A stretch of DNA of 64,000 nt, taken from Natronospira proteinivora. Its GTDB lineage: Bacteria; Pseudomonadota; Gammaproteobacteria; Natronospirales; Natronospiraceae. The notes below the pieces were generated by a model. It searched no databases and was not told where the DNA came from. It worked only from the letters and a program-made list of their open reading frames with translations. The DNA lies in NCBI RefSeq assembly GCF_024170465.1, contig NZ_JALJYF010000003.1, positions 62,001 to 126,000 on the forward strand. Direction: 5' to 3'. Positions 1 through 64,000 of the stretch are shown piece by piece; the stretch's first letter is position 1, and every line of letters begins with the position of its first letter. A program made the translations under genes and the position numbers.

Positions 1-108
1 CTTGCCAAAATCGAAGCTGTCTTGGAGCAAGCCGTTGCCAGTTGCAAAGATCGCAAGCCTTATGAGGGATGCCCCATCATAGAGAGCCTGATCGAAGAAA
101 AGAATTGA
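1..108 (+). CDS. merR: MerR-family mercury regulator, C-terminal end (partial)
   Basis: This is the last 35 codons of a gene that enters from the left edge; the stop is the TGA at 106-108. The fragment has cysteines at residues 15 and 24 in the arrangement C-x8-C followed by PIIESL. That spacing matches the two C-terminal Hg(II)-ligand cysteines of classical MerR (C117 and C126 in the Tn501 protein), where the second is followed by PLIASL. The family forms a dimer that binds between the -35 and -10 elements and untwists the promoter when metal binds. Exactly such an operator follows immediately. The DNA-binding half is outside the window, so the Hg assignment rests on these cysteines, the operator and the neighbours. 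Confidence 0.8.
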   Translation, partial: LAKIEAVLEQAVASCKDRKPYEGCPIIESLIEEKN

Positions 109-136
109 CGCCGTACTTAGGTACGGGATTTACACT
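105..136 (+). promoter_or_regulatory. MerR-type promoter/operator
   Basis: A -35 element TTGACG (105-110) overlaps the merR stop. A 20-bp spacer then carries the dyad CCGTAC-TTAG-GTACGG (111-126), followed by a -10 element TACACT (131-136). Over-long 19-20 bp spacers with a central dyad are the hallmark of MerR-controlled promoters, and CCGTAC-N4-GTACGG is the half-site of the classical mer operator. It would drive the two downstream genes in response to metal. Unlike the classical divergent mer layout, the regulator lies upstream in the same orientation. Confidence 0.85.
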
Positions 137-167
137 GACCGTGTCTTAATAGTCAAGGTCTCATGCC

Positions 168-551
168 ATGAAAGAATCCCTTCTAAGTTTTGGTGGTGTC
201 GGAAGTAGTGTGTCAGCGGTAGCCGCTGCGGCTCCTTGCTGCCTTCCGTTTCTTGCTTCCGTTGCCAGCACAGTCGGTTTATCTGCTTTACTGCCTTACT
301 CCGAGCACATTGCGTACATCGTGCAAATATTCGGCCTGCTGGCAGTTTTCGGCGCGTTTCTGTCATTTCGGAAACATGGCAAGTACGGGCCATTAGCCTT
401 AACCGTAGTGTGCTTTGGTGCATTGGTGGTTGTTTACAACATTTCGCTACTGGGATGGCTACTGTACTCTGCGCTGGTTGGGCTGATGGTTGCTGCCATT
501 TGGAACACTTTGGAAGCTAGGAGGTGTAATCAATGCGTAGCACAGGCATAG
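168..551 (+). CDS. MerT/MerC-like mercuric ion transporter
   Basis: A 127-residue hydrophobic protein with about four membrane segments. The adjacent cysteine pair C24-C25 in the first segment (APCCLPF) is the metal-accepting pair of MerT, MerC and MerF type inner-membrane Hg(II) importers. A second pair C-x2-C lies at residues 120-123 at the extreme C terminus. The start ATG follows the MerR operator by about 30 bp, so the gene should be metal-induced. Its end overlaps the next gene by 19 bp. No periplasmic MerP and no reductase MerA are visible downstream. The size is nearer to MerC/MerT than to MerF, but which subfamily it belongs to cannot be settled by eye. Confidence 0.75.
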   Translation: MKESLLSFGGVGSSVSAVAAAAPCCLPFLASVASTVGLSALLPYSEHIAYIVQIFGLLAVFGAFLSFRKHGKYGPLALTVVCFGALVVVYNISLLGWLLYSALVGLMVAAIWNTLEARRCNQCVAQA

Positions 552-748
552 TGCTTCAATCGGAAATCACATGCCCCCACTGTGGTCATCAAAAAACAGA
601 AACCATGCCAACTGACGCATGCCAATATTTCTATGACTGCGAGTCCTGCAAAAGGGTCCTAAAACCAAATGCGGGAGATTGTTGTGTTTTTTGTAGCTTT
701 GGTACGATTAAATGCCCTCCAATACAGGAAGGCAAGTGTTGCGAGTAA
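533..748 (+). CDS. Small GDCCVFCS-motif cysteine-rich protein
   Basis: A 71-residue protein with an N-terminal C-x2-C pair (CPHCG, residues about 14-18), a middle C-x2-C pair (CESC) and the motif GDCCVFCSFGTIKCPPIQ. This motif defines a small family commonly encoded beside merR/merT-like genes; its biochemical role is not established, though metal or thiol binding is likely. AGGAGG at 519-524 lies 8 nt before the ATG and inside the end of the transporter gene, so the two are translationally linked. The stop is followed within 10 bp by an attC-like site. Confidence 0.8.
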   Translation: MRSTGIVLQSEITCPHCGHQKTETMPTDACQYFYDCESCKRVLKPNAGDCCVFCSFGTIKCPPIQEGKCCE

Positions 749-752
749 TGGC

Positions 753-839
753 ATCTAACAATTGCATGGAGTGGGACGCACTTTTCGCTACGCCCTTCGG
801 GCTCCGCTACAACTGCGCCCCTCATGCAAGGCGTTATAT
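753..839 (+). other. attC-like recombination site 1
   Basis: The left arm starts with TCTAAC (754-759) and TTGCATGGAGTGGGACGCA; the right arm is TGCGCCCCTCATGCAAG followed by GCGTTAT at about 831-837. The arms pair imperfectly with extra bases on one side, as attC sites do, and enclose a second inner hairpin (CGCCCTTCGGGCTCC region). The crossover would fall after G833. Confidence 0.75.
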
Positions 840-861
840 CGTGTTCACCGAATGAGGATAA

Positions 862-2037
862 GTGGGGATGCTTTACTACCGATACAGACCGCCATCGGAG
901 CTAAGCTTCAAGGAGTTGCTGTATAGCGAACTGTACTTCTCATCCGCTGCAGAGTGTAACGACCCATTCGATGGCGCCGCATTCTACAAATTCTCTGTAG
1001 ATTACGATCGGTGGCGCAGGCTTTTCACGTGGGCGCTCGGGGACCTTTCAGCGCAGGAACCTTCAGTGGCTGACGCTCTTGCAAAACAGATGTGTTCCAT
1101 CGGCGAGCTAACATTTGATGAAGCAGCCGAACTTGACTACCGCGAAATGCTTAGATCGTGCGCTGGCATCGACAATCCTATTTTTCAAATAGCAATGGCG
1201 GAGTGTATTTATCGGGCGTACGAGACTTACAAGCCAGAAGAACATTATTTCGTCTCATTCGCTAGAGTTCCGGATGAACCTCTTCTTTGGTCCCACTACG
1301 CGGGGCGTCACGAAGGATTCTGCTTAGTATTTCGGAGCATTCAGTCGTCGATTTGGCAGTACCAAGAGACCTTGAAGCGATCTATCGCCAGAAAAACGCC
1401 GAGAAGCTTCTCGCCGAACATGAGTCAGGGGCTTCCGAAACGTTTTCCGATCCGTGATATCACTTATGAAGAAGAGCCCAACTACTTAAATGCATTCTAT
1501 CGGTTTGCGGAGTCCGTCGCCAATGTAGACTTTTCAGAGCAAGAGCGTCGCGATCTCGCTTCCGAGCAACAAAAACACTATTTCACCAAGAGTCGTTCGT
1601 GGGCGTATGAGTGCGAATCTCGTATCGCGCTACGCTCCCCAGCGTCGTGGCTTTTCGGAGAACGCGTCGAATATTCACGCCAAGAGAGGTTGTTCCGTTT
1701 TGAGCCGTCTCAATTAGTGGGCGTAATCCTGGGTGCGCGTGCGTCCGACGAAACAAGGACGCGAGTTCTGGAGATCGTAGCAGAACGAAGAGATGAATTG
1801 AGTGCGAGTCGAGACTACAAAAGGACAATTTTTGATTGCCTTGTGCAGCAGGCTGAACTATCTACGCGGGGCCGGCAAATAGTCGTTAAACCCACTCACA
1901 TATTTGGTCTAGGTGATTGCCTCGAACCTGAAAATAATGGGTTTGAACAACGGTTGAGCGATTGGCAGAAAGGATGCGGATTGGAGTTCGACGGAACGAG
2001 GGGCGCGAGAAAGGTCTTTGCAGAAGATCTTGACTGA
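862..2037 (+). CDS. Cassette A: DUF2971-family protein
   Basis: A 391-residue soluble protein. The N-terminal LYYRYRPPSE and the ECNDPFDG stretch (about residues 31-38), followed by LLWSHYAGRHEGFCLVF (about 140-157), are characteristic of DUF2971. This family has no established biochemistry but recurs in mobile islands and gene cassettes. The start may be GTG at 862 or ATG at 868; GAGG at 854-857 can serve either. The gene fills its cassette almost completely and ends directly before attC site 2. Codon use is more A/T-rich than in the core genes, which agrees with acquisition. A role in phage defence is conceivable from context only. Confidence 0.75.
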   Translation: MGMLYYRYRPPSELSFKELLYSELYFSSAAECNDPFDGAAFYKFSVDYDRWRRLFTWALGDLSAQEPSVADALAKQMCSIGELTFDEAAELDYREMLRSCAGIDNPIFQIAMAECIYRAYETYKPEEHYFVSFARVPDEPLLWSHYAGRHEGFCLVFRSIQSSIWQYQETLKRSIARKTPRSFSPNMSQGLPKRFPIRDITYEEEPNYLNAFYRFAESVANVDFSEQERRDLASEQQKHYFTKSRSWAYECESRIALRSPASWLFGERVEYSRQERLFRFEPSQLVGVILGARASDETRTRVLEIVAERRDELSASRDYKRTIFDCLVQQAELSTRGRQIVVKPTHIFGLGDCLEPENNGFEQRLSDWQKGCGLEFDGTRGARKVFAEDLD

Positions 2038-2040
2038 TAT

Positions 2041-2097
2041 AACTAAACGCTTGAGGTGACGCTCGCGAGCTTGCGCACCTCAGCTTGCTGTTAGCTT
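2041..2097 (+). other. attC-like recombination site 2
   Basis: A short (about 57 bp) site: AACTAAACGC and TTGAGGTG on the left pair with CACCTCA and GCTTGCTGTTAGCTT on the right, around a GCTCGCGAGC palindrome. The R-prime-like box is GTTAGCT at 2090-2096. It is less canonical than sites 1 and 3 but lies exactly between two cassette genes. Confidence 0.6.
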
Positions 2098-2114
2098 CAA
2101 ATGTTGGAAATCCG

Positions 2115-2945
2115 ATGACAGATCAAACGAAGGAAGAATTGCCTGAACTGAGCGATCAGGAGATCAAAGATTTCCTGGAATCTGCTCCGCTGTATGCGCG
2201 GAGGCGCTATGGGTTGCCTACGGTCAATCGAACAAGCTTACACATTCAGCAGATTGATGATCACTGTGATGTTTGTGGAGAACGCCGGCCATTTGGAGAT
2301 ATTCGGCCCAAGGGAGGGGGTTCCGGTATGGCAGTCCCTCGGCTTGATACTGGCAGGTCATATTTCGAGTTCACCTGCTTGACGTGTCGGCGTGCCTCTA
2401 GACGGTACTACGTCGTCCAATTCGTCACTGATGAACACGTAGATATTGAAAAGGCAGGCCAGTACCCCAGGCCTAGGCTTCCCAGGAATCGGCATGTTCA
2501 ACGATTTATGGCGGATGACGCTGCGAATTATGAGAAGGCAATTGCATGCCTAGCTAATGCCTACGGAATCGGAGCGTTTGCGTACTATCGTCGATTGGTT
2601 GAGGACAATATAGGGAGATTGCTGGAATTGGTTCGGGAAGACGCAGCTGCGTCATCTTCCGGAACCGAAACCCTCGCAGCACTGGAACAGCTGGGTACGA
2701 ATTGCCCAATGGCTGAGAAAATAAAGATCGCGAACGATGCCGTTCCAGCTCATCTAAAACCAGATGGATTGAATCCCCTTGGCCGCTTGTATGGGGCCTT
2801 GAGCGAGGGAATCCACAGCCTTTCGGAGGAGCAGTGCCTCAACCAGGCAAGGCTAATTGATCAGTGCTTGGCGTTCTTGCTGGCTGAGTTGGCTGATCGC
2901 AAAAAGCACCGAGAAGAGTTTAAGCGATCCGTCGGTGGTTTATGA
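2115..2945 (+). CDS. Cassette B: zinc-ribbon protein with helical C-terminal domain
   Basis: A 276-residue protein read from ATG 2115; an in-frame TTG at 2085 lies inside attC site 2 and is unlikely to be the start. Residues about 45-52 (CDVCGERR) and about 85-90 (CLTCRR) give two C-x2-C pairs, a likely structural zinc ribbon. The C-terminal half (about 125-260) is helical, with FAYYRRLVEDNI and a later GALSEGIHSLSEEQCL. This resembles the DUF4145/HEPN-like helical domains seen in nucleic-acid-targeting accessory proteins. I do not recognise a named family for the full length. The stop falls 2 bp before attC site 3, as expected for a compact cassette. Confidence 0.65.
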   Translation: MTDQTKEELPELSDQEIKDFLESAPLYARRRYGLPTVNRTSLHIQQIDDHCDVCGERRPFGDIRPKGGGSGMAVPRLDTGRSYFEFTCLTCRRASRRYYVVQFVTDEHVDIEKAGQYPRPRLPRNRHVQRFMADDAANYEKAIACLANAYGIGAFAYYRRLVEDNIGRLLELVREDAAASSSGTETLAALEQLGTNCPMAEKIKIANDAVPAHLKPDGLNPLGRLYGALSEGIHSLSEEQCLNQARLIDQCLAFLLAELADRKKHREEFKRSVGGL

Positions 2946-2946
2946 A

Positions 2947-3024
2947 GCTAACAATCGGCTGCACGGCGACCGATTTTTCGCCGCCTTCGCGGCTTCAAAC
3001 CGGCGCGTGAGCCGGGCGTTAGGC
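2947..3024 (+). other. attC-like recombination site 3
   Basis: The best attC of the array: GCTAACAA (2947-2954) at the left and GCGTTAGGC (3016-3024) at the right match the R-double-prime and R-prime consensus. Inner arms CGGCTGCACGGCG and CCGGCGCGTGAGCCG pair with mismatches. The crossover would be between G3018 and T3019. Confidence 0.88.
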
Positions 3025-3046
3025 AAAAAAGGTTGGGAGAGATCTT

Positions 3047-4765
3047 TTGCTACAAATATCGTCTGGAAAACTCTTCCAAAGAGACGTGGGGTATGAAAAT
3101 CACCTCCGGGGGGTCATTTACACCAATCTAAAATTTTTCAGAGATGCAAAGATCGAAACTAGCGCAGGGTCTCTTCTTCCAACATCTAATTTACGAAAAT
3201 CCCTTGCTTTGGTGTATGAGTTTACTGAGCTTGTCGAGTCTCAGGGAAATGGTCCGGGGATTTTGGTATCACATGGTATCGATCCATATCTATCCGATTT
3301 CTCCGTTGTATTGTCTTTTGCTCTCAATTGCATCGCAACGCCCGATCATGAGCTTACAAATAGATTAATAGGCGGGCAGAGTGGCCCGTCTACCCCTTAT
3401 CCGCCAAATTTGTTAGTAAAAAGGGTCTTTGATAAGGAAATAGCTTGCAAGCAAGCTGAAGAGGCATATTTGATCGATTTTACAAACCAGCTTATTGGCT
3501 TAGAAAGGAAAACATTCTTAAGCGTAATGCGAGCAATTAGAACGTACGTAACCGGCATGCATAGGGTTGCTGATGACCTGGAGCTTGCATATACATTAAT
3601 GGTTGCAGCTGTTGAATCTCTTGCCCAAGACTTTGATCGGCATGAAGCTACTTGGGGAGACGTGGACGCAAAGAGGCGAACGCGCGTAGATCGAGCTTTA
3701 TCCCAAGCAAGTGACGAAACTGCCGAAGGTGTGCGGAATGCAATTTTAGCGACAGAGCAGACTTCGCTGGCGCGCAGGTTTCGTGAATTTATATTGAATC
3801 ATCTTGCTCCATCTTTCTTCAGGGAAGAAGCAATAGACGCGGAGAGACCTGTTGCGAAAAAAGATCTGGAAAGGGCGTTAAAGCAGGCCTACCGTGCTCG
3901 TTCCCAATACATACACACACTTCAAGAGCTTCCTAGGATTCTTACTGATGGAGCATCGTTCTCTGAGACCTGTAGAGTTGATAGAAAGACATGGCTTACT
4001 CTGCAAGGCCTTTCCCGGGTAGCTAGACATGCGATCATGGAATTCATATATCGGCAGCCCACAACAGACAAGCAAATTTACGATTACAGTTTGGAGAGGG
4101 CTGGTATAGTGCAAGCCCCGTTGGCGCCCCAATACTGGGTTGGCAACACTAAGGGACTGAATAGAAATTCAGGGCCTATGAAGCTTGAAGGCTTTTTGTC
4201 TCAACTGGGCTCCCATCTTCTGAATGAATCAAATTCTACAATTACGGATCTTACACCTGTCCTCGAGGAATCAGAAAAATTGGTTCCCAGTATAAAAGAG
4301 GCAGAGCGCAGGCCTTTTGTCGCTCTATATGTTTTGTTCAATGGGCTTCTCCCAGAAGATAAAAGAATGTCAGGATTTAAAGAATTCAAAGACAGGTATC
4401 AGGCTGAGTTATCCGCTCCCAGTCCCGAAGCCCTCTTCGTTCATCTTCTATATTCATCGGTTCCAGAATGGAACTTGGACGCTCATGAGAACTCGGTGAA
4501 CCGTTACTTTGAGAGTAGAGAAAACAAGTGTGGATTTCGGGCCCCTAGGGTTCTGGAGGCAGGTATTTGCTTAGAGCTGGCTGAGCGTTATCGCGCAAAA
4601 GGAAATATTGGAAAAGCCAGAGAGCTTGTTGAAATGGCAATAGAAAACTACCCAGAGCACAATGGGCTTCGTGATTCGGAAAACGTCCTAGTATCAGGTG
4701 ACGAAAAGATAGCGTGGAGTGATGTTCTGCTGCCAAATAGCGACGAACTCGAGGGCGATGCCTAA
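3047..4765 (+). CDS. Cassette C: large protein with HEPN-like middle and TPR-like end
   Basis: A 572-residue protein. TTG 3047 is taken as the start because GGGAGAG at about 3035-3041 sits at ribosome-binding distance and no ATG is close; a GTG at 3092 is the alternative. Residues about 175-300 contain YTLMVAAVESLA and YRARSQYIHTLQELP, the pattern of Apea/HEPN-like helical domains, where an R-x4-H-like motif often carries RNase activity. The motif here is not a clean R-x4-6-H, so activity is unproven. Residues about 500-540 (ELAERYRAKGNIGKARELVEMAIENYP) look like a TPR hairpin. The TAA is formed by the CCTAACA of attC site 4. Function unknown; low G+C. Confidence 0.65.
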   Translation: MLQISSGKLFQRDVGYENHLRGVIYTNLKFFRDAKIETSAGSLLPTSNLRKSLALVYEFTELVESQGNGPGILVSHGIDPYLSDFSVVLSFALNCIATPDHELTNRLIGGQSGPSTPYPPNLLVKRVFDKEIACKQAEEAYLIDFTNQLIGLERKTFLSVMRAIRTYVTGMHRVADDLELAYTLMVAAVESLAQDFDRHEATWGDVDAKRRTRVDRALSQASDETAEGVRNAILATEQTSLARRFREFILNHLAPSFFREEAIDAERPVAKKDLERALKQAYRARSQYIHTLQELPRILTDGASFSETCRVDRKTWLTLQGLSRVARHAIMEFIYRQPTTDKQIYDYSLERAGIVQAPLAPQYWVGNTKGLNRNSGPMKLEGFLSQLGSHLLNESNSTITDLTPVLEESEKLVPSIKEAERRPFVALYVLFNGLLPEDKRMSGFKEFKDRYQAELSAPSPEALFVHLLYSSVPEWNLDAHENSVNRYFESRENKCGFRAPRVLEAGICLELAERYRAKGNIGKARELVEMAIENYPEHNGLRDSENVLVSGDEKIAWSDVLLPNSDELEGDA

Positions 4766-4834
4766 CAAGGCCGTCAACGCGGACGCATTCTCCGCTCGCT
4801 CTGCTCGCTACAAATGCGCCGGTTACGGCTGGCG
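4760..4834 (+). other. attC-like site 4, ending at the crossover base
   Basis: The left arm GCCTAACAAGGCCGTCAACG pairs with the right arm CGGTTACGGCTGGCG. The usual R-prime continuation GTTAGGC is absent: after the crossover G (4834) the sequence continues ATGCGCC, which belongs to the downstream esterase. The site is therefore an attC half joined to non-integron DNA. Confidence 0.75.
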
Positions 4835-5589
4835 ATGCGCCGCTAGACTATCTCCCTGCCCTGAGCGGTGATTACTTCAAGTATGAATCGGATGCACTCG
4901 GCCGCAGTTTCCATATCTATGTAAGGCTTCCCGAATCCTACGGCGAAGGGGATGGTGAGTATCCGGTGGTATATGTGCTGGACGGGGACTCGCTTTTCCC
5001 GATCCTGGCGGCCAATCAGCTCTTTCTGGAATACGATGAAGACCTGCCCGAGGTGATTGTGCTGGGCATTGCCTACGGCAGCTTTGACCCATCTGTGAAC
5101 AAGCGGGGTTACGATTTCTCCGCCCCTGCGGGCGATGCTGAGGAGGGGCAGGGCGGTGCGCCGGCCTTTCATGAATTTCTCGAGTCTGAGCTGATGCCTG
5201 AGGTGGAAGGGCGTTATCGGGATGATTCCTCGCGTTCCATCCTCTTCGGCCAAAGTCGGGGCGGGTACATGGTGCTTTATTCGGCTTTTACGGCGCTGGA
5301 CCTGTTCTGGGGCCGGATTGCCAGTAATCCCTCCTTTGATCCGGGGCGTGAGCGGTTTTTCTCCGAGCCGGCGGCCGCGGCCAGGGACGACCTGGGTCTG
5401 GTAGTGACAAGCGGCTCCCGAGATTTCCCTCGACTTCGGGAGGCAGCGCTGGATTGGTTCAAGGCTTGGGAAGGGGCTGAGAAGGCACCCTGGGATATTC
5501 ATCCGGTCACCATCGATGGCGGCACCCATGCGGCGGATAGCCCCAATAGCTACCGGGAAGGCATGCTCTGGCTCTTTGGACGGGAGTAG
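4835..5589 (+). pseudogene. Exported esterase, start and signal peptide lost at the cassette junction
   Basis: The reading frame is open from before the attC and has recognisable esterase-family sequence from about 4849 (YLPALSGDYFKYESDALG) to the stop at 5587. It resembles the PF00756-type alpha/beta-hydrolases (S-formylglutathione hydrolase/IroE-like): YPVVYVLDGD strand, nucleophile elbow GQSRGG (about 5251-5268) and a late GGTHAADS histidine. No ATG, GTG or TTG occurs in frame between the attC and the GTG at 4966. Starting there would remove the first strands and leave no export signal. The lost part probably encoded a signal peptide of about 20 residues. It is likely non-functional unless translated from a cassette start, and was probably separated from its 5-prime end by cassette insertion. 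Confidence 0.7.
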
Positions 5590-5714
5590 GCCTTGGTGGG
5601 CGGCTGCCGAATGGCGGTTTTGGTGAGCCCTTTTCTGACATGAAAATTTCCAATTCCCGACTAGACTAGGGATTGCCTGTTGGTTTCGGCTGATGTCGGA
5701 AAGGAGGGGATGTT

Positions 5715-6185
5715 ATGAGAACGGTGTTTGGTGTTTTCTGCTGTGTCTTTTTGCTGGCCACCAGTGCCATGGCGGACGAGGACCGCTATCGGGGCGATGG
5801 CCACATGATGATGACCCCGGATGAGCTGGAGTGGGGGCCGGTGGGCTCCATGGGGGAAGGGGCGGAGATCGCCTTTATCGAGGGCGATTTGAGTGCGGAG
5901 GAGCCCTTTACCTTCCGCCTGCGGCTGGCCGATGGCTATCGCATCCTTCCCCATATCCACCCCGCCTATGAGCGTGTGACGGTCCTGTCGGGGACCCTGC
6001 ACTTCGCTCACGGGGAAGAGTTCGACAAGGACGCCACCCGCAAGCTGCTCCCGGGCGGTGTGGCCATCATGCCGCCGGGGGACCCCATGTTCGGCTATGC
6101 CGAGGGGGAAACCGTCATCCAGCTGCATGGCACCGGCCCCTGGGGCATCGAATATATCGATCCGGACGACGATCCGCGTAACTGA
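5715..6185 (+). CDS. Exported cupin-domain protein
   Basis: A 156-residue protein with a signal peptide (MRTVFGVFCCVFLLATSAMA, cleavage about residue 20). A single cupin barrel follows, with IHPAYERVTVLSGTLHFAHGEEFD (about 84-107) giving the H-x-H-like and glutamate metal ligands of motif 1. LPGGVAIMPPGDPMFGYAEGETVIQLHGTG (about 112-141) provides motif 2. Periplasmic single cupins of this kind bind a divalent metal, but the substrate is unknown. AAGGAGGGG precedes the ATG. It lies alone, with a promoter-like CTAGACTAGGG 44 bp upstream that also occurs before 19737. Confidence 0.75.
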   Translation: MRTVFGVFCCVFLLATSAMADEDRYRGDGHMMMTPDELEWGPVGSMGEGAEIAFIEGDLSAEEPFTFRLRLADGYRILPHIHPAYERVTVLSGTLHFAHGEEFDKDATRKLLPGGVAIMPPGDPMFGYAEGETVIQLHGTGPWGIEYIDPDDDPRN

Positions 6186-6233
6186 AAGCCCATCCATTGC
6201 CCGTGGTCGTATCTCTGGGCCAGTGCTTAGCGG

Positions 6234-6264
6234 CCTGGCCCGGAGGCGCGGCCAGGGGCCTTTC
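6234..6264 (+). terminator. Possible weak terminator after the cupin gene
   Basis: CCTGGCC (6234-6240) and GGCCAGG (6250-6256) form a perfect 7-bp stem with a 9-nt loop, followed by GGCCTTTCCTT. The U-tract is poor, so termination here is uncertain. Confidence 0.35.
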
Positions 6265-6342
6265 CTTATCGCCGTACAGCCGTATTGGAACCGTCGACCG
6301 TCATCGGGGGTCTGACGAGGTCAGCGACCAAAGGTGATTGTC

Positions 6343-7233
6343 ATGCATCGTTTCAAACCGATTGTTTCCGCCATACCCGCCATGGTGATGCTGGTTTTGA
6401 GCGGTTTTGCTGCCAACGAACTCCAGGCCGGTTCGGAAAGTCCTCTGGATCACCGGGATGACTACCAGATGGACTCCATCTCCGGTGGCGACTTTCGGGA
6501 TTACATCTCCACCCACATCCAGGAAAACGACTCCTGGGCCCATTCCATGCGCGCCTTCGGCAGCTTTCATAACCACATGCATGAGCTGATGACCAAGATG
6601 GCCCGGCATGGGGCCGAGGAGCGGGGCGATGCCGAACACGTCCCAGCCTTCAGCCACCGCATTTCAGGTGGCCAATGGGGGCAATATCGCCAAGCCCTGG
6701 AGGAAGCGGAAGACGACTCGGCCTGGTACGAGCTGGTTCGGATCACCGAGATCATGCATGACCGGGTCCATCACGCTATGGCCCGATCCCTGATCCGGGA
6801 TCGTGATGCCCGGGGGCGCGAGGTGGATCTACACGACTACCTGCGCGGGGAGGCCCTGGATCATGGTGAGGGCATTCCGGCGGAAGACGCCCGGCGCCTT
6901 TCCAACGCATCGCTGGATGAGTTTCGCGAGATGGCTTGGCGCTACGATGCTGATGCTCGCTATCTGCACGAGTCCATCCAGAGCATGATCGTCTTCGCCC
7001 ACCTGCTCGACGATCTCCTCAACCAGTGGCTGGTCTATGGCGACAGCCTGCCCGCGGAAGGCTGCCGGCCCGAGGCCGGCGTCAAGGGCCAGCGGGCGGC
7101 GGGCTGGCAGGACTATCTTTCGACCATTGATGACTGCCCGGACGCCGAGTGGCGGGAATTCGTCAAAGTCGCCGGCCTCATGCGCGACCGCATTCACCAC
7201 ATGATGTACAAGATGAGGGTTTACAGTCAGTAA
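6343..7233 (+). CDS. Exported histidine-rich helical repeat protein, unknown function
   Basis: A 296-residue protein read from ATG 6343, with AAAGGTG just upstream; a GTG at 6334 is possible. An N-terminal signal peptide (to about residue 30) is followed by an acidic, all-helical body. The body contains three related segments ending in HNHMHELMTKMAR, MHDRVHHAMARSLIR and MRDRIHHMMYKMRVY. Each is preceded by a W/Y-rich acidic helix (AWYELVRITEI, EWREFVKVAGL). Clustered His and Met suggest metal binding in the periplasm. I recognise no family. It stands between the cupin gene and a convergent lipoprotein hydrolase, with no obvious operon partner. Confidence 0.65.
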   Translation: MHRFKPIVSAIPAMVMLVLSGFAANELQAGSESPLDHRDDYQMDSISGGDFRDYISTHIQENDSWAHSMRAFGSFHNHMHELMTKMARHGAEERGDAEHVPAFSHRISGGQWGQYRQALEEAEDDSAWYELVRITEIMHDRVHHAMARSLIRDRDARGREVDLHDYLRGEALDHGEGIPAEDARRLSNASLDEFREMAWRYDADARYLHESIQSMIVFAHLLDDLLNQWLVYGDSLPAEGCRPEAGVKGQRAAGWQDYLSTIDDCPDAEWREFVKVAGLMRDRIHHMMYKMRVYSQ

Positions 7234-7247
7234 GCCCCTGTAAGCCT

Positions 7248-8090
7248 CTAATCGCTGCTGAGCAGCCCGATCTCCATTAGAAAGGCCCGGTAGGCCTCAC
7301 GGGTCTGCGACTGGCTCATGATGTTGTTGTGGTGGGCGTCTTCCACCAGGACCAGGCGGCGCGGCTCCGAGGGGCTGGCCTCATAGAGCTTCTCCATCAG
7401 CACCGGTGCGGTCTGGCGATCATCTTCCCCGGACAGGAGCAGGAGCGGGCCGTCGTAGTCGGCCAGGTGATCCCGGTTGTCGAAGCCCCGTAAGGCCTCG
7501 TCCACTTCCAGACGGATGAAGGGCCGGGCAAACCAGGGCAGGCGGGCATGTTCCACAAAATCATCCACATTGGTGGCCGTGGCTTCCAGCACCAGGGCAT
7601 CGATATCGGCCTCGGCACTGAGGCTGGCGGCCTCAAAGCCGCCCAGTGATAGGCCGTGCAGGATCAACGGCCCGTCCACCTGGGCCCGAACGTACTCATA
7701 CACCGCCTTGGCATCCTCGAAGGCGGTATCAATGCCTGCTGAGCCGGCATTGCGACCCTGACCCCGGCGATCAAAGTAATAGACGTTCAGGCCCATGGCG
7801 GAGAAGTTACTCACCACGCGACTCATGCCCCGGTCCACGGACTGCATATTGCCCCCGTAGTAGAGCACCGTGACCTGCGCTGGATCCCCAATGGCCGACA
7901 GGCCATAGACCGAGCTGCCATCCGAGCGCTCGAAGTGGTGGTCTTGCAGCAAGTAGTCTTCCGGCAGCGTCTGCCCCAGCCCAAAGCTGGGCATCATCCG
8001 CTGTTCATCCACGGTGATGGTGGTGCAGCCGCCAAGGGCCAATAGAATCAAACCCACGGCCACCAGGCCGCGCTGAGTGCGCTTACCCAC
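7248..8090 (-). CDS. Alpha/beta-hydrolase lipoprotein
   Basis: A 280-residue protein with a lipoprotein signal (LALGGC, Cys about residue 22). An alpha/beta-hydrolase domain follows: VLYYGGN strand, DRRGQGRN, nucleophile elbow HGLSLGGFEAA (Ser about residue 148), SGEDDRQTAP with a candidate acid, and AHHNN with the catalytic His near the C terminus. It resembles FrsA/BEM46-like serine hydrolases anchored in the envelope. Its 3-prime end converges on the preceding gene with about 15 bp between the stops, and no terminator is evident. Substrate unknown. A paralogous hydrolase is encoded at 18808-19626. Confidence 0.8.
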   Translation of the reverse strand: MGKRTQRGLVAVGLILLALGGCTTITVDEQRMMPSFGLGQTLPEDYLLQDHHFERSDGSSVYGLSAIGDPAQVTVLYYGGNMQSVDRGMSRVVSNFSAMGLNVYYFDRRGQGRNAGSAGIDTAFEDAKAVYEYVRAQVDGPLILHGLSLGGFEAASLSAEADIDALVLEATATNVDDFVEHARLPWFARPFIRLEVDEALRGFDNRDHLADYDGPLLLLSGEDDRQTAPVLMEKLYEASPSEPRRLVLVEDAHHNNIMSQSQTREAYRAFLMEIGLLSSD

Positions 8091-8622
8091 AGAATTTCCC
8101 CCTCAATTTAACTGGATTGCCTGATGTCCAGGCCAGAGTACAGGGTTTCTTACCAGCTGCCGTGATTTTAGGTAATTAGACCATGAGCGATTTTAATGCT
8201 CAAACTAGCCTTTCATTATGATAGCTCGGTGCCAGAATGTATAACTGGAAACCCGACTCAGCATCCACTACGCTAAATTCACAGCCAAGGATAAGCCGGA
8301 ATCATGTCCTAGCTAAGCTACAGTCTGGAATCCCAGTACACCCAGGCCGCATTTTGGCCATTTCCCTACGTGTGCATTCATGGTAGATCAGCGGCGCCCG
8401 CTTGAGTGGCTTAGAGGAAATATGAAAGGTGAGTGTGAATGATTGAACGAATTTGGGGCTTCACTCACTCGAGTTAGAGGCTTGTATGTTTGATTTAAAA
8501 TGCCCATAAATTGAAGTGGGTATAGAAGGAGCCTTATACCGAAAGCAAGTCACTTGGGGCTCAGAGAGTGATTATCTGGTCACTACTTAGGTACCATTAG
8601 ATATTCGTTGTGAGGGGGATTC
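8091..8622. other. Non-coding, lower-G+C stretch
   Basis: About 530 bp between the divergent hydrolase and membrane-protein genes. I see no convincing open frame, tRNA, attC-like site or terminator. The composition is clearly richer in A/T than the flanking core, like the following two genes. It marks the left edge of an apparently acquired patch and probably contains both divergent promoters. Confidence 0.5.
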
Positions 8623-8925
8623 ATGGTAAGAATCGTTCCGTGGATTTCGGCGATTGTCCTGGCATTTATAGCGGGTTATGGGATCTCAGGATACCTCGGA
8701 TCAAAACCAATGACGTTATATGTCTCGGTTCCGGGAGAGTACTCGGTATATGCGCCTGGCGGCAATACGATTCATGCGTTTACCGTTCTGGGTCAAATAG
8801 AAAATAAGATCGATTGTCGATATTTTGATACCAGAGAGAAGTACGATGCGGTGGTTACCTATGATGTATTGCTTGGGAAGAAGAACGTTACGCCTAACTG
8901 TTACGCAAGCTTTCAGTCTCGGTGA
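8623..8925 (+). CDS. Small single-pass membrane protein, unknown
   Basis: A 100-residue protein with one N-terminal hydrophobic segment (residues about 4-24, IVPWISAIVLAFIAGYGISGYL). A short polar domain outside the membrane follows, with cysteines at about 66 and 93 that could form a disulfide. GAGGGGG lies before the ATG. No family recognised. It precedes the DUF4236 gene by 62 bp in the same direction and probably shares its transcript. Base composition resembles that gene and differs from the core. Confidence 0.55.
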   Translation: MVRIVPWISAIVLAFIAGYGISGYLGSKPMTLYVSVPGEYSVYAPGGNTIHAFTVLGQIENKIDCRYFDTREKYDAVVTYDVLLGKKNVTPNCYASFQSR

Positions 8926-8987
8926 ATCTGAACCAGAGCGCAGGTGCCCCAACCCCCGAGGGAAACAATTTTGCCAAGGAGGCTAGC

Positions 8988-10070
8988 ATGGCATTTTATC
9001 TTCGCAAGTCCGTACGTTTCGGTCTATTTCGGTTCAATCTATCGAAATCCGGCGTGGGCATCTCGGCTGTCGTCAAGGGGTTCCGTGTCGGTAGTGGTCC
9101 TAGAGGAAACTATGTTCATATGGGGCGCGGCGGGCTGTATTATCGAGCCGCCTTGCCGCCTGAAAAAGGTAGTACAGGCCCAAAGCGTCAGAGCAGCAAC
9201 GTTCCACGTAGGCCTGTCGAGGCGGCTGAGGAGAGTGATCTCCAAGAGATCTCAAGTGCAGAAGCCTCAGAAGTGGTTGACTCGACGTCCGCTGAGTTAG
9301 TTGAGGAGATGAATAGGAAGCGTAAGATGATCCGGCTGTGGCCTCTAGCCGTCGCGGTAGCTTTGGTGGGAGCTTATTTCGTTTACTCTGCCGATCTCCC
9401 CGATATTGCCTGGGTCCCTTATGTGGTCGTCGCGGGATTGCTGATCGTAGCGGCAGCATATGTGGACAGGCTAAGGAAGACGACGGTTATTCTTTATGAT
9501 TTGGAGGAAGATGCGGAGAGTCCTTATAAGGACCTGCATAGTGCGTTTGAGCGTCTATCCGGATGTGCCGTAGTATGGCATATTTCTGCCAAAGGTGGTG
9601 TCAGTGATCAAAAGCGCAATGCCGGTGCGGCCTTTGCTGTTGAGCGAATACAGACTAATCTCCAATGTAAGGATCCACCTTACGTAAAAACGAATGTGCC
9701 AGTAATGGCTATTCCAGTTGGCAAAACGACGCTGTACTTTTTCCCAGATAAAGTGTTGCTGTTTCAGAGCGGAGGTGTCGGCGCGGTCAGTTACTCTGAG
9801 CTCAATGTATCTATAGAATCGACTACGTTCGTAGAGGATGGTGCGCTACCGAAGGATGCTAAAGTCGTAGATTACACATGGCAATACGTGAACAAGAAAG
9901 GTGGTCCAGACAAGCGGTTTAACAATAATCGTCAGCTGCCAATAGCGCTGTACGAAGATTTGGCTTTCTCTAGCGTTACTGGACTCAACGAGCGTATTCA
10001 GCTCTCTCGCACTGGGTTTGGTGAGCCTTTTAAATCTGCATTAGAGAGACTCTCGCATGTTTCTGGGTGA
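8988..10070 (+). CDS. DUF4236 membrane protein
   Basis: A 360-residue protein. ATG 8988 is chosen because AAGGAGG (8976-8982) stands 5 nt upstream and the N-terminal DUF4236 motif starts there: YLRKSVRFGLFRFNLSKSG, then KGFRVGSGPRGNYVHMGRGG. An acidic linker and two adjacent membrane segments (about residues 120-155) follow. The roughly 200-residue C-terminal domain contains YFFPDKVLLFQ, seen in this family and perhaps related to PH-like lipid-binding folds. DUF4236 proteins have no established role and occur in mobile regions. A/T-rich for this genome. Confidence 0.8.
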   Translation: MAFYLRKSVRFGLFRFNLSKSGVGISAVVKGFRVGSGPRGNYVHMGRGGLYYRAALPPEKGSTGPKRQSSNVPRRPVEAAEESDLQEISSAEASEVVDSTSAELVEEMNRKRKMIRLWPLAVAVALVGAYFVYSADLPDIAWVPYVVVAGLLIVAAAYVDRLRKTTVILYDLEEDAESPYKDLHSAFERLSGCAVVWHISAKGGVSDQKRNAGAAFAVERIQTNLQCKDPPYVKTNVPVMAIPVGKTTLYFFPDKVLLFQSGGVGAVSYSELNVSIESTTFVEDGALPKDAKVVDYTWQYVNKKGGPDKRFNNNRQLPIALYEDLAFSSVTGLNERIQLSRTGFGEPFKSALERLSHVSG

Positions 10071-10093
10071 AGTGGGTTGGGTCACTGGAAGCG

Positions 10094-11227
10094 TCATTTA
10101 TTAGACAACCCATTGTGCTTCAAGTAGCGCTCCAAACCTGAAATGTCGGAATTGATGAGTGAATCTTCGTGGGGATCGAATGGTTTGTCCATGAATTCGA
10201 CAATGAGAGTCATTCCGCCGAGTACATAGATTACCAGGAGGCTGGAAATCAGGCCTGTTAGGCCGGGGATCGCCACTATAACCATTATGGTGTAAATGAC
10301 CGTTAGTCGCGTTAGTAGTCGGGTATAGACCCGAGGGGTTCGTGTTTGGACCCGGTGAACCAGAAATTGGGCGCACTGGTGCATGGAGTTGAAAATCGGC
10401 GCTGGGATGCTCTTGCCCTCTTTCTTTCTCAACTCGTCATTTGCTTCATCGAGACCAGTCTTTTCTCCACCTGAGGCGATTATTCGGTAGATGGTGTCGA
10501 GCCAGGAAAGGACATTTCTTTCGTCGTTAACATGAGGTCGGGCCGCCTCGACGCTTCCTGTCAATAATTCCATTTGTTGGTCGAATCCATAGATTCGGGT
10601 GTGGACCGTGGCAAGGCGAGTTGACAGTAGAATACCGATGGCGAAGCCAATCACGGTAATCATGGTATCGATACCGTGAATTCGGGGCCATAGTCCCAAA
10701 CCTTCCAGGTATAGAAGAGCAGCCTTTAGCGCAATCCCGCCGGCAAAGAAGGGCGAGAGCCGGGCAAGTACCTCAAGATGCTCGTTCTTTGCCTTCTTCA
10801 CGTGTTTTAGCAGGCTGCTGCTTCGGACTAGCCGGAGCAGTCGCAGGCTGCGAATCCAGGCGCTGTCTATGGTTACGGTTGGGACGAAAAGGGATAGCAG
10901 TCCGGGAACCACGGCGACGAGGTCAATCGCACCTTGCCAGGTAAAGAGATACGCCCGTGGTGCAGGCCGCGTAAAAACTCGCAGAAGAATCTCGATGGTG
11001 AAGAAAACCACCAAGCCGAAGTGGAATATACGGAGGGCGCCCATGTGCTCGGTCGCTGCCTCGGGGTATTGAGCGACAATGGCCAGCTCGATAACGGAGC
11101 TCAGGATCAGTGCTACGACTAGCCAGTAGACAATCCATTGAGCTTTGCTGCGGGGCTCAAATAAGGCGCCATCAAGCCATTGGCGGACTGACCGTTTCGA
11201 TTGGGAGGAGGCTGGAGTGTTGCTCAT
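10094..11227 (-). CDS. Voltage-sensor domain fused to bestrophin-like module
   Basis: A 377-residue membrane protein. Residues about 30-145 read as an S1-S4 voltage-sensor-like unit of the ion_trans type: acidic residues in S1-S3 and an S4 with arginines every third position (WIRSLRLLRLVRSSSLLKHVKK). There is no K+ pore signature (TVGYG) afterwards. Residues about 160-377 instead contain further helices and end with LTRLTVIYTIMVIVAIP ... GMTLIVEFMDKPFDPHEDSLINSD. This is the proline-helix and E-x2-x-PF-acidic pattern of bestrophin/DUF4239-like chloride channels. An inferred voltage-responsive anion channel or regulator. The gene is convergent with the DUF4236 gene. Confidence 0.6.
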   Translation of the reverse strand: MSNTPASSQSKRSVRQWLDGALFEPRSKAQWIVYWLVVALILSSVIELAIVAQYPEAATEHMGALRIFHFGLVVFFTIEILLRVFTRPAPRAYLFTWQGAIDLVAVVPGLLSLFVPTVTIDSAWIRSLRLLRLVRSSSLLKHVKKAKNEHLEVLARLSPFFAGGIALKAALLYLEGLGLWPRIHGIDTMITVIGFAIGILLSTRLATVHTRIYGFDQQMELLTGSVEAARPHVNDERNVLSWLDTIYRIIASGGEKTGLDEANDELRKKEGKSIPAPIFNSMHQCAQFLVHRVQTRTPRVYTRLLTRLTVIYTIMVIVAIPGLTGLISSLLVIYVLGGMTLIVEFMDKPFDPHEDSLINSDISGLERYLKHNGLSNK

Positions 11228-11495
11228 GGTCCAAGAGTTCCTTTTCTTGTGGCGGCATTCCAGTCCAGTGGCGGCCTAAATTCTATTGGTCTGATCCGGG
11301 GAGCAGTGCATTATTCAGCCGTAAATCACTGTGAATGAGCATAGCAAAGATTTTGCAGAGGGCACTCGGTCTGGAAAATAATGAAGTTTGTGGGATTTAT
11401 GCCTCAATATATTGGTCTAGCCTGTGCGAGGCTGACGTTTCGTTGCCAGCACGGCGCTAGGCTTTTGTTAGTCAGAATGGAATAGGGAAGGACCA

Positions 11496-12038
11496 GTGGC
11501 ACGCAATATAGAAATCAAGGCTCGGGCTCGGGATTTTGAGTCGCAGGAGAGCGTGGCGGCTCGGTTGGCGGATGGGCCGGGTGTTTTGATTGAGCAGGAG
11601 GATACCTTCTTTCATGTGGCTCTGGGGCGGCTGAAGCTTCGCGAGTTTGGGGATGGCTCGGGGGAGTTGATTCAGTATGAGCGGCCGGATTCCCTTGAGC
11701 CTGCGGAATCAAGCTATGTGCGCTCGCCGGTGGGTGAGCCGGATTCTTTGAAGGCGGCGTTGGCGGCCTCGCTCGGAGTGCGGGCGGTGGTTAAGAAGCG
11801 CCGGACGCTGTTTCTTGCCGGGCAAACCCGGATTCATTTGGATGAGGTGGCCGGGCTTGGGCGGTTTATTGAGCTTGAGGTGGTGCTTCGGGCGGAGCAA
11901 TCCGAAGGGGAAGGGCGCCAGATTGCGGATCGGATGATGGCCTCGCTTGGTATTGAACCGTCGGATCTCATTGCCGGGGCGTATGTGGACTTGCTGGAGG
12001 CGGAAGGGGGGAGTGATGGGGTTAAGTCGAGTGGTTAG
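11496..12038 (+). CDS. CYTH-domain protein (class IV adenylate cyclase-like)
   Basis: A 180-residue protein with a GTG start after AGGGAAGGA. The N-terminal NIEIKAR contains the E-x-E-x-K-like signature of CYTH enzymes. The LKLREF, ELIQYERPD, VVKKRRTLFLAG, RIHLDEVAGLGRFIELEVVL series provides the alternating basic and acidic residues of the tunnel fold that binds triphosphate and two metal ions. Relatives include class IV adenylate cyclases and thiamine- or tripolyphosphatases; the exact reaction cannot be assigned from sequence. It is followed by an FMN reductase in the same direction. Confidence 0.85.
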   Translation: MARNIEIKARARDFESQESVAARLADGPGVLIEQEDTFFHVALGRLKLREFGDGSGELIQYERPDSLEPAESSYVRSPVGEPDSLKAALAASLGVRAVVKKRRTLFLAGQTRIHLDEVAGLGRFIELEVVLRAEQSEGEGRQIADRMMASLGIEPSDLIAGAYVDLLEAEGGSDGVKSSG

Positions 12039-12123
12039 TGATTGGGATTGAGCTGGGTGGTCAGGTTTTCGGGGCGGCTGTTGAGGTAAAGTGGGGTCTC
12101 ACGCTTATTTTGAGGTCGGCCTT

Positions 12124-12780
12124 ATGAAAATCCTCGTCTTTCTCGGCACAGTGCGGGACAGCAGCCCGCCGAATCCACCGCGCTTGGGGGCCCGGGTTGC
12201 TGAGGCCTGTATGGCGGTGCTGGGTGAGCATGCGGATCTTGAGTTGGAGCTTGTGGATCCGCTGGATTATTCCCTGGAGGGGGTGTTCAAGCCCCACTTT
12301 GCCTATCACCAGCGCAAGGTACCGGAGGACTTGGAGGCGCTGGCGGGGAAGATTGAGCAGGCGGATGGTTATGTGATGGTGAGCCCGGAGTATAACCACA
12401 GCATGAGTCCCGCTCTGGCGAATCTGCTGAATCACTTTGGCAGTTCATTGTTCTCCTATAAGCCCAGTGCGATTGTGAGCTATTCGGCGGGCCAATGGGG
12501 TGGCCTGCGGGCGGCGGTGGCCATGCGGACCTTTTTGTCGGAGCTGGGCTGTTTGCCGGTCTCGGCCATGATTCACGTGCCCAAGGCCCAGGATATCTTT
12601 GCCGAAGACGGCGGGTTCCAGGAAGGGGTCGATGGGGATGAGTGGGCCCAATACTTCAATCGCACTTTCTTGCAACTGATCTGGTGGGCCAAGGCGGCCT
12701 GCTCCCATCGCGAGGCGGTGGACCCGCATGGGATGATCAAAAGCTTTAAGAACGACCCCTCCCAGCGGAATGCGCCTTAA
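12124..12780 (+). CDS. NADPH-dependent FMN reductase-like flavodoxin-fold protein
   Basis: A 218-residue protein starting MKILVFLGTVRDSSP, the first strand and phosphate loop of the flavodoxin-like NADPH-dependent FMN/quinone reductase family. The flavin-binding motif SPEYNHSMSPALANLLNHF (about residues 78-96) and YSAGQWGGLRAA (about 118-129) are clear. Such enzymes reduce flavins, quinones or azo compounds in the cytosol. Its stop shares an A with the ATG of the diguanylate cyclase (TAATG), so the two are translationally coupled. Confidence 0.88.
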   Translation: MKILVFLGTVRDSSPPNPPRLGARVAEACMAVLGEHADLELELVDPLDYSLEGVFKPHFAYHQRKVPEDLEALAGKIEQADGYVMVSPEYNHSMSPALANLLNHFGSSLFSYKPSAIVSYSAGQWGGLRAAVAMRTFLSELGCLPVSAMIHVPKAQDIFAEDGGFQEGVDGDEWAQYFNRTFLQLIWWAKAACSHREAVDPHGMIKSFKNDPSQRNAP

Positions 12781-13652
12781 TGCCTGTTGATCTCGAAGCG
12801 CTTTATCCGAAGCTGATCCATCTGATGCTGGATCCGGTGTTTGTGGTGGATCGGGATGATCGGATTGTCTTTGTGAGTGATGCCTGTGAGTCGCTGCTCG
12901 GTTATCGGGCTGAGGAGATGATTGGCACCTTGATTACGGGCTATATGCACCCGGAGGACATGGCGGAGACGCGGGCCTCCATTGATCGGGTCATGTCGGG
13001 GCAGCCCCATCTGGATTTCCGTAATCGCTATGTCCGCAAGGATGGCGGGGTGGTGCATATTCTGTGGTCGGCCCGCTGGATCGAGGAGGAGGGCGTGCGG
13101 GTGGGTGTGGCGCGGGATATGACGGCCCTGAGTGAGGCCGAGGAGGAATTGCGCCGCCTGGCCCATCATGATCCGCTGACGGGGCTGACCAATCGCTTGC
13201 TGTTCACGGATCGGTTGGATACTGGCCTACGGGCCGCGCATCGCAATGGGGACGGACTGGCCCTGTTGTTTCTGGATGTGAATGATTTCAAGCACATCAA
13301 TGATACCCACGGCCATGCGATGGGGGACCGGATTCTCTGCGTGATTGCGCGTCGGCTGGAGCGCTGTATTCGGGAGACGGATACGGTGGCTCGGATGGGC
13401 GGTGATGAGTTCACGGTGTTGTTAACGGAGATCGACTCGGAAAGGGCGGTTGCCGAGAAGTTGGACCAGATTGTTGCCGTCATGGCCGAGCCCCTGGGTT
13501 CGGACTTCGCCGGGGTCTCAATGCCGAGCTGCAGCATTGGCGTGGCCTGTTACCCGGCTGACGGGGCCGATGCCGATACCCTGTTAAGCCGTGCGGATGA
13601 TGAGATGTATCGCATGAAAAGGCGTCTTTCGGCCGGCGGGTTACTGCCTTGA
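12780..13652 (+). CDS. PAS-GGDEF diguanylate cyclase
   Basis: A 290-residue protein with an N-terminal PAS domain (about residues 8-118: FVVDRDDRIVFVSDACESLLGY to GVARDMTALSEAE) and a C-terminal GGDEF domain (about 125-285). The catalytic loop is intact (ARMGGDEF). A product-inhibition I-site RETD lies five residues before it, so it should be an active c-di-GMP synthase under feedback control. There is no membrane segment, so it senses a cytosolic or diffusible signal. The coupled FMN reductase upstream suggests a redox or flavin link, which is inference. Confidence 0.9.
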   Translation: MPVDLEALYPKLIHLMLDPVFVVDRDDRIVFVSDACESLLGYRAEEMIGTLITGYMHPEDMAETRASIDRVMSGQPHLDFRNRYVRKDGGVVHILWSARWIEEEGVRVGVARDMTALSEAEEELRRLAHHDPLTGLTNRLLFTDRLDTGLRAAHRNGDGLALLFLDVNDFKHINDTHGHAMGDRILCVIARRLERCIRETDTVARMGGDEFTVLLTEIDSERAVAEKLDQIVAVMAEPLGSDFAGVSMPSCSIGVACYPADGADADTLLSRADDEMYRMKRRLSAGGLLP

Positions 13653-13756
13653 AGTCTACGAAATCGGCGGCCGCGCCGATCCTGAAACCAAGCTACGCCA
13701 TACCGCCTAAGAATTCCCATTGGGACGTTGAGGGGCCAGCAGCCACACTGAGTCGA

Positions 13757-13969
13757 CTACCTAACGGCAGATTCTTCTAATTGGCGCATTAGACTGTTGT
13801 TTTGGAGTACATATAAGGTTTCCTGCTCCCGCTCCCAGTCTTTTGCATTCATTATCACGAAGGCTTCTCCCGAAGATCGTGTCACTTTCAGCGGGGTGTG
13901 GCTGTCAATTACCCGCTCTACAAAGGCATTCAGGTTATCTCTGAATTGGTCTTCACTGACTGTGTCCAT
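13757..13969 (-). CDS. Phd/YefM-family antitoxin, no partner seen
   Basis: A 70-residue protein (MDTVSEDQFRDNLNAFVERV...) with the Phd/YefM fold: LKVTRSSGEAFVIMNAKDWEREQET matches the core of YefM antitoxins, which repress their own operon and neutralise a RelE/YoeB toxin. The 104 bp downstream on its strand (13756-13653) have no room for a toxin gene, and none is seen upstream. It appears to be a solitary antitoxin, either a remnant or one acting in trans. Confidence 0.75.
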   Translation of the reverse strand: MDTVSEDQFRDNLNAFVERVIDSHTPLKVTRSSGEAFVIMNAKDWEREQETLYVLQNNSLMRQLEESAVR

Positions 13970-14011
13970 GGGGCCCCCTCAAATCTATGGTATCTCCCTA
14001 AAACTAGAGGC

Positions 14012-14048
14012 TCAGTCATAGCGAATCAATAGGATTCGCTATGACTGA
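14012..14048. repeat. Perfect 16-bp inverted repeat
   Basis: TCAGTCATAGCGAATC (14012-14027) and its exact complement (14033-14048) flank a 5-nt loop AATAG. It lies between the end of corC and the promoter side of the antitoxin gene. No U-tract follows directly on either strand, so it is a poor intrinsic terminator. It could be a protein operator or an RNA-stabilising hairpin at the end of the ybeZ-ybeY-corC transcript. Confidence 0.8.
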
Positions 14049-14100
14049 TGGATGGGGCAGTTTCTTTCTTGGGGCCTTCGTTCTGCTCCGTATTCTTCTT

Positions 14101-14988
14101 CTACTCGTTTTCATCGTCCGTCTTCTCGGCCACTGGCTTGGGGGTTTGGACTTCCAGTAGGTGGATGCGGCGGCTGTCGGCGCGGAGGATGCGGAAGCGG
14201 AAGCCTTCCATGGTGACGGTCTCGCCCCGGTGGGGGAGGTGGCCGAAGGCGTGGGTGACCAGGCCGCCGATGGTGTCGAATTCCTCGTCGCTGAAGTCGG
14301 CGTCCAGGGCCTCGTTGAAAGCGGCCACGGGCATCAGGGCGCGGATGGTGAAACGGGTGGGGGAGTGGCGGGTGAGATCGCCTTCCTCGTCTTCGGTGTC
14401 GGTTTCATCATCGATGTCGCCGACGATCTGTTCCAGCACGTCTTCAATGGTTACCAGCCCCGAGACACCGCCGTATTCGTCCACCACGATGGCCATGTGG
14501 TTGCGGCTGTTGCGAAAGTCCGAGAGTAGGACGTTGAGGCGTTTGCTTTCCGGGATGAAGCTGGCCGGGCGGATGTATTCACGCACGTTGAAGCCGCCCA
14601 CCTGGCGTTCGGCGAAGTAGCGCAAAAGGTCCTTGGCCAGGACGATGCCGGTGACTTCATCCCGGCTTTCGCCCACCACCGGAAAACGGCTGTGGCCGGA
14701 TTCGATGGCCATTTTCAGGGCATCGTCCAGGCTGTCGTCGCGGCTTAGGACCACCATCTGCCCGCGCGGGATCATGATGTCGCGGACCTGCATTTCCGAG
14801 ACCTGCAGCACGCCTTCCAGCATGGCCTGGGCGTCGGCATCAAACAGTTCCCGGCGCTGGGCGTCGCGGAGCACGTCCACCAGTTCCACCCGGTCACGGG
14901 GCTCGCCGGACATGGCTTGCCCGATCTTTTCCAGCAGGCCCTTGAAGCCGTTGCTGTTGTCACTGTCCTGTTGTCGATCTTCCTTCAT
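14101..14988 (-). CDS. corC: CorC/HlyC-type CBS-pair protein
   Basis: A 295-residue cytosolic protein: an N-terminal leader, two CBS domains (about residues 68-185, MIPRGQMVVLSRDDSLDDAL and MAIVVDEYGGVSGLVTIEDVLEQIVGDI) and the C-terminal CorC_HlyC domain (about 205-285). CorC (YbeX) is associated with Mg/Co efflux and, with YbeY, with ribosome integrity. It is the last gene of ybeZ-ybeY-corC, 60 bp after ybeY. The usual downstream lnt is absent; an antitoxin gene follows instead. Confidence 0.92.
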   Translation of the reverse strand: MKEDRQQDSDNSNGFKGLLEKIGQAMSGEPRDRVELVDVLRDAQRRELFDADAQAMLEGVLQVSEMQVRDIMIPRGQMVVLSRDDSLDDALKMAIESGHSRFPVVGESRDEVTGIVLAKDLLRYFAERQVGGFNVREYIRPASFIPESKRLNVLLSDFRNSRNHMAIVVDEYGGVSGLVTIEDVLEQIVGDIDDETDTEDEEGDLTRHSPTRFTIRALMPVAAFNEALDADFSDEEFDTIGGLVTHAFGHLPHRGETVTMEGFRFRILRADSRRIHLLEVQTPKPVAEKTDDENE

Positions 14989-15048
14989 GGTCTCGGGGTT
15001 CGCGTGTTGGAAAACAGAGGGGCGGAGCCGGGGGCCGGCCGCCAGGTC

Positions 15049-15591
15049 TCAGGTCTCGTCCTGATAGGGGTCGGGGAAGCCCAGTTGATCCAGAATGCGT
15101 TTTTCCAGGGCTTCCATGTGCTCGGCTTGATCCCTTACTTCATGATCATAGCCCAGCAGGTGTAATACGCCATGGACCAGCATATGGGCCCAGTGGGCTT
15201 GTTCAAGCTTGTCTTGTTCGGACGCCTCCCGGGCCACCACTTCGGCGCAGATGACCAGATCCCCCAGGTGCCGCCAGGGCAGGCCGGGCAGCTCGTCGCC
15301 GGGGAAGGAGAGCACATTGGTGGGCCGGTCCCGGTCCCGCCATTGGCGGTTCAGGGACTGGCTTTCTTCCGGGGAGACAATGCGCAGGGCCAATTCCAGG
15401 GCCTGGCCGGAGAGTACCGCCGAGGGCCGGCCCGGGTCGGCATCGGCCCAGGCCAGGGCGGTTTCGGCCCAGTGCTGGAAGTCGGGCGCCTCGGGCAGAC
15501 CCGGGGCATCGATCTCCACCGCCAGGTCCAGGTTCAGGCCACTAGGGGGAGGTTCGTCGTCCATGGGCTCGGGGGCGTCGGGATGGCTCAT
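15049..15591 (-). CDS. ybeY: Endoribonuclease YbeY
   Basis: A 180-residue protein with the zinc-binding motif [16 protein letters not shown] (three-His metal site) near residues 137-152. [18 protein letters not shown] and the preceding RDRPT confirm YbeY, a single-strand-specific RNase for 16S rRNA 3-prime maturation and ribosome quality control. The N terminus is about 25 acidic, proline-rich residues longer than usual. The start ATG overlaps the ybeZ stop as ATGA, so translation is coupled. Confidence 0.93.
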
Positions 15592-16556
15592 TGGTCCGTG
15601 TGACGTTCGTAGGCGGTGACGATCTTCTGCACCAGGGGATGGCGGACCACGTCCTTGGCGGTGAAGAAGGTAAAGCTCACGTCTTCCACATCCTTGAGCA
15701 CTTCCACGGCGTGGCGCAGGCCCGATGTCTGATTGCGGGGGAGATCGATCTGGGTCACATCCCCGGTGACCACGGCCCGGGAGCCGAAGCCGATGCGGGT
15801 GAGGAACATCTTCATCTGTTCCACGGAGGTGTTCTGGGCCTCGTCCAGGATGATGAAGGATTCGTTCAGGGTGCGCCCGCGCATGAAGGCCAGGGGCGCG
15901 ACTTCAATCACCTGGCGTTCGATCAGGCGGTTGACCCGCTCGAAACCCAGCATTTCATAGAGGGCGTCGTACATGGGCCGCAGATAGGGGTCGACCTTCT
16001 GGGCCATGTCCCCGGGTAGAAAGCCCAGGCGCTCGCCGGCTTCCACCGCCGGGCGGACCAGGATCAAGCGCCGGACCTGATCGGTATCCAGGGCCTCCAC
16101 GGCGCTGGCCACGGCCAGATAGGTCTTGCCGGTGCCGGCCGGGCCGATGCCGAAGCTCAGATCCGAGCGCTGCATGTCGTAGAGATAGCGCTTCTGGGCC
16201 GGGCCGCGGCCGGTGATCTTGCCGCGACGGGTCTGGACGGCCACGTCCTGGCCGGGGTGCTCGCGCTCGTCCACCAGGGCTTCCAGGCCGGAGTCCTGCA
16301 GGCGCAGGTGGACCGCCTCCGGGCTCAGCTGATGCTCCTCGGTGCTGTCATACAGGGCTCGGAGCAACTGGCCGGCGGCATCCACCGGGCCCTCGTCGCC
16401 GATGACCCGGAAGTGATTGCCACGGTTATTGATCTCCACCCCCAGGCGGCGTTCCACCTGGCGCAGATGCTCATCAAACTGACCGCAGAGATTGGCAAGG
16501 CGGCGGTTGTCCACCGGTTCGAGACTGATGTCGAGGGAGCGCGGTTGGGCGTTCAA
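15588..16556 (-). CDS. ybeZ: PhoH-like ATPase YbeZ
   Basis: A 322-residue protein of PhoH-like length: an N-terminal KH-like segment ([21 protein letters not shown]) and a P-loop ATPase core with Walker A GPAGTGKT (about residue 141) and Walker [10 protein letters not shown] (about 222). It is paired with YbeY, with which it acts in RNA metabolism. The start [14 protein letters not shown] aligns with the usual N terminus. In many relatives miaB is upstream; here an aminotransferase gene precedes it by 64 bp. Confidence 0.93.
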
Positions 16557-16620
16557 TTCCAGACGGAGACCTCTCGGGAAATGGGTTCAGTGTCCACTAT
16601 TGGGCTTAGCCCCTATTATA

Positions 16621-17949
16621 TCAATCCCCGGCGCCCGAATCTTCCAACCATTTCCGAATGGCGGTCACCGAGCCCAGCATCCGCCCGCAATAGCGTTCCA
16701 GGAAATCCGCCTCGCTGATGCGCCCGGCCAGCAGATCCGGGGCGGCGGCCAGGGCCGCGGCGCCGTCGAAATCCACGTAGGCCAGACGGGTGGTGAGCTC
16801 CTCGGGCGGGCGGCCAAAGGCCCGGCCCGGCAAGAGCGCCACGCCGCTTTCGGCCAGCAGGCGCTTGCAGAGGGTTTCGCTGTCGTGAATGCCGCGCTCG
16901 GCCAGGCGGGCGCGCAGGGGCGAGAAATCCGGAAACAGGTAAAAGCCCCCGGCGGGCGGGGTCACCGACAGCCCGGTCTCGGACAGGGCCCGCCAGAGAT
17001 GCCGGCCTACCAGGCTGAGCATATAGCGGCACTCGCGCAGGTATTGCTCGATCTCCGGGCCGCCCTGAAAGGCGCGGATGGCGGCGAACTGGATGGGCGA
17101 GCTGGTGGAGGTGAAGGTCTCGCTGGCCACCACCGCCATGGCGTCCTGCAGCCAGCGCAGGCTGCGGGGGAAGCAGAAGGTGCCCAGCCGCCAGCCCCCG
17201 GCGCCGCACCACTTGGAGAGCCCGGAGCTGATGATGGTGCCCTCCGGGTAGTAGCGGGCGATGGAGACATGCTCGCCCTGGTGATGCAGCTCGCCATAGA
17301 TCTCGTCCGAGAGCAGCACCACCCGGTACTTGCGGGCCACCTCGGCCAGTTCCTTCAATTCCTCCAGAGTGTAGGTGTCCCCGGTGGGATTGGAGGGGTA
17401 GTTGAGGATGATGATGCGCGGCCGTGTGGGGTCATTGCGACAGACCCGGTCCAGCTCCTCCGGCATCAGGCGCCAGTCGTTCTCCGCCCGGGTGGGCACC
17501 CAGCGGATCTGGCGGCCGATGATATGGGCCTGGGGGGCGTAGCTGACCCAGCTGGGGGTGGGGATAACCAAGTCCCCGTAATAGGTGAGCTGGACGATGA
17601 ACATCAGCTCCTTGGAGCCGGGCCCGATCAGGATGCGGTCGGCGTCGGCATCAATCCCCTCGGCCCGGCGGTGATAGTCCGCCACGGTTTCGCGCAGTTC
17701 CTTGAGCCCTTTGACGGGCAGGTAATCCTTTTCATGGGCATGGTCGCGCAGGGCCTGAGTGACCACCTGGGGCACCGGAAAGGGGGATTGGCCCAGGCCC
17801 AGGCGGTAGACCTCTCTCCCGGCGGCGGCCAGTTCCCGGCTGGCTTCATTGATGGCCAGGGTGGCCGATTGGCTCAGACCGCGGACATTGAGATTGAGGT
17901 TGATCTCCAGGGATTCGGGATTGATATCGTCATGCGCTGCATTCGACAT
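16621..17949 (-). CDS. Class I/II PLP-dependent aminotransferase
   Basis: A 442-residue fold-type I aminotransferase. YLPVKGLKELRETVADYHRR and GPGSKELMF match the cofactor phosphate region; NYPSNPTG is the substrate/PLP Asn motif (about residue 188). DEIYGELHHQG carries the PLP-N1 aspartate, and SGLSKWCGAGGWRLG holds the Schiff-base lysine (about 250). It resembles aspartate/aromatic aminotransferase-like enzymes, and the amino-acid substrate is not evident. The roughly 20-residue acidic N-terminal extension is unusual. Same strand as ybeZ and possibly co-transcribed; divergent from the CHI-like gene. Confidence 0.88.
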   Translation of the reverse strand: MSNAAHDDINPESLEINLNLNVRGLSQSATLAINEASRELAAAGREVYRLGLGQSPFPVPQVVTQALRDHAHEKDYLPVKGLKELRETVADYHRRAEGIDADADRILIGPGSKELMFIVQLTYYGDLVIPTPSWVSYAPQAHIIGRQIRWVPTRAENDWRLMPEELDRVCRNDPTRPRIIILNYPSNPTGDTYTLEELKELAEVARKYRVVLLSDEIYGELHHQGEHVSIARYYPEGTIISSGLSKWCGAGGWRLGTFCFPRSLRWLQDAMAVVASETFTSTSSPIQFAAIRAFQGGPEIEQYLRECRYMLSLVGRHLWRALSETGLSVTPPAGGFYLFPDFSPLRARLAERGIHDSETLCKRLLAESGVALLPGRAFGRPPEELTTRLAYVDFDGAAALAAAPDLLAGRISEADFLERYCGRMLGSVTAIRKWLEDSGAGD

Positions 17950-18126
17950 GCCGTCTCCTGCGTGAGGGGGGAAAGATGACGAACTCCATAGGGAGATTTA
18001 TAGCAGATATGCCAACCCCCGTGGGCCGCGTGTCGGACACCGCACAGAATGCACTTGCACGGCGGTACATGGTCTATATGATGGAATTTGTATTCCCTCA
18101 CTCCCATTACTATTCGAGGTAGAACG

Positions 18127-18732
18127 ATGAAAAAGCGACTTGCCTTGCTGGCTATTCTCGCATTGGCCTTCACCAGCCCCTTGATGGCCGAGGAACAGTC
18201 GGCACAGCCGCACGGGGAAGCCGACCGTACCGTGGAAATCGAGGGTTTCTCCCTGCCGGCCGAGGTGGAGATCGGGGAAAAGACCCTGGGCCTGAACGGC
18301 ACCGGCATTCGTCGCGCCTTCTTCCGCGATTACTACCTGGGGGCGCTGTATCTGCCCGAGCCCATGAGCAGCACGGCGGAGATCATCAGCCGCCATGGCC
18401 CCTCCCGGATTTCCCTGAACTTTATCCGGGATGTGTCCTTGAGCCGCATGCAGTCGGCCCTGGAAGACGGTTTTGAAGACAACACCCCGGCGTCGGAGCG
18501 GGAAGCCCTGGCCGAGGAAATCGAGACCTTCAAGGATTTTTTCGAGCCGCCGCAAGAGGGTGATCGGATCGACATCGATTACGATCCCGAGCGGGGCACG
18601 ATTGTCTCCATCAACGGTGAAGAGAAAGGCGTGGTGGAAGGCGCCGAGTTCAATCTGGCCGTGTTGCGGATTTTCCTGGGTGAAAACCCCGCCGATACCG
18701 ATTTGCGCGACGGCATGCTGGGCATGGACTAA
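18127..18732 (+). CDS. Exported chalcone-isomerase-like protein
   Basis: A 201-residue protein. ATG 18127 follows GAGGTAG and starts a signal peptide (MKKRLALLAILALAFTSPLMA). The mature part matches the chalcone isomerase-like domain of bacterial periplasmic proteins: LGLNGTGIRRAFFRDYYLGALYLP (about 70-93), ISLNFIRDVS and FKDFF...GDRIDIDYDPERGT. Bacterial members lack known flavonoid substrates; the fold binds fatty acids in some relatives. A strong terminator follows. Confidence 0.83.
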   Translation: MKKRLALLAILALAFTSPLMAEEQSAQPHGEADRTVEIEGFSLPAEVEIGEKTLGLNGTGIRRAFFRDYYLGALYLPEPMSSTAEIISRHGPSRISLNFIRDVSLSRMQSALEDGFEDNTPASEREALAEEIETFKDFFEPPQEGDRIDIDYDPERGTIVSINGEEKGVVEGAEFNLAVLRIFLGENPADTDLRDGMLGMD

Positions 18733-18765
18733 GACTGCCCGGCACAGCGTGATTGAAAGCCTTAA

Positions 18766-18793
18766 GGGGCAGCTTGCGGGCTGCCCCTTTTTT
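18766..18793 (+). terminator. Intrinsic terminator after the CHI-like gene
   Basis: GGGGCAGC (18766-18773), a 6-nt loop, GCTGCCCC (18780-18787) and six Ts. A perfect 8-bp G+C stem. Confidence 0.92.
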
Positions 18794-18807
18794 CATGCCC
18801 GCCCGCG

Positions 18808-19626
18808 TCACAGCCCGGCCAACTCACTCAGGAATTGATCCAGGCCCTGGATGTAGCGCTGGCGGCTGTCCAGAAAGCCCGTGTTGTGCCCGCCCTGCAG
18901 TGTGAGGAAATCCTTGGGCTGATTGGCAGTTTCATAGACGGCCCGGCCCTGTTCATAGGGGATGATCTCGTCATCCTCGCTGTGCACCATCAGCAGCGGC
19001 GCCTGGATGTCTTGCACATAGGCCTCGTTGTCGTAATCCATGCGGGCCAGCCAGCGGGCGGGGAAGAAGGGGTAGACGGCCTGGGCCATCTCCGGCACTG
19101 AGCGGAAGGCGGATTCCAGAATCACCGCCCCTGGCTGGTGTTCCCGGGCCAGCTCCGAAGCCACTGCTGAGCCCAGGGAACGGCCGAAAAGCACGATGTC
19201 TTCGGCCGGGATCTGCCGATCCTCGCGCAGGTGGGTCCAAGCGGCCCTCGCGTCCTGGCGCAGCCCGCCTTCCGAGGGGCTGCCCTCGCTTTGCCCGTAG
19301 CCCCGGTAATCGATGATCAGCACCGACAGGCCCAGTTCCCGGAAGATGGCGATGGATTCCAGGCGGTGGGAGATGTTGCCGGCGTTTCCGTGGAAAAAGA
19401 TCAGGCTGGCCCGAGCCTCGGAGGCCGGAATCCACCAGCCGTGCAGCTCGACCCCGTCCCCGGTGCTGAGGTGCACATCCTCGTATTCCCAGCCCCGCTC
19501 AGCCGGGTCGGCCTGCAGGTCTCGCGTGGGCATATTGGGCTGATAGAGCAGATGGTTCTGGAAAACCCACAACAGGGCCAGCACCGCCAGATAGGCCACC
19601 GCAAAGATCATTAGCCAGCGCAGCAT
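18808..19626 (-). CDS. Membrane-anchored alpha/beta-hydrolase (BEM46/YfhR-like)
   Basis: A 272-residue protein with an N-terminal membrane anchor (residues about 3-20, WLMIFAVAYLAVLALLWVF). The hydrolase domain has FFHGNAGNISHRL (oxyanion strand), DYRGYGQSEGSPSEGG, the nucleophile elbow FGRSLGSAVA (Ser about 148), HSEDDEIIPYEQG (acid) and GGHNTGF (His). This is the BEM46/YfhR family of envelope serine hydrolases; the substrate is unknown. It converges on the CHI-like gene with the terminator between. Confidence 0.87.
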   Translation of the reverse strand: MLRWLMIFAVAYLAVLALLWVFQNHLLYQPNMPTRDLQADPAERGWEYEDVHLSTGDGVELHGWWIPASEARASLIFFHGNAGNISHRLESIAIFRELGLSVLIIDYRGYGQSEGSPSEGGLRQDARAAWTHLREDRQIPAEDIVLFGRSLGSAVASELAREHQPGAVILESAFRSVPEMAQAVYPFFPARWLARMDYDNEAYVQDIQAPLLMVHSEDDEIIPYEQGRAVYETANQPKDFLTLQGGHNTGFLDSRQRYIQGLDQFLSELAGL

Positions 19627-19736
19627 GGTGTGCTTCTCCGTATCGCCTTGGCTTTCCCTGGATCAGGATGAATTCCGGGGTCGGAACATGGTCTAGACTA
19701 GGGTAAACCCTGATCTCATGCCACGCCGGGTGTGCC

Positions 19737-20306
19737 ATGCGAATCCTGATCCAGTGCCTGTTGTTGTTCAGCTTGCTCGGCCTCAGTCTCGATGCCGACG
19801 CCAGCCTGCGTTGCAACGGGAAACTGGTCAAGACGGGGGATCGCATGTTCGAGGTACGCGAGCATTGCGGCGAGCCGGATGTGGTGGTGCCCCTGCATAG
19901 CGCCTATACCGTCCGCCACGGACATGTGCCCACCCGGGAGGAGTGGCAGTACAACTTCGGGCCCCACCGTCTGATGCGGTTTCTGCGCTTTCAGGACGGG
20001 CGGCTGGTGCAGATTCGCACCGGCAAGCACGGCTTTCGCAGTTCCCCCGGCAGTTGCTCACCCAACAATCTGGAAACCGGCATGACCCAGCTGGAGCTGG
20101 CCGCCCGTTGTGGCGAGCCTCGTTCCAAGGAACTGCGGGTTACCTCAAAACGTTACCGGGTAGATGGTCTGGGAAGGGTCTATCAGGCCGGACAGGCCGC
20201 GGAAGACTGGATCTATGATTTCGGTTCCAATCGCTTCGTGCGCATTGTCACCCTGATCAACGGCCAGGTGGTCAACATCGAGCGCAGCAGTAGCCGCGGC
20301 AGCTAG
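19737..20306 (+). CDS. DUF2845 exported protein
   Basis: A 189-residue protein with a signal peptide (to DADA, about residue 21). Two tandem DUF2845-like repeats follow: CNGKLVKTGDRMFEVREHCGEPD ... EWQYNFGPHRLMRFLRFQDGRLV and CSPNNLETGMTQLELAARCGEP ... DWIYDFGSNRFVRIVTLINGQVV. Each unit has a C-pair and a strand-rich end reminiscent of SmpA/BamE-like folds. Periplasmic, function unknown. CTAGACTAGGG occurs about 34 bp before the ATG. Confidence 0.82.
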   Translation: MRILIQCLLLFSLLGLSLDADASLRCNGKLVKTGDRMFEVREHCGEPDVVVPLHSAYTVRHGHVPTREEWQYNFGPHRLMRFLRFQDGRLVQIRTGKHGFRSSPGSCSPNNLETGMTQLELAARCGEPRSKELRVTSKRYRVDGLGRVYQAGQAAEDWIYDFGSNRFVRIVTLINGQVVNIERSSSRGS

Positions 20307-20312
20307 GGATTG

Positions 20313-20933
20313 CTAGGCCCCGGCGGCCAGGCGTCGGCGTCGCCAGTTCCAGACCGCGCCCAGCAGGATCAGGGCGATGCCCAGGGCCAGGGCTGGCAGT
20401 CGCAGCGGCTCGGGTAGCAGGGAGACCGAGCCCACCGCCAGAAAGCCAACCAGTAGATAGCCCGGTGCCCAGACGCAGATGGAGAGTATATTGGCGATCA
20501 TGAAGCGCCGGGGGGACATGCGGACCATGCCGGCCACTGCCGGCATCAGGGAACGCAGGGGCTTGGTGAAGCGGGCAATGAAGATGCTGCGGCTGCCGTA
20601 GCGGCGAAAGAACAGCCGGCCCCGACTGATTAGATCCGGGCGACGGGAAAAGGGCCACAGGCGGGTGAGTCGTTCCCGGTAACGCCGGCCCAGCCAGAAA
20701 TTCAGCGAGGCCCCCAGAAAGGCCCCGGACAGGGCGGCCACGGTCACCGGTAGGACGTGCAGGGCATCCACGGCAATCAGGCCCCCGGCCAGTACCAGCA
20801 ACACCACGGCGGGAATGAACCAGCCGATGAGTAGCAGGGATTCGAGGAAAATCAGCAAAAATATCAGCAGGGAGGCCATCAGGTAATGGGTGCGCATCCA
20901 TTGCCCCAGTTCGGCCACCAGCAGTTCATTCAT
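20313..20933 (-). CDS. DedA/VTT-family membrane protein
   Basis: A 206-residue polytopic protein of the DedA (SNARE-associated/VTT) family. GAFLGASLNFWLGRRYRERL (about 70-89) and the conserved FFRRYGSRSIFIARFTKPLRSLMPAVAGMVRM block (about 108-140) are diagnostic. The family includes the UptA-type undecaprenyl-phosphate flippases and other lipid transporters. Its end lies 6 bp from the convergent DUF2845 stop. Which lipid it moves is not shown by sequence. Confidence 0.9.
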   Translation of the reverse strand: MNELLVAELGQWMRTHYLMASLLIFLLIFLESLLLIGWFIPAVVLLVLAGGLIAVDALHVLPVTVAALSGAFLGASLNFWLGRRYRERLTRLWPFSRRPDLISRGRLFFRRYGSRSIFIARFTKPLRSLMPAVAGMVRMSPRRFMIANILSICVWAPGYLLVGFLAVGSVSLLPEPLRLPALALGIALILLGAVWNWRRRRLAAGA

Positions 20934-21056
20934 GTTTCAACCCCACTCCAATATGCTGCGCCCCAAGCGTGACTTGAGGCGACCGGGCATTGTAATCTGT
21001 CTGACGCAATTCCGCAGCAATCACGCAGTAATCACAAAACTGCTTGGGAGAGAGAT

Positions 21057-21710
21057 ATGAAGCTTCATTACAGCTATTGGCTGATACCGGTCGCCGCCTT
21101 GATGTTGGCGGCCTGTGAAACCGACGAGGTTCCGGAGCCGGAAACCGACGAGCCCGGCATGGTGGATCAGGCCGAGGAGCAGCCGAATCCCCAGGATGAA
21201 TGGTGGGATCGCCTGCAGGCTCTGTGTGGCAATGCCTATGCCGGGGAAATGGTCCAGTATGACGAAGAGGCCGATGAGGGTTGGCTGGATGTGGATGTGA
21301 TCATGCATGTGCGTGAGTGCAGCGAAAGCGAGATCCGCATCCCCCTGCATGTGGGTGATAATCGCTCCCGGACCTGGATCCTGACCCGCAGCGATGACAG
21401 CATCACCCTCAAGCACGATCATCGTTATCCGGATGGCAGTGCCGAGGCCCTGCACATGTATGGCGGTACCACCGATGACTTCGGCAGTGCCTATCGCCAG
21501 GAGTTTCCGGTGGGTGAGTTCTCTCAGGATCTCTTCCATGAAGAAGGTATTCCGGACAGTGCCGAAAATACCTGGTACATGGAAGTTCATCCCGGCGAGC
21601 GCTTCACCTATGGCCTGAGCCGCTTCAACCGGGAGTTCCAGGGTGATTTCGACCTGAGCGATCCGGTGGAGGAACCGCCCGCCCCGTGGGTGGTGACGCC
21701 GGAAGAATAA
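21057..21710 (+). CDS. Acidic lipoprotein, unknown
   Basis: A 217-residue protein with a lipoprotein signal ending LMLAAC (Cys at about residue 20). An acidic linker (ETDEVPEPETDEPG) and a globular domain follow, with paired cysteines near 59 and 85. Repeated His/Asp-rich stretches (KHDHRYPDG) are present. AGAGAGAT precedes the ATG. I recognise no named family. It is followed in the same direction by a DUF192 protein 77 bp on, perhaps the same transcript. Confidence 0.75.
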   Translation: MKLHYSYWLIPVAALMLAACETDEVPEPETDEPGMVDQAEEQPNPQDEWWDRLQALCGNAYAGEMVQYDEEADEGWLDVDVIMHVRECSESEIRIPLHVGDNRSRTWILTRSDDSITLKHDHRYPDGSAEALHMYGGTTDDFGSAYRQEFPVGEFSQDLFHEEGIPDSAENTWYMEVHPGERFTYGLSRFNREFQGDFDLSDPVEEPPAPWVVTPEE

Positions 21711-21787
21711 GCGGCCGAGCAACGGCCTGAATGGTATCGCCGCCCGCCGGTACTCGGCGGGCGGCGATCTCTGGGGAAAGTGCGTCC

Positions 21788-22276
21788 ATGTATAAGTCCT
21801 GCCGCCTGATCTTTCCGGTGCTTCTCTTGCTGTTTGGCTCTCTGGCCTGTGCTGGTCAGGACAACGGCAGCAATGGCGAATCCGGGGAGCGTGACAGCGG
21901 TCTGGAACGCCAGCTGCTGAGGGTGGGCGGTCAGACCATTGAAGTGGAAATTGCCGACAACCCCCGCAGTCGTCAACTGGGTCTGATGTTTCGGGATTAT
22001 CTGCCCGCCGATGAAGGCATGCTATTCGTCTACCCCCGGCCCGCCGATCTCAGCTTCTGGATGAAGAATACCCGGATTCCGCTGGATATCGCCTACATCG
22101 ATGAGGTGGGTGTGATCATCAACATTCAGGCCATGGAACCCATGACCACCCGCAGCTATCCGGCCCCCGGCGCCGTTCCCTATGCTCTGGAAATGAATCA
22201 GGGCTGGTTCGACGCCCATGACATCACCGCGGGCGATCTCGTTCAGGAACTGCCCCCGCTCTCCACCGCCCGTTAG
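21788..22276 (+). CDS. DUF192 exported protein
   Basis: A 162-residue protein read from ATG 21788 (GGGGAAAG upstream). It has a signal peptide (LLLLFGSLACAGQ; a lipobox is possible but not canonical) and a DUF192 domain: EIADNPRSRQLGLMFRDYLPADEGMLFVY, LSFWMKNTRIPLDIAYID and ALEMNQGWFDAHDITAGD. DUF192 proteins are small periplasmic or extracellular beta proteins of unsettled function. The gene is convergent with rpmG, with a terminator on the rpmG side. Confidence 0.87.
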   Translation: MYKSCRLIFPVLLLLFGSLACAGQDNGSNGESGERDSGLERQLLRVGGQTIEVEIADNPRSRQLGLMFRDYLPADEGMLFVYPRPADLSFWMKNTRIPLDIAYIDEVGVIINIQAMEPMTTRSYPAPGAVPYALEMNQGWFDAHDITAGDLVQELPPLSTAR

Positions 22277-22311
22277 ACCGGGTTTTCTGCAGGCACAAAT
22301 TTTCAAGGTAT

Positions 22312-22343
22312 AAAAAAACCCGCCCAGGCAGTACCTGGACGGG
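22312..22343 (-). terminator. Intrinsic terminator of rpmB-rpmG
   Basis: Read on the minus strand: CCCGTCCAGG, loop TACTG, CCTGGGCGGG, then seven Ts (22318-22312). A 10-bp stem with one G-U pair. Confidence 0.9.
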
Positions 22344-22367
22344 CCTTTAGCCAATGTGAAAGCCGAC

Positions 22368-22523
22368 TTACTTGAGCTTGGCTTCCTTGTACATCACGTG
22401 CTTGCGGACCACCGGATCGTACTTTTTGAATTCAAGCTTGTTCGGGGTGTTCCGCTTGTTCTTGTAAGTGGTGTAGAAGTGGCCGGTATTGGCGCTGGAC
22501 ACCAGTTTGATCTTTTCGCGCAT
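22368..22523 (-). CDS. rpmG: Ribosomal protein bL33
   Basis: A 51-residue protein [17 protein letters not shown]... YKEAKLK, typical in length and sequence for L33 of the large subunit. The zinc-binding cysteines of the C+ form are absent, so this is the C-minus form. TAAGGAGG just before the ATG sets the start. It lies 10 bp after rpmB, the classical rpmB-rpmG pair. Confidence 0.97.
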
Positions 22524-22533
22524 GGCCGCCTCC

Positions 22534-22770
22534 TTAGAGCTTTTCGCCGCGGGCACGCAAGTCGGCCACGACTTCGTCAATGCCCTTCTTGTCGATGATG
22601 CGCAGGCCCTTGGTGGAGACCTTCAGACGCACGAAGCGCTTCTCGCTTTCCAGCCAGAAACGATGGGTATGGAGATTGGGCAGGAACCGGCGGCGCCGCT
22701 TGTTATTGGCGTGGGAGACAGTGTTCCCGCTGGCCGGCCGCTTGCCCGTAACCTGGCAGACTCTGGACAT
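22534..22770 (-). CDS. rpmB: Ribosomal protein bL28
   Basis: A 78-residue protein [29 protein letters not shown]..., matching L28 in length and in the N-terminal CQVTGK-p-x-sGN-x-SHANNKTKR-like block. It has one Cys of the N-terminal pair pattern and no CxxC. It heads the rpmB-rpmG operon; the 282-bp gap upstream (22771-23052) should hold the promoter. Confidence 0.97.
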
Positions 22771-23052
22771 AATTCGGTTCCTCTTGAAATACGTTCTGTA
22801 CCGGGCTGCGGCCCCGGCTGTTCAAGCGGAGGCCACAAATGAAGGCCCCAACGCGGAAAAGCCGCACTTTATACCAGTTTGGCCCTGGCGAGGCAAGATT
22901 GACTGGGCTATGGCCGCAGGGAATGACGTGCTCAATCGATAAAAGGCTGCAAAAACAGAGGGTTGCCGTTTTCGCACGTGAATGCGCAGTGACGCGAATA
23001 CGAGTCCCCGGCCATGCCTGGGGCGGGAACTGCGCTCGGTGCGGGTAGTGGC

Positions 23053-23262
23053 TCAGGCGTCCAGGTCCGGAATCAGCTGGCTGCGCAGTCGCTGAATGGT
23101 GTCCTTGAGCTGGAGCTTGCGCTTTTTCAAACGCCGCAGCTTCAAGTGATCCACCGAGGCGCTTTCCTGCAGGGCCTGGATGGCGTCGTCCAGATCCCGG
23201 TGTTCCATGGCAAGGGTCTCGACTTGTGATTTGATTTCTTCGATCTGGGCGTCATCCAGCAC
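23053..23262 (-). CDS. DUF465/YdcH-like coiled-coil protein
   Basis: A 69-residue protein taken from GTG 23262 because AGGGAG lies at good distance; an ATG at 23283 without a clear ribosome-binding site is the alternative. The helical sequence LAMEHRDLDDAIQALQES...LKLRRLKKRKLQLKDTIQRLRS is the DUF465 signature (short antiparallel coiled coil). The start lies inside the 3-prime end of the PHP-domain gene, so the two are coupled. Function unknown. Confidence 0.85.
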   Translation of the reverse strand: MLDDAQIEEIKSQVETLAMEHRDLDDAIQALQESASVDHLKLRRLKKRKLQLKDTIQRLRSQLIPDLDA

Positions 23263-24106
23263 GGGGAAGCTCCCTGGCAGCATAGTCCCAAACGGTTCGG
23301 GTGCCCTCGGGCAGGACGGGCAGCCGCCCGGGGCTGGGTTGCCAGTCCGTGGGCGCATGGAAGTCCGAGCCCATGGAGGCCAGCAGTTCATAGTCCTCGG
23401 CCCGGGCCAGGCAGTGGCGCAGGCGTTCGGCGTCCTCGCCGCCGGAGCGCACTTCCATGCCCAGCCCGCCCATGGCCGAGAAATCCGCCAGCAGCGCCCG
23501 CAGGCGGGTGGCGGTGAGGCGGTATTTTAACGGATGGGCCAGCACGGCCAAGCCACCGGCGGCCCGAATCCAGCCCACCACCGTGTCCAGCTCGGGCCAG
23601 TCCATGCCCACGGCGGCCGGCTTGCCCTTGCCGAGATAGCGGCGAAAGGCCTGGGGGAAATCCTTGACGTGGCCGGCGTCCACCAGCCAGCGGGCGAAGT
23701 GGGCCCGGGTCACGGAGCCGCCATCGGCCAGGGCCTGGGCCCCGGCCAGGGCACCGTCGATGCCCCGCTGGGCCAGTTTGCGCGCAATCCGCTCGGCCCG
23801 GTGATTGCGGCGTTCGGCCTGCTCGGCCAGAGCCTGTTCCAGGGCCGGGTGCCGGGGGTCGATCCACAAACCCACCACATGGATCTCCTGCCGGGACCAC
23901 TGGGCGGAGATCTCCACCCCCGGGATCAGGGTCATCTCGTGTTCGGCGGCCGCCCGCTCGGCCTCGGCCAGGCCGGCCACGGTGTCGTGGTCGGTCAGGG
24001 CCAGGCGGCGAACGCCGGCCTGGTCGGCCAGGGCCACCAGTTCGCCGGGGCTGAGGCGCCCGTCGGAGGCCGTGCTGTGGGTATGTAGATCCAGATCGCT
24101 GAACAT
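23252..24106 (-). CDS. PHP-domain phosphoesterase (RNase AM/YciV-like)
   Basis: A 284-residue PHP-domain protein: DLHTHSTASDGRLSP (metal motif I, residues 6-20), LTDHDTVAGLAEA (motif II), PGVEISA (Glu ligand), VLAHPLKY (motif III) and GSDFHAP (motif IV) give the complete metal-ligand set. It matches RNase AM (Rnm/YciV, formerly TrpH), a 5-prime-3-prime exonuclease that trims the 5-prime ends of rRNAs and acts on nucleoside 3-prime,5-prime-bisphosphate. Divergent from queD. Confidence 0.88.
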   Translation of the reverse strand: MFSDLDLHTHSTASDGRLSPGELVALADQAGVRRLALTDHDTVAGLAEAERAAAEHEMTLIPGVEISAQWSRQEIHVVGLWIDPRHPALEQALAEQAERRNHRAERIARKLAQRGIDGALAGAQALADGGSVTRAHFARWLVDAGHVKDFPQAFRRYLGKGKPAAVGMDWPELDTVVGWIRAAGGLAVLAHPLKYRLTATRLRALLADFSAMGGLGMEVRSGGEDAERLRHCLARAEDYELLASMGSDFHAPTDWQPSPGRLPVLPEGTRTVWDYAARELPRAG

Positions 24107-24239
24107 GGTTGCTCGGTTTGCTTGGCCGCCGCCTTGGCAACGACCGGCTTGGGTGATCCGCCATCATATCAGCCCGTAACGGCGACGAGTCCAGGTATAA
24201 TGGGGGGCTAGCTTAGCGCCGCTGTATTCGGGAGGCCCC

Positions 24240-24608
24240 ATGGCCATTGAGATTCACAAGACCTTTTGGGTGGAAGCCGCCCACCGCTTGCCCAATGTGC
24301 CAGAGGGCCATAAATGCGCCCGCCTGCATGGTCATTCCTTCCGGATTGATATCTATGTCAGCGGCGAGCCGGGCGAGCACAGCGGCTGGGTGATGGATTT
24401 TGCCGACATCAAGGCCGCCTTCGAGCCGCTGTATCGACAGCTGGATCATCACTATCTGAACGAGATACCCGGCCTGGAAAACCCCACCAGCGAGAACGTT
24501 GCGCTTTGGATCTGGGAACGGCTGGAACCCGAGCTGCCCGGCCTGTCGGGGGTGGGGGTGGCCGAGACCTGCACCGCCGGGTGTATCTATCGCGGGCCGA
24601 ATCGCTAG
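24240..24608 (+). CDS. queD: 6-carboxytetrahydropterin synthase QueD
   Basis: A 122-residue protein with zinc ligands H15, H30 and H32 ([13 protein letters not shown]) and catalytic C26 (HKCARL). The later DHHYLNE and ETCTAGCIY (Glu that anchors the pterin) complete the set. It makes 6-carboxy-5,6,7,8-tetrahydropterin from dihydroneopterin triphosphate for queuosine synthesis. Length and motifs are typical. It stands alone between the PHP gene and cysQ. Confidence 0.95.
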
Positions 24609-24674
24609 GCCCCGGCGGGATGCCGCCTTCGCAAGCTCTTCTTTTTTCGACGCCGTTTTCAGTAAGGATCAGGT

Positions 24675-25463
24675 ATGAATCAGGATTTCCTGGAGCCCAT
24701 CGCCGCCATCGCACGGCGGGCCGGTGATGCCATTCTCGATGTCTACCAAACGGATTTCGAGGTGGAGGTCAAAGACGATGACAGCCCGGTGACCAAGGCC
24801 GATATGGCCGCCCACCATGTGATTGTCGAGGGCTTGGCCGAATTGACCCCGGGGCTGCCCATCCTGTCCGAGGAAGCCGCCGATATTACCTGGGAGGATC
24901 GCCGCCGCTGGCAGAGCTATTGGCTGGTGGATCCCCTGGACGGGACCAAGGAATTCATCAAGCGCAATGGCGAGTTCACCGTCAATATCGCCCTGGTCAA
25001 TGAGGGGCAGGCGACCGTGGGGGTGGTGCATGTGCCGGTCAAGGGGATTACCTATCTCGGCTGCGCCGGGGTGGGGGCCTTCCGCCAGGACGGGGACGCG
25101 GCGCCTCAGGCCATTCAGTCCCGGCGGCCCGCCGCCACGCCGCCACGTCTGATCGCCAGTCGCTCCCATGGCAGCGAGCAGGTGGAACGGATGATGGAAC
25201 GAATCGGCCACTGCGAGCGCCTTGCGGCGGGCAGCTCCCTGAAGTTCTGCCGGGTGGCGGAAGGGGCGGCGGATCTGTATCCGCGTTTCGGGCCCACTTC
25301 GGAATGGGACACCGCCGCCGCCCAGGCGGTGCTGGAAGCGGCCGGGGGTCAGGTGACGGATCTGGAAGGGCGGCCTTTTCGCTATAACCAGAAGGCCGAT
25401 CTGCTCAATGGCAGTTTCCTGGCCAGCGGCGACCCCAAGACCGACTGGACCCAATACCTCTAG
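24675..25463 (+). CDS. cysQ: 3'(2'),5'-bisphosphate nucleotidase CysQ
   Basis: A 262-residue inositol monophosphatase-fold enzyme: DDSPVTKADMAAH, LPILSEEA (Glu ligand), DPLDGTKEFIKRNGEFTVNIALV (the CysQ-specific DPLDGTKEF) and GPTSEWDTAAAQAVLEAAGG (final Asp ligand). It hydrolyses 3-prime-phosphoadenosine 5-prime-phosphate to AMP, recycling by-products of sulfate assimilation, at the inner membrane or in the cytosol. Ends 13 bp before the convergent yrfG. Confidence 0.95.
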   Translation: MNQDFLEPIAAIARRAGDAILDVYQTDFEVEVKDDDSPVTKADMAAHHVIVEGLAELTPGLPILSEEAADITWEDRRRWQSYWLVDPLDGTKEFIKRNGEFTVNIALVNEGQATVGVVHVPVKGITYLGCAGVGAFRQDGDAAPQAIQSRRPAATPPRLIASRSHGSEQVERMMERIGHCERLAAGSSLKFCRVAEGAADLYPRFGPTSEWDTAAAQAVLEAAGGQVTDLEGRPFRYNQKADLLNGSFLASGDPKTDWTQYL

Positions 25464-25475
25464 CCGCCTGCCTGT

Positions 25476-26156
25476 TTAGAGTTTGGGCGGGACCGGGCCC
25501 AGTTCGGGCAGGGCCTCCACGGCCGGGAAATCGCTGATGGTGCGTGGCGGCTGGTTACTGGCCGGGCGGGCAACGGCGCAGAGATGGGCGATGCCGTGTC
25601 GCCGCGCCGAGGCCAGCACCGCCAGGGAATCATCCGCGAACAGGGTGGTGGCCGGGTCAAAGCCCATTTCCGATTCCAGGGCCTGCCAGAAGCGGGGCGA
25701 TTCCTTGGCCGCGCCGAAGTCATGGGCGGTGTATTGACGGCCCACCAGTTGATCCAGTCCGGTTTCTTCCAGCTTCAGGGCCAGCACCGCCGGGTGGGCG
25801 TTGGTGGCGATGGCCACCTGCCGGCCGCTGGTGGTCAGCTCTGTGAGAAAGTCCCGGATGCCGGGCAACATGCGGATTTCCCGGCGGTGTTCCAGCTTCA
25901 TGGCCTCCAGATCAAAACCCAGCCGTTGCGACCAGTAATCCAGGCAGTACCACTGCAGTTGCCCATCCACCGCCTGCATCTGGCGGCGCAGATCGGACAG
26001 GGCGGTGTCGAAGCTCAGGCCCTTGGCGCGGGCGTAATGGGCCGGGACCCGCTCCAGCCAGAAGCGATTATCAAAGGCCAGATCCAGCAGGGTGCCGTCC
26101 ATGTCCAACAGGACGGTCTCGGTGTCCGGCCAGAAAGGGGCTTTGGCCTTAGCCAT
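25476..26156 (-). CDS. yrfG: HAD-family nucleotidase YrfG-like (GMP/IMP)
   Basis: A 226-residue HAD hydrolase from ATG 26156, which overlaps the rhlB stop (ATGGCTAA). Motif I LLDMDGTLLDL, motif II ATNAHP, the lysine motif AAKESPRF and motif IV FADDSLAVL are complete. The C1-type helical cap contains WYCLDYWSQRLGFD, typical of YrfG, a GMP/IMP 5-prime-nucleotidase. The downstream partner of rhlB in a coupled pair. Confidence 0.87.
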   Translation of the reverse strand: MAKAKAPFWPDTETVLLDMDGTLLDLAFDNRFWLERVPAHYARAKGLSFDTALSDLRRQMQAVDGQLQWYCLDYWSQRLGFDLEAMKLEHRREIRMLPGIRDFLTELTTSGRQVAIATNAHPAVLALKLEETGLDQLVGRQYTAHDFGAAKESPRFWQALESEMGFDPATTLFADDSLAVLASARRHGIAHLCAVARPASNQPPRTISDFPAVEALPELGPVPPKL

Positions 26157-27450
26157 TGCCGCCTCGGTCGCGTCCCGGCCGGCCCCGCCCACCGGGACGA
26201 CCACCACCGCGTCGGCGGCCGGATTTCTTCTTGCCGCCGGGCCCGCCCCGGTGGCGCTGAATGGGTGCCCGCGGTTTCAGCTCCACCAGCAAGTCATCAT
26301 GCTGGGTTTCCTTGGGCAGTTGCTGTTCGATGAAATCCTCGATCTCCGGCAGGGACATGGCCCAGGTCTCGCAGGCGAAGCTGATGGCGTCGCCTTCGGC
26401 CCCGGCCCGGGCGGTGCGCCCGATGCGGTGGACGTAGTCCTCGGCATCCTGGGGCAGATCGAAGTTGAAGACATGACTGACATCGGGGATATGAAGACCC
26501 CGGGCTGCCACATCAGTAGTGATGAGAATGGGCAGCTCGCCGGTCTCAAACTCCTTGAGCAGGGCCATGCGCTTGCGCTGGGGTACGTCACCGGACAGTA
26601 CCTCGGCCTTGAAGTCATTGCCCTTGAGCCAGGCGGAGAGATCCTCCGCGGTGCGCTTCATGTTCACAAAGATCATGGTGCGGCTGGGGTCGATGCGCTG
26701 GAGCAGCCCCACCAGCAGTCGCACCTTTTCATCCGAGGCTGGCATGTAGACTCGCTGGCGGACCCGGTCGGCGGTGACCTGATCGGCGTCCACCTTCACC
26801 GATTTGGGGTTGTTCATGTGTTCATAGGCCAGTTCCATCACCCGGTAGGAGAGGGTGGCGGAGAACAGCATGTTCAGGCGCTTTTCCGGGTGGGGCAGTT
26901 TTCTCAGAATGTAGCGGATGTCCTTGATAAAGCCCATGTCGAACATGCGGTCGGCTTCATCCAGCACCGCCACCTGGGCGGCCCGCAGATCGAAAATCCG
27001 CTGCTTGAAGTAGTCGATCAGCCGCCCGGGGGTGCCGATCAGCACATCCACGCCATTTTCCAGCTGCTGGCGCTGCTGTTCGTAGCCGGCGCCGCCGTAA
27101 ACCAGGCCCAGCTTGAAGCCGGTGTGCGCACCCAGGGTCTCGGCGTCCTTGTGGATCTGCACCGCCAGTTCCCGGGTGGGGGCCAGGATCAGGGCGCGGG
27201 GCTGGTTGGGTTTGCGCGTCTCATCTGCCGGATGCTTGATCAAATGGTCAAACAGGGCCAGCAAAAAGGCTGCGGTCTTGCCGGTTCCGGTCTGGGCCTG
27301 GCCCGCCACATCCTGTCCCTGCAGGGCCAGGGGCAGGGTTTCGGCCTGGATGGGGGTGCAATAGCTGAAACCGGCTTCATCAATGGCTTTTTGCAGGGGG
27401 TCGGCCAGTTTCAGGCTGTCGAATCGGGTCTCGCTGAGATGGGTTTGCAT
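26149..27450 (-). CDS. rhlB: DEAD-box RNA helicase RhlB
   Basis: A 433-residue DEAD-box helicase: Q motif YCTPIQAETLP, Walker A AQTGTGKT, PTRELAVQ, VLDEADRMFDMGF, SATL (motif III) and the C-terminal HRIGRTARAG (motif VI). The basic, glycine- and arginine-rich tail (KKKSGRRRGGGRPGGRGRPG) fits RhlB, the helicase of the RNA degradosome. The location divergent from trxA and near rho is the conserved gammaproteobacterial arrangement. Confidence 0.93.
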   Translation of the reverse strand: MQTHLSETRFDSLKLADPLQKAIDEAGFSYCTPIQAETLPLALQGQDVAGQAQTGTGKTAAFLLALFDHLIKHPADETRKPNQPRALILAPTRELAVQIHKDAETLGAHTGFKLGLVYGGAGYEQQRQQLENGVDVLIGTPGRLIDYFKQRIFDLRAAQVAVLDEADRMFDMGFIKDIRYILRKLPHPEKRLNMLFSATLSYRVMELAYEHMNNPKSVKVDADQVTADRVRQRVYMPASDEKVRLLVGLLQRIDPSRTMIFVNMKRTAEDLSAWLKGNDFKAEVLSGDVPQRKRMALLKEFETGELPILITTDVAARGLHIPDVSHVFNFDLPQDAEDYVHRIGRTARAGAEGDAISFACETWAMSLPEIEDFIEQQLPKETQHDDLLVELKPRAPIQRHRGGPGGKKKSGRRRGGGRPGGRGRPGRDRGGNG

Positions 27451-27751
27451 GGCTTGCCTGTTCGAAATTCGAGTGTCCCGGGCGGCTTGTTGGCCGCCAA
27501 CGGGGAGAAAGGCTTGAAATCTGTGTCCGAATGGGCTCCAATAGGGTCCAAGTATTCAGCGAAAGCTCGTATCCCCGAGCATTCAGCACACCCAAATTCT
27601 TGCGGAAGCCCCGGGCGGTGGCCCATCGGGTTTCATTATTGTGCCTTAAGTCATCGACCGCGTCACATTGGACGCTTCAGGGCGTCGTTCCCGTTCGGAT
27701 TCCGCGCAGATTTCCCGTTTTTCTCTCTGATTGAATTGGAGGCCTTGGATC
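27451..27751. other. Divergent rhlB/trxA promoter region
   Basis: About 300 bp without a gene between rhlB and trxA. It must contain both promoters. I see a small hairpin (GACGC-TTCAGG-GCGTC, near 27671-27686) before trxA but no clear operator. Confidence 0.5.
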
Positions 27752-28078
27752 GTGAGCAACGAAATCGTCTATACCTCGGATGACAAGTTTCAAGAAGACG
27801 TATTGGAATCGGATGTTCCGGTTTTAGTGGATTACTGGGCGGAATGGTGCGGCCCCTGCAAGATGATTGCACCGGTTCTGGATGAGCTGGCCGGCGACTA
27901 TGACGGCAAGCTCAAGATCGTCAAGCTCAACATTGATGAGAACCCCAAGACGCCGCCCAAGTACGGGATTCGTGGCATTCCCACGTTGATGCTGTTCAAG
28001 AATGGCAGCGTGGAGGCCCAGAAAGTGGGCGCCATGTCCAAGTCTCAGCTGACCGCCTTTATCGACACCAACCTGTAA
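27752..28078 (+). CDS. trxA: Thioredoxin 1
   Basis: A 108-residue protein from GTG 27752, with TTGGAGG 9 nt upstream. The active site is [10 protein letters not shown] (Cys about 33 and 36), followed by the cis-proline region RGIPTLMLF. This is the cytosolic dithiol reductant for ribonucleotide reductase and other enzymes; it also donates electrons to DsbD, encoded at 40066-41946. It is followed by rho, as in many gammaproteobacteria. Confidence 0.96.
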
Positions 28079-28144
28079 TCGACCATCGGCCGCGCATTGG
28101 GGTATTGATGATGCGCGGTCGGTAATCCAACCGAAAGAAGCACA

Positions 28145-29401
28145 ATGAACCTGACCGAGCTCAAACAGAAATCCGCGAAGGACCTGATCGATCTTGCCCA
28201 TTCCATGGGCATCGAAGGCATGGCCCGCAGCCGCAAGCAGGATGTGATCTTTGCCATCCTCAAGGTCCATGCCAAGAACGGGGAAGAGATTTACGGCAAT
28301 GGCGTTCTGGAGATTCTCCAGGACGGCTTTGGCTTTCTCCGTTCCGCCGACAGTTCCTACATGGCCGGGCCGGATGACATCTATGTCTCCCCCAGCCAGA
28401 TTCGCCGCTTTAACCTGCGCACCGGCGATACCATCGCCGGGCGGATTCGTCCGCCCAAGGAGAGTGAGCGCTACTTCGCGTTGCTCAAGGTGCAGGAGAT
28501 CAACTTCGACAAGCCCGAGGCGTCCAAGAACAAGGTTCTGTTTGAGAACCTGACGCCCCTGTTTGCCCGTGACCGTTTCAAAATGGAGCAGGGCAACGGC
28601 AGCACCGAAGACATCACGGCGCGGATCATCGACATGGCCTCGCCCATTGGCAAGGGCCAGCGTGGTCTGATCGTCTCGCCGCCCAAGGCGGGCAAGACCA
28701 TGATCCTGCAGAATATCGCCCAGTCGATTGCCAACAATAATCCCGACGCCAATCTCATCGTGTTGCTGATTGATGAGCGTCCGGAGGAAGTGACCGAGAT
28801 GAGCCGCTCGGTTCGCGGTGAAGTGGTCTCCTCCACCTTTGACGAGCCGGCCAGCCGGCATGTGCAAGTGGCGGAGATGGTGATCGAAAAGGCCAAGCGC
28901 CTGGTGGAGCACAAGAAGGACGTGGTGATTCTGCTGGATTCCATCACCCGTCTGGCTCGCGCCTACAACACCGTGGTGCCGTCTTCCGGCAAGGTGTTGA
29001 CCGGTGGTGTGGATGCCAATGCCCTGCAGCGGCCCAAGCGCTTCTTCGGTGCGGCTCGTAACATCGAGGAAGGAGGTAGCCTGACCATCATCGCCACCGC
29101 CCTGGTGGAAACCGGCTCGCGCATGGATGACGTGATCTATGAGGAGTTCAAGGGCACCGGCAATATGGAACTGCACCTGGATCGTCGTATTTCCGAAAAG
29201 CGGATCTTCCCGGCCATCGACATCAATCGCTCCGGCACCCGGCGGGAAGAGCTTCTGGTTTCACCGGAGGAGTTGCAGCATATGTGGATTCTGAGAAAGC
29301 TGCTGCATCCCATGGATGAAATCCAGGCCATTGAGTTCCTCATCGATAAAATGAAGAACACCAAGAAAAATGAAGAATTCTTCCAGATGATGAGAAAATA
29401 A
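28145..29401 (+). CDS. rho: Transcription termination factor Rho
   Basis: A 418-residue protein of standard length: [19 protein letters not shown]-terminal helical domain, the cold-shock-like RNA-binding domain ([23 protein letters not shown]), Walker A SPPKAGKT (about residue 178), Walker [17 protein letters not shown] and the C-terminal [19 protein letters not shown]. It is a hexameric RNA-dependent ATPase helicase. A strong terminator follows the stop codon directly. Confidence 0.97.
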
Positions 29402-29430
29402 AAAAAAGGGGCCTTCCGGGCCCCTTTTTT
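29401..29430. terminator. Bidirectional intrinsic terminator after rho
   Basis: Seven As, GGGGCC, loop TTCCG, GGCCCC and six Ts (29425-29430). The A-tract overlaps the rho stop, and on the other strand the same hairpin ends in Ts. Confidence 0.92.
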
Positions 29431-29435
29431 GAACC

Positions 29436-29521
29436 CGTAGGAGCGGATTTATCCGCGATTAAAAGGGAGTTTTTGTGGGAGGGCCATTCCTGGCCCAATC
29501 GCGGATAAATCCGCTCCTACG
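29436..29521. repeat. Inverted pair of REP-like elements
   Basis: GTAGGAGCGGATTTATCCGC (29437-29456) continues GATT and recurs in inverse orientation at 29497-29520. A second-type unit, GTGGGAGGGCCATTCCTGGC (from 29475), lies between them. Each unit is itself a small hairpin. The same unit recurs at 30.1-30.3, 44.95, 57.4 and 61.2 kb, all between genes. Confidence 0.88.
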
Positions 29522-29550
29522 GCTTTTCGGGCAGACACCCAGGTGTGGAT

Positions 29551-30045
29551 ATGCGCATCACGGTTTTGATCCTCACGCTCTTCATCTCAGCCATGGTCAC
29601 GCCCGCCCAGGCCTGTCGCGGTGACGTGACCACGGCGATGGATTATCTGCCCGGCGATTGGGTGGTGATGGGTGGCGAGACCGAGGTGCTGGGTTATAGC
29701 GAAATCCGAGAAGGTGCCGGTGGCTGTGCCCTGCGGGAGCGCTGGGAAGGCATGGATGGTCTGGAAGGGGAGGCCCTGTTCACGGCCCGCGACGGGGGTC
29801 GCCGCTGGCAGATGGTCTGGAGCGACAGCGACGGCATGAGCCTGACCTTGAGCGGCCAGGCGGACGGGGCGGACATGATCTTCACCGGCACCCAGGACAG
29901 CGAGGAAGGCGAGGTTCTGCACCGCATTGCCTATCAGCTGCTCTTTGATATCGGCGAGATTCACCAGCTTTGGGAATACAGCGTGGACGGGGGCCGGAAC
30001 TGGGAGGTCTTCTTCGCCGCCTGGTATCTGCCCGAAGACGCCTAG
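29551..30045 (+). CDS. Exported protein, DUF1579-like in outline
   Basis: A 164-residue protein from ATG 29551 with a signal peptide ending AQA. The mature part is strand-rich with regular W/Y residues (YLPGDWVVMGG, LRERWEGMDGLEGEALFTARDGGRRWQMVW, YSVDGGRNWEVFFAAWY). This is the pattern of lipocalin-like DUF1579-type domains, though the family match is only by general appearance. Flanked on both sides by REP-like repeats; probably a single-gene unit. Confidence 0.65.
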   Translation: MRITVLILTLFISAMVTPAQACRGDVTTAMDYLPGDWVVMGGETEVLGYSEIREGAGGCALRERWEGMDGLEGEALFTARDGGRRWQMVWSDSDGMSLTLSGQADGADMIFTGTQDSEEGEVLHRIAYQLLFDIGEIHQLWEYSVDGGRNWEVFFAAWYLPEDA

Positions 30046-30070
30046 GCCTACGGACATGCTCGGCACACCC

Positions 30071-30323
30071 GTAGGAGCGAATTCATTCGCGATAGGCCTG
30101 CGGGGGCCTAGAGGGTTCGGTATTTGGAATACGGAGCACACGGAGAAGCCACGGAGATCACGGAGGGGGATGAATGGGTGGCGTTGCCTGTGGGAGGGGC
30201 ATTCCTGCCCCGACTTTCCAGGTTCTCTCTAAGGCCCCGAAGGGGCGAGGTTCAGGGATGAGCCGAGTAATGCCGCTCCCACAGAAAGCCCCCCCAGAAT
30301 CGCGGATAAATCCGCTCCTACGG
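30071..30323. repeat. Cluster of REP-like elements
   Basis: Four related units lie between the DUF1579-like gene and purD: GTAGGAGCGAATTCATTCGC (30071-30090), TGTGGGAGGGGCATTCCTGC (from 30190), the reverse TGCCGCTCCCACAG (30271-30284) and AATCGCGGATAAATCCGCTC (30298-30317) ending CTACGG. Hairpins of this kind at 3-prime ends stabilise transcripts or bind gyrase/IHF in other genomes. The rest of the 297-bp gap shows no gene. Confidence 0.8.
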
Positions 30324-30342
30324 CTGGTGGGTGGGGCGGTGG

Positions 30343-31638
30343 TTATTTTTGTTCTTTTTGCTCGTGGGCGATGGCTCGGTGGCCGATGTCGCGGCGGTAG
30401 TAAACCCCATCCCAATGAATGCGGTCGGCCAGGGCATAGGCTTGCTTCTGGGCCGCTTCGATGGTGTTGCCCAGGGCGGTGGCGCACAGCACCCGGCCGC
30501 CGTTGGTGAGCACCTGCTCACCGTCCAGCTTGGTGCCGGCATGGAAAATCTTCTCGACCCCGTCTTCCCGCTGGGGCAGGCCTTCAATCACATCCCCCTT
30601 GCGATACTGGGCCGGATAACCGCCGGCGGCCAGGACCACGCCCACCGCGGCCCGCTCATCCCAGCGGGCCTCCACGTCCTGCAGATCCCGGTCCAGGGCC
30701 TCCAGGCAGAGGCGGGCCAGATCCGAGCGCAGTCGCATCAACACCGGCTGGGTTTCCGGATCACCAAAGCGGCAGTTGAACTCGAGCACCTTGGGCCGGC
30801 CATGCTTGTCGATCATCAGGCCGGCATACAGGAAACCGGTATAGGGATGGCCATCAGCTGCCATGCCCGCCACGGTGGGACGGATCACTTCATCCATGAT
30901 CCGCTGTTCGATTTCAGGCGTGACCACCGGGGCCGGTGATACGGCACCCATGCCGCCGGTGTTGGGGCCGCTGTCGCCTTCATCCCGGGCCTTGTGGTCC
31001 TGGGAGGTGGCCAGGGGCAGGATATGTTCGCCATCGGCCATGACGATGAAAGACGCCTCTTCCCCTTCCAGGAACTCTTCCACCACCACCCGGTGGCCGG
31101 CATCGCCGAAGGCATTGCCCTGGAGCATGTCGTTCACGGCGGCCTCGGCTTCTTCCACGGTTTGGGCTACCACCACCCCCTTGCCGGCGGCCAGGCCGTC
31201 GGCCTTGACCACGATGGGCGCGCCCATTTCCCGGATCCAGGCCTTAGCCGCTTGTGGATCGGTGAAGCTGCGATGGGTTGCGGTGGGAATGCCGTAACGT
31301 TCCATGAATTGCTTGGAGAAGGCCTTGGAGCCTTCCAGGCGGGCGGCGGCCCGGCTGGGTCCGAAGCAGCGCAGGCGGCTCTCTTGGAAGCGATCCACGA
31401 TGCCGGCCACCAGCGGTGCTTCCGGCCCCACGATGGTCAGATCAATGGCTTTGCTCAGGGCAAAGTCCAGCAAGCCGTCGATGTCGCTGTCCTTGATGGC
31501 CAGGTTTTCAATCCGGGGCTCCCGGGCGGTACCTGCATTACCCGGCGCCACAAACACCTGATCGACTTCCGCCGAATGGGCCAGCTTCCAGGCCAGGGCA
31601 TGCTCCCGGCCACCACCACCTACAACCAGTACTTTCAT
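30343..31638 (-). CDS. purD: Phosphoribosylamine-glycine ligase
   Basis: A 431-residue ATP-grasp enzyme: MKVLVVGGGGREHALAWKL N-terminal domain, VVKADGLAAGKGVVVA (ATP-binding loop), GEEASFIVMADGE, and FNCRFGDPETQPVLMRL (metal site). It ligates glycine to phosphoribosylamine to form GAR, the second step of purine synthesis. It is downstream of purH on the same strand, with a 143-bp spacer, in the conserved dusB-fis-purH-purD cluster. Confidence 0.96.
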   Translation of the reverse strand: MKVLVVGGGGREHALAWKLAHSAEVDQVFVAPGNAGTAREPRIENLAIKDSDIDGLLDFALSKAIDLTIVGPEAPLVAGIVDRFQESRLRCFGPSRAAARLEGSKAFSKQFMERYGIPTATHRSFTDPQAAKAWIREMGAPIVVKADGLAAGKGVVVAQTVEEAEAAVNDMLQGNAFGDAGHRVVVEEFLEGEEASFIVMADGEHILPLATSQDHKARDEGDSGPNTGGMGAVSPAPVVTPEIEQRIMDEVIRPTVAGMAADGHPYTGFLYAGLMIDKHGRPKVLEFNCRFGDPETQPVLMRLRSDLARLCLEALDRDLQDVEARWDERAAVGVVLAAGGYPAQYRKGDVIEGLPQREDGVEKIFHAGTKLDGEQVLTNGGRVLCATALGNTIEAAQKQAYALADRIHWDGVYYRRDIGHRAIAHEQKEQK

Positions 31639-31698
31639 TGCGCTGCCTTCGAAGGTTTGGGGATATTCAGATTTATGCGGATTCTAGCACCCGCCCAA

Positions 31699-31787
31699 GC
31701 CACAAGCAGTGAGTGATCCGTTGGCACCGACTGCTTGTAGCTTGCAGCTTGTGGCTTGTAGCTCGCCATTGAGCGGGACGCTCAATG
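31699..31787. repeat. Inverted and short repeats in the purH-purD spacer
   Basis: GCCACAAGCAGT (31699-31710) is the near complement of ACTGCTTGTAGC (31730-31741). The unit GCTTGTAGC/GCTTGCAGC/GCTTGTGGC recurs about three times up to 31763. A separate perfect 9-bp hairpin CATTGAGCG-GGA-CGCTCAATG (31767-31787) includes the purH stop codon. They may form RNA structures that separate purH from purD expression. Confidence 0.7.
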
Positions 31788-33347
31788 CCGAAAATGCCGC
31801 ATGCCGGTGAAGACCATGGCGATGCCGTGTTCATTGGCCGCTTGGATGACTTCCTCGTCGCGGCGGGAACCACCGGGTTGGATGACGGCCTTCACGCCCC
31901 GTTCGGCGGCGGCATCGATGCCGTCCCGGAAGGGGAAGAAGGCATCCGAGGCCATGGCGGCGCCGTCCAGGCTCAGTCCGGCCTGCTCGGCCTTGATGGC
32001 GCCGATGCGAGCACTGTCCACCCGGCTCATCTGGCCGGCCCCGATCCCCAGGGTGCGGTCCGGCCCGGCATAAACGATGGCATTGGATTTCACGAAACGG
32101 GCCACCCGCCAGGCGAACATCAGGGCCTTGAGTTCCTCGGCCGCCGGTTGCCGTCGGCTGGGGAAACTGAGATCGGATTCCGTCACGATGTCCACATCCC
32201 GGTCCTGGATCAGCAGTCCCCCGGCCACGCGCTTGAATTCATGCTGGCGGACAGGGGCATCCGGCCATTGGCCGGTGGCCATCACCCGCACGTTTTTCTT
32301 TTCGCTCAGGATGCGAAGGGCTTGATCGCTGAAGCCGGGGGCAATCAGCACTTCCAGGAACTGGCGATCCACAATGGTTCGCGCTGTCAGCTCATCCACT
32401 TCCCGGTTGAAGGCAATGATGCCGCCAAAGGCGGAGGTGGAATCGGTGCTGAAGGCCGCGTCATAGGCTTGTGCCAGGTCCGCCGACTGGGCCACGCCGC
32501 AGGGGTTGCCGTGCTTGACGATCACACAGCCCGGCTCGCTTAGGGTCTTGACGCATTCCAGGGCAGCATCAGCATCGGCCACATTGTTGTAGGACAGGGC
32601 CTTGCCCTGGTGTTGAATGGCGGTGGTGATGGTGCCGGCGGGTGCCCGCAGGTCGGCATAGAAGGCCGCCGACTGATGGGGGTTCTCGCCGTAACGCATA
32701 TCGGCCCGTTTGCGAAAGGTGGACGCGTATTGGTCAGGGAAGACCTGTGCTCGGTCACTTTGCTGGAAGCGGTCCAGAGCCGCGGTGACGGCGGTGTCAT
32801 AGCGGGCCGTGTAGGCAAAGGCCTGCACCGCCAGGCGAAAGCGGGTGTCTTCACTGACCTGGCCGTTGTGCTGATCCAGCTCACGCAGGATGGCATCGTA
32901 ATCGCTTACGTCGGTGACCACGCTGACCCGGTCATGGTTCTTGGCCGCGGCACGGATCATGGCCGGCCCGCCGATATCGATGTTTTCGATGGCCTCTTCC
33001 AGGCTGCAGTCGGGATCGGCCACGGTCCGCTCAAATGGATAGAGATTGACCACCAACAGGTCGATGGCCTGGATGCCATGCTCGTCCATCACCGCCTCAT
33101 CCTGACCCTTGCGGCCCAGCAGTCCGCCATGGACCCTGGGATGCAGGGTCTTGACCCGTCCACCCATGATCTCGGGGAAGCCGGTGACCTCGGAGACATC
33201 CGTGACCGGCACACCTTCTTCCCGCATCAGCGCGGCGGTGCCGCCGGTGGAGAGAATCTCCACCCCGTGACTGTGTAGGCTGCGCGCCAGATCGGCCACG
33301 CCGGTCTTGTCGGAGACACTGATCAGGGCCCGTTTGATGGTTTGCAT
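31782..33347 (-). CDS. purH: Bifunctional AICAR transformylase/IMP cyclohydrolase
   Basis: A 521-residue protein from ATG 33347; upstream in-frame ATGs at 33359 and 33416 lack a ribosome-binding site. The N-terminal MGS-like IMP cyclohydrolase domain starts [18 protein letters not shown], with VHGGLLGRK and NLYPFE. The transformylase domain has [21 protein letters not shown] and the late [28 protein letters not shown]. It performs the last two steps to IMP. Preceded by fis. Confidence 0.96.
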
Positions 33348-33465
33348 GCTGGTTTCCATTGTGAGGGACGTTAAAACGTCACTGGATGAATCAGGATGGA
33401 ATCGGCCGCACTCCATGGAGGCGGCCTATTGCTTCATTCAGAATGGCGATTGGGTCTGGTGACCT

Positions 33466-33816
33466 TCAGTCCACCAGGCCGTGCTGGCGAAGCTTCTTGC
33501 GCAGCGTGCTGCGGTTGATGCCCAGGATTTCCGCAGCCCGGGACTGGTTGCCGCCGGTGTAATCAAGGACCCGCTGGAGCAGGGGTTGCTCCACTTGTTG
33601 CAGGACCATGGCATAGAGGTCGTTGGGCTCCGTGCCGTCCAGATCCTTGAAGTATCGTGCCAATGCCTGATCAATGGCTTGACGCAGGGAAGTACCTTGC
33701 ATCGGAGTCTGCTCTTCAATCGCTGAAAAATGATTGTTTTCCGAATCGACAAACGTTTTTAAGGGGTTGTTATTGCTATCCATGGCGTTTTCCACGGCGG
33801 CTCCTCGAGTACTCAT
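33466..33816 (-). CDS. fis: Nucleoid protein Fis
   Basis: A 116-residue protein whose C-terminal part (ALARYFKDLDGTEPNDLYAMVLQQVEQPLLQRVLDYTGGNQSRAAEILGINRSTLRKKLRQHGL) contains the Fis helix-turn-helix and is almost typical. The N-terminal region is about 18 residues longer than in E. coli. ATG 33816 overlaps the dusB stop (ATGA), the ancestral dusB-fis coupling. A shorter start (M12) cannot be excluded. It bends DNA and controls rRNA and many other promoters. Confidence 0.95.
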   Translation of the reverse strand: MSTRGAAVENAMDSNNNPLKTFVDSENNHFSAIEEQTPMQGTSLRQAIDQALARYFKDLDGTEPNDLYAMVLQQVEQPLLQRVLDYTGGNQSRAAEILGINRSTLRKKLRQHGLVD

Positions 33817-34799
33817 GCGGCCTTGACCTCCCTCCAGTCCTCACCGGCCAGCCACGCTTCCGTTAATGCGAGCTGTTCCCTGGCCGATGAAAGTCTTACA
33901 ACCTGTTTTCTCCATGGCTCACCGTCTGGGCGGGTACGGGAATACCAGCCCAGATGTTTGCGGGCGATTCGCACGCCGGTGAACTCCCCATAAAAGGCAT
34001 ACAGATTTTCCAGGTGCTCGAGCATGACTTGCCGGATCTCCGCCGCCTCGGGTGGCGGGTGGTGTTGCCCGGTCTCGAGATAATGGTTGATCTCCCGGAA
34101 AATCCAGGGGCGGCCCTGGGCCGCCCGACCTATCATGATGCCGTCTGCGCCAGTGAAGTCCAGTACTTCCCGCGCCTTTTCCGCTGAGTCGATATCCCCG
34201 TTGGCGATCACCGGAATCGAAACGGCGGCCTTCACCTGCCGAATGGTTTCGAACTCCGCCGTACCCCGATATTTATCGGCCCGGGTTCGACCATGCACCG
34301 CCAGGGCCTGAATACCGGATTGTTCGGCAATTCGCGCAATCCTCAGCGCATTGCGGTGGTCCGGCGACGGTCCCGTACGGCATTTCAGGGTCACCGGCAC
34401 GGACACCGCATTGACCACCGCTTCCAGAATTCGGGCCACCAGGGCCTCGTCCGCCAACAGGGCGGAGCCGGCCATGCGGTTGCAGACCTTTTTGGCCGGG
34501 CAGCCCATATTGATATCGATGATCTGGGCGCCGTGATCCACATTGAACCGTGCTGCATCTGCCAGCATGGCCGGTTCGGCCCCGGCGATCTGGACGATGA
34601 TGGGATCCACTTCCCCGGCGTGGTCGAGCCGCTGACGCGTCTTGCGGCTGTTCCAAAGCGACGGGTCTGAGGTCACCATCTCCGAGGGTGCAAAGCCGGC
34701 ACCCAGGCGCTTGCAGAGCTGGCGAAAAGGCCGGTCCGTGACCCCGGCCATGGGGGCCAGTGCCACTGGATTGGGCATCTTGATGGAAGCAATCTGCAT
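33813..34799 (-). CDS. dusB: tRNA-dihydrouridine synthase DusB
   Basis: A 328-residue TIM-barrel flavoenzyme from ATG 34799, which gives the usual N terminus MQIASIKMPNPVALAPMAGVTDRPFR. The active-site cysteine lies in INMGCPAKKVCNRMAGSAL, and HGRTRADKYRG and GADGIMIGRAAQGRPWIF are FMN and phosphate-binding loops. It reduces U17-type positions in the tRNA D-loop. Coupled to fis. Confidence 0.95.
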   Translation of the reverse strand: MQIASIKMPNPVALAPMAGVTDRPFRQLCKRLGAGFAPSEMVTSDPSLWNSRKTRQRLDHAGEVDPIIVQIAGAEPAMLADAARFNVDHGAQIIDINMGCPAKKVCNRMAGSALLADEALVARILEAVVNAVSVPVTLKCRTGPSPDHRNALRIARIAEQSGIQALAVHGRTRADKYRGTAEFETIRQVKAAVSIPVIANGDIDSAEKAREVLDFTGADGIMIGRAAQGRPWIFREINHYLETGQHHPPPEAAEIRQVMLEHLENLYAFYGEFTGVRIARKHLGWYSRTRPDGEPWRKQVVRLSSAREQLALTEAWLAGEDWREVKAA

Positions 34800-34879
34800 G
34801 GCCGTGGCCCGACTGATCAGCGGACCGGAAAGTCTAGCGTTTCCCAGCCAGCGGGAAAAGGGATTGACACCTAAAAAAG

Positions 34880-35812
34880 CTAACGGGTGAAGGCCGCGCC
34901 CCCCCGTTGGGGGCGGCAGGCATAGCCTTCTTCCTGTGGCCAGCACAGTTCGATGTGGAAACCCACCGCATCGCGTCCGGGGTCACTGAGTTCCAGGCGC
35001 AGGGGCAGGCGGGAACGGGCGGGAAAACCGCTGGGCAGTTGTTCCCGGTAGATCCAGTCCTGGGGGCCGAAGAAACCATGGCCCATGTTCAGTCCCCAGC
35101 GATCTTCCAGACGGACATAGACCGCCGGCAGGGGTTGGTCCCGATCCCCCTGGTTCTCCACCACGCCGGTGACCCGAAGATTGCCGCTTTCGCCATCGGC
35201 GCCGGCAATGTCGGTACGGATCACATCCAGTTGGGACAGGTTTCGTTCCCGGGGAACCTCGCCGATGACGGTTTCATAGACCCGGGAAACCGGTTCTCCC
35301 AGCCAGGCATGCTGGGTCCAGTAATGGCGTTCGGCATGAATCAATTGAATCCCGAGCAACAACAGCAGCAGGATGCTGCCCAGCATCCAGAGCGCCGATT
35401 CGCCACGGGAGGGCGGGGTGCGTTGTTCACTGGCCTCGAAGGGACTCAGGGCCGTACTCATTCCCTCCGGCGGGGCCGACCATTTGGGTGTGGCGGTGGT
35501 TTCCTCCAGGCCGGGGTTCGGTTCGGGGGTCTCTTCCGGTGCGGTTTCGGGTCTTGACTCGGCCACTTCATCGAAGAGATCCCGAGTCAGGGGGTCGCGT
35601 TCGTCGGCAGTGCTCGGTGTTGATTCCGACGCTGCTTCCGGTTCCCTGTTCTCCTCCGTCTCGTCGCCGGTCTCCGGTAGTTCGGGTTCCAGGTGACTGA
35701 GGGCATTGAAGGTGTTGGTGCAAAGGGAGCAGCGTACCTCCCCGCTGGCGGCATGCAGTTCCTCATCCCGGACCCGGAAATAACTGCCGCATTTTGGACA
35801 CTGGGTGAACAT
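34880..35812 (-). CDS. Zinc-ribbon and DUF3426 membrane protein
   Basis: A 310-residue protein from ATG 35812, 2 bp after the prmA stop. The N-terminal MJ0042-type zinc ribbon (CPKCGSYFRVRDEELHAASGEVRCSLC) is followed by a long acidic, low-complexity linker (residues about 50-135). One membrane helix (ALWMLGSILLLLLLGIQLI) and a periplasmic DUF3426 domain (GNLRVTGVVENQGDRDQPLPAVYVRLED) complete it. The family occurs between prmA and dusB in many gammaproteobacteria; no function established. Confidence 0.88.
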   Translation of the reverse strand: MFTQCPKCGSYFRVRDEELHAASGEVRCSLCTNTFNALSHLEPELPETGDETEENREPEAASESTPSTADERDPLTRDLFDEVAESRPETAPEETPEPNPGLEETTATPKWSAPPEGMSTALSPFEASEQRTPPSRGESALWMLGSILLLLLLGIQLIHAERHYWTQHAWLGEPVSRVYETVIGEVPRERNLSQLDVIRTDIAGADGESGNLRVTGVVENQGDRDQPLPAVYVRLEDRWGLNMGHGFFGPQDWIYREQLPSGFPARSRLPLRLELSDPGRDAVGFHIELCWPQEEGYACRPQRGGAAFTR

Positions 35813-35814
35813 GC

Positions 35815-36702
35815 TCAGGTCACGACCTTTCTGCCCCGGATCAGGACCCAATCTTCCCGCCGCTCGATGCGGATGTCCATCAGTTGATCGGCATAGGCCT
35901 TGGTCACACGCTCGCTTTGGTCTTCCAGGACACCGGTGAGGGCCAGCTCGCCCCGAGGGGCCAACAAAGCCAGAATACGGGGTGCCAGTTCAATCAGGGG
36001 ATTGGCCAGGATATTGGCAATCACCAGATCGGCCTGCATGGCCGGGCAATTGTCCGGTGCTACCGCCTGGATGCGTCCGGCCACGTCATTGGCTCGGGCA
36101 TTGTCCCAGGTGGCAACCAGGGCCTGGGGATCATTGTCCACGGCCAGCACCGATTTCGCCCCCAGGCGGGCGGCGGCCACCGCCAGGATGCCGGAGCCGC
36201 TGCCATAATCCACCACCCGCATGCCGGGTTGGACCCGCTGGGCGAGCCAGTTCAGGCACAGCGCGGTGGTAGGGTGACTGCCGGTGCCGAAGGCCAGTCC
36301 GGGGGGGATACGCACGGTGATCGCTTCCGGCGCAAGATCCATATCGGTCTCGCCAGGCAGAATCCAGAGCTTGTCGGCAAAGCACAGGGGTTTGGCGTGA
36401 TCGGCCCAGGCCAGGGTCCAATCCCGGTCTTCCAGCACTTCGATTTCATAGTCCGGCACGCTGTTGCCCGGCCAGTCCCGGATCAGGTCATCGATCAGGG
36501 CCTGATGGCCGTGCTCGGCCGAAAACAACCCGGTCACGATGGTCTCGTTCCAGAGCGGCGTCTCGCCGGCCCCCGGTTCCAGTAGGGGCTGATCACCGGC
36601 ATCCTCATAGGAAATCGCCTGGGCCCCCAGGGCTTCCATAGCAGCCTCAATGTCCGTCACATCCAGCTCGCCGGCCTTGATGGAAAGTTTTAGCCAGTTC
36701 AT
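35815..36702 (-). CDS. prmA: Ribosomal protein L11 methyltransferase
   Basis: A 295-residue protein from ATG 36702 (MNWLKLSIKAGELDVTDIEAAMEALGA), equal in length to E. coli PrmA. The SAM site is VVDYGSGSGILAVAAARLGAKSVLAVDNDPQA and the catalytic NILANPLIEL motif follows. It trimethylates L11. It lies 127 bp after accC with a terminator between, so prmA, the DUF3426 gene, dusB and fis form their own unit. Confidence 0.96.
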   Translation of the reverse strand: MNWLKLSIKAGELDVTDIEAAMEALGAQAISYEDAGDQPLLEPGAGETPLWNETIVTGLFSAEHGHQALIDDLIRDWPGNSVPDYEIEVLEDRDWTLAWADHAKPLCFADKLWILPGETDMDLAPEAITVRIPPGLAFGTGSHPTTALCLNWLAQRVQPGMRVVDYGSGSGILAVAAARLGAKSVLAVDNDPQALVATWDNARANDVAGRIQAVAPDNCPAMQADLVIANILANPLIELAPRILALLAPRGELALTGVLEDQSERVTKAYADQLMDIRIERREDWVLIRGRKVVT

Positions 36703-36717
36703 GGCTTGTCCTGTTAG

Positions 36718-36783
36718 AAAAAAACGGGCCCCATCCTCTCTCGGAACCGATGGCAATCAGTACCGTGATGGGCATGGGGCCGT
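36718..36783 (-). terminator. Terminator after accC
   Basis: On the minus strand, ACGGCCCCATGCCC at the start pairs with GGATGGGGCCCGT at the end around a long loop, followed by seven Ts (36724-36718). The long loop makes it less ideal, but the stem is strong. Confidence 0.75.
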
Positions 36784-36829
36784 TGCTGATTCAGCGTGGT
36801 GATCATCCGCGATGGCGGTGATCCTGCCG

Positions 36830-38176
36830 TCAGGCTTCGCCGTCCAGTTTCTTGTGCAGATAATGGATATCGGTGCCCCCGGCTTGGAAGTTTTCATCCG
36901 TGACCAGATCCTGGTGCAGGGCCACATTGGTGCGAATCCCTTCCACCACGATTTCGGTCAGTGCCTGACGCATCCGCTTGAGAGCGGAGTCCCGAGTGGA
37001 GCCATGGGCCAACAGCTTACCGATCAGGGAGTCGTAATAGGGCGGCACGGTATAGCCGTTGTAGACATGAGAGTCCACACGGATGCCTGGCCCGCCCGGC
37101 GCATGCCAGTTAACAATCCGACCCGGCGAGGGGGCAAAGCTGCGGGGATCCTCGGCATTGATCCGACATTCCACGGCATGGCCCTGGATCTTGATATCGG
37201 ATTGCTTGTAGCCCAGTTTTTCGCCGGCCGCGATGCGCAGCTGTTCCTTGACGATATCCACCCCGGTCACCATCTCGGTGACCGGATGCTCCACCTGCAC
37301 CCGGGTGTTCATTTCGATGAAGTAGAAGTTGCCATCTTCATAGAGGAACTCGAAGGTGCCGGCGCCCCGGTAGCCGATTTCCAGACAGGCCTGCACGCAG
37401 CGTTCACCCACGCGCTGGCGTTCTTCCTCGGTGATGCCCGGAGCCGGGGCTTCCTCGATCACCTTCTGGTGGCGGCGCTGCATGGAGCAGTCCCGCTCGC
37501 CCAGGTGAATGGCATTGCCCTGGCCGTCGGCCAGTACCTGGAACTCCACATGGCGGGGCCGGCCCAGGTACTTCTCCATGTAGACCATGTCGTTGCTGAA
37601 GGCGGCCTTGGCTTCGTTTTTGGTGGTGTTGATGGCCTCCACCAAGTCCTTTTCCTCATGCACCACCCGCATGCCGCGACCACCGCCGCCACCAGCGGCC
37701 TTGATCAGGACCGGATAACCGATTTCCGCGGCAATCCGCAGATTGGTCTTGTCATCGTCATCCAGGGCCCCGCCGGAGCCGGGCACCGTGGGTACGCCGG
37801 CTTCCTTCATGGCCTTGATGGCTGAAACCTTGTCCCCCATCAGGCGAATGGTGTCCGCCTTGGGGCCGATGAAGATAAAACCGCTGCGCTCCACCCGCTC
37901 GGCAAAATCGGCGTTCTCGGAGAGAAAACCGTAGCCGGGGTGAATGGCATTGGCGTCGGTGACTTCCGCCGCGCTGATAATGGCCGGCATGTTGAGATAA
38001 CTTTCGGCCGAGGAGGGGGGGCCGATGCAGACGGATTCATCGGCCAGCAGCACATGTTTTTGCTCTTCGTCCGCCTTGGAGTGCACCGCCACGGCTTCGA
38101 TGCCGAGTTCGCGACAGGCGCGTAGCACCCGCAGGGCGATCTCGCCACGATTGGCAATGAGAACCTTGTCCAGCAT
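36830..38176 (-). CDS. accC: Biotin carboxylase subunit of acetyl-CoA carboxylase
   Basis: A 448-residue ATP-grasp enzyme from ATG 38176 ([21 protein letters not shown]). The glycine-rich loop [51 protein letters not shown] and [11 protein letters not shown] are all present. It carboxylates the biotin on AccB with bicarbonate and ATP, the first step toward malonyl-CoA. Downstream of accB with an 85-bp gap; same operon. Confidence 0.97.
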
Positions 38177-38261
38177 TGATTCGTTTCCTGTCATGACTTG
38201 CGAATGAAGCAACCGCCCGGGGCGGTCGGAAAGGGTCCATAAGGGACCGGTCTCGGCTGCT

Positions 38262-38732
38262 TTAGCCGATCACGAACAGTGGCTGGCCGTATTCCACCGG
38301 TTCACCGTTTTCTACCAGGATGGCCTTGATGGTGCCGGACTTGTCGGCTTCGATCTGGTTCATCATCTTCATCGCTTCCACGATGCAGACGGTTTCCCCT
38401 TCCTTGACCTGCTGGCCGACTTCCACGAAGTTCTTGGAAGTGGGAGAGGGGGCACGATAGAAGGTCCCCACCATGGGGGATTCCAGCTTGTGGCCGGCGG
38501 GGGTGTCGTCTTCACTTTCCTGGCTCGGATTACCGCCGCTCTCGGCGGCCGGCTGGGGCGCGGCCTGCTGGGGGGGCTGGGGTGGTGGGGCGGCCATATA
38601 CTGCTGGGGCTGGGCCCCGGCGGGGTGGCCACGACTGATGCGCACGGATTCCTCACCCTCGGTGATCTCAATCTCGGCGATGCCAGATTCTTCCAGCAGT
38701 TCGATCAGTCGTTTTACTTTTCTGATATCCAT
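38262..38732 (-). CDS. accB: Biotin carboxyl carrier protein
   Basis: A 156-residue protein from ATG 38732 ([34 protein letters not shown]). It has a proline/alanine-rich linker and the C-terminal biotinyl domain with [11 protein letters not shown], where the central lysine is biotinylated; the thumb region is [13 protein letters not shown]. It carries carboxybiotin between AccC and the AccAD transferase. 34 bp after aroQ. Confidence 0.96.
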
Positions 38733-38766
38733 AAGGCTCCCGTTGTTTCGGTTTGTCGTTTGGGGC

Positions 38767-39204
38767 TCACCCGAACCGCTTGTCCGCCGCCAGCAGGGCG
38801 CATTCATAACCGAAGGCGCCCAGGCCGCAGATGGTCCCGATGGCAATGTCCGAGAAATAGGAGCGATGCCGAAAGGCTTCCCGGCTGGCCGGGTTGCTCA
38901 GATGCACCTCGATCATCGCCAGCTCACCCGCCAGCACCGCATCCCGCAGGGCGATACTGGTATGGGTGAAAGCGGCGGGATTGAAGATGAGGCAATCCAC
39001 GTCCTGGTCGGCGGCCTGGTGCAGGCGTTCGATCAAGGCGTGTTCGGCATTGCTCTGAAAGAAGTCGATTCCATGCCCGAGTTCCCCGGCCACCGTCTGT
39101 AGCCGTGTGTTGATATCGGCCAGGCTTTGGCTGCCGTAGACTGAGGTCTCGCGACTGCCGAGCCGGTTCAGGTTGGGGCCGTTTAGCACCAGAAAGTCCG
39201 CCAA
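38767..39204 (-). CDS. aroQ: Type II 3-dehydroquinate dehydratase
   Basis: A 145-residue protein starting [28 protein letters not shown]. The catalytic tyrosine (VYG), the flexible-lid arginine, [17 protein letters not shown] with active-site Asn/His, and [21 protein letters not shown] are complete. It makes 3-dehydroshikimate in the shikimate pathway. First of the aroQ-accB-accC operon; a terminator separates it from tlpA. Confidence 0.96.
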
Positions 39205-39350
39205 GGGCTCTCTCCGCCAGGGAATCAGCGCCAGTGGGCGCCTTGTTGGATGCTGTTCCGCGCCGTTTCGACGCCGATGGGCGCCTTATCCGGGCAGGAT
39301 TCGAAGGAGTAATTGTGGATCATGAAATCCGACTTGTCCACGGCTGGGGC

Positions 39351-39378
39351 AAAAAAATTCCGGCATTTCGCCGGAATT
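39351..39378 (-). terminator. Intrinsic terminator of cutA-dsbD-tlpA
   Basis: Minus strand AATTCCGGC-GAAAT-GCCGGAATT followed by seven Ts (39357-39351). A perfect 9-bp stem about 70 bp after the tlpA stop. Confidence 0.93.
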
Positions 39379-39448
39379 AGGGGGTAATTCGCCGCAGCTT
39401 TAGACATAAAGGCTTTTTGCCTCAGCGGCCGGCCGGTCGCGGGCCGGC

Positions 39449-40027
39449 TCATGAATCGGATTCCTCCGCGAAGGCCGGCGCCATCATGGGTTCAACGTCC
39501 TCGGGTTCGATCAGGCCCAGGTGGAAGTTCACTACCTCGCCTTCCCGGTTCACGATGAAGGTGTGGGGCATGCCCAAGGTGGCGCTGCCGAAGGCCTCCA
39601 ATACTTCCAGGGTTTCGTTCTCGCCCACCATGAGCGGGTAATTGATACCGAAATCTTCGGCGAAGCGGTTTACCGGTTCCGGCTCGTCCAGGGCGATCCC
39701 GAGCACGGTCACGTCCCGGTCGGCGTACTCTTCCTGCAGTTCGATCAGCAGCGGTACTTCCTCGCGGCAGGGGGCGCACCAGGTGCCCCAGAAGTTGATC
39801 ACCAGAATATCGCCTTCCCATTCATCGATATGCCGTTCCTGGCCATCGGGATCGGGCAGGCTGAAGCTGGGTAGGGTCTCGGTCAGCTGGCCGCTTTCCC
39901 GGGCGGCGGTTTCCCGGTCCGCGGGTTCGCCGTCCGGTTCCGGGCCCATCCACTGGTAGAGGCCATAGCCCAGGGCAGCGGCACCAATCATCACGGCAAT
40001 CAGCAGGGCGGGGAAGCTGTTTTTCAT
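39449..40027 (-). CDS. TlpA-family membrane-anchored thioredoxin
   Basis: A 192-residue protein from ATG 40027 with an N-terminal membrane anchor (MKNSFPALLIAVMIGAAALGYGLY). An acidic linker and an AhpC/TlpA-type periplasmic thioredoxin domain follow, with NFWGTWCAPCREEVP (active-site C-x2-C about residue 84) and the cis-proline GMPHTFIV. It probably receives electrons from DsbD, encoded 39 bp upstream, for periplasmic thiol reduction or cytochrome c maturation. Confidence 0.9.
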   Translation of the reverse strand: MKNSFPALLIAVMIGAAALGYGLYQWMGPEPDGEPADRETAARESGQLTETLPSFSLPDPDGQERHIDEWEGDILVINFWGTWCAPCREEVPLLIELQEEYADRDVTVLGIALDEPEPVNRFAEDFGINYPLMVGENETLEVLEAFGSATLGMPHTFIVNREGEVVNFHLGLIEPEDVEPMMAPAFAEESDS

Positions 40028-40065
40028 GGTCAGTACACTCCGGCCAGTTGGGGCTGGCAATGGAT

Positions 40066-41946
40066 TCAGTCGCGATCAAATTCGCTCTGCACACGACTCA
40101 GGTGATCCTGAAAAGCCTGAGGTCCTTTCTCACCCACCAGGCGTAGGCCGCGCATCTCTTCTCCATGGCGGTCGAAGAAGAGAATGGCCGGGGGCCCGAA
40201 CAGGTCAAAGTGTTCCAGCAGGGCCCGATGCTCGTCGGTATAGCGGGTCACATCCGCTTTGAGCAGATCAAAATCGTCCAGAGCCGCGCGCACCTCCGGG
40301 TCGGTGAAGGTTCGGCGTTCCATGCGAATACAGTCCACGCACCAGTCGGCGTAGAATTCCAGCATCAAGGGCCGATCACGCGGCGCTTCCTCGGCCCCGG
40401 CCAGGGTATTGTCCAGGCCCTGTTGATTATCGATTTCAGTAAAGGCCGGGACGTTGGCCTCGCGGCTTTCACCGCCGCCCAGGGCGATGCCGTGCAGGGG
40501 GCGCAGCGGGTCCTGGCCACCGGCGGCGGCCGCCACCAACAGGACCAGGCCCCAGGTGAGCAGCAGCAATCCGCTGCCTTTGCCAAAGCGCCGCCAGCCA
40601 CTGCTGTCCGATTGCAGGCTGTCCAGGGCGCCCAGATAGACCCCGGCCATCACAAGCAGTGCCGACCACAGCAACAGCGCGGCCGGGCCGGGCAGGATGC
40701 GTTCCAGCATCCAGACGCCCACCGCCAGCAGCAGGAAGCCGAAGGCGATCTTGACGGCATTCATCCAGGCCCCGGTGCGCGGCATGAGGCGGCCTGCCGA
40801 GGTACCCACCACCAGTAGCAAGACCCCCATGCCCATGGACATGGAGAACAGGGCCACGCCGCCACGCAGGGCATCGCCGGTCTGGCCAATGACCAGCAGG
40901 GCACCGGCCAGGGGAGCCGCCACGCAGGGGCCCACGATCAGGGCCGAGAGAAAGCCCATGATGGCAACGCCGGTGTAGCGGCCGGCCTGCTGGCGATTGG
41001 AGAGGCGGTTGAGGGCCTCCTGAAAGCGTGCCGGCACCTGCAATTGATAGAAGCCGAACATGGCCATGGCCAAAAGACCAAAAACCAGAGCGAAGGTCAT
41101 CAGAACCACTGGGTGTTGCAGGGTGGCCTGCAGATTATGGCCCAGCAGGCCGGCGGCAACCCCGGCGGCGGTATAGGTCAGGGCCATGGCCAGGACATAG
41201 GTCAGGGACAGGCCGAAAGCCCGCAGGGTACTGATTTGTTCCCCCCGGCCAATGATCAGGCTGGAGAGGATGGGCACCATGGGTAGCACGCAGGGAGTGA
41301 AACTGAGCAGCAAGCCAAAGCCGAAGAACAGGGCGGCAATCAGCCACCATTGGCCATCTGCCACCAGGCTGGCCAGGCGATCCTGTTCCGACAGGGCGAG
41401 ATCGTCGGCCCCGTTCGCGCTGGTGCTGGCCGTGACCCCGCCGGAGGCCATGACCACCGGACTGCTCTGGTCCATGGGGGGATAGCAGAGACCGGCGTCG
41501 GCACAGCCCTGGTAGCGGACATTGATCAGCAATTCTTCCCCGGCCTGAGCGCCTTCCACGGGAATCTCGATCACCAGGTGATCTCGGTGCACCACGCTTT
41601 CGCCGAAGAATTCGTCTTCTTCGAGCAGGCCTTCGGGGAACCGGGCCTCGCCCAGATTGCCTTCGCCGTCAACAATACTGAAATCGAAGCGATGCTCGTA
41701 GAGGTAGTATTCCTCGGCGACGTTCCATTCCACCTGAATCAGGTCGTCCCGGGGGGAATGGACCGACATGACAAAGGCTTCGTCCGGGTGCAGAAAATCG
41801 CCCCCGGACAGACCAGCGGTATCGCCGAAATCACCCGATTGCTGGCCTTCGCCCACGATCTGGGCGCCGAGCAGGGTGGGGGCCAGCAGAACGGTGAAAA
41901 ACAGAGCCGTCAGCCAGGAAGGCAGCCCGGGAATACTATGTCTCAT
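40066..41946 (-). CDS. dsbD: Thiol:disulfide interchange protein DsbD
   Basis: A 626-residue three-domain protein. It has a signal peptide and an N-terminal DsbD-alpha domain with CADAGLCYPP (periplasmic C-x5-C site), eight membrane segments from about residue 205 with FTPCVLPMVPI and GPCVAAPLAGALL (the redox cysteines of the membrane domain), and a C-terminal thioredoxin domain with YADWCVDCIRMERRTF. It moves electrons from cytosolic thioredoxin to periplasmic partners. Its start overlaps the cutA stop (ATGA). Confidence 0.95.
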   Translation of the reverse strand: MRHSIPGLPSWLTALFFTVLLAPTLLGAQIVGEGQQSGDFGDTAGLSGGDFLHPDEAFVMSVHSPRDDLIQVEWNVAEEYYLYEHRFDFSIVDGEGNLGEARFPEGLLEEDEFFGESVVHRDHLVIEIPVEGAQAGEELLINVRYQGCADAGLCYPPMDQSSPVVMASGGVTASTSANGADDLALSEQDRLASLVADGQWWLIAALFFGFGLLLSFTPCVLPMVPILSSLIIGRGEQISTLRAFGLSLTYVLAMALTYTAAGVAAGLLGHNLQATLQHPVVLMTFALVFGLLAMAMFGFYQLQVPARFQEALNRLSNRQQAGRYTGVAIMGFLSALIVGPCVAAPLAGALLVIGQTGDALRGGVALFSMSMGMGVLLLVVGTSAGRLMPRTGAWMNAVKIAFGFLLLAVGVWMLERILPGPAALLLWSALLVMAGVYLGALDSLQSDSSGWRRFGKGSGLLLLTWGLVLLVAAAAGGQDPLRPLHGIALGGGESREANVPAFTEIDNQQGLDNTLAGAEEAPRDRPLMLEFYADWCVDCIRMERRTFTDPEVRAALDDFDLLKADVTRYTDEHRALLEHFDLFGPPAILFFDRHGEEMRGLRLVGEKGPQAFQDHLSRVQSEFDRD

Positions 41947-42266
41947 CGCGGTCGAGTCTCATCAATAATCCAGTCCAGATAGGCGGGCAAGCCGGCCTCG
42001 ATGGGCAGCGCAATGACCTCGGGTACTTCATAGGGATGCAGGGCCGGTACCCGCTCAATCACGGCCTGTCGCCGATCGCCCGCCGTCTTGATGATGAGCA
42101 GGACCTCCGGATCGCTTTCCACCTGCCCCTGCCATTCATACACCGAGGTCAGGCCGGGCAGTATGTTGACACAGGCAGCGAGCTTCTCGGCTACCAGCTG
42201 TCCGGCGATCTCCCGGGCGGTTTTGTCATCGGGACAGGTGCAGAGCAGAACGTAATGATCACTCAT
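41943..42266 (-). CDS. cutA: Divalent cation tolerance protein CutA
   Basis: A 107-residue protein from ATG 42266 (MSDHYVLLCTCPDDKTAREIAGQLVAEKLAACVNILPGLTSVYEWQGQVESDPEVLLIIKT) with the typical trimeric CutA sequence, including the later HPYEVPEVIALPIEAGLPAYLDWI. It is linked with copper tolerance and belongs to the PII-like fold. Coupled to dsbD, as in Pseudomonas and E. coli. Confidence 0.96.
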   Translation of the reverse strand: MSDHYVLLCTCPDDKTAREIAGQLVAEKLAACVNILPGLTSVYEWQGQVESDPEVLLIIKTAGDRRQAVIERVPALHPYEVPEVIALPIEAGLPAYLDWIIDETRPR

Positions 42267-42369
42267 AGGAAACGGCTTAATGTTGGAACCCTGATGTTGG
42301 GACCCGGGAGCATAACGTGGCAGAGCAGTCCTTGCCAGCGCCCCGGGCATCCGGTGGATGGTTCGCGGT

Positions 42370-44100
42370 TTACTCGGACAGTCGCTGCCCTTTCAGGCGG
42401 TAGCCATTGCGATAGAGGATGATTTCTTCCGAAGGTTCCCCGTTGCCCCTGTCCGGAAACAGCAACTCCATGGGCTGGTTGCGATGAAAGAAGCGTCCCT
42501 CTTCGGCCGGATACAGGGATTGCGGCGGGCCACCGGCGGTTTCCACCAGCAATCGTTCCCCATCCACCCGGACGCTCAGCTCCAGCCCCTTTTCCAGGCG
42601 ATATTGTCCACTGTGGCGGTCCAGGGCCTCGCTTGAACGCGGCTGCACTTGCCGGGAGGCGTGGTGCTCGGTGGCTGTCATGCGATGGCCCACTTCCTTG
42701 ATGTCGCCGCCACTCTTGATGATGAGTTTGCTGACGGCGCCGTCAGCATCTTCCTCAAAAATCACTTCCGAATCCACGCCGCGGGTGAAAAAGCGCTCGT
42801 CGTCCAGGGGGTAGAGGCGCAGGGCCGGTCTTCCCGGTGCCTGGATGAACAAGCCTTCTTCACGCAGGCGCACGCTGACCACGAAGCCCGGGCTCATTCG
42901 GTAACGACCGGCGTACAGGGCACCGAGACGTGGATCCAGGGCTTCTGCTTCACGGAGAGGCGGGATGCTGTCCCGAGCCCCCAGGGCTGCCAGCCCCAGT
43001 TCCCGCAGACTGTTGCCGGTATTGGCCAGGATCACTACGGCGCGCTGATTATCCGGGTCGAAGCCGGCAAAGCTGGCGTGTCCGGCGGTTCGGCCCTCAT
43101 GCCAGGCCAGGGGGCCGCGGTCACCATTGACCAGGTGCCAACCCAGGCCCATGGCCAGATCGTCCTGTCCCATGGATAGCTGGGGCATGCTCAGGTGGCC
43201 GAGGGCCCGGCCAAGGGGATCGTCATCCATCGTCAGATGTGCGTGCACCCAGGCCAACAGATCCCGGGGGGAGGACTTCAGGGCGCCGGCCGCCTGGAAG
43301 GCCGGCATCTCCCAGGCCGGGGCCTGTCGCAGATCATAATCAAAACCCGGGGCCAGACGGTCCCGCTGTTCGGGACTGATACGCAGCTGGGTGTCGTTCA
43401 AGCCAAGGGGGGTGAGCAGCTGTTCATCCAGCAGGGTTTCGAAGGGCGTATCGGCGTGTTCTTCAAGCAATTCCCCCAGCAGGGCATAGCCCAGATTAGA
43501 GTAGGCGAACTGGCTTTCCGGTTCCGTGGCCAGGGGATGGTTGGAGAGAAAGCCCTGCAGCTGTTCGCTGCCGTAGTCCTCATAGAGACGATTGGGGTCC
43601 ACCGGGTCCAGGTCATCCGGGGTGTTGGGCAGGCCGCTGACGTGGGTGGCCAGGTGCCAGAGCTGGACTTCCTCAAGCAGCCGTTGATTGAGGGGACTGT
43701 CGCTGCCGGCAATCTCGGCTATCGGTGTCTCCAGGCTGAGTGAGCCGTCTTCCACCGCCAGGGCCAGCAGGGCGGCAGTGAAGGGCTTGGTCAGGGAGCC
43801 GATCTCGAAGACACTGTCCGGTTCCGGCGGTGGGCCGTTGGGGTGGATGCGGCCGAAGCTGCTCCAACTGACCGCATCTCCCTGGCGTACGCCAATGATC
43901 AGGGATTGGTAATGGCCGGCCTCCACCCGTTCCTGGGCGGCCTGGAGGAGGAAGTCCGGGATGGCAGCCCCGGTCTGGCTGTCGGCGGCCAGTGGCAACG
44001 GGAACAGCAGGCCCCATAGCAGCAAGGACAGTAGGACCATCGCCGGCCATGGCCGCTGCGGGAGCCGGACGGGTACAATAGAGGCATTCCACCGTTTCAT
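42370..44100 (-). CDS. Exported serine beta-lactamase-fold hydrolase with duplicated C-terminal domain
   Basis: A 576-residue protein from ATG 44100 with a signal peptide (to about residue 35). The beta-lactamase/PBP4-like domain has IGSLTKPF (S-x2-K nucleophile), [13 protein letters not shown] (Y-x-N) and [12 protein letters not shown] (H-x-G). Two related strand-rich domains of about 75 residues follow at the end: [23 protein letters not shown]... and [22 protein letters not shown]..., each ending in a phenylalanine-rich turn. Such enzymes are peptidases or esterases acting outside the cytosol. Only 28 bp separate its start from divergent ttcA. Confidence 0.85.
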
Positions 44101-44128
44101 CCTGACGAGAATACAACAGGCTCCGCCT

Positions 44129-44956
44129 ATGTCTGCCACCGCCGAAGATATCAGTTCCACCGCCCGTCGCCTGGGCAAGCGTCTGCGTAACCAGACCGGC
44201 CGGGCGATCCAGGATTTCAAGATGATCGAGGATGGTGACCGGGTGATGGTTTGTCTCTCCGGTGGCAAGGATTCATACACCATGCTGGACTTGCTGTTGC
44301 AATTGCAGCGGGCTGCGCCCATCCGCTTTGAGTTGCGGGCGGTGAATCTGGATCAGAAGCAGCCGGGCTTCCCCGAGCATGTATTGCCGGAGTATCTGGA
44401 ATCCCTGGGGGTGGATTATCACGTCATCGAGCAGGACACCTACAGCGTGGTCAAGCGGGTGGTGCCGGAGAACAAGAGTTTTTGTGGACTCTGCTCGCGG
44501 ATGCGGCGTGGGGCGCTCTACGAATACGCCCATCAGGAAGGCTTCAACAAGATTGCCCTGGGCCATCACCGGGACGACATCGTTGAGACCCTGTTTCTGA
44601 ATCTCTTCAACGGGGGGCGTCTGAAGGCCATGCCGCCCAAGCTCAAGTCCGACGATGGACGCAATGTGGTGATCCGGCCCCTGGCCTATTGCCAGGAAAG
44701 CGAGATCGTCCGCTATGCCCGGGCGAGGGACTATCCCATCATCCCCTGTAATCTTTGCGGCTCCCAGGACAACCTCCAGCGCCAGGCCATCAAGGCCATG
44801 CTGGCCGAGTGGGAGCGCACCGCACCGGGGCGGATCGATTCCATCTTCACCGCCATTCAGAATGTCTCCCCCTCCCAGCTGGCCGACCGGGACCTGTTTG
44901 ATTTCGCCGGCCTGCGGGCCGATGCCGGGGCAACCCCTGAAAACACCACCCCGTAG
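44129..44956 (+). CDS. ttcA: tRNA 2-thiocytidine synthetase TtcA
   Basis: A 275-residue protein from ATG 44129 with the PP-loop [13 protein letters not shown] (about residue 45), the two cysteine pairs [13 protein letters not shown] and [10 protein letters not shown] that bind the Fe-S cluster, and [21 protein letters not shown]. It thiolates C32 in certain tRNAs. The long frame upstream belongs to the divergent hydrolase and is not used. A REP-like element follows the stop. Confidence 0.95.
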
Positions 44957-44976
44957 GAGCGGATTTATCCGCGATT
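44952..44976. repeat. REP-like element
   Basis: CGTAGGAGCGGATTTATCCG followed by CGATT, overlapping the ttcA stop codon (TAG at 44954-44956). Identical in core to the elements at 29.4 and 57.4 kb. Confidence 0.85.
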
Positions 44977-45052
44977 GGCTGGAGGGCCTCCGGCTAGACT
45001 GTGGGAGCTCCCACCACAGGCCTAGATCGGGTTTTTTTTCACCCCACCCCCC

Positions 45053-45080
45053 TTGACTCTGCAAAGTCCATCCCTATTAT
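45053..45080 (+). promoter_or_regulatory. Sigma-70-type groESL promoter
   Basis: TTGACT (45053-45058), a 16-bp spacer and TATTAT (45075-45080) immediately upstream of and touching the CIRCE element. No alternative heat-shock sigma-32 consensus was recognised. Confidence 0.8.
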
Positions 45081-45106
45081 TAGCACTCGAATCCGGTGAG
45101 TGCTAA
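45080..45106 (+). promoter_or_regulatory. CIRCE operator (HrcA-binding)
   Basis: TTAGCACTC (45080-45088), nine bases GAATCCGGT, then GAGTGCTAA (45098-45106): an exact CIRCE inverted repeat. It abuts the promoter -10, so HrcA binding would block groESL transcription until heat or unfolded protein depletes active HrcA. hrcA itself is not in this window. Confidence 0.97.
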
Positions 45107-45186
45107 CAAAGGCGTGGCGTTTCGCCCGCCGGCGTAGGGCTCACCCTCTGTCAAAGCCAACATGAACCTGTGGAGGAGAAACTCCC

Positions 45187-45477
45187 ATGAAGATGCGTCC
45201 CTTGCATGATCGCGTGGTCGTAAAGCGCGTGGAAGAAGAAACCAAGACCGAAGGCGGGATTGTGATCCCCGATTCCGCGGCCGAAAAGCCCGTTCGGGGC
45301 GAAGTGGTCGCCGTGGGTAACGGTAAGCCGCTGGACAGCGGTGAGACCCGGGCCCTGGACGTGAAGGTCGGGGACAAGGTCCTGTTCGGCAAGTTCGCCG
45401 GCACCGAAGTGAAGGTGGAAGGCGAAGAAGTGCTGGTGATGCGCGAAGACGACATCATGGCCGTGTTCGAAGGCTGA
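45187..45477 (+). CDS. groES: Co-chaperonin GroES
   Basis: A 96-residue protein [31 protein letters not shown]..., with the mobile loop (TEGGIVIP) and C-terminal [16 protein letters not shown]. It caps the GroEL cavity. GGAGGAG precedes the ATG; groEL follows after 67 bp in the CIRCE-controlled operon. Confidence 0.97.
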
Positions 45478-45538
45478 TAGCGCGCACCCGGTGCACGACC
45501 CGATTTTTTGTTTGATAAAGCCAATTTCAAAGAGGTGA

Positions 45539-47197
<1,659 letters not shown>

Positions 47198-47236
47198 GAC
47201 GCCTGCCATCCGGCAAAACATCCTTCGGGATGATTC

Positions 47237-47270
47237 AGGCCCTGTCTCTTCGGAGGCAGGGCCTTTTTTT
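47237..47270 (+). terminator. Intrinsic terminator of groESL
   Basis: AGGCCCTG (47237-47244) and CAGGGCCT (47257-47264) flank a short loop, with seven Ts from 47264. Confidence 0.93.
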
Positions 47271-47459
47271 GTTTCCACTTATCGGCGGGTGTCTACTGCC
47301 GGTCACTGTGGGAAGCCGCCATGCCGCCATTCAGGACTTGGATTCGGTATCATGAGAAGTATACGCTGATTTTCTCAATCTGGCCCCGGCTTCGTGCTAT
47401 GTTAGGGAAAGTGAGCCCACTAGCAAGTTGTCATTTTTCCTGAGCAGAAAGGCTTCAGC

Positions 47460-49295
47460 ATGTCCGAAGAGACAGCGGGAGGGAGTTGGAAGTCCCGTTA
47501 TGAGACAGCACTCCAGAAGATGTCCGAAGAAGCTGGGGCGGCTGAGCAACTGGAGGCCCGTCTGCGTGCCGCCATCAGTCGTCTGGCCGTGCTTGGCCTG
47601 GGTGGGGATCGGGAATTGGACCGGCGACTGGAAAAGCTGCGCGAAGCGATCCACCTGGAATCCGCCAGTGATGATGTCCTGAAGCTGGTGGATGGTGTCA
47701 GCGCTCGGGTCCGCCTGCTGGCCGAAGAGGATATTTCCCAGCAGCCCGTGCAGGGCGATGATGCCTACCGCCGTTTCCTGACGAATCTCCTGCTGCTCCT
47801 GCGCCAGACCGCACCGGACGACGCCCGGGTTTTTAGCCTGCTTAGCCGGGTTCGGGGTGCTGGGCAGCATGATCTGCCCGCCCTTTCCATGGCGGTGGAG
47901 AACCTGGTTACCCAGAAGTTGAGCAGTGCCGAGCGCAAGTCGAATGAGAACGGTCTGTTTGGGAAACTGTTTGGTGGCGGGGGAGACAGCCCGGAGGACA
48001 AGGGCAATCAGGCCATGCAGTTATTGCTTGAGCGCTTGCATCAGCACAGGGCCCGGGAACAGCAGCATGCCTTCGACGACCTCAAGCGTCGTTTGAAGCA
48101 TGAGGGCTCGCGAGCCCTGATACCGGTAGCGGCGGAAGTGGCCGAACTGTTGGAGCGAGAAACCCGGCCCCAGCCATCCAGTCCGGCCAGCAACGAGCCC
48201 GGGAAACGGGCCGCTGAATTCCCCTTGCCCGGTGGCAAGCCCTTGTCGCAGGTGGTGCTGGCCTTGCGCTTGCCCGATGAATTTGCGGATACCGCCGATG
48301 CCCTGGTTCGCCAGGCGGATGAAGTCTTTTCCGATCCCAAACGCCTCACCGGCTGGTTGGCCGAGTTGACCGGGGTGATTCGGCATTTCCGCACGCAGCT
48401 GGAACAGGAGCGCAAGGGACTGCACCATTTCCTGGAAAAGACCCTCAGTCGCCTGGCGGAGCTGGATGGGCATTTTGATGCCGAAGATGAAGAGCGTCGG
48501 CGGGCCGCGGAAAAGGCCCATGGCCTGGATCAGCAGCTGGACAGCGAGTTGTCACGGCTGCGCCATTCCCTGTCGGATGGACAGGATATGAGCCAACTGC
48601 AGCAGCAGATCACCCGTCATGTGGATTCCCTGGGCAAGGGGATTCGCCTGCGCCGGCAGCTGGACGATGATCGAGAGCGGGCCATGGAGCGCCGATTGCG
48701 GGAAATGCGTGAGCGGGTGGCCGATCTGGAGAAGGAAAGCGATCAGCTTCGGGACAGCCTGCGCACGGCTTCCCGGCGTTCGGTGCTGGATCCCCTGACT
48801 CGCTTACCCAACCGTCGGGCCTGGAATGAGCGGGTGGCCTATGAATGGGCCCGCCAGCAACGTCGGTCCCGTCCCTTGTCGCTGATTATCTGTGCCCTGG
48901 ACGATATCAGTCTGATCAATGATCGCCTGGGGCCGGAGGCGGGGGATGTGGCTATCGCCGATTTTGCCGAAAAGCTGGCGGCATCGACCCAGCCGGGCGA
49001 TTTCGTGGCCCGCCTGGAAGGGGTGGAGTTTGCCCTTCTGCTGCCGGATGTGGATTCTGATGATGCCCTGGAGGCAGCCCGGCTATTGAGCGAGCGATTG
49101 ACGGGTGGCGATTTCGTCTATGAAGACATTCCCTTTTCCCTCTCGGGGGTGTTCGGCCTGGCCGAATTCGGGGAACAGGATAGCCCCGAGGCGGTGGTCA
49201 GACGGGCCCGCCAGGTTCTTCACGAGGCCCGGCTTGAGGGGGCGGTGTATCGCCTGGCGCCCCTCCCGGTGCCCGAGCAGGAAAAGCACGGTTGA
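47460..49295 (+). CDS. GGDEF-type protein with degenerate active site
   Basis: A 611-residue soluble protein: a long helical N-terminal part (residues about 1-425, with coiled-coil stretches such as REMRERVADLEKESDQLRDSLRTASRRS) followed by a GGDEF-fold domain starting DPLTRLPNRRAWNERVAYEWARQQRRSRPLSLIICALDDISLINDRLG. The expected GGDEF loop reads RLEGVEFALLLP, so the first Gly and the Asp are replaced (E-G-V-E-F). That predicts no cyclase activity; it may be a c-di-GMP receptor or scaffold. The layout recalls DgcP-like pole-associated proteins, an inference from domain order only. Confidence 0.82.
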   Translation: MSEETAGGSWKSRYETALQKMSEEAGAAEQLEARLRAAISRLAVLGLGGDRELDRRLEKLREAIHLESASDDVLKLVDGVSARVRLLAEEDISQQPVQGDDAYRRFLTNLLLLLRQTAPDDARVFSLLSRVRGAGQHDLPALSMAVENLVTQKLSSAERKSNENGLFGKLFGGGGDSPEDKGNQAMQLLLERLHQHRAREQQHAFDDLKRRLKHEGSRALIPVAAEVAELLERETRPQPSSPASNEPGKRAAEFPLPGGKPLSQVVLALRLPDEFADTADALVRQADEVFSDPKRLTGWLAELTGVIRHFRTQLEQERKGLHHFLEKTLSRLAELDGHFDAEDEERRRAAEKAHGLDQQLDSELSRLRHSLSDGQDMSQLQQQITRHVDSLGKGIRLRRQLDDDRERAMERRLREMRERVADLEKESDQLRDSLRTASRRSVLDPLTRLPNRRAWNERVAYEWARQQRRSRPLSLIICALDDISLINDRLGPEAGDVAIADFAEKLAASTQPGDFVARLEGVEFALLLPDVDSDDALEAARLLSERLTGGDFVYEDIPFSLSGVFGLAEFGEQDSPEAVVRRARQVLHEARLEGAVYRLAPLPVPEQEKHG

Positions 49296-49337
49296 AGTGG
49301 GCCTAGAATAGCGAAGCACCCGGCCGACGCCCCTGGT

Positions 49338-51413
49338 TCATGCTGTTTTCTCGATGAACCAGCATTGGTGAATCCGCTGATTGCGGCGAAAATCCTCGGG
49401 AATGCTGGGCCCGCTCATGTCCTTTATTGATATCCCCTCACCAGCTTCAAATGCCATTTTGAAATTTCTCAGATTGCAGGAGAAGATCAGCAGGCCTCCC
49501 GGACGCAGGCGGTCCAGGCTGAGTTGAATCAGCTGCTGATGGTCCCGCTGGATATCCAGGGTGGTGTCGGTGTTGCTGGAGTTGGAGAAGGTGGGCGGGT
49601 CCAGCAGGATCAGATCCCATTGCGCCCGTTCAGTGGCCAGCCATTGCACGCAGTCGGCCTTGATCAGGCGATGATCGCCCTGGTCGAAACCGTTGAGGTG
49701 CAGATTGCGCCGGGCCCAGTCCAGATAGGTCCGGCTCAGGTCCACGCTGGTGGTGCTCTTGGCCCCGCCTAAAGCCGCCTGGACCGTGGCGGTTCCCGTG
49801 TAGGCGAAGAGATTGAGCATGTCCTTGCCCGCCGCCCGTTCCCGCACCCACTGGCGGACGGGGCGGTGATCCAGAAACAGGCCGGTATCCAGATAATCCG
49901 TGAGATTGACCTCCAGGCGGGCCGGGCCCTCGTGCACCGCCAGGGTCAGGCCCCGGTCTCCCAGGCGGCCGTATTGCTGGCTGCCCTTTTGCGGGCGCCG
50001 GGTCTTGAGGTGAACGTTTTCACCCGGCAACCCCAGGGCCCGGGCGATGGCGGCCAGCCCGGCGGCTAGGCGGCGTTCGGCCTTGGCCACGGAGATTTCC
50101 TTGGGCGGGGCGTACTCCTGGACCACGGCATGATCACCGTAGCGGTCCACGGCCAGGGCGAATTCGGGAATGTCGGCGTCATAGACCCGATAGGCATCGG
50201 TCTCGGCCCGCTTGAGCCAGCGCTTTAGGTGCTTGAGGTTCTTCTCCAGGCGGTTTTCCAGGTCCCGGCCTTCCCGCGGCGGTGGCGCCCACAGGCTTAC
50301 CAGACGGCAGTCGATGGTCCCGTTGCGAAAACGCTGCTCCTTGCGTCGGTCCAGACCGGTATGCCGGCAGAAGCCGATGTCCGGGGTCAGCAGGCTTACT
50401 GCCCAGCCGTGCATGGGCCCGCGCAGGCGCTCGCCCAGTTCGCTGAACAGGGCGGGCAGGCTTTCCCGCTCCTCCATGCGCTCCCCATAGGGGGGGTTGC
50501 TGATCACCAGGCCGCGTTCAGTGCCCGGCGGCGGGCGCAGTTCACCGGCCTCGCGCTGGGCAAAAATCAGCCAGCCGTCCAGCCCGGCGCTCTGGGCATT
50601 GCGGCGGGCCGAATCCACCGCGTTGGCGTCCCGGTCATAGCCCACCAGACGGGCCTCGGGGGGCTCCAACTCACTCAAGGCCTTGCGTGCCGGCTGGCGA
50701 ATGGAGCGCCATAGCTCGATGTCATGTTTCGGCCAGCCGTGAAAACCCCAGCGCTTGCGATAGGCCCCCGGGGCGATGCCGGCCTTCATCAGGGCCGCTT
50801 CGATGACCAGGGTGCCGCTGCCGCAAAAGGGGTCCACCAGATGATCCTGTTCCGGCCAACCGGCGGCCATGAGCAGGGCGGCGGCCAGGTTTTCCTTGAT
50901 GGGGGCGGTCATCTGACGGCCCCGGTAGCCGCGCCGGTGCAGGGGCCCGCCGCCCAGGTCCCGGGCCAGACTGATGCGCTCGCCATCAAAGTGGACATGG
51001 AACAGCACATCCGGGGCCTCCGGATCCAGCTCCGGGTGGGCGCGGCCATTGGCGGCCAGGCTGTCCACGATGCCGTCCTTGACCCGCTGGCGGCCGAAAC
51101 GGCTGTGGCGGATCCAGCTGCCGGTGCCGTGGAAGTCGATGGCAATGGAGGCGTCTTCGGGGATCTGTGATGCCCAGTCCACACCGGCGAGGGTTTTGGT
51201 CAAGGCTTCGTCCGTATGCGCCGGACCCTCACCCAGGGGGTCAAGCACCCGGGCAGCCACCCGGCTGTAAAGACAGGCCCGGTAGACCCCGCCCAGATCG
51301 GTCTCGGCCACCAGCCGACGACCGCCCCGTTCCACGATCTCAAGACCCAGGGCTTGCAACTCTTTTTCCAGCCAGGGGCCGCAATGGGGCGGGCAAAGCA
51401 CGGTAATTCTCAC
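49338..51413 (-). CDS. rlmL: 23S rRNA methyltransferase RlmKL
   Basis: A 691-residue fusion enzyme from GTG 51413 with GGAG upstream: THUMP domain, an RlmL-type m2G2445 methyltransferase (DPFCGSGTLVIEAAL, SNPPYGERM) and a C-terminal RlmK-type m7G2069 methyltransferase (NLFAYTGTATVQAALGGAKSTTSVDLS, LLDPPTFSNSS). It is the gammaproteobacterial bifunctional form and methylates two guanines near the peptidyl-transferase centre. Divergent from glnE. Confidence 0.95.
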   Translation of the reverse strand: MRITVLCPPHCGPWLEKELQALGLEIVERGGRRLVAETDLGGVYRACLYSRVAARVLDPLGEGPAHTDEALTKTLAGVDWASQIPEDASIAIDFHGTGSWIRHSRFGRQRVKDGIVDSLAANGRAHPELDPEAPDVLFHVHFDGERISLARDLGGGPLHRRGYRGRQMTAPIKENLAAALLMAAGWPEQDHLVDPFCGSGTLVIEAALMKAGIAPGAYRKRWGFHGWPKHDIELWRSIRQPARKALSELEPPEARLVGYDRDANAVDSARRNAQSAGLDGWLIFAQREAGELRPPPGTERGLVISNPPYGERMEERESLPALFSELGERLRGPMHGWAVSLLTPDIGFCRHTGLDRRKEQRFRNGTIDCRLVSLWAPPPREGRDLENRLEKNLKHLKRWLKRAETDAYRVYDADIPEFALAVDRYGDHAVVQEYAPPKEISVAKAERRLAAGLAAIARALGLPGENVHLKTRRPQKGSQQYGRLGDRGLTLAVHEGPARLEVNLTDYLDTGLFLDHRPVRQWVRERAAGKDMLNLFAYTGTATVQAALGGAKSTTSVDLSRTYLDWARRNLHLNGFDQGDHRLIKADCVQWLATERAQWDLILLDPPTFSNSSNTDTTLDIQRDHQQLIQLSLDRLRPGGLLIFSCNLRNFKMAFEAGEGISIKDMSGPSIPEDFRRNQRIHQCWFIEKTA

Positions 51414-51543
51414 AATCGGTCTCCGGTTCGGTCTTGATCGCTTATCGGGGGCGCCATGATAACCCGTGATCGCACCGGCAGGGGCTGGCCGCTGCCCCAC
51501 CCATCGGTCATCATGGCCCCTTGTAACCACGGAGGAGGCATCG

Positions 51544-54321
51544 GTGCCCCAGCAACTGCGCGAGGACTACCCGGATTTGGCGGACAAGGGCCTGGAACAC
51601 GTTCTGGCCGTCAGCCCCTATATCGAACATGCCTTTGCTCGCGATGAGGGCCTGGCCGAGTGGCTGCTGACAGCGGATCGGCTGGAGACGGTACAAAGCC
51701 CCGAGGCCATTGCCGAACGCTGGGCGGGGCTCCGCGAGATGGAACAGGAGGCCGACTTGATGCGGGCCCTGCGCCGGGCCCGCAACCGGGAAATGGTGCT
51801 CTGTCTCTGGCGGGACCTGCAGGGCTGGGCCTCGCTGGCCGAAACCCTGGCGGCCTTGAGTGCCACGGCGGATACCCTGATCAGTGCGGCCCATGACTGG
51901 GCCGAGGCCAAGCTCCAGGCCCGCCATGGCATCCCCCGCAACGCCGAGGGCGAGGTCCAGTCCCTGGTGGTGCTGGCCCTGGGCAAGCTGGGCGGCCAGG
52001 AACTGAATTTCTCCTCCGATGTGGATCTTATCTTTGTCTTCCCCGAGGCCGGGGAGACCGACGGTGAGCGCTGCCTGGACAATGAGCCTTTCTTTGTCCG
52101 CCTGGGCCAGCAAATGATCCGGCTCTTGGATGAGACCACCGCCGACGGCCAGGTCTATCGCGTGGACATGCGTCTGCGCCCCTTCGGGGCCAGTGGGCCC
52201 CTGGTGATGAATTTCACCGGGGTGGAAACCTATTACCAGCTCCATGGCCGGGAATGGGAGCGCTATGCCCTGATCAAGGCCCGCCCGGTGGCGGGGGATA
52301 TTGAAGCCGGCGAAGACTTGATGAAGACCTTGCGGCCCTTTGTATATCGCCGCTACCTGGATTACTCGGTCTTCGGCTCCCTGCGGGACATGAAACAAGG
52401 GATTCGCCGGGAGGTCCGCCGCAAGGGCCTGGAAGCTAACATCAAGCTGGGCCGAGGCGGGATCCGGGAGATCGAGTTCATCGCCCAGCTCTTTCAGTTG
52501 ATTCGCGGCGGTCGTGAGCCGGCCCTTCAGAGCCGTCGTCTGCTGCCGGTGCTGGCGGCCATCGGTGAGCAGGGTCATCTGGAGAAGACCACGGTGGCCG
52601 AGCTGAGCCAGGCTTATGAATGTCTGCGCCGCCTGGAGAACCGTATTCAGGGCCTGCACGATGCCCAGACCCATGATCTGCCCCGGGATTCGGACGACCA
52701 GGCCCGCCTGTTGAAAGCCATGGACATGGCGGAATGGTCGGAACTGGAGGACAGGGTGGCGGCGGTTCGCCAGACCGTGGCGGCCGCCTTTGACGATGTC
52801 TTCGTGGGCCCGGCCTTACCGGAAGAGCAGCAAAGCGGCAATGCCTTCGCCGATCTCTGGCAGGACCGCCTGGATGAGGCGCCCGCCGACAAGCTACTGC
52901 GGCGAACCGGTTTCGAGGACCCGGCCCGGGCCCGCCAATTGCTGGCCAGTCTGCGTGAATCCCATCCGGTGCGTCGCATGGGCGAACGCGGGCGTCAACG
53001 CCTGGATCGCCTGCTGCCCTCGGTGCTGCACCTGGCCGCCGGCAAGGACAACGCCGTGGCCACCCTGCAGCAGATGTTGCAGGTGGTGGAGGCGATCGCC
53101 ACCCGTACCGCTTACCTGGCCCTGCTGGTGGAAAACCCCCGGGCCCTGGAGCACCTGGGCCGCTTGTGTTCGGCCAGTCCCTGGGTGGCGGATCGGATTG
53201 CCCGCCACCCCCTGTTGCTGGATGAGCTGATTGATCCGCGCATCTTTCAGCAGGCCCCGGCCCCGGAGGACTATGCCCAGGAGCTGGATGCCCTGCTACG
53301 CCCGGCCGGCGAGGACCTGGAACGGCTCATGGATGGGCTGCGGGAGTTTCATCAGGCGGTGGTGCTTCGGATTGTGGCCGCCGATATCAACGGTACCCTG
53401 AGCGCCCGCCAGGCCAGTGATCGTTTGACCTTGCTGGCCGAGCTGATTCTCGACCGGGTCCAGTCCATTGCCCGGGCCGATCTGATCCGCCGCCATGGCC
53501 ATCCCCGCTGCCAGGATCCCGAGCCCCGGGAGCCGGGTTTCATCACCGTGGCCTACGGCAAGCTGGGCAGCCATGAACTGGCCTATGGTTCCGATCTGGA
53601 CCTGGTCTTTCTGCATGACAGTGCCGGCGAGGAACAGCAGACCGATGGCGAGCGTTGCCTGGATAACGGCCAGTTCTTCGCCCGCCTGGCCCAGCGGATT
53701 ATCCACCAGCTGGCCACCCCCACCCCGGCGGGGGTGCTGTATGAAGTGGATACCCGCCTGCGGCCCAGCGGTGCATCCGGCTTGCTGGTGAGTGGACTGG
53801 CGGCCTTTGTCCAGTACCAGAGCGAGAAGGCCTGGACCTGGGAGCACCAGGCCTTGCTGCGGGCCCGGGCGGTGGCCGGGGAGGCCGGGCTGCGGGATCG
53901 TTTCGAGCAGGCCCGCCGGGAGATACTGGCCCGGCCCCGGGACGAGGCCGGGTTGCGGGACGATATTGTGGCCATGCGATCCCGCATGCTGGAAAGCCAT
54001 GCCAGCGGCGAGGATGATCCCAAGCGGGATGCCGGCGGCCTGGTGGATATCGAGTTCCTGGCCCAGTACTGGGCCCTGCGCCATGCTGCGGACCACCCCG
54101 AGATTCTCGCCCGCACCAGCACCATCGGCCTGTTGGAGGCCCTGGCCGAGGCCGGCTGTATTGAGCGGGCCCAGGCCGAGACCCTGGCCGAGGCCGCCGA
54201 GCAGCTGAGAGCGGCCATCCATGCCCGGACCCTGGCGGGGGATCGGGCCATCCGACAGGCCGAATCCCTGGCCGAGGTACGTAGCGAGGTGGCCCGGATC
54301 TGGGATCAGACTCTGGTATAA
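51544..54321 (+). CDS. glnE: Glutamine synthetase adenylyltransferase/deadenylase
   Basis: A 925-residue protein from GTG 51544 (GGAGGAGG 5 nt upstream). Two nucleotidyltransferase modules are visible: LGGQELNFSSDVDLIFVFPEAG (deadenylylating half) and LGSHELAYGSDLDLVFLHDSAG (adenylylating half), each followed by a long helical segment. It controls glutamine synthetase by attaching or removing AMP in response to PII and glutamine. It is followed by a small zinc-finger gene instead of ilvE. Confidence 0.95.
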   Translation: MPQQLREDYPDLADKGLEHVLAVSPYIEHAFARDEGLAEWLLTADRLETVQSPEAIAERWAGLREMEQEADLMRALRRARNREMVLCLWRDLQGWASLAETLAALSATADTLISAAHDWAEAKLQARHGIPRNAEGEVQSLVVLALGKLGGQELNFSSDVDLIFVFPEAGETDGERCLDNEPFFVRLGQQMIRLLDETTADGQVYRVDMRLRPFGASGPLVMNFTGVETYYQLHGREWERYALIKARPVAGDIEAGEDLMKTLRPFVYRRYLDYSVFGSLRDMKQGIRREVRRKGLEANIKLGRGGIREIEFIAQLFQLIRGGREPALQSRRLLPVLAAIGEQGHLEKTTVAELSQAYECLRRLENRIQGLHDAQTHDLPRDSDDQARLLKAMDMAEWSELEDRVAAVRQTVAAAFDDVFVGPALPEEQQSGNAFADLWQDRLDEAPADKLLRRTGFEDPARARQLLASLRESHPVRRMGERGRQRLDRLLPSVLHLAAGKDNAVATLQQMLQVVEAIATRTAYLALLVENPRALEHLGRLCSASPWVADRIARHPLLLDELIDPRIFQQAPAPEDYAQELDALLRPAGEDLERLMDGLREFHQAVVLRIVAADINGTLSARQASDRLTLLAELILDRVQSIARADLIRRHGHPRCQDPEPREPGFITVAYGKLGSHELAYGSDLDLVFLHDSAGEEQQTDGERCLDNGQFFARLAQRIIHQLATPTPAGVLYEVDTRLRPSGASGLLVSGLAAFVQYQSEKAWTWEHQALLRARAVAGEAGLRDRFEQARREILARPRDEAGLRDDIVAMRSRMLESHASGEDDPKRDAGGLVDIEFLAQYWALRHAADHPEILARTSTIGLLEALAEAGCIERAQAETLAEAAEQLRAAIHARTLAGDRAIRQAESLAEVRSEVARIWDQTLV

Positions 54322-54379
54322 TTGCCAGGCTTTCCGGGCGGCCCGCGATCGGGCCGGGTTCAATCTTTTGGAGGTTGCT

Positions 54380-54595
54380 GTGGCAGATAACAAGGCCGAG
54401 GCGGTTGCCCGTAATCAGGCGACGCCCAACGATCAAATGCGCTATGAAGTGAGCCGGGAGGATTTTCCCGTGCATTGCCCCCAGCCCAGCATGAGTCTCT
54501 GGAATTCCCACCCCCGGGTCTACATCCCGGTGGCCGAGCAGGGTGAGGCCCGCTGTCCTTATTGTGGCGCGCTATACGTTCTGACCGATCGCTGA
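54380..54595 (+). CDS. CHCC-type zinc-finger protein
   Basis: A 71-residue protein from GTG 54380 with TTGGAGG upstream. The C-terminal half reads VHCPQPSMSLWNSHPRVYIPVAEQGEARCPYCGALY, the C-x-H-x-C-x2-C zinc site of the zf-CHCC family, related to the NDUFS6-type zinc domain. Bacterial members are stand-alone and uncharacterised. 7 bp upstream of the glycosyltransferase gene, so co-expressed with it. Confidence 0.88.
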   Translation: MADNKAEAVARNQATPNDQMRYEVSREDFPVHCPQPSMSLWNSHPRVYIPVAEQGEARCPYCGALYVLTDR

Positions 54596-54602
54596 TCCGG
54601 TC

Positions 54603-55679
54603 ATGGCCGCGCCCGCTGCCCTGTTTGCCCCCGTCAGTGGCCCGGGCGGTTCCGGTGAGTACTACCGCTGCCTGGCCATCGCCCGCGCACTCCAGGCCCG
54701 TTGTCCCGAGCTGGACATCCATTTCCTGATTCACCAGGAGGTGAGTCTGGAACGGGACGAACGCTTCCATTACCACCCCATTCCGGACAGCCCCACAAAG
54801 TCGGTGGGGGAGGTGGTGGAAGCCTTGCGCCGGATTCGCCCGTCGCTGGTTCTGTTTGATTCCGCCGGTCGCATGACCCAGTTCCGCGCCGCCCGTCGGG
54901 TGGGCGCCAAACTGGCCTGGCTGAGTGATCGCCCCAACAAGCGCTGGAAGGGCTTTCGCTGGCGGATGATGGCCTTGCTGGATCTGCATCTGATGGCGGC
55001 CTCAGGCCAGGCCAATCCCCGTCTGGGTCTCCTGGAACGTTTCAAGCTTCGCTTCTTTCCCCGCCTGCGCACCCGGTTTTTCAGCGGCATTGCCCCGGCC
55101 CCGGATGCGGACCGCCGACGGGCCCTGTGCCAGGCCCATGATCTGCCCGAATCCGATTATGTGATCCTGGCGCCGGGGGGGGGCGGTTATACCCACCAGG
55201 GGCGCCCGGTGCCCGAGATCATGCTGGACGCAGCCTCCCGCATCCATGAACAGACCGGACTAGCCTGCGTGATGGTCATGGGCCCCCAGTACCGGGGCGA
55301 CAGCCATGAGCATGAGACGGTGCGGGTGATCGACAGCCTGCCCACCGAGGACCTGACCCAGCTGCTGCACGGGGCGCGCCTGGCGGTGATCGGGGCCGGC
55401 AGCATGATGACCGCCCAGACCCTGTCCCTGGAAGTGCCGGCGGTGATAGTCCCGGCCGGCGGCGACGATCAGCCGCCTCGGATCGCCGATTTCTCCCGCC
55501 GCGGCCTGGCCACCGCCGCCAGCATGGATGAACAGTCCATCACCGATGCCGCCGTGGCCCTGGCTCAAGACCCGGATCGCCAGCGCCAACAGCAGCAAGC
55601 GGTTCACGCCGTCGGCATCCGCAATGACGTTGTCGACGTCGCCAAGACCCTCCAGGCCCTAATCGAAAAACACGCCTAA
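54603..55679 (+). CDS. MurG/PseG-like glycosyltransferase-fold protein
   Basis: A 358-residue protein with a GT-B-like outline: an N-terminal GPGGSGEYYRCLAIARALQARCPELDIHFL segment and the C-terminal nucleotide-sugar region APGGGGYTHQGRPVPEI, LLHGARLAVIGAGSMMTAQTLSLEVPAVIVPAGGDDQPPRIADFSRRGLA. This resembles MurG (GT28) and the PseG UDP-sugar hydrolase. Acceptor and donor are not recognisable. Its place before the LPS genes suggests surface glycan synthesis. Confidence 0.72.
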   Translation: MAAPAALFAPVSGPGGSGEYYRCLAIARALQARCPELDIHFLIHQEVSLERDERFHYHPIPDSPTKSVGEVVEALRRIRPSLVLFDSAGRMTQFRAARRVGAKLAWLSDRPNKRWKGFRWRMMALLDLHLMAASGQANPRLGLLERFKLRFFPRLRTRFFSGIAPAPDADRRRALCQAHDLPESDYVILAPGGGGYTHQGRPVPEIMLDAASRIHEQTGLACVMVMGPQYRGDSHEHETVRVIDSLPTEDLTQLLHGARLAVIGAGSMMTAQTLSLEVPAVIVPAGGDDQPPRIADFSRRGLATAASMDEQSITDAAVALAQDPDRQRQQQQAVHAVGIRNDVVDVAKTLQALIEKHA

Positions 55680-55783
55680 AGCCTTGTCGATTTCCGGCTG
55701 CCTCCTTCGACCAGTCAATGGGAGGGATGCGTTTCCAGTGGGACGTATGCCGCTATTGTTCTTGACGGGCAGGAGGAATCAGC

Positions 55784-56242
55784 GTGAAAGAGGTGAATAT
55801 CTATCTCAATTTCCCGGGCACCACCGAGGCGGCCTTCAATTTCTACCGCAGCATTTTCGGGGGCGAGTTCATGGGCGGCATCATGCGTTTTCGGGATTTC
55901 CCCCCGATGGAAGGCATGGAAGACTGGCCGGCCATGAAGGAAGAAGAGCTGGACCTGGTGGGTCATGTATCACTTCCAATTACCGAACACACCACCCTGA
56001 TGGGAACCGATATGGTTTCAAACATGCCGGGTCAGCTGGTCAGCGGTAACAATTTCCAGATCACCCTGGAGACCGATAGCGCCGAGGAGGCCGAGGTGCT
56101 TTTTGGCAAGTTGTCTGAAGGTGGCCGGGTTGTGATGCCCTTGAGCGAAACCTTCTGGGCGGAACAGTTCGGTGCCTGTGTGGACCCCTTTGGCGTGCAT
56201 TGGCAGCTAAACTACACGGGCAGCCGTGTCATGCCCACTTAA
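55784..56242 (+). CDS. VOC/PhnB-like glyoxalase-fold protein
   Basis: A 152-residue protein from GTG 55784 after AGGAGGAA. It starts VNIYLNFPGTTEAAFNFYRSIFGGEF, the opening of the PhnB/DUF1338-like VOC family, and ends WAEQFGACVDPFGVHWQLNY. This is the typical fold of small dimeric VOC proteins whose substrates are mostly unknown; the expected metal ligands are incomplete. Confidence 0.85.
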   Translation: MKEVNIYLNFPGTTEAAFNFYRSIFGGEFMGGIMRFRDFPPMEGMEDWPAMKEEELDLVGHVSLPITEHTTLMGTDMVSNMPGQLVSGNNFQITLETDSAEEAEVLFGKLSEGGRVVMPLSETFWAEQFGACVDPFGVHWQLNYTGSRVMPT

Positions 56243-56312
56243 GCATCGGTGCCGGAGAGGTCGGCTTTATTCTATACTGATGCCGTGCTTGCAATGTCAT
56301 AAGGAGGGAAGC

Positions 56313-56738
56313 ATGAGCACGAAGGAAACCTGCAAGGGGGCTTGCCTGTGTGGTGCGGTGCGTGTCTCGGCCACCATCAAAAGCCGTGATATTGGTGCCT
56401 GTCATTGCGCCATGTGTCGTCAGTGGGGCGGCGGTGGACCCATGTTTGCGGTTGAATGCGAAGAGGATGTGGCTTTCGAGGGCGAGGACCATGTTGCCCT
56501 GTTCAGCTCCTCGGAATGGGCGGAGCGGGGTTTTTGCCGTGCTTGCGGCACCCATCTCTTCTATCGCTTGAAGGAAGGCGGGCATTACGCCCTTCCGGTG
56601 GGCTTGCTGGGGGATGATATCCAGTGGCGGTTCACCGATCAGATCTTCATCGATCGCAAGCCGGCCTTCTATGATTTTTCCCAGGACACGAGAAATCTCA
56701 CCGAGCAGCAGGTCTTCGAACTCTTCGCCGGCGATTGA
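56313..56738 (+). CDS. GFA-family (CENP-V/GFA) zinc protein
   Basis: A 141-residue protein from ATG 56313 with AAGGAGGG upstream. The cysteines CKGACLCGAVRV, GACHCAMCRQWGG and RGFCRACGTHLFYR form the two zinc sites of the glutathione-dependent formaldehyde-activating family. Actual glutathione activity is not proven for most members. Alone between the VOC protein and a convergent AhpD-like gene. Confidence 0.9.
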   Translation: MSTKETCKGACLCGAVRVSATIKSRDIGACHCAMCRQWGGGGPMFAVECEEDVAFEGEDHVALFSSSEWAERGFCRACGTHLFYRLKEGGHYALPVGLLGDDIQWRFTDQIFIDRKPAFYDFSQDTRNLTEQQVFELFAGD

Positions 56739-56752
56739 AGGGCTGAGGGGGC

Positions 56753-57349
56753 CTACTTTTTGACGTGCTTGCCCCCGGTCCAGCCGCCGGGGGACAGCAC
56801 CCGGTTGCCCAAGTCCTTGGGGCTGTCTTCCAGGTCGGTGGCCATGGAATCATTCCAGCGGTTGAGAAAGCCGTAAAGACTAACCGCGCCCAGGATCTCC
56901 ACGATCTGGCCCTCGTCCCAGTGTTCCCGCAGGCGGGCAAAGAGCTCGGCGTCCACGGCATTGGGTACCGAGCCCGCCGCCAGGGCAAAGTCCAGGGCCA
57001 CCCGCTCGGCTTCACTGAAATGGGGGCTGGTCTGGTACGCCCAGACAGCTTCTACTTTCTCCGAGGGCACCCCCTTGATCTGGGCGGCAACCAGGGAATG
57101 GGCCTCGCAATACTGACAGCCCGCCGCCCGGCTGGCGAAGTGGGCAATCAGGCGCTTAAAGCCTGCATCCACGCTGCCCTCGGGGTCCATCACCGCCTTG
57201 GTCAGCTCCCCGAAGCCCTTCACCATCTTCGGCCGGCGCTGCATGGTCAGCAGGCTGTTGGGCACAAACCCCAGGATGTCCTCGAAAATGGCGAAGTCCT
57301 CCGCCAGTTCCGGCGTGGTGTCTTTCGACAAGGGTTTCATATGGGCCAT
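56753..57349 (-). CDS. Carboxymuconolactone decarboxylase/AhpD-like protein
   Basis: A 198-residue helical protein with the AhpD active-site motif AAGCQYCEAHSLVAAQIKGVP (C-x2-C and His). The C-terminal region SLYGFLNRWNDSMATDLED is common to the peroxidase-related family. It probably reduces peroxides or acts as a redox partner of a peroxiredoxin. A REP-like pair lies just upstream of its start. Confidence 0.86.
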   Translation of the reverse strand: MAHMKPLSKDTTPELAEDFAIFEDILGFVPNSLLTMQRRPKMVKGFGELTKAVMDPEGSVDAGFKRLIAHFASRAAGCQYCEAHSLVAAQIKGVPSEKVEAVWAYQTSPHFSEAERVALDFALAAGSVPNAVDAELFARLREHWDEGQIVEILGAVSLYGFLNRWNDSMATDLEDSPKDLGNRVLSPGGWTGGKHVKK

Positions 57350-57391
57350 GTTGTCGGCTCCTGTCTCGGGTTCACTATCCAGATCTCATGC

Positions 57392-57473
57392 CGTAGGAGC
57401 GGATTTATCCGCGATTAGCTTTCCAATGCCACGGTGGTGCTCACGGCCAATCGCGAATGAATTCGCTCCTACG
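57392..57473. repeat. Inverted pair of REP-like elements
   Basis: GTAGGAGCGGATTTATCCGC (57393-57412) with GATT, and the inverse of the GAATTCATTCGC variant at 57448-57473 (CAATCGCGAATGAATTCGCT and CCTACG). Lies between the AhpD-like gene and the end of the heptosyltransferase gene. Confidence 0.87.
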
Positions 57474-58551
57474 ATGATTGCATCAAACCATCCAGCTTCT
57501 CGGTCACCTCGTCCACAGTGATGCGTTCCATCACCTGCGGATTCCGTACCCGGGTGCCCCAACGGACCTCGTCCACAGTCTTGCCGGTCTCTTCCTTCAG
57601 GGCCCGGGGGTAATGGTTCACACACCATTGGCGCGAGTAATAGGGGCCGGTGCGGTCCGGGTTGGAGCTGGCGTAGAGCCCGATTACCGGGGTGCCGGCG
57701 GCGGTGCCCATATGAGCCGGGCCGGAGTCGGGGCAGAGTACGGCCCGGGACCGTCGAATCAGGGCAAAGAGTTGTTTCAGGGAGGTCTGGCCCACCCGAT
57801 TCACCGGCTTGTGTTGGCAATGGCCCATGATGGCCTCGGCCATGGCCTTTTCCCGCGCCGTGGGTCCGCCGGTGAGTATCGTCTGCAGGCCATGGATTCG
57901 GGCGGCGTGATCGATCACCGCCGCATAGCGTTCCGCCCGCCAGTCCCGGAAGTTGTGCGCCCTTTGGCTGGCGCAGGGGCTGATCAGCAGGGCCGGGCGA
58001 TCATCGGGAATATGCTGCCGGGCGAAAGCCTCATCCGCGGCGGGGACGGGGATATCCCAGCGCGGCTGGCGGATGTCCGCGCCCAGATGGGCGGCGAAGG
58101 ACAATAGCCCTTCCATGACATGCTGGCGGGGTGTGGCGGGGATGGCTTCATTGGTGAACAGCCACTGGTAATCCCGGGCCCGGGCCCGGTCAAAACCGAT
58201 CCGTCGCCGGGCCGGGATCAGGCGGCTGGCCACACTGGCGCGCAGGGCAATCTGCATGTGCAAGAGGGCATCAAAGGAGGTCTTGCCAATGGCCGAGCGC
58301 AAGGCCCGGTAGCCGGCCCATCCAGCCCTTTTGTCGAAACTGATAAACTCGACGCCTTCAATGTCACCCACCAGGCTTGCTTCCAGGCGGCCGATCACCC
58401 AGGTGATGCGGCTGTCGGGGAATTGATCCTGCAGGGCCCGCAAGACCGGGACGGTGTGGCAGACATCACCGATGGCTGACAGTCGCAGCAGGGCAATGCG
58501 CTCAAGCACAGCGGCATCAGGGTCGGAAGCATTGGGGGAATGGTTTGCCAT
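57469..58551 (-). CDS. Glycosyltransferase family 9 (heptosyltransferase-like)
   Basis: A 360-residue GT9 protein: RIALLRLSAIGDVCHTVPVLRALQDQFPDSRITWVI N-terminal domain, and the C-terminal GGPTAREKAMAEAIM and LCPDSGPAHMGTAAGTPVIGLYASSNPDRTGPY (ADP-heptose-binding region). It probably adds heptose to Kdo-lipid A in the inner core, at the cytosolic face of the inner membrane. Its start ATG overlaps the divergent kdkA start by two bases. Whether it is WaaC or WaaF cannot be decided. Confidence 0.87.
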   Translation of the reverse strand: MANHSPNASDPDAAVLERIALLRLSAIGDVCHTVPVLRALQDQFPDSRITWVIGRLEASLVGDIEGVEFISFDKRAGWAGYRALRSAIGKTSFDALLHMQIALRASVASRLIPARRRIGFDRARARDYQWLFTNEAIPATPRQHVMEGLLSFAAHLGADIRQPRWDIPVPAADEAFARQHIPDDRPALLISPCASQRAHNFRDWRAERYAAVIDHAARIHGLQTILTGGPTAREKAMAEAIMGHCQHKPVNRVGQTSLKQLFALIRRSRAVLCPDSGPAHMGTAAGTPVIGLYASSNPDRTGPYYSRQWCVNHYPRALKEETGKTVDEVRWGTRVRNPQVMERITVDEVTEKLDGLMQSS

Positions 58552-59278
58552 GCGTGAAATAGTACTGTCTCAAAGCCGGGTGGAAGGCGATCACATCCTA
58601 TACGATGCCAGCAGCCTGGACCAGCCAGCACCGAATCACTTCGACCCCGCTTGGTGGCGGGCCCAGGATCGCCTGGCGGGGGAGGCCCAGGGGCGGGGCA
58701 GCGCCTATTTCCTCAAGGGCTTCGATGGCGACTGGGTCCTGCGCCACTTTCGCCGCGGCGGCTGGATCGGCCGCTGGGTGGATGACCGTTATCTGTTCAC
58801 CGGCCTGGAACGCAGCCGCCCCTTCCGCGAATTGCGGCTGCTGGCCCGGCTTTGTTCCGCCGGCCTGCCGGTGCCTCGGCCGGTGGCGGCGCGCTTGAGC
58901 CGCCAGGGATTGAGCTACCGGGCCGATTTGCTCATCGAGCAGGTTCCCGGCACCCCCCTGGGCAGTTTGCTGGAGAGCGACCAGGCGGATATGGATGCCT
59001 TTCGGCGGGTGGGGTCGGTCATTCGTCGTTTTCATCAAGCCGGTGTCTTCCATGCCGATCTCAATGCCCGCAATATTCTGGTGTCCGATCAGGCCGTGTA
59101 TCTGATCGATTTCGACCGGGGCGCCCTGCGTTCTCCCGGGGCATGGAAGCGACATAATCTGGATCGCCTGCAACGGTCCTGCAAGAAAATCCTGGGCCCG
59201 CGTTGGGCCGATGAACCCCGATGGGGGCAAGCCTGGCTTGTCCTGGAACAGGCATACGAGGTGACCAACTCAGCATGA
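58550..59278 (+). CDS. kdkA: Kdo kinase KdkA
   Basis: A 242-residue protein with PAPNHFDPAWW, YFLKGFDGDWVLRHFRRGGWIGRW (N lobe), YRADLLIEQVPGTPL (hinge) and the kinase loop FHADLNARNILVSDQAVYLIDFDRGALR. This is the KdkA set for phosphorylating Kdo at O-4, as in single-Kdo LPS of Haemophilus and Vibrio. GGGGGAA lies 9 nt before ATG 58550. The last codons overlap the next gene as ATGA. Confidence 0.92.
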   Translation: MREIVLSQSRVEGDHILYDASSLDQPAPNHFDPAWWRAQDRLAGEAQGRGSAYFLKGFDGDWVLRHFRRGGWIGRWVDDRYLFTGLERSRPFRELRLLARLCSAGLPVPRPVAARLSRQGLSYRADLLIEQVPGTPLGSLLESDQADMDAFRRVGSVIRRFHQAGVFHADLNARNILVSDQAVYLIDFDRGALRSPGAWKRHNLDRLQRSCKKILGPRWADEPRWGQAWLVLEQAYEVTNSA

Positions 59279-60150
59279 ACCAGTTTCGCGGACTGTTTAC
59301 CCAGCTAATTATTCTGCCCGTCACCATCACGCTCATCATCCCTATGATGCTGGTGGCCATCTTGAAGCTGCTGATCCCCATCCGAGTCTTTCGCCGGCGT
59401 TGTACCCGTATCGTGCTGGGGATCGGTGAGCTCTGGGCCTGGCTGGTAACCGGGGTCTTCCGCTTCGCTCACCAGACCCGCTATGAGATCAACCCGCTGC
59501 CACCGGTGGACCGTGATCATTCCTATCTCGTGATCTGCAACCACCAGTCCTGGGTGGACATACCGGTGCTCATGGCGGTCTTTGACGGGCGGGTTCCCTT
59601 CTATCGTTTCTTTCTCAAAAAGCAGCTCATGTGGCTGCCCTTTCTGGGTATCGCTTTCTGGGCCCTGGAATACCCCTTCATGCAACGCCATTCAAAAGCC
59701 TATCTGGAAAAACATCCGGAAAAGCAGGGCGAGGACTTAAAAATCACCCAGAAAGCCTGTGCGAAAATGCGTGGCATCCCAGCCACCATTATCAACTACC
59801 CGGAAGGCACCCGCTGCACCCCGACCAAGCAGGCGAAACAGGGCTCACCCTACAAGCATTTGCTGCGGCCCAAGGCGGGTGGCATCTCCTTCGTCCTCTC
59901 CTCCATGGGCGACCAGCTGGATGCCCTGCTGGATGTCACCATCCACTATCCCGATGGTGTCCCCGGTTTCTGGCAGTTCCTGTGCAACGGCGTCTCACGT
60001 ATCCAGGTGGATGTGCAAAAACGCCCCCTTCCCAAGGATCTGCTCCACGGCGACTACCAAAACGACCCCGAATTCCGTCAACGCTTCCAGACCTGGGTCA
60101 ATCAGCTATGGGAAGAGAAAGATCAACGGCTGGAGGCAATGAAGGGTTAG
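59275..60150 (+). CDS. YihG-type 1-acylglycerol-phosphate acyltransferase
   Basis: A 291-residue membrane protein from ATG 59275, which overlaps the kdkA stop. After an N-terminal membrane segment come the acyltransferase motifs CNHQSWVDIPVL (H-x4-D), RFFLKKQLMWLPFLG, INYPEGTRCT and the late IHYPDGVPG. It matches YihG-like lysophosphatidic-acid acyltransferases. It ends 9 bp from a convergent LpxL-like gene. Confidence 0.88.
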   Translation: MNQFRGLFTQLIILPVTITLIIPMMLVAILKLLIPIRVFRRRCTRIVLGIGELWAWLVTGVFRFAHQTRYEINPLPPVDRDHSYLVICNHQSWVDIPVLMAVFDGRVPFYRFFLKKQLMWLPFLGIAFWALEYPFMQRHSKAYLEKHPEKQGEDLKITQKACAKMRGIPATIINYPEGTRCTPTKQAKQGSPYKHLLRPKAGGISFVLSSMGDQLDALLDVTIHYPDGVPGFWQFLCNGVSRIQVDVQKRPLPKDLLHGDYQNDPEFRQRFQTWVNQLWEEKDQRLEAMKG

Positions 60151-60159
60151 TCTCACGCC

Positions 60160-61095
60160 TTAGCGTGAGTCCCCCTGTTTTTTCCGCCGCTTCTCGTGCT
60201 TGCGGTGTTCGGTGGTTTTGAAGCGGTTGTGGGTCCAGAGGTATTGCTCGGGGATCTTTCGGGCTTCGGCCTCGATGAGTTTGTTCACCGTGGCGCCGTC
60301 TTCTTCCGGGCTCATTTCGGCCATGCCTTCGATGGGTGGGTCGATGCGTAGCTGATAGCCCTGTTTGCCGGGCAGGCGTTCCACCCAGAAGGGCATGACG
60401 GTGGCGCCGCTGATTCTCGCCAGTCGATGGGTGGCCGGGTTGGTGGGGGCGGGCACGCCGAAGAAGGGCACGGTGACCGAGTTGCTGCCCTGGTAGCCCT
60501 GGTCCGGGGCGTACCAGACCGTCATGTTGTTCTTGAGGCTTTTGAGCAGTTCCCGGACGGAATCCCGGGGGATGGCCTTTTCAAAATGGGCTTCCCGGCG
60601 GTTCTTGCTGATGGTTTCCAGCAGGGCGTTGCGGTTGGGCCGGTACATGAGATGAAAGGGGCGGTAGAGAGACAACAACCGGCCACCGATCTCCAGGGTG
60701 GTGAAGTGGGCGGAGAGCAGGATCGCACCCTTGCCCTTCTCGAGAGCCGCATCCAGATGCTCCAGGCCTTCGATCCGTACCAGGCGTTTTAAGCGGCGGT
60801 CCGAGGCCCACCAGCACATGCCGATCTCAAACAGGGCAATCCCCAGTGCCTTGAAGTGTTCCCGAATCAGATGTTGGCGCTTGTCTTCGGACCAGTCCGG
60901 GTAACAGACCCGCAGGTTGTATTCCGCCACCCGCTGACGCCGCCCGGCGAGTTTCTGCATGATCACCCCCAAGCCCCGGCCGACCCGGAGCTGGAGGGGG
61001 TAGGGCAGCAGGATGGCCAGGCGCAGCAGGCCAAAGCCCAGCCAGCCAATCCAGTATTTCGGGTGTAATGGGGCTTTCATGCTTGAGTTGCTCAT
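60160..61095 (-). CDS. LpxL-like lauroyl acyltransferase 1
   Basis: A 311-residue lipid A acyltransferase: membrane segment near the N terminus, LLSAHFTTLEIGGRLLSL (H-x4-E catalytic motif), MYRPNRNALLE, VWYAPDQGYQGSNSVTVPFFGVPAPTNPATHRLARISGATVMPF and IPEQYLWTHNRFKT. It adds a secondary acyl chain to Kdo-lipid IVA. Very similar to the gene at 61257-62195 on the same strand, evidently a duplication. Confidence 0.92.
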   Translation of the reverse strand: MSNSSMKAPLHPKYWIGWLGFGLLRLAILLPYPLQLRVGRGLGVIMQKLAGRRQRVAEYNLRVCYPDWSEDKRQHLIREHFKALGIALFEIGMCWWASDRRLKRLVRIEGLEHLDAALEKGKGAILLSAHFTTLEIGGRLLSLYRPFHLMYRPNRNALLETISKNRREAHFEKAIPRDSVRELLKSLKNNMTVWYAPDQGYQGSNSVTVPFFGVPAPTNPATHRLARISGATVMPFWVERLPGKQGYQLRIDPPIEGMAEMSPEEDGATVNKLIEAEARKIPEQYLWTHNRFKTTEHRKHEKRRKKQGDSR

Positions 61096-61164
61096 TTCAC
61101 TGATTGGGTTATAAGGCGGTTTTTAAAGTTAAACGATAGCATTACAGAGGTTATCGGCGATTGA

Positions 61165-61235
61165 TGTGGGAGCGGCATTCCTGCCGCGATGAGGTTGCCG
61201 GCTGGCCATTGTCGCGGCAGGAATGCCGCTCCCAC
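61165..61235. repeat. Inverted pair of REP-like elements, GGCATTCCTGCC type
   Basis: TGTGGGAGCGGCATTCCTGC (61165-61184) with CGCGAT, and its inverse GTCGCGGCAGGAATGCCGCT (61211-61230) CCCAC. The two units can form one large hairpin. Lies between the two LpxL-like genes. Confidence 0.88.
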
Positions 61236-61256
61236 TGTTCATGCTGATTCCCCTCG

Positions 61257-62195
61257 TTACCGCCCCTTTAAATAACGGGCCTTGCGCCAGCGTTTGTGGA
61301 GCTTGGTCTTGAAGCGGTCGAAAGACCAGAAATACTGCTCCGGCATTTTGCGAATCTGTTCTTCCAGCACGGCGTTGGTGCGAACGGTGTCGGCGGCCGG
61401 ATCGTCGCTGGGGAAGTCCTCCAGGGCCGGATGCAGATGCAGGCGATAGCCCCGTGCACCGGGCAATCGTTCCGGGTAAAAGGGTACCACGGGGGCGCCG
61501 GTGGCCCGGGCGATCCGCGCGGTGGCGGTATTGGTGGGGGCGGGCTGATTGAAGAAGGGCACCCAGGCGTGGTTGCGCTTCATATAACCCAGGTCCGGGG
61601 CGTACCAGACACAGTTTCCCTGCCGCAGGCTGCGCATCAGCTGGCGCACATTATCGCTGGGGATCACCCCTTCGAAGTGGCGGCGCCGGGCCTTTTGCAC
61701 AATGTATTCCAGCACCGGATTGCGGTTGGGGCGGTACATGAGATGGAAGGGGGTAAACAGGCCCAGCAGCCGGCCGCCGATCTCAAAGGCGGTAAAATGC
61801 GCACTCATGATCAAGACGCCCTTGCCTTCGGCCTTGGCCTTTTCCAGATGCTCCAGCCCTTCCACCTGAACCAGGCGGTGCAGGCGGCGGGAGCTGGCCC
61901 ACCAGCCCAGGCCCAGTTCGAAGATCCCCACCCCCACGGCCCGGAAATGGGCCTGGGCCAGGCGCTTGTGTTCGGCCCGGCTTTTCTCCGGGAAGCAGCG
62001 CCGCAGATTGGCATAGGTAAACAAGCGCCAGCGCCAGGCCAGGTAGTAAAGGCCCCGGCCGATCCCCTGGCCGATGAAGACCAGGACCGGAAAGGGCAGC
62101 ATTAGCATGAGTCGCAACAGACCCAGGCCCAGCCAGGCGGGCCAGTGTCGGGGTGCGAGAGGAAGGGGCGGGGTATCGCTATTGTTATTGGCCAT
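61257..62195 (-). CDS. LpxL/LpxM-like acyltransferase 2
   Basis: A 312-residue protein with the same plan as its neighbour: LPLAPRHWPAWLGLGLLRLMLMLPF anchor, MSAHFTAFEIGGRLLGLF (H-x4-E), MYRPNRNPVLE, WYAPDLGYMKRNHAWVPFFNQPAPTNTATARIARATGAPVVPFYPERLPG and MPEQYFWSFDRFKT. The pair may supply both secondary acylations of lipid A (LpxL and LpxM roles); which is which cannot be told. 161 bp upstream of the first copy on the same strand. Confidence 0.9.
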   Translation of the reverse strand: MANNNSDTPPLPLAPRHWPAWLGLGLLRLMLMLPFPVLVFIGQGIGRGLYYLAWRWRLFTYANLRRCFPEKSRAEHKRLAQAHFRAVGVGIFELGLGWWASSRRLHRLVQVEGLEHLEKAKAEGKGVLIMSAHFTAFEIGGRLLGLFTPFHLMYRPNRNPVLEYIVQKARRRHFEGVIPSDNVRQLMRSLRQGNCVWYAPDLGYMKRNHAWVPFFNQPAPTNTATARIARATGAPVVPFYPERLPGARGYRLHLHPALEDFPSDDPAADTVRTNAVLEEQIRKMPEQYFWSFDRFKTKLHKRWRKARYLKGR

Positions 62196-62355
62196 GGGCT
62201 TATTATAAAGCCTCGGCTCAGGGGCGCGACCCTCATTCGGCTAGTATCCAGCCCCATGACGGCCAAGGATAAGGTACGGGGAATCGGGACTGGGGATGGA
62301 AGCCCGTGATATTATTCGCACCAACGACAACTGGCTGTAAGCAGGGGACTTTTTC

Positions 62356-63777
62356 GTGCAACTTCCGGATTTTTCCACCGCCCGGGTAATGGTCCTGGGG
62401 GATGTAATGCTGGACCGCTACTGGCAGGGGCCCACTGGGCGTATTTCCCCGGAAGCGCCGGTGCCGGTGGTACGGGTCGAGGATGAACAGACTCGGCCGG
62501 GTGGTGCCGGCAATGTGGCCCTGAATCTGGCCGCCCTGTCGGTATCGGCCCGTTTGATGGGCTGTGTGGGCGAGGATGAAGCGGCAAGATTGTTGCGCGA
62601 GGCCCTGGATGAGGCCGGGATTGCCCATCGCCTGGTGGACTGGCAGCGACCGACCATCACCAAGCTGCGGGTGATCAGCCGGCATCAGCAGTTGATCCGA
62701 CTGGATTTTGAACAAAGCCCCCCGGGCACGGCCCCGGCCGGCCTGTTCGAGAGCTTTTCCACCGCCCTGCCCGAGACCGGAGTGGTGGTGCTCTCCGACT
62801 ACGCCAAGGGGGCGCTAGGGGATTGCCCTCGCCTGATCCGGGCCGCCCGCGAGGCCGGCCTGCCGGTGCTGGTGGACCCCAAGGGCCAGGATTTCACTCC
62901 CTATCGCGGTGCCACGCTGCTGACCCCCAATCTGGGGGAATTCGAGGCGGTGGTGGGCCCCTGTCCAGACGATGACACGTTGGTTGCTCGGGCGGAGGCC
63001 CTGGCCCGGGAGCTTGAGCTGGACGGGCTGCTGGTCACCCGTAGCGAGAAGGGCATGAGCCTGATCCGTCCGGGCCAGCCGCCCCTGCATCTACCGGCCC
63101 GGGCGCGGGAAGTCTTTGACGTGACCGGGGCCGGGGATACCGTGATTGCCGTGCTGGCGGCCATGCTGGCAGCCGGTGAAAGCCTGGACGATGCGGCCCG
63201 CCTGGCCAATATCGCCGCCGGTCTGGTGGTGGGCAAGTTGGGGGCGGCCACGGTGAGCCCCTCGGAGCTGCGCCTGGCCATGCACGATGCCGGGGCGCCG
63301 GAAGCGGCGGTGATGGATCGGGTGACCTTGGGCCATGCCGTTCGCCATGCCCGGGAGCGCGGTGAGCGGGTGGTGATGACCAATGGCTGCTTCGATATCC
63401 TCCACGCCGGCCATGTAAGTTATCTGCGGGCCGCCCGGGCCCTGGGCGATCGATTGATCGTGGCGGTGAATGATGATGATTCGGTGCGTCGGCTCAAGGG
63501 GGCCGAACGGCCCGTGAATCCGGTGCAGGATCGCATGAGTGTCTTGGCCGGTCTGGAGGCGGTGGACTGGGTGGTGCCATTCTCCGAGGACACGCCCCGG
63601 GACCTTATCTGCGAACTGTTGCCGGATTTGCTGGTCAAGGGAGGGGACTATCAGCCCGAGGAGATTGCCGGCCATGACTGCGTGGTGGCCAACGGCGGTC
63701 AAGTGAAAATCCTGGATTTCGTAGAAGGCCAGTCCACCACCGGCCTGCTGAATCGCATTCGCCGCAACCCCGCCTGA
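62356..63777 (+). CDS. hldE: Bifunctional heptose-7-phosphate kinase/heptose-1-phosphate adenylyltransferase
   Basis: A 473-residue protein from GTG 62356 (AGGGGA upstream). The N-terminal ribokinase-fold domain has [28 protein letters not shown] and [17 protein letters not shown]. The C-terminal nucleotidyltransferase domain has [42 protein letters not shown]. Together they make ADP-heptose for the LPS core. It is followed by waaA after 32 bp. Confidence 0.96.
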
Positions 63778-63809
63778 GCGATTACCGAAAGCATTACAGA
63801 GACAAGTGA

Positions 63810-64000
63810 ATGAACCGAGGTCTGTATAACGCGATCCTGGCTGCCCTGATGCCGGTGGCCCTGCCCTGGATGGAATGGCGGGCCCGCCGCCAGGCCGGAC
63901 GTAGCGATGCCTGGGGCCAGCGTCTGGGGTATGTCTCCGCCGAGGAGAACAGTGCCGGCCCCATCTGGGTGCATGCGGCCAGCGTGGGCGAGGTTCAGGC
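63810..64000 (+). CDS. waaA: Kdo transferase WaaA (partial)
   Basis: The first 63 codons of a protein that runs off the right edge: MNRGLYNAILAALMPVALPW membrane anchor, then WEWRARRQAGRSDAWGQRLG-like segment and WVHAASVGEVQ, the signature of Kdo transferase (WaaA/KdtA). With KdkA present, a single-Kdo transferase would be expected, but that cannot be told here. Confidence 0.9.
   Translation, partial: MNRGLYNAILAALMPVALPWMEWRARRQAGRSDAWGQRLGYVSAEENSAGPIWVHAASVGEVQ

Follow-up and report, generated by a model that had tools for sequence, protein, structure and literature searches.

The window, a stretch of 64,000 nucleotides from Natronospira proteinivora, opens inside an integron. Positions 753–4834 belong to a genuine integron gene-cassette array in the chromosome, and the integrase gene is located in another part of the genome. 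The array consists of seven cassettes, more than the three whole cassettes noted earlier in the window, and its left end lies about 2.9 kb outside the window, at attI (L004:17137). From left to right it comprises attI, an exo/endonuclease-phosphatase-like cassette, a bacterial PH protein cassette, two mer cassettes, a DUF2971 cassette, a zinc-ribbon/HEPN-like cassette and a HEPN-TPR cassette, and it is followed by an esterase gene remnant. The GC content of the cassettes is 46–52%, as against 62–64% in the flanks. Cassettes 5–7, each with one gene, lie entirely in the window (Table 1), and no Rfam family matched anywhere in the window.

Table 1. Features at the left end of the window (window positions unless stated otherwise).
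Feature	Position	Strand	Remarks
Cassette 4 (second mer copy), right part	1..833	+	full cassette from L004:19700 to window 833, 1134 bp
merR end	stop at 106-108	+	within cassette 4
mer-type promoter/operator	105..136	+	TTGACG, dyad CCGTAC-N4-GTACGG at 111-126, then TTACAC/TACACT; spacer 19-20 bp
merC-like transporter gene, 127 aa	168..551	+	Pfam MerC 32.3 bits, cut-off 27.6
GDCCVxC domain small cysteine-rich protein, 71 aa	533..748	+	NF041374 107.5 bits, cut-off 40
attC of mer cassette	749..833	+	crossover G at 833; near-identical to first-copy site
Cassette 5	834..2090	+	start TTATATCG complementary to R'' GATATAAC
DUF2971 protein, 389 aa (391 from GTG 862)	868..2037	+	Pfam DUF2971
attC of cassette 5, short	2035..2090	+	crossover G at 2090
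Cassette 6	2091..3018	+	start TTAGCTTCA complementary to R'' TGAAGCTAAC
Zinc-ribbon plus HEPN-like protein, 276 aa	2115..2945	+	conserved cysteines, YxRRxxxE, SxxxH
attC of cassette 6	2943..3018	+	crossover G at 3018; 91.5% identical to class 1 integron cassette site
Cassette 7, last in array	3019..4834	+	start TTAGGCA complementary to R'' TGCCTAAC
Putative HEPN plus TPR protein, 572 aa, TTG start	3047..4765	+	MLQI start; invariant Y282/R285/S286/H290
Hybrid attC of cassette 7	4759..4834	+	intact to crossover G at 4834, then ATGC not TTRRRY
5'-truncated esterase gene at array end	4835..5589	+	Pfam Esterase 100.7 bits; first in-frame start only at 4966

The attC sites were detected by pairing R'' with the start of its own cassette, in place of a strict scan comparing R'' with the next R', which missed most of the sites because the R' bases belong to the next cassette. 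In each attC, 6–11 nt of the R'' box can pair with the start of the cassette to which the site belongs. In the second window site, R'' is GATATAAC at about 2035–2043, which corrects an earlier assignment. When all seven cassettes, including the four to the left, were compared in a 7 × 7 scheme, the own pairings amounted to 39 of 42 positions, as against an off-diagonal mean of 2.7 of 6. This total was reached by 2 of 5040 re-pairings, namely the true order and the one in which the two near-identical mer cassettes change places. The bottom strands of the four window sites fold as attC hairpins (z -4.5, -2.2, -2.9 and -1.6 from left to right), as do those of the three sites to the left of the window (z -3.3, -6.1 and -4.2). 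DNA relatives of three sites, which had no part in locating them, provide independent evidence: attC of the first mer copy shares 83% identity with the 71 nt that immediately follow blaVIM-7 in a class 1 integron, the site at 2943 resembles the one following a cupin cassette of class 1 integrons, and the left part of the site at 4759 is 88% identical to an unannotated Pseudoalteromonas site. No DNA relative of the site at 2035 was matched among other records. Thus, the four attC sites and three single-gene cassettes of the preliminary description are borne out at the coordinates given there by the own-start pairing, the hairpins and the attC relatives.

The same description had the array lying next to a metal-resistance set. 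This has to be revised, as the set is itself a cassette within the array: merR, merC and the gene for the GDCCVxC protein, with their own mer operator, form a three-gene cassette present in two tandem copies. These copies (cassettes 3 and 4) are identical in 1048 of 1143 alignment columns, and the operator dyad at 111 is also present in the first of them. The cassette has no merA, nor did the whole genome yield a match above the curated MerA cut-off; a MerA-like match at C1:372840 (388 bits) falls under that cut-off and was not called. The three cysteines of MerR, the operator dyad and MerC are what we take to be common to this cassette and the mer operons of Tn21/Tn501. Unlike in those operons, merR here is co-directional with merC and upstream of it, and the set, devoid of merA, takes the form of an integron cassette. 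When positions 1–5000 were scanned for generic sigma-70 promoters, there were fewer promoter-like matches than in shuffled sequences, and consequently neither Pc nor any internal promoter was called except the mer operator. Cassettes at a great distance from attI are frequently silent. Cassettes 5–7, which start 3.7 to 5.9 kb away from it, may be silent.

Where is the integrase of this array? The preliminary description had pointed to the left of the window for both attI and intI. There, attI was found (L004:17092–17137), but no intI stands beside it, the only IntI gene of the genome being on contig C1 (TIGR02249, 403.9 bits). The whole genome has two copies of attI, that of the array on contig C3 and that beside the IntI gene on C1, which are identical at 53 of 54 positions. 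From the former integrase promoter a -35 element (TTGACT) is retained 106 bp from the array attI core (103 bp on C1), and the LexA box is kept only at the C1 copy. The DNA between this -35 element and the attI core aligns between the two loci no better than shuffled controls. We infer that the array locus is an integron that has lost its intI, and that the remote IntI could still act on it.

The right border of the array falls exactly on the base cut by IntI. The last attC is a hybrid, with G|ATGC instead of G|TT, and runs into a decapitated esterase gene that is missing its start codon and signal peptide; a homolog has a signal peptide. This region beside lnt is different in both relatives of the genus, neither of which has the esterase. 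Recombination by IntI between the last attC and a G|AT site within the esterase gene would have cost the gene its start.

The protein of cassette 5 scores above the gathering score of Pfam PF11185 (37.9 bits versus 22) and matches phrog_1762 (E 9e-35) and PADLOC PDC-S31 (E 2.5e-25). Its defence-linked matches are with PADLOC candidate models only, and no homologs were found among plasmids, phages and viral contigs, nor in 369 genomes of the class. It appears to be a weaker defence candidate than the two other cassette proteins.

The protein of cassette 6 is taken to start at ATG 2115, because the cassette does not include the TTG at 2085. It matches phrog_25239 (E 8.8e-48) and has no model in PADLOC, Pfam or NCBIfam. 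Its predicted structure (pLDDT 86) was matched, with modest Z-scores, to 2q00 (Z 7.5) and 1wwp (7.3), both HEPN proteins, as well as to RnlA (6.9) and the HEPN domain of sacsin (5.4), all interspersed with unrelated helical bundles. The conserved Rx4-6H is absent from the family, the 33 sequences of which have SxxxH without a conserved arginine before it. The protein probably acts through a zinc ribbon that binds nucleic acid, linked to a HEPN-like domain without the classical RNase motif. An alignment-based scan found the family at 51 viral-contig loci; a single-sequence viral scan with the protein itself gave no match. In a Rhizobium phage, a relative is a lone gene on the opposite strand adjoining the capsid gene. 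Of other relatives, one lies about 2 kb from a Shedu gene and one beside a superinfection-exclusion B gene.

The 572-aa protein of cassette 7 also lacks any model in PADLOC, Pfam and NCBIfam. In all 25 aligned sequences of its family, E190, Y282, R285, S286 and H290 are kept, the MLQI start being likewise invariant, so that an Rx4-6H motif (R285, H290) is conserved in 25/25. Its predicted structure is helical (pLDDT 85.7). Comparison of this model with PDB folds, dominated by the TPR part, gave only TPR matches; a search of known structures by sequence gave no HEPN match, and no Pfam HEPN model matched at E up to 1. The HEPN assignment is therefore made from the motif and its helical context. 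The family has 30 loci in bacteria and archaea. The prophage and viral loci number 22; their neighbors include genes for tail and baseplate proteins and an Hdf-like antirestriction family. Plasmid copies lie beside Gabija-like genes, near AbiEi/AbiEii, or next to TrlF, with CBASS and AbiV in the vicinity. Neighbors match PADLOC GajA/GajB, TRIP13, type IIG/PglX-like, AriA, viperin and PDC-S28, in counts made without a matched control set, for which no enrichment is claimed. The protein would most likely sense infection via its N-terminal and TPR parts and then cleave RNA with the HEPN site (R285/H290), resulting in growth stop or death of the infected cell ahead of phage release.

We consider, with a probability of roughly 0.6, that this is a seven-cassette chromosomal integron array having attI without an adjacent integrase, the last two cassettes of which are stand-alone phage-defence genes. 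The defence role proposed in the preliminary description gains from the invariant HEPN motif and the prophage and defence-island contexts for the 572-aa protein, and from the prophage and plasmid contexts and the putative HEPN-like fold for the 276-aa protein; for the DUF2971 protein the evidence is similarity to PADLOC candidate models. At least two of the three window cassette genes are probably phage-defence genes, from little-studied families also found on prophages, plasmids and defence islands. A bolder version, which we put forward tentatively and hold to be somewhat doubtful, is that the 572-aa protein is the first of a hitherto undescribed HEPN family of single-gene abortive-infection systems, carried by prophages, by defence islands on plasmids and, in cassette form, by an integron, and that the array is a split integron in which the remote integrase keeps attI functional.

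Could the attC-like sites be chance inverted repeats in an ordinary acquired operon? The folding of the short site and of the hybrid site is weak (z -2.2 and -1.6), as this would predict; the idea is nevertheless refuted by the complementarity of every R'' to the start of its own cassette, matched by 2 of 5040 permutations, and by the similarity of three sites to cassette-end sites in other records, leaving it next to no probability. It might also be supposed that no separate integron ever existed here, an attI segment with cassettes having been copied from the C1 integron to the lnt region by ordinary recombination and the right border being the end of an accidental deletion. The near-identity of the two attI cores and the variability of the region beside lnt are in keeping with this; a recent copy, however, would align between the -35 element and attI, and the border falls exactly on the IntI cut base; we regard such a copy as unlikely.

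There remains the function of the cassettes. In a real array, cassettes 5–7 could serve a stress response, a toxin-antitoxin-like addiction that stabilizes the array, or other RNA metabolism; large integrons frequently hold toxin-antitoxin cassettes, and no defence setting was seen here for DUF2971. There are HEPN domains in proteins outside defence too, and DUF4145-like domains are found in diverse architectures (PMC3710099). Against these functions, cassettes 5–7 are single-gene without a partner antitoxin, and homologs of cassettes 6 and 7 turn up repeatedly as cargo of prophages and plasmids, in several cases adjoining known defence genes. Such non-defence roles seem rather improbable to us, and phage defence is the reading that we prefer for cassettes 6 and 7.

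Most of the documented cases of integron cassettes as defence stores come from Vibrio and from mobile integrons, and this array would add candidates from a different chromosome. Concrete ones among them are two protein families in which certain residues are sharply conserved and for which neither Pfam nor NCBIfam has a curated name. Whether a single integrase can serve two attI sites is a question for which this genome is a natural case, and the end of the array is a candidate fossil of attC recombining into a gene. The resemblance of two attC sites to those of clinical class 1 integron cassettes would tie the array to the pool feeding mobile integrons.

How does the array compare with known systems? 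CALIN (clusters of attC lacking integron-integrase), for example in Xanthomonas, can be mobilized in trans by a functional IntI (PMC12444791). The present array, with at least two attC sites and no nearby intI, is likewise an attC array without a neighboring intI; unlike CALIN, it retains at its left end an attI almost identical to that of the genome's one IntI gene. HEPN proteins with Rx4-6H are mostly RNases of conflict systems, some of which are fused to TPR or a zinc ribbon (PMC3710099). The 572-aa protein resembles these RNases (the LA2681 type with TPR, ApeA, RnlA) in having R-x4-H in a helix, a helical domain and a C-terminal TPR, and differs from them in its own N-terminal region starting with MLQI and in having no antitoxin partner. 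The 276-aa protein, with N-terminal zinc-ribbon cysteines and a putative C-terminal HEPN-like bundle, is similar to DUF4145-like HEPN proteins with a zinc ribbon (PMC3710099), from which it is set apart by having neither a Pfam DUF4145 match nor R-x4-6-H, and by the invariant YxRRxxxE and SxxxH. The kind of arrangement, defence-type cassettes in an integron array, is already known, and the members are new. According to a review, chromosomal integrons carry anti-phage cassettes (Darracq 2025; Getz 2025; reviewed in PMC12409362), and so do mobile integrons (Kieffer 2025, as cited there). As far as that review describes the sedentary integrons of Vibrio cholerae and V. parahaemolyticus (PMC12409362), the present array is like them a chromosomal array of compact single-gene candidates of unknown function; unlike them, it has only seven cassettes, belongs to another bacterial group and has no adjacent integrase, and its defence role is a putative one.

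The 2.93-Mb genome of Natronospira proteinivora consists of four contigs, one of which (C3) carries an array of seven integron cassettes beginning at an attI site some 2.9 kb to the left of the window and ending at window position 4834. GC content is 46–52% in the cassettes, against 62–64% in the flanks. The four attC sites bounding three single-gene cassettes (c5–c7) in the preliminary description are borne out by pairing of each R'' with its own cassette start, by bottom-strand hairpins and by attC relatives outside this genome. The same description placed the array next to a metal-resistance set; the array stands, but the set is not a mere neighbour, as it consists of c3 and c4, cassettes of the same array.

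Cassette array on contig C3 (L004, DNA left of the window, contig positions 42001–62000; bare coordinates, window, C3:62001-126000)
Feature	Position	Content	Support
attI	L004:17092-17137	left end of array	
c1	L004:17138-17972	endonuclease/exonuclease/phosphatase family	Pfam 48.9 bits
c2	L004:17973-18565	bacterial PH domain	Pfam 57.3 bits
c3	L004:18566-19699	first mer cassette, 1134 bp	
c4	L004:19700 to window 833	second mer cassette, 1134 bp	
c5	834-2090	DUF2971 cassette	
c6	2091-3018	276-aa protein cassette	
c7	3019-4834	572-aa protein cassette	

Because the bases after each attC G belong to the next cassette, the proper test of a site is the comparison of R'' with the start of its own cassette. 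R'' is complementary to that start over 9, 9, 11, 6, 9, 10 and 8 nt in c1 to c7, respectively, the pairing of c4 being stopped by one internal mismatch and that of c5 counting one G-T pair. When six positions beyond AAC/GTT are scored, own pairs reach 39/42 against a mean of 2.7/6 for foreign pairs, and 39 is reached by 2 of 5040 permutations: the true pairing and a swap of the twin mer cassettes. The attC bottom strands formed hairpins when folded, and every complete site folds as attC in its circular form too. Relatives, sought by DNA identity alone, occur elsewhere: the mer-cassette attC (window 749-833 region) shares 83% identity with the 71-base stretch right behind blaVIM-7 in a clinical class 1 integron, that of pMATVIM-7 (L161 3501-3571), the c6 attC is 91.5% identical to that behind a cupin cassette (in pYKCS045 the first cassette behind IntI1, in pNDTH9845 flanked by qnrVC1 and arr-2), and the c7 attC has an 88% identical counterpart in Pseudoalteromonas.

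When intI and attI were sought left of the window, only attI was found there. The tyrosine recombinase family that was searched has three members in the genome, and the sole integron integrase among them (TIGR02249, 403.9 bits) lies on another contig (C1:559112-560230) with a LexA-type box, CTGTATGGATATACAG, upstream. The attI beside it and that of the C3 array are identical at 53/54 bases, and the genome holds exactly two copies of the 33-base attI core. The integrase-promoter -35 element TTGACT is kept on both contigs, 103 bases from the core on C1 and 106 on C3; between TTGACT and the core, the two contigs align no better than shuffled controls, and C3 lacks the LexA box. The C3 locus is probably an integron whose intI has been lost. 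Since the two attI sites are near-identical, their sequences suggest that the remaining C1 IntI may act on the C3 locus in trans, an action described for CALINs in general (PMC12444791). On C1, the cassettes downstream of the integrase and its attI (L010 7110-8300, C1:559 kb) look largely decayed; the exception is a good attC that follows an AAA/OLD-like ATPase gene (L010:13027-13104).

Integrons of the intI-attI type occur in two genus relatives, their attI sequences being other than those here, and neither relative has an array beside lnt. Their integrons hold two well-formed cassettes (L029) and five (L030), with attI sites near-identical between the two species. To the right of lnt, three species of the genus (C3 compared with L036 and L037) differ in the genes they carry, so this spot is one of repeated insertion or rearrangement. 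Several intergenic repeats between lptE and lnt (L004 14580-15130), of the forms GTAGGAGCGAATTCATTCGCGA and GTGGGAGCGGCGTCCGCCGCGAT, look like REP-type elements.

At its right end the array closes with an attC that stays intact as far as the crossover G (4834), after which the sequence reads ATGCGCCGCTAGAC. The frame after 4834 encodes an esterase (100.7 bits) with no start codon before GTG 4966, which falls inside the conserved region, and the closest esterase homolog found has a signal peptide at the missing 5′ part; thus, the esterase is headless. In R', the crossover point separates the first base from the second (PMC12901181), and the array/esterase breakpoint lies at this IntI cut base. 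Both the headless esterase and a breakpoint at the cut base would be explained if the last attC had recombined with a G|AT site inside the esterase gene; a deletion ending there by chance is a possible alternative.

Each mer cassette comprises merR, merC and a GDCCVxC gene, with the operator CCGTAC-N4-GTACGG between merR and merC in both copies. The tandem cassettes share about 92% DNA identity, and the merR copies are alike at 123/130 positions (stop counted). Differences fall in 51 synonymous and 21 non-synonymous codons (20/8, 19/11 and 12/2), and this predominance of synonymous changes indicates that both copies have been under selection. No MerA above cut-off was found in the whole genome; hence the set provides regulation and uptake without the reductase. 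The c4 mer promoter is directed toward c5–c7, and read-through into them is a guess.

The array holds good candidate phage-defence genes. The 572-aa protein of c7 matches no Pfam, NCBIfam, PHROG or PADLOC family, giving weak TPR matches alone; its AlphaFold2 model (mean pLDDT 85.7) has PDB matches for the TPR part only. A genome scan yielded homologs at 30 loci, in genomes as different as Bradyrhizobium, Paenibacillus and archaeal MAGs. N-terminal MLQI, E190, W203, Y282, R285, S286 and H290 are invariant in 25 aligned sequences, and R-S-x3-H fits the HEPN RNase motif, Rx4-6H (PMC3710099). A homolog adjoins a GajA/GajB-like pair on an Acinetobacter plasmid; on Bradyrhizobium plasmids, homologs are found near AbiEi/AbiEii and next to TrlF, in the latter case with CBASS and AbiV not far away. 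PADLOC matches near homologs, as occurrences without a control set, include Gabija, TRIP13, PglX/type IIG, AriA, viperin and PDC-S28. Viral or prophage loci number 22, and their neighbours include genes for tail and baseplate as well as an Hdf-like antirestriction family.

The 276-aa protein of c6 matches phrog_25239 (E 8.8e-48), and its family, with 51 viral loci, keeps zinc-ribbon cysteines, a YxRRxxxE motif and SxxxH. The C-terminal bundle of its model (pLDDT 86.2) has HEPN structures among its best matches, with modest Z; the RNase arginine is absent from the alignment, and therefore no catalysis is claimed. An induced Rhizobium phage has a lone homolog on the opposite strand adjoining the capsid gene, a Leptospira plasmid one near Shedu, and another adjoins a superinfection-exclusion B gene.

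The defence claim is weakest for the DUF2971 protein of c5 (Pfam DUF2971; PADLOC candidate PDC-S31, 2.5e-25; phrog_1762, 9e-35), which has no close homologs in the plasmids, phages, viral contigs and 369 genomes searched. On a Paenibacillus plasmid, a DUF2971 gene (L048 15465-15662) lies 6.7 kb downstream of a 572-aa homolog; the c5 and c7 families therefore recur near each other.

The C3 locus is a real integron array and, as such, a known kind of object (PMC12409362); what is new here is its cassette members and its split arrangement, with an orphan attI and a hybrid last attC present.
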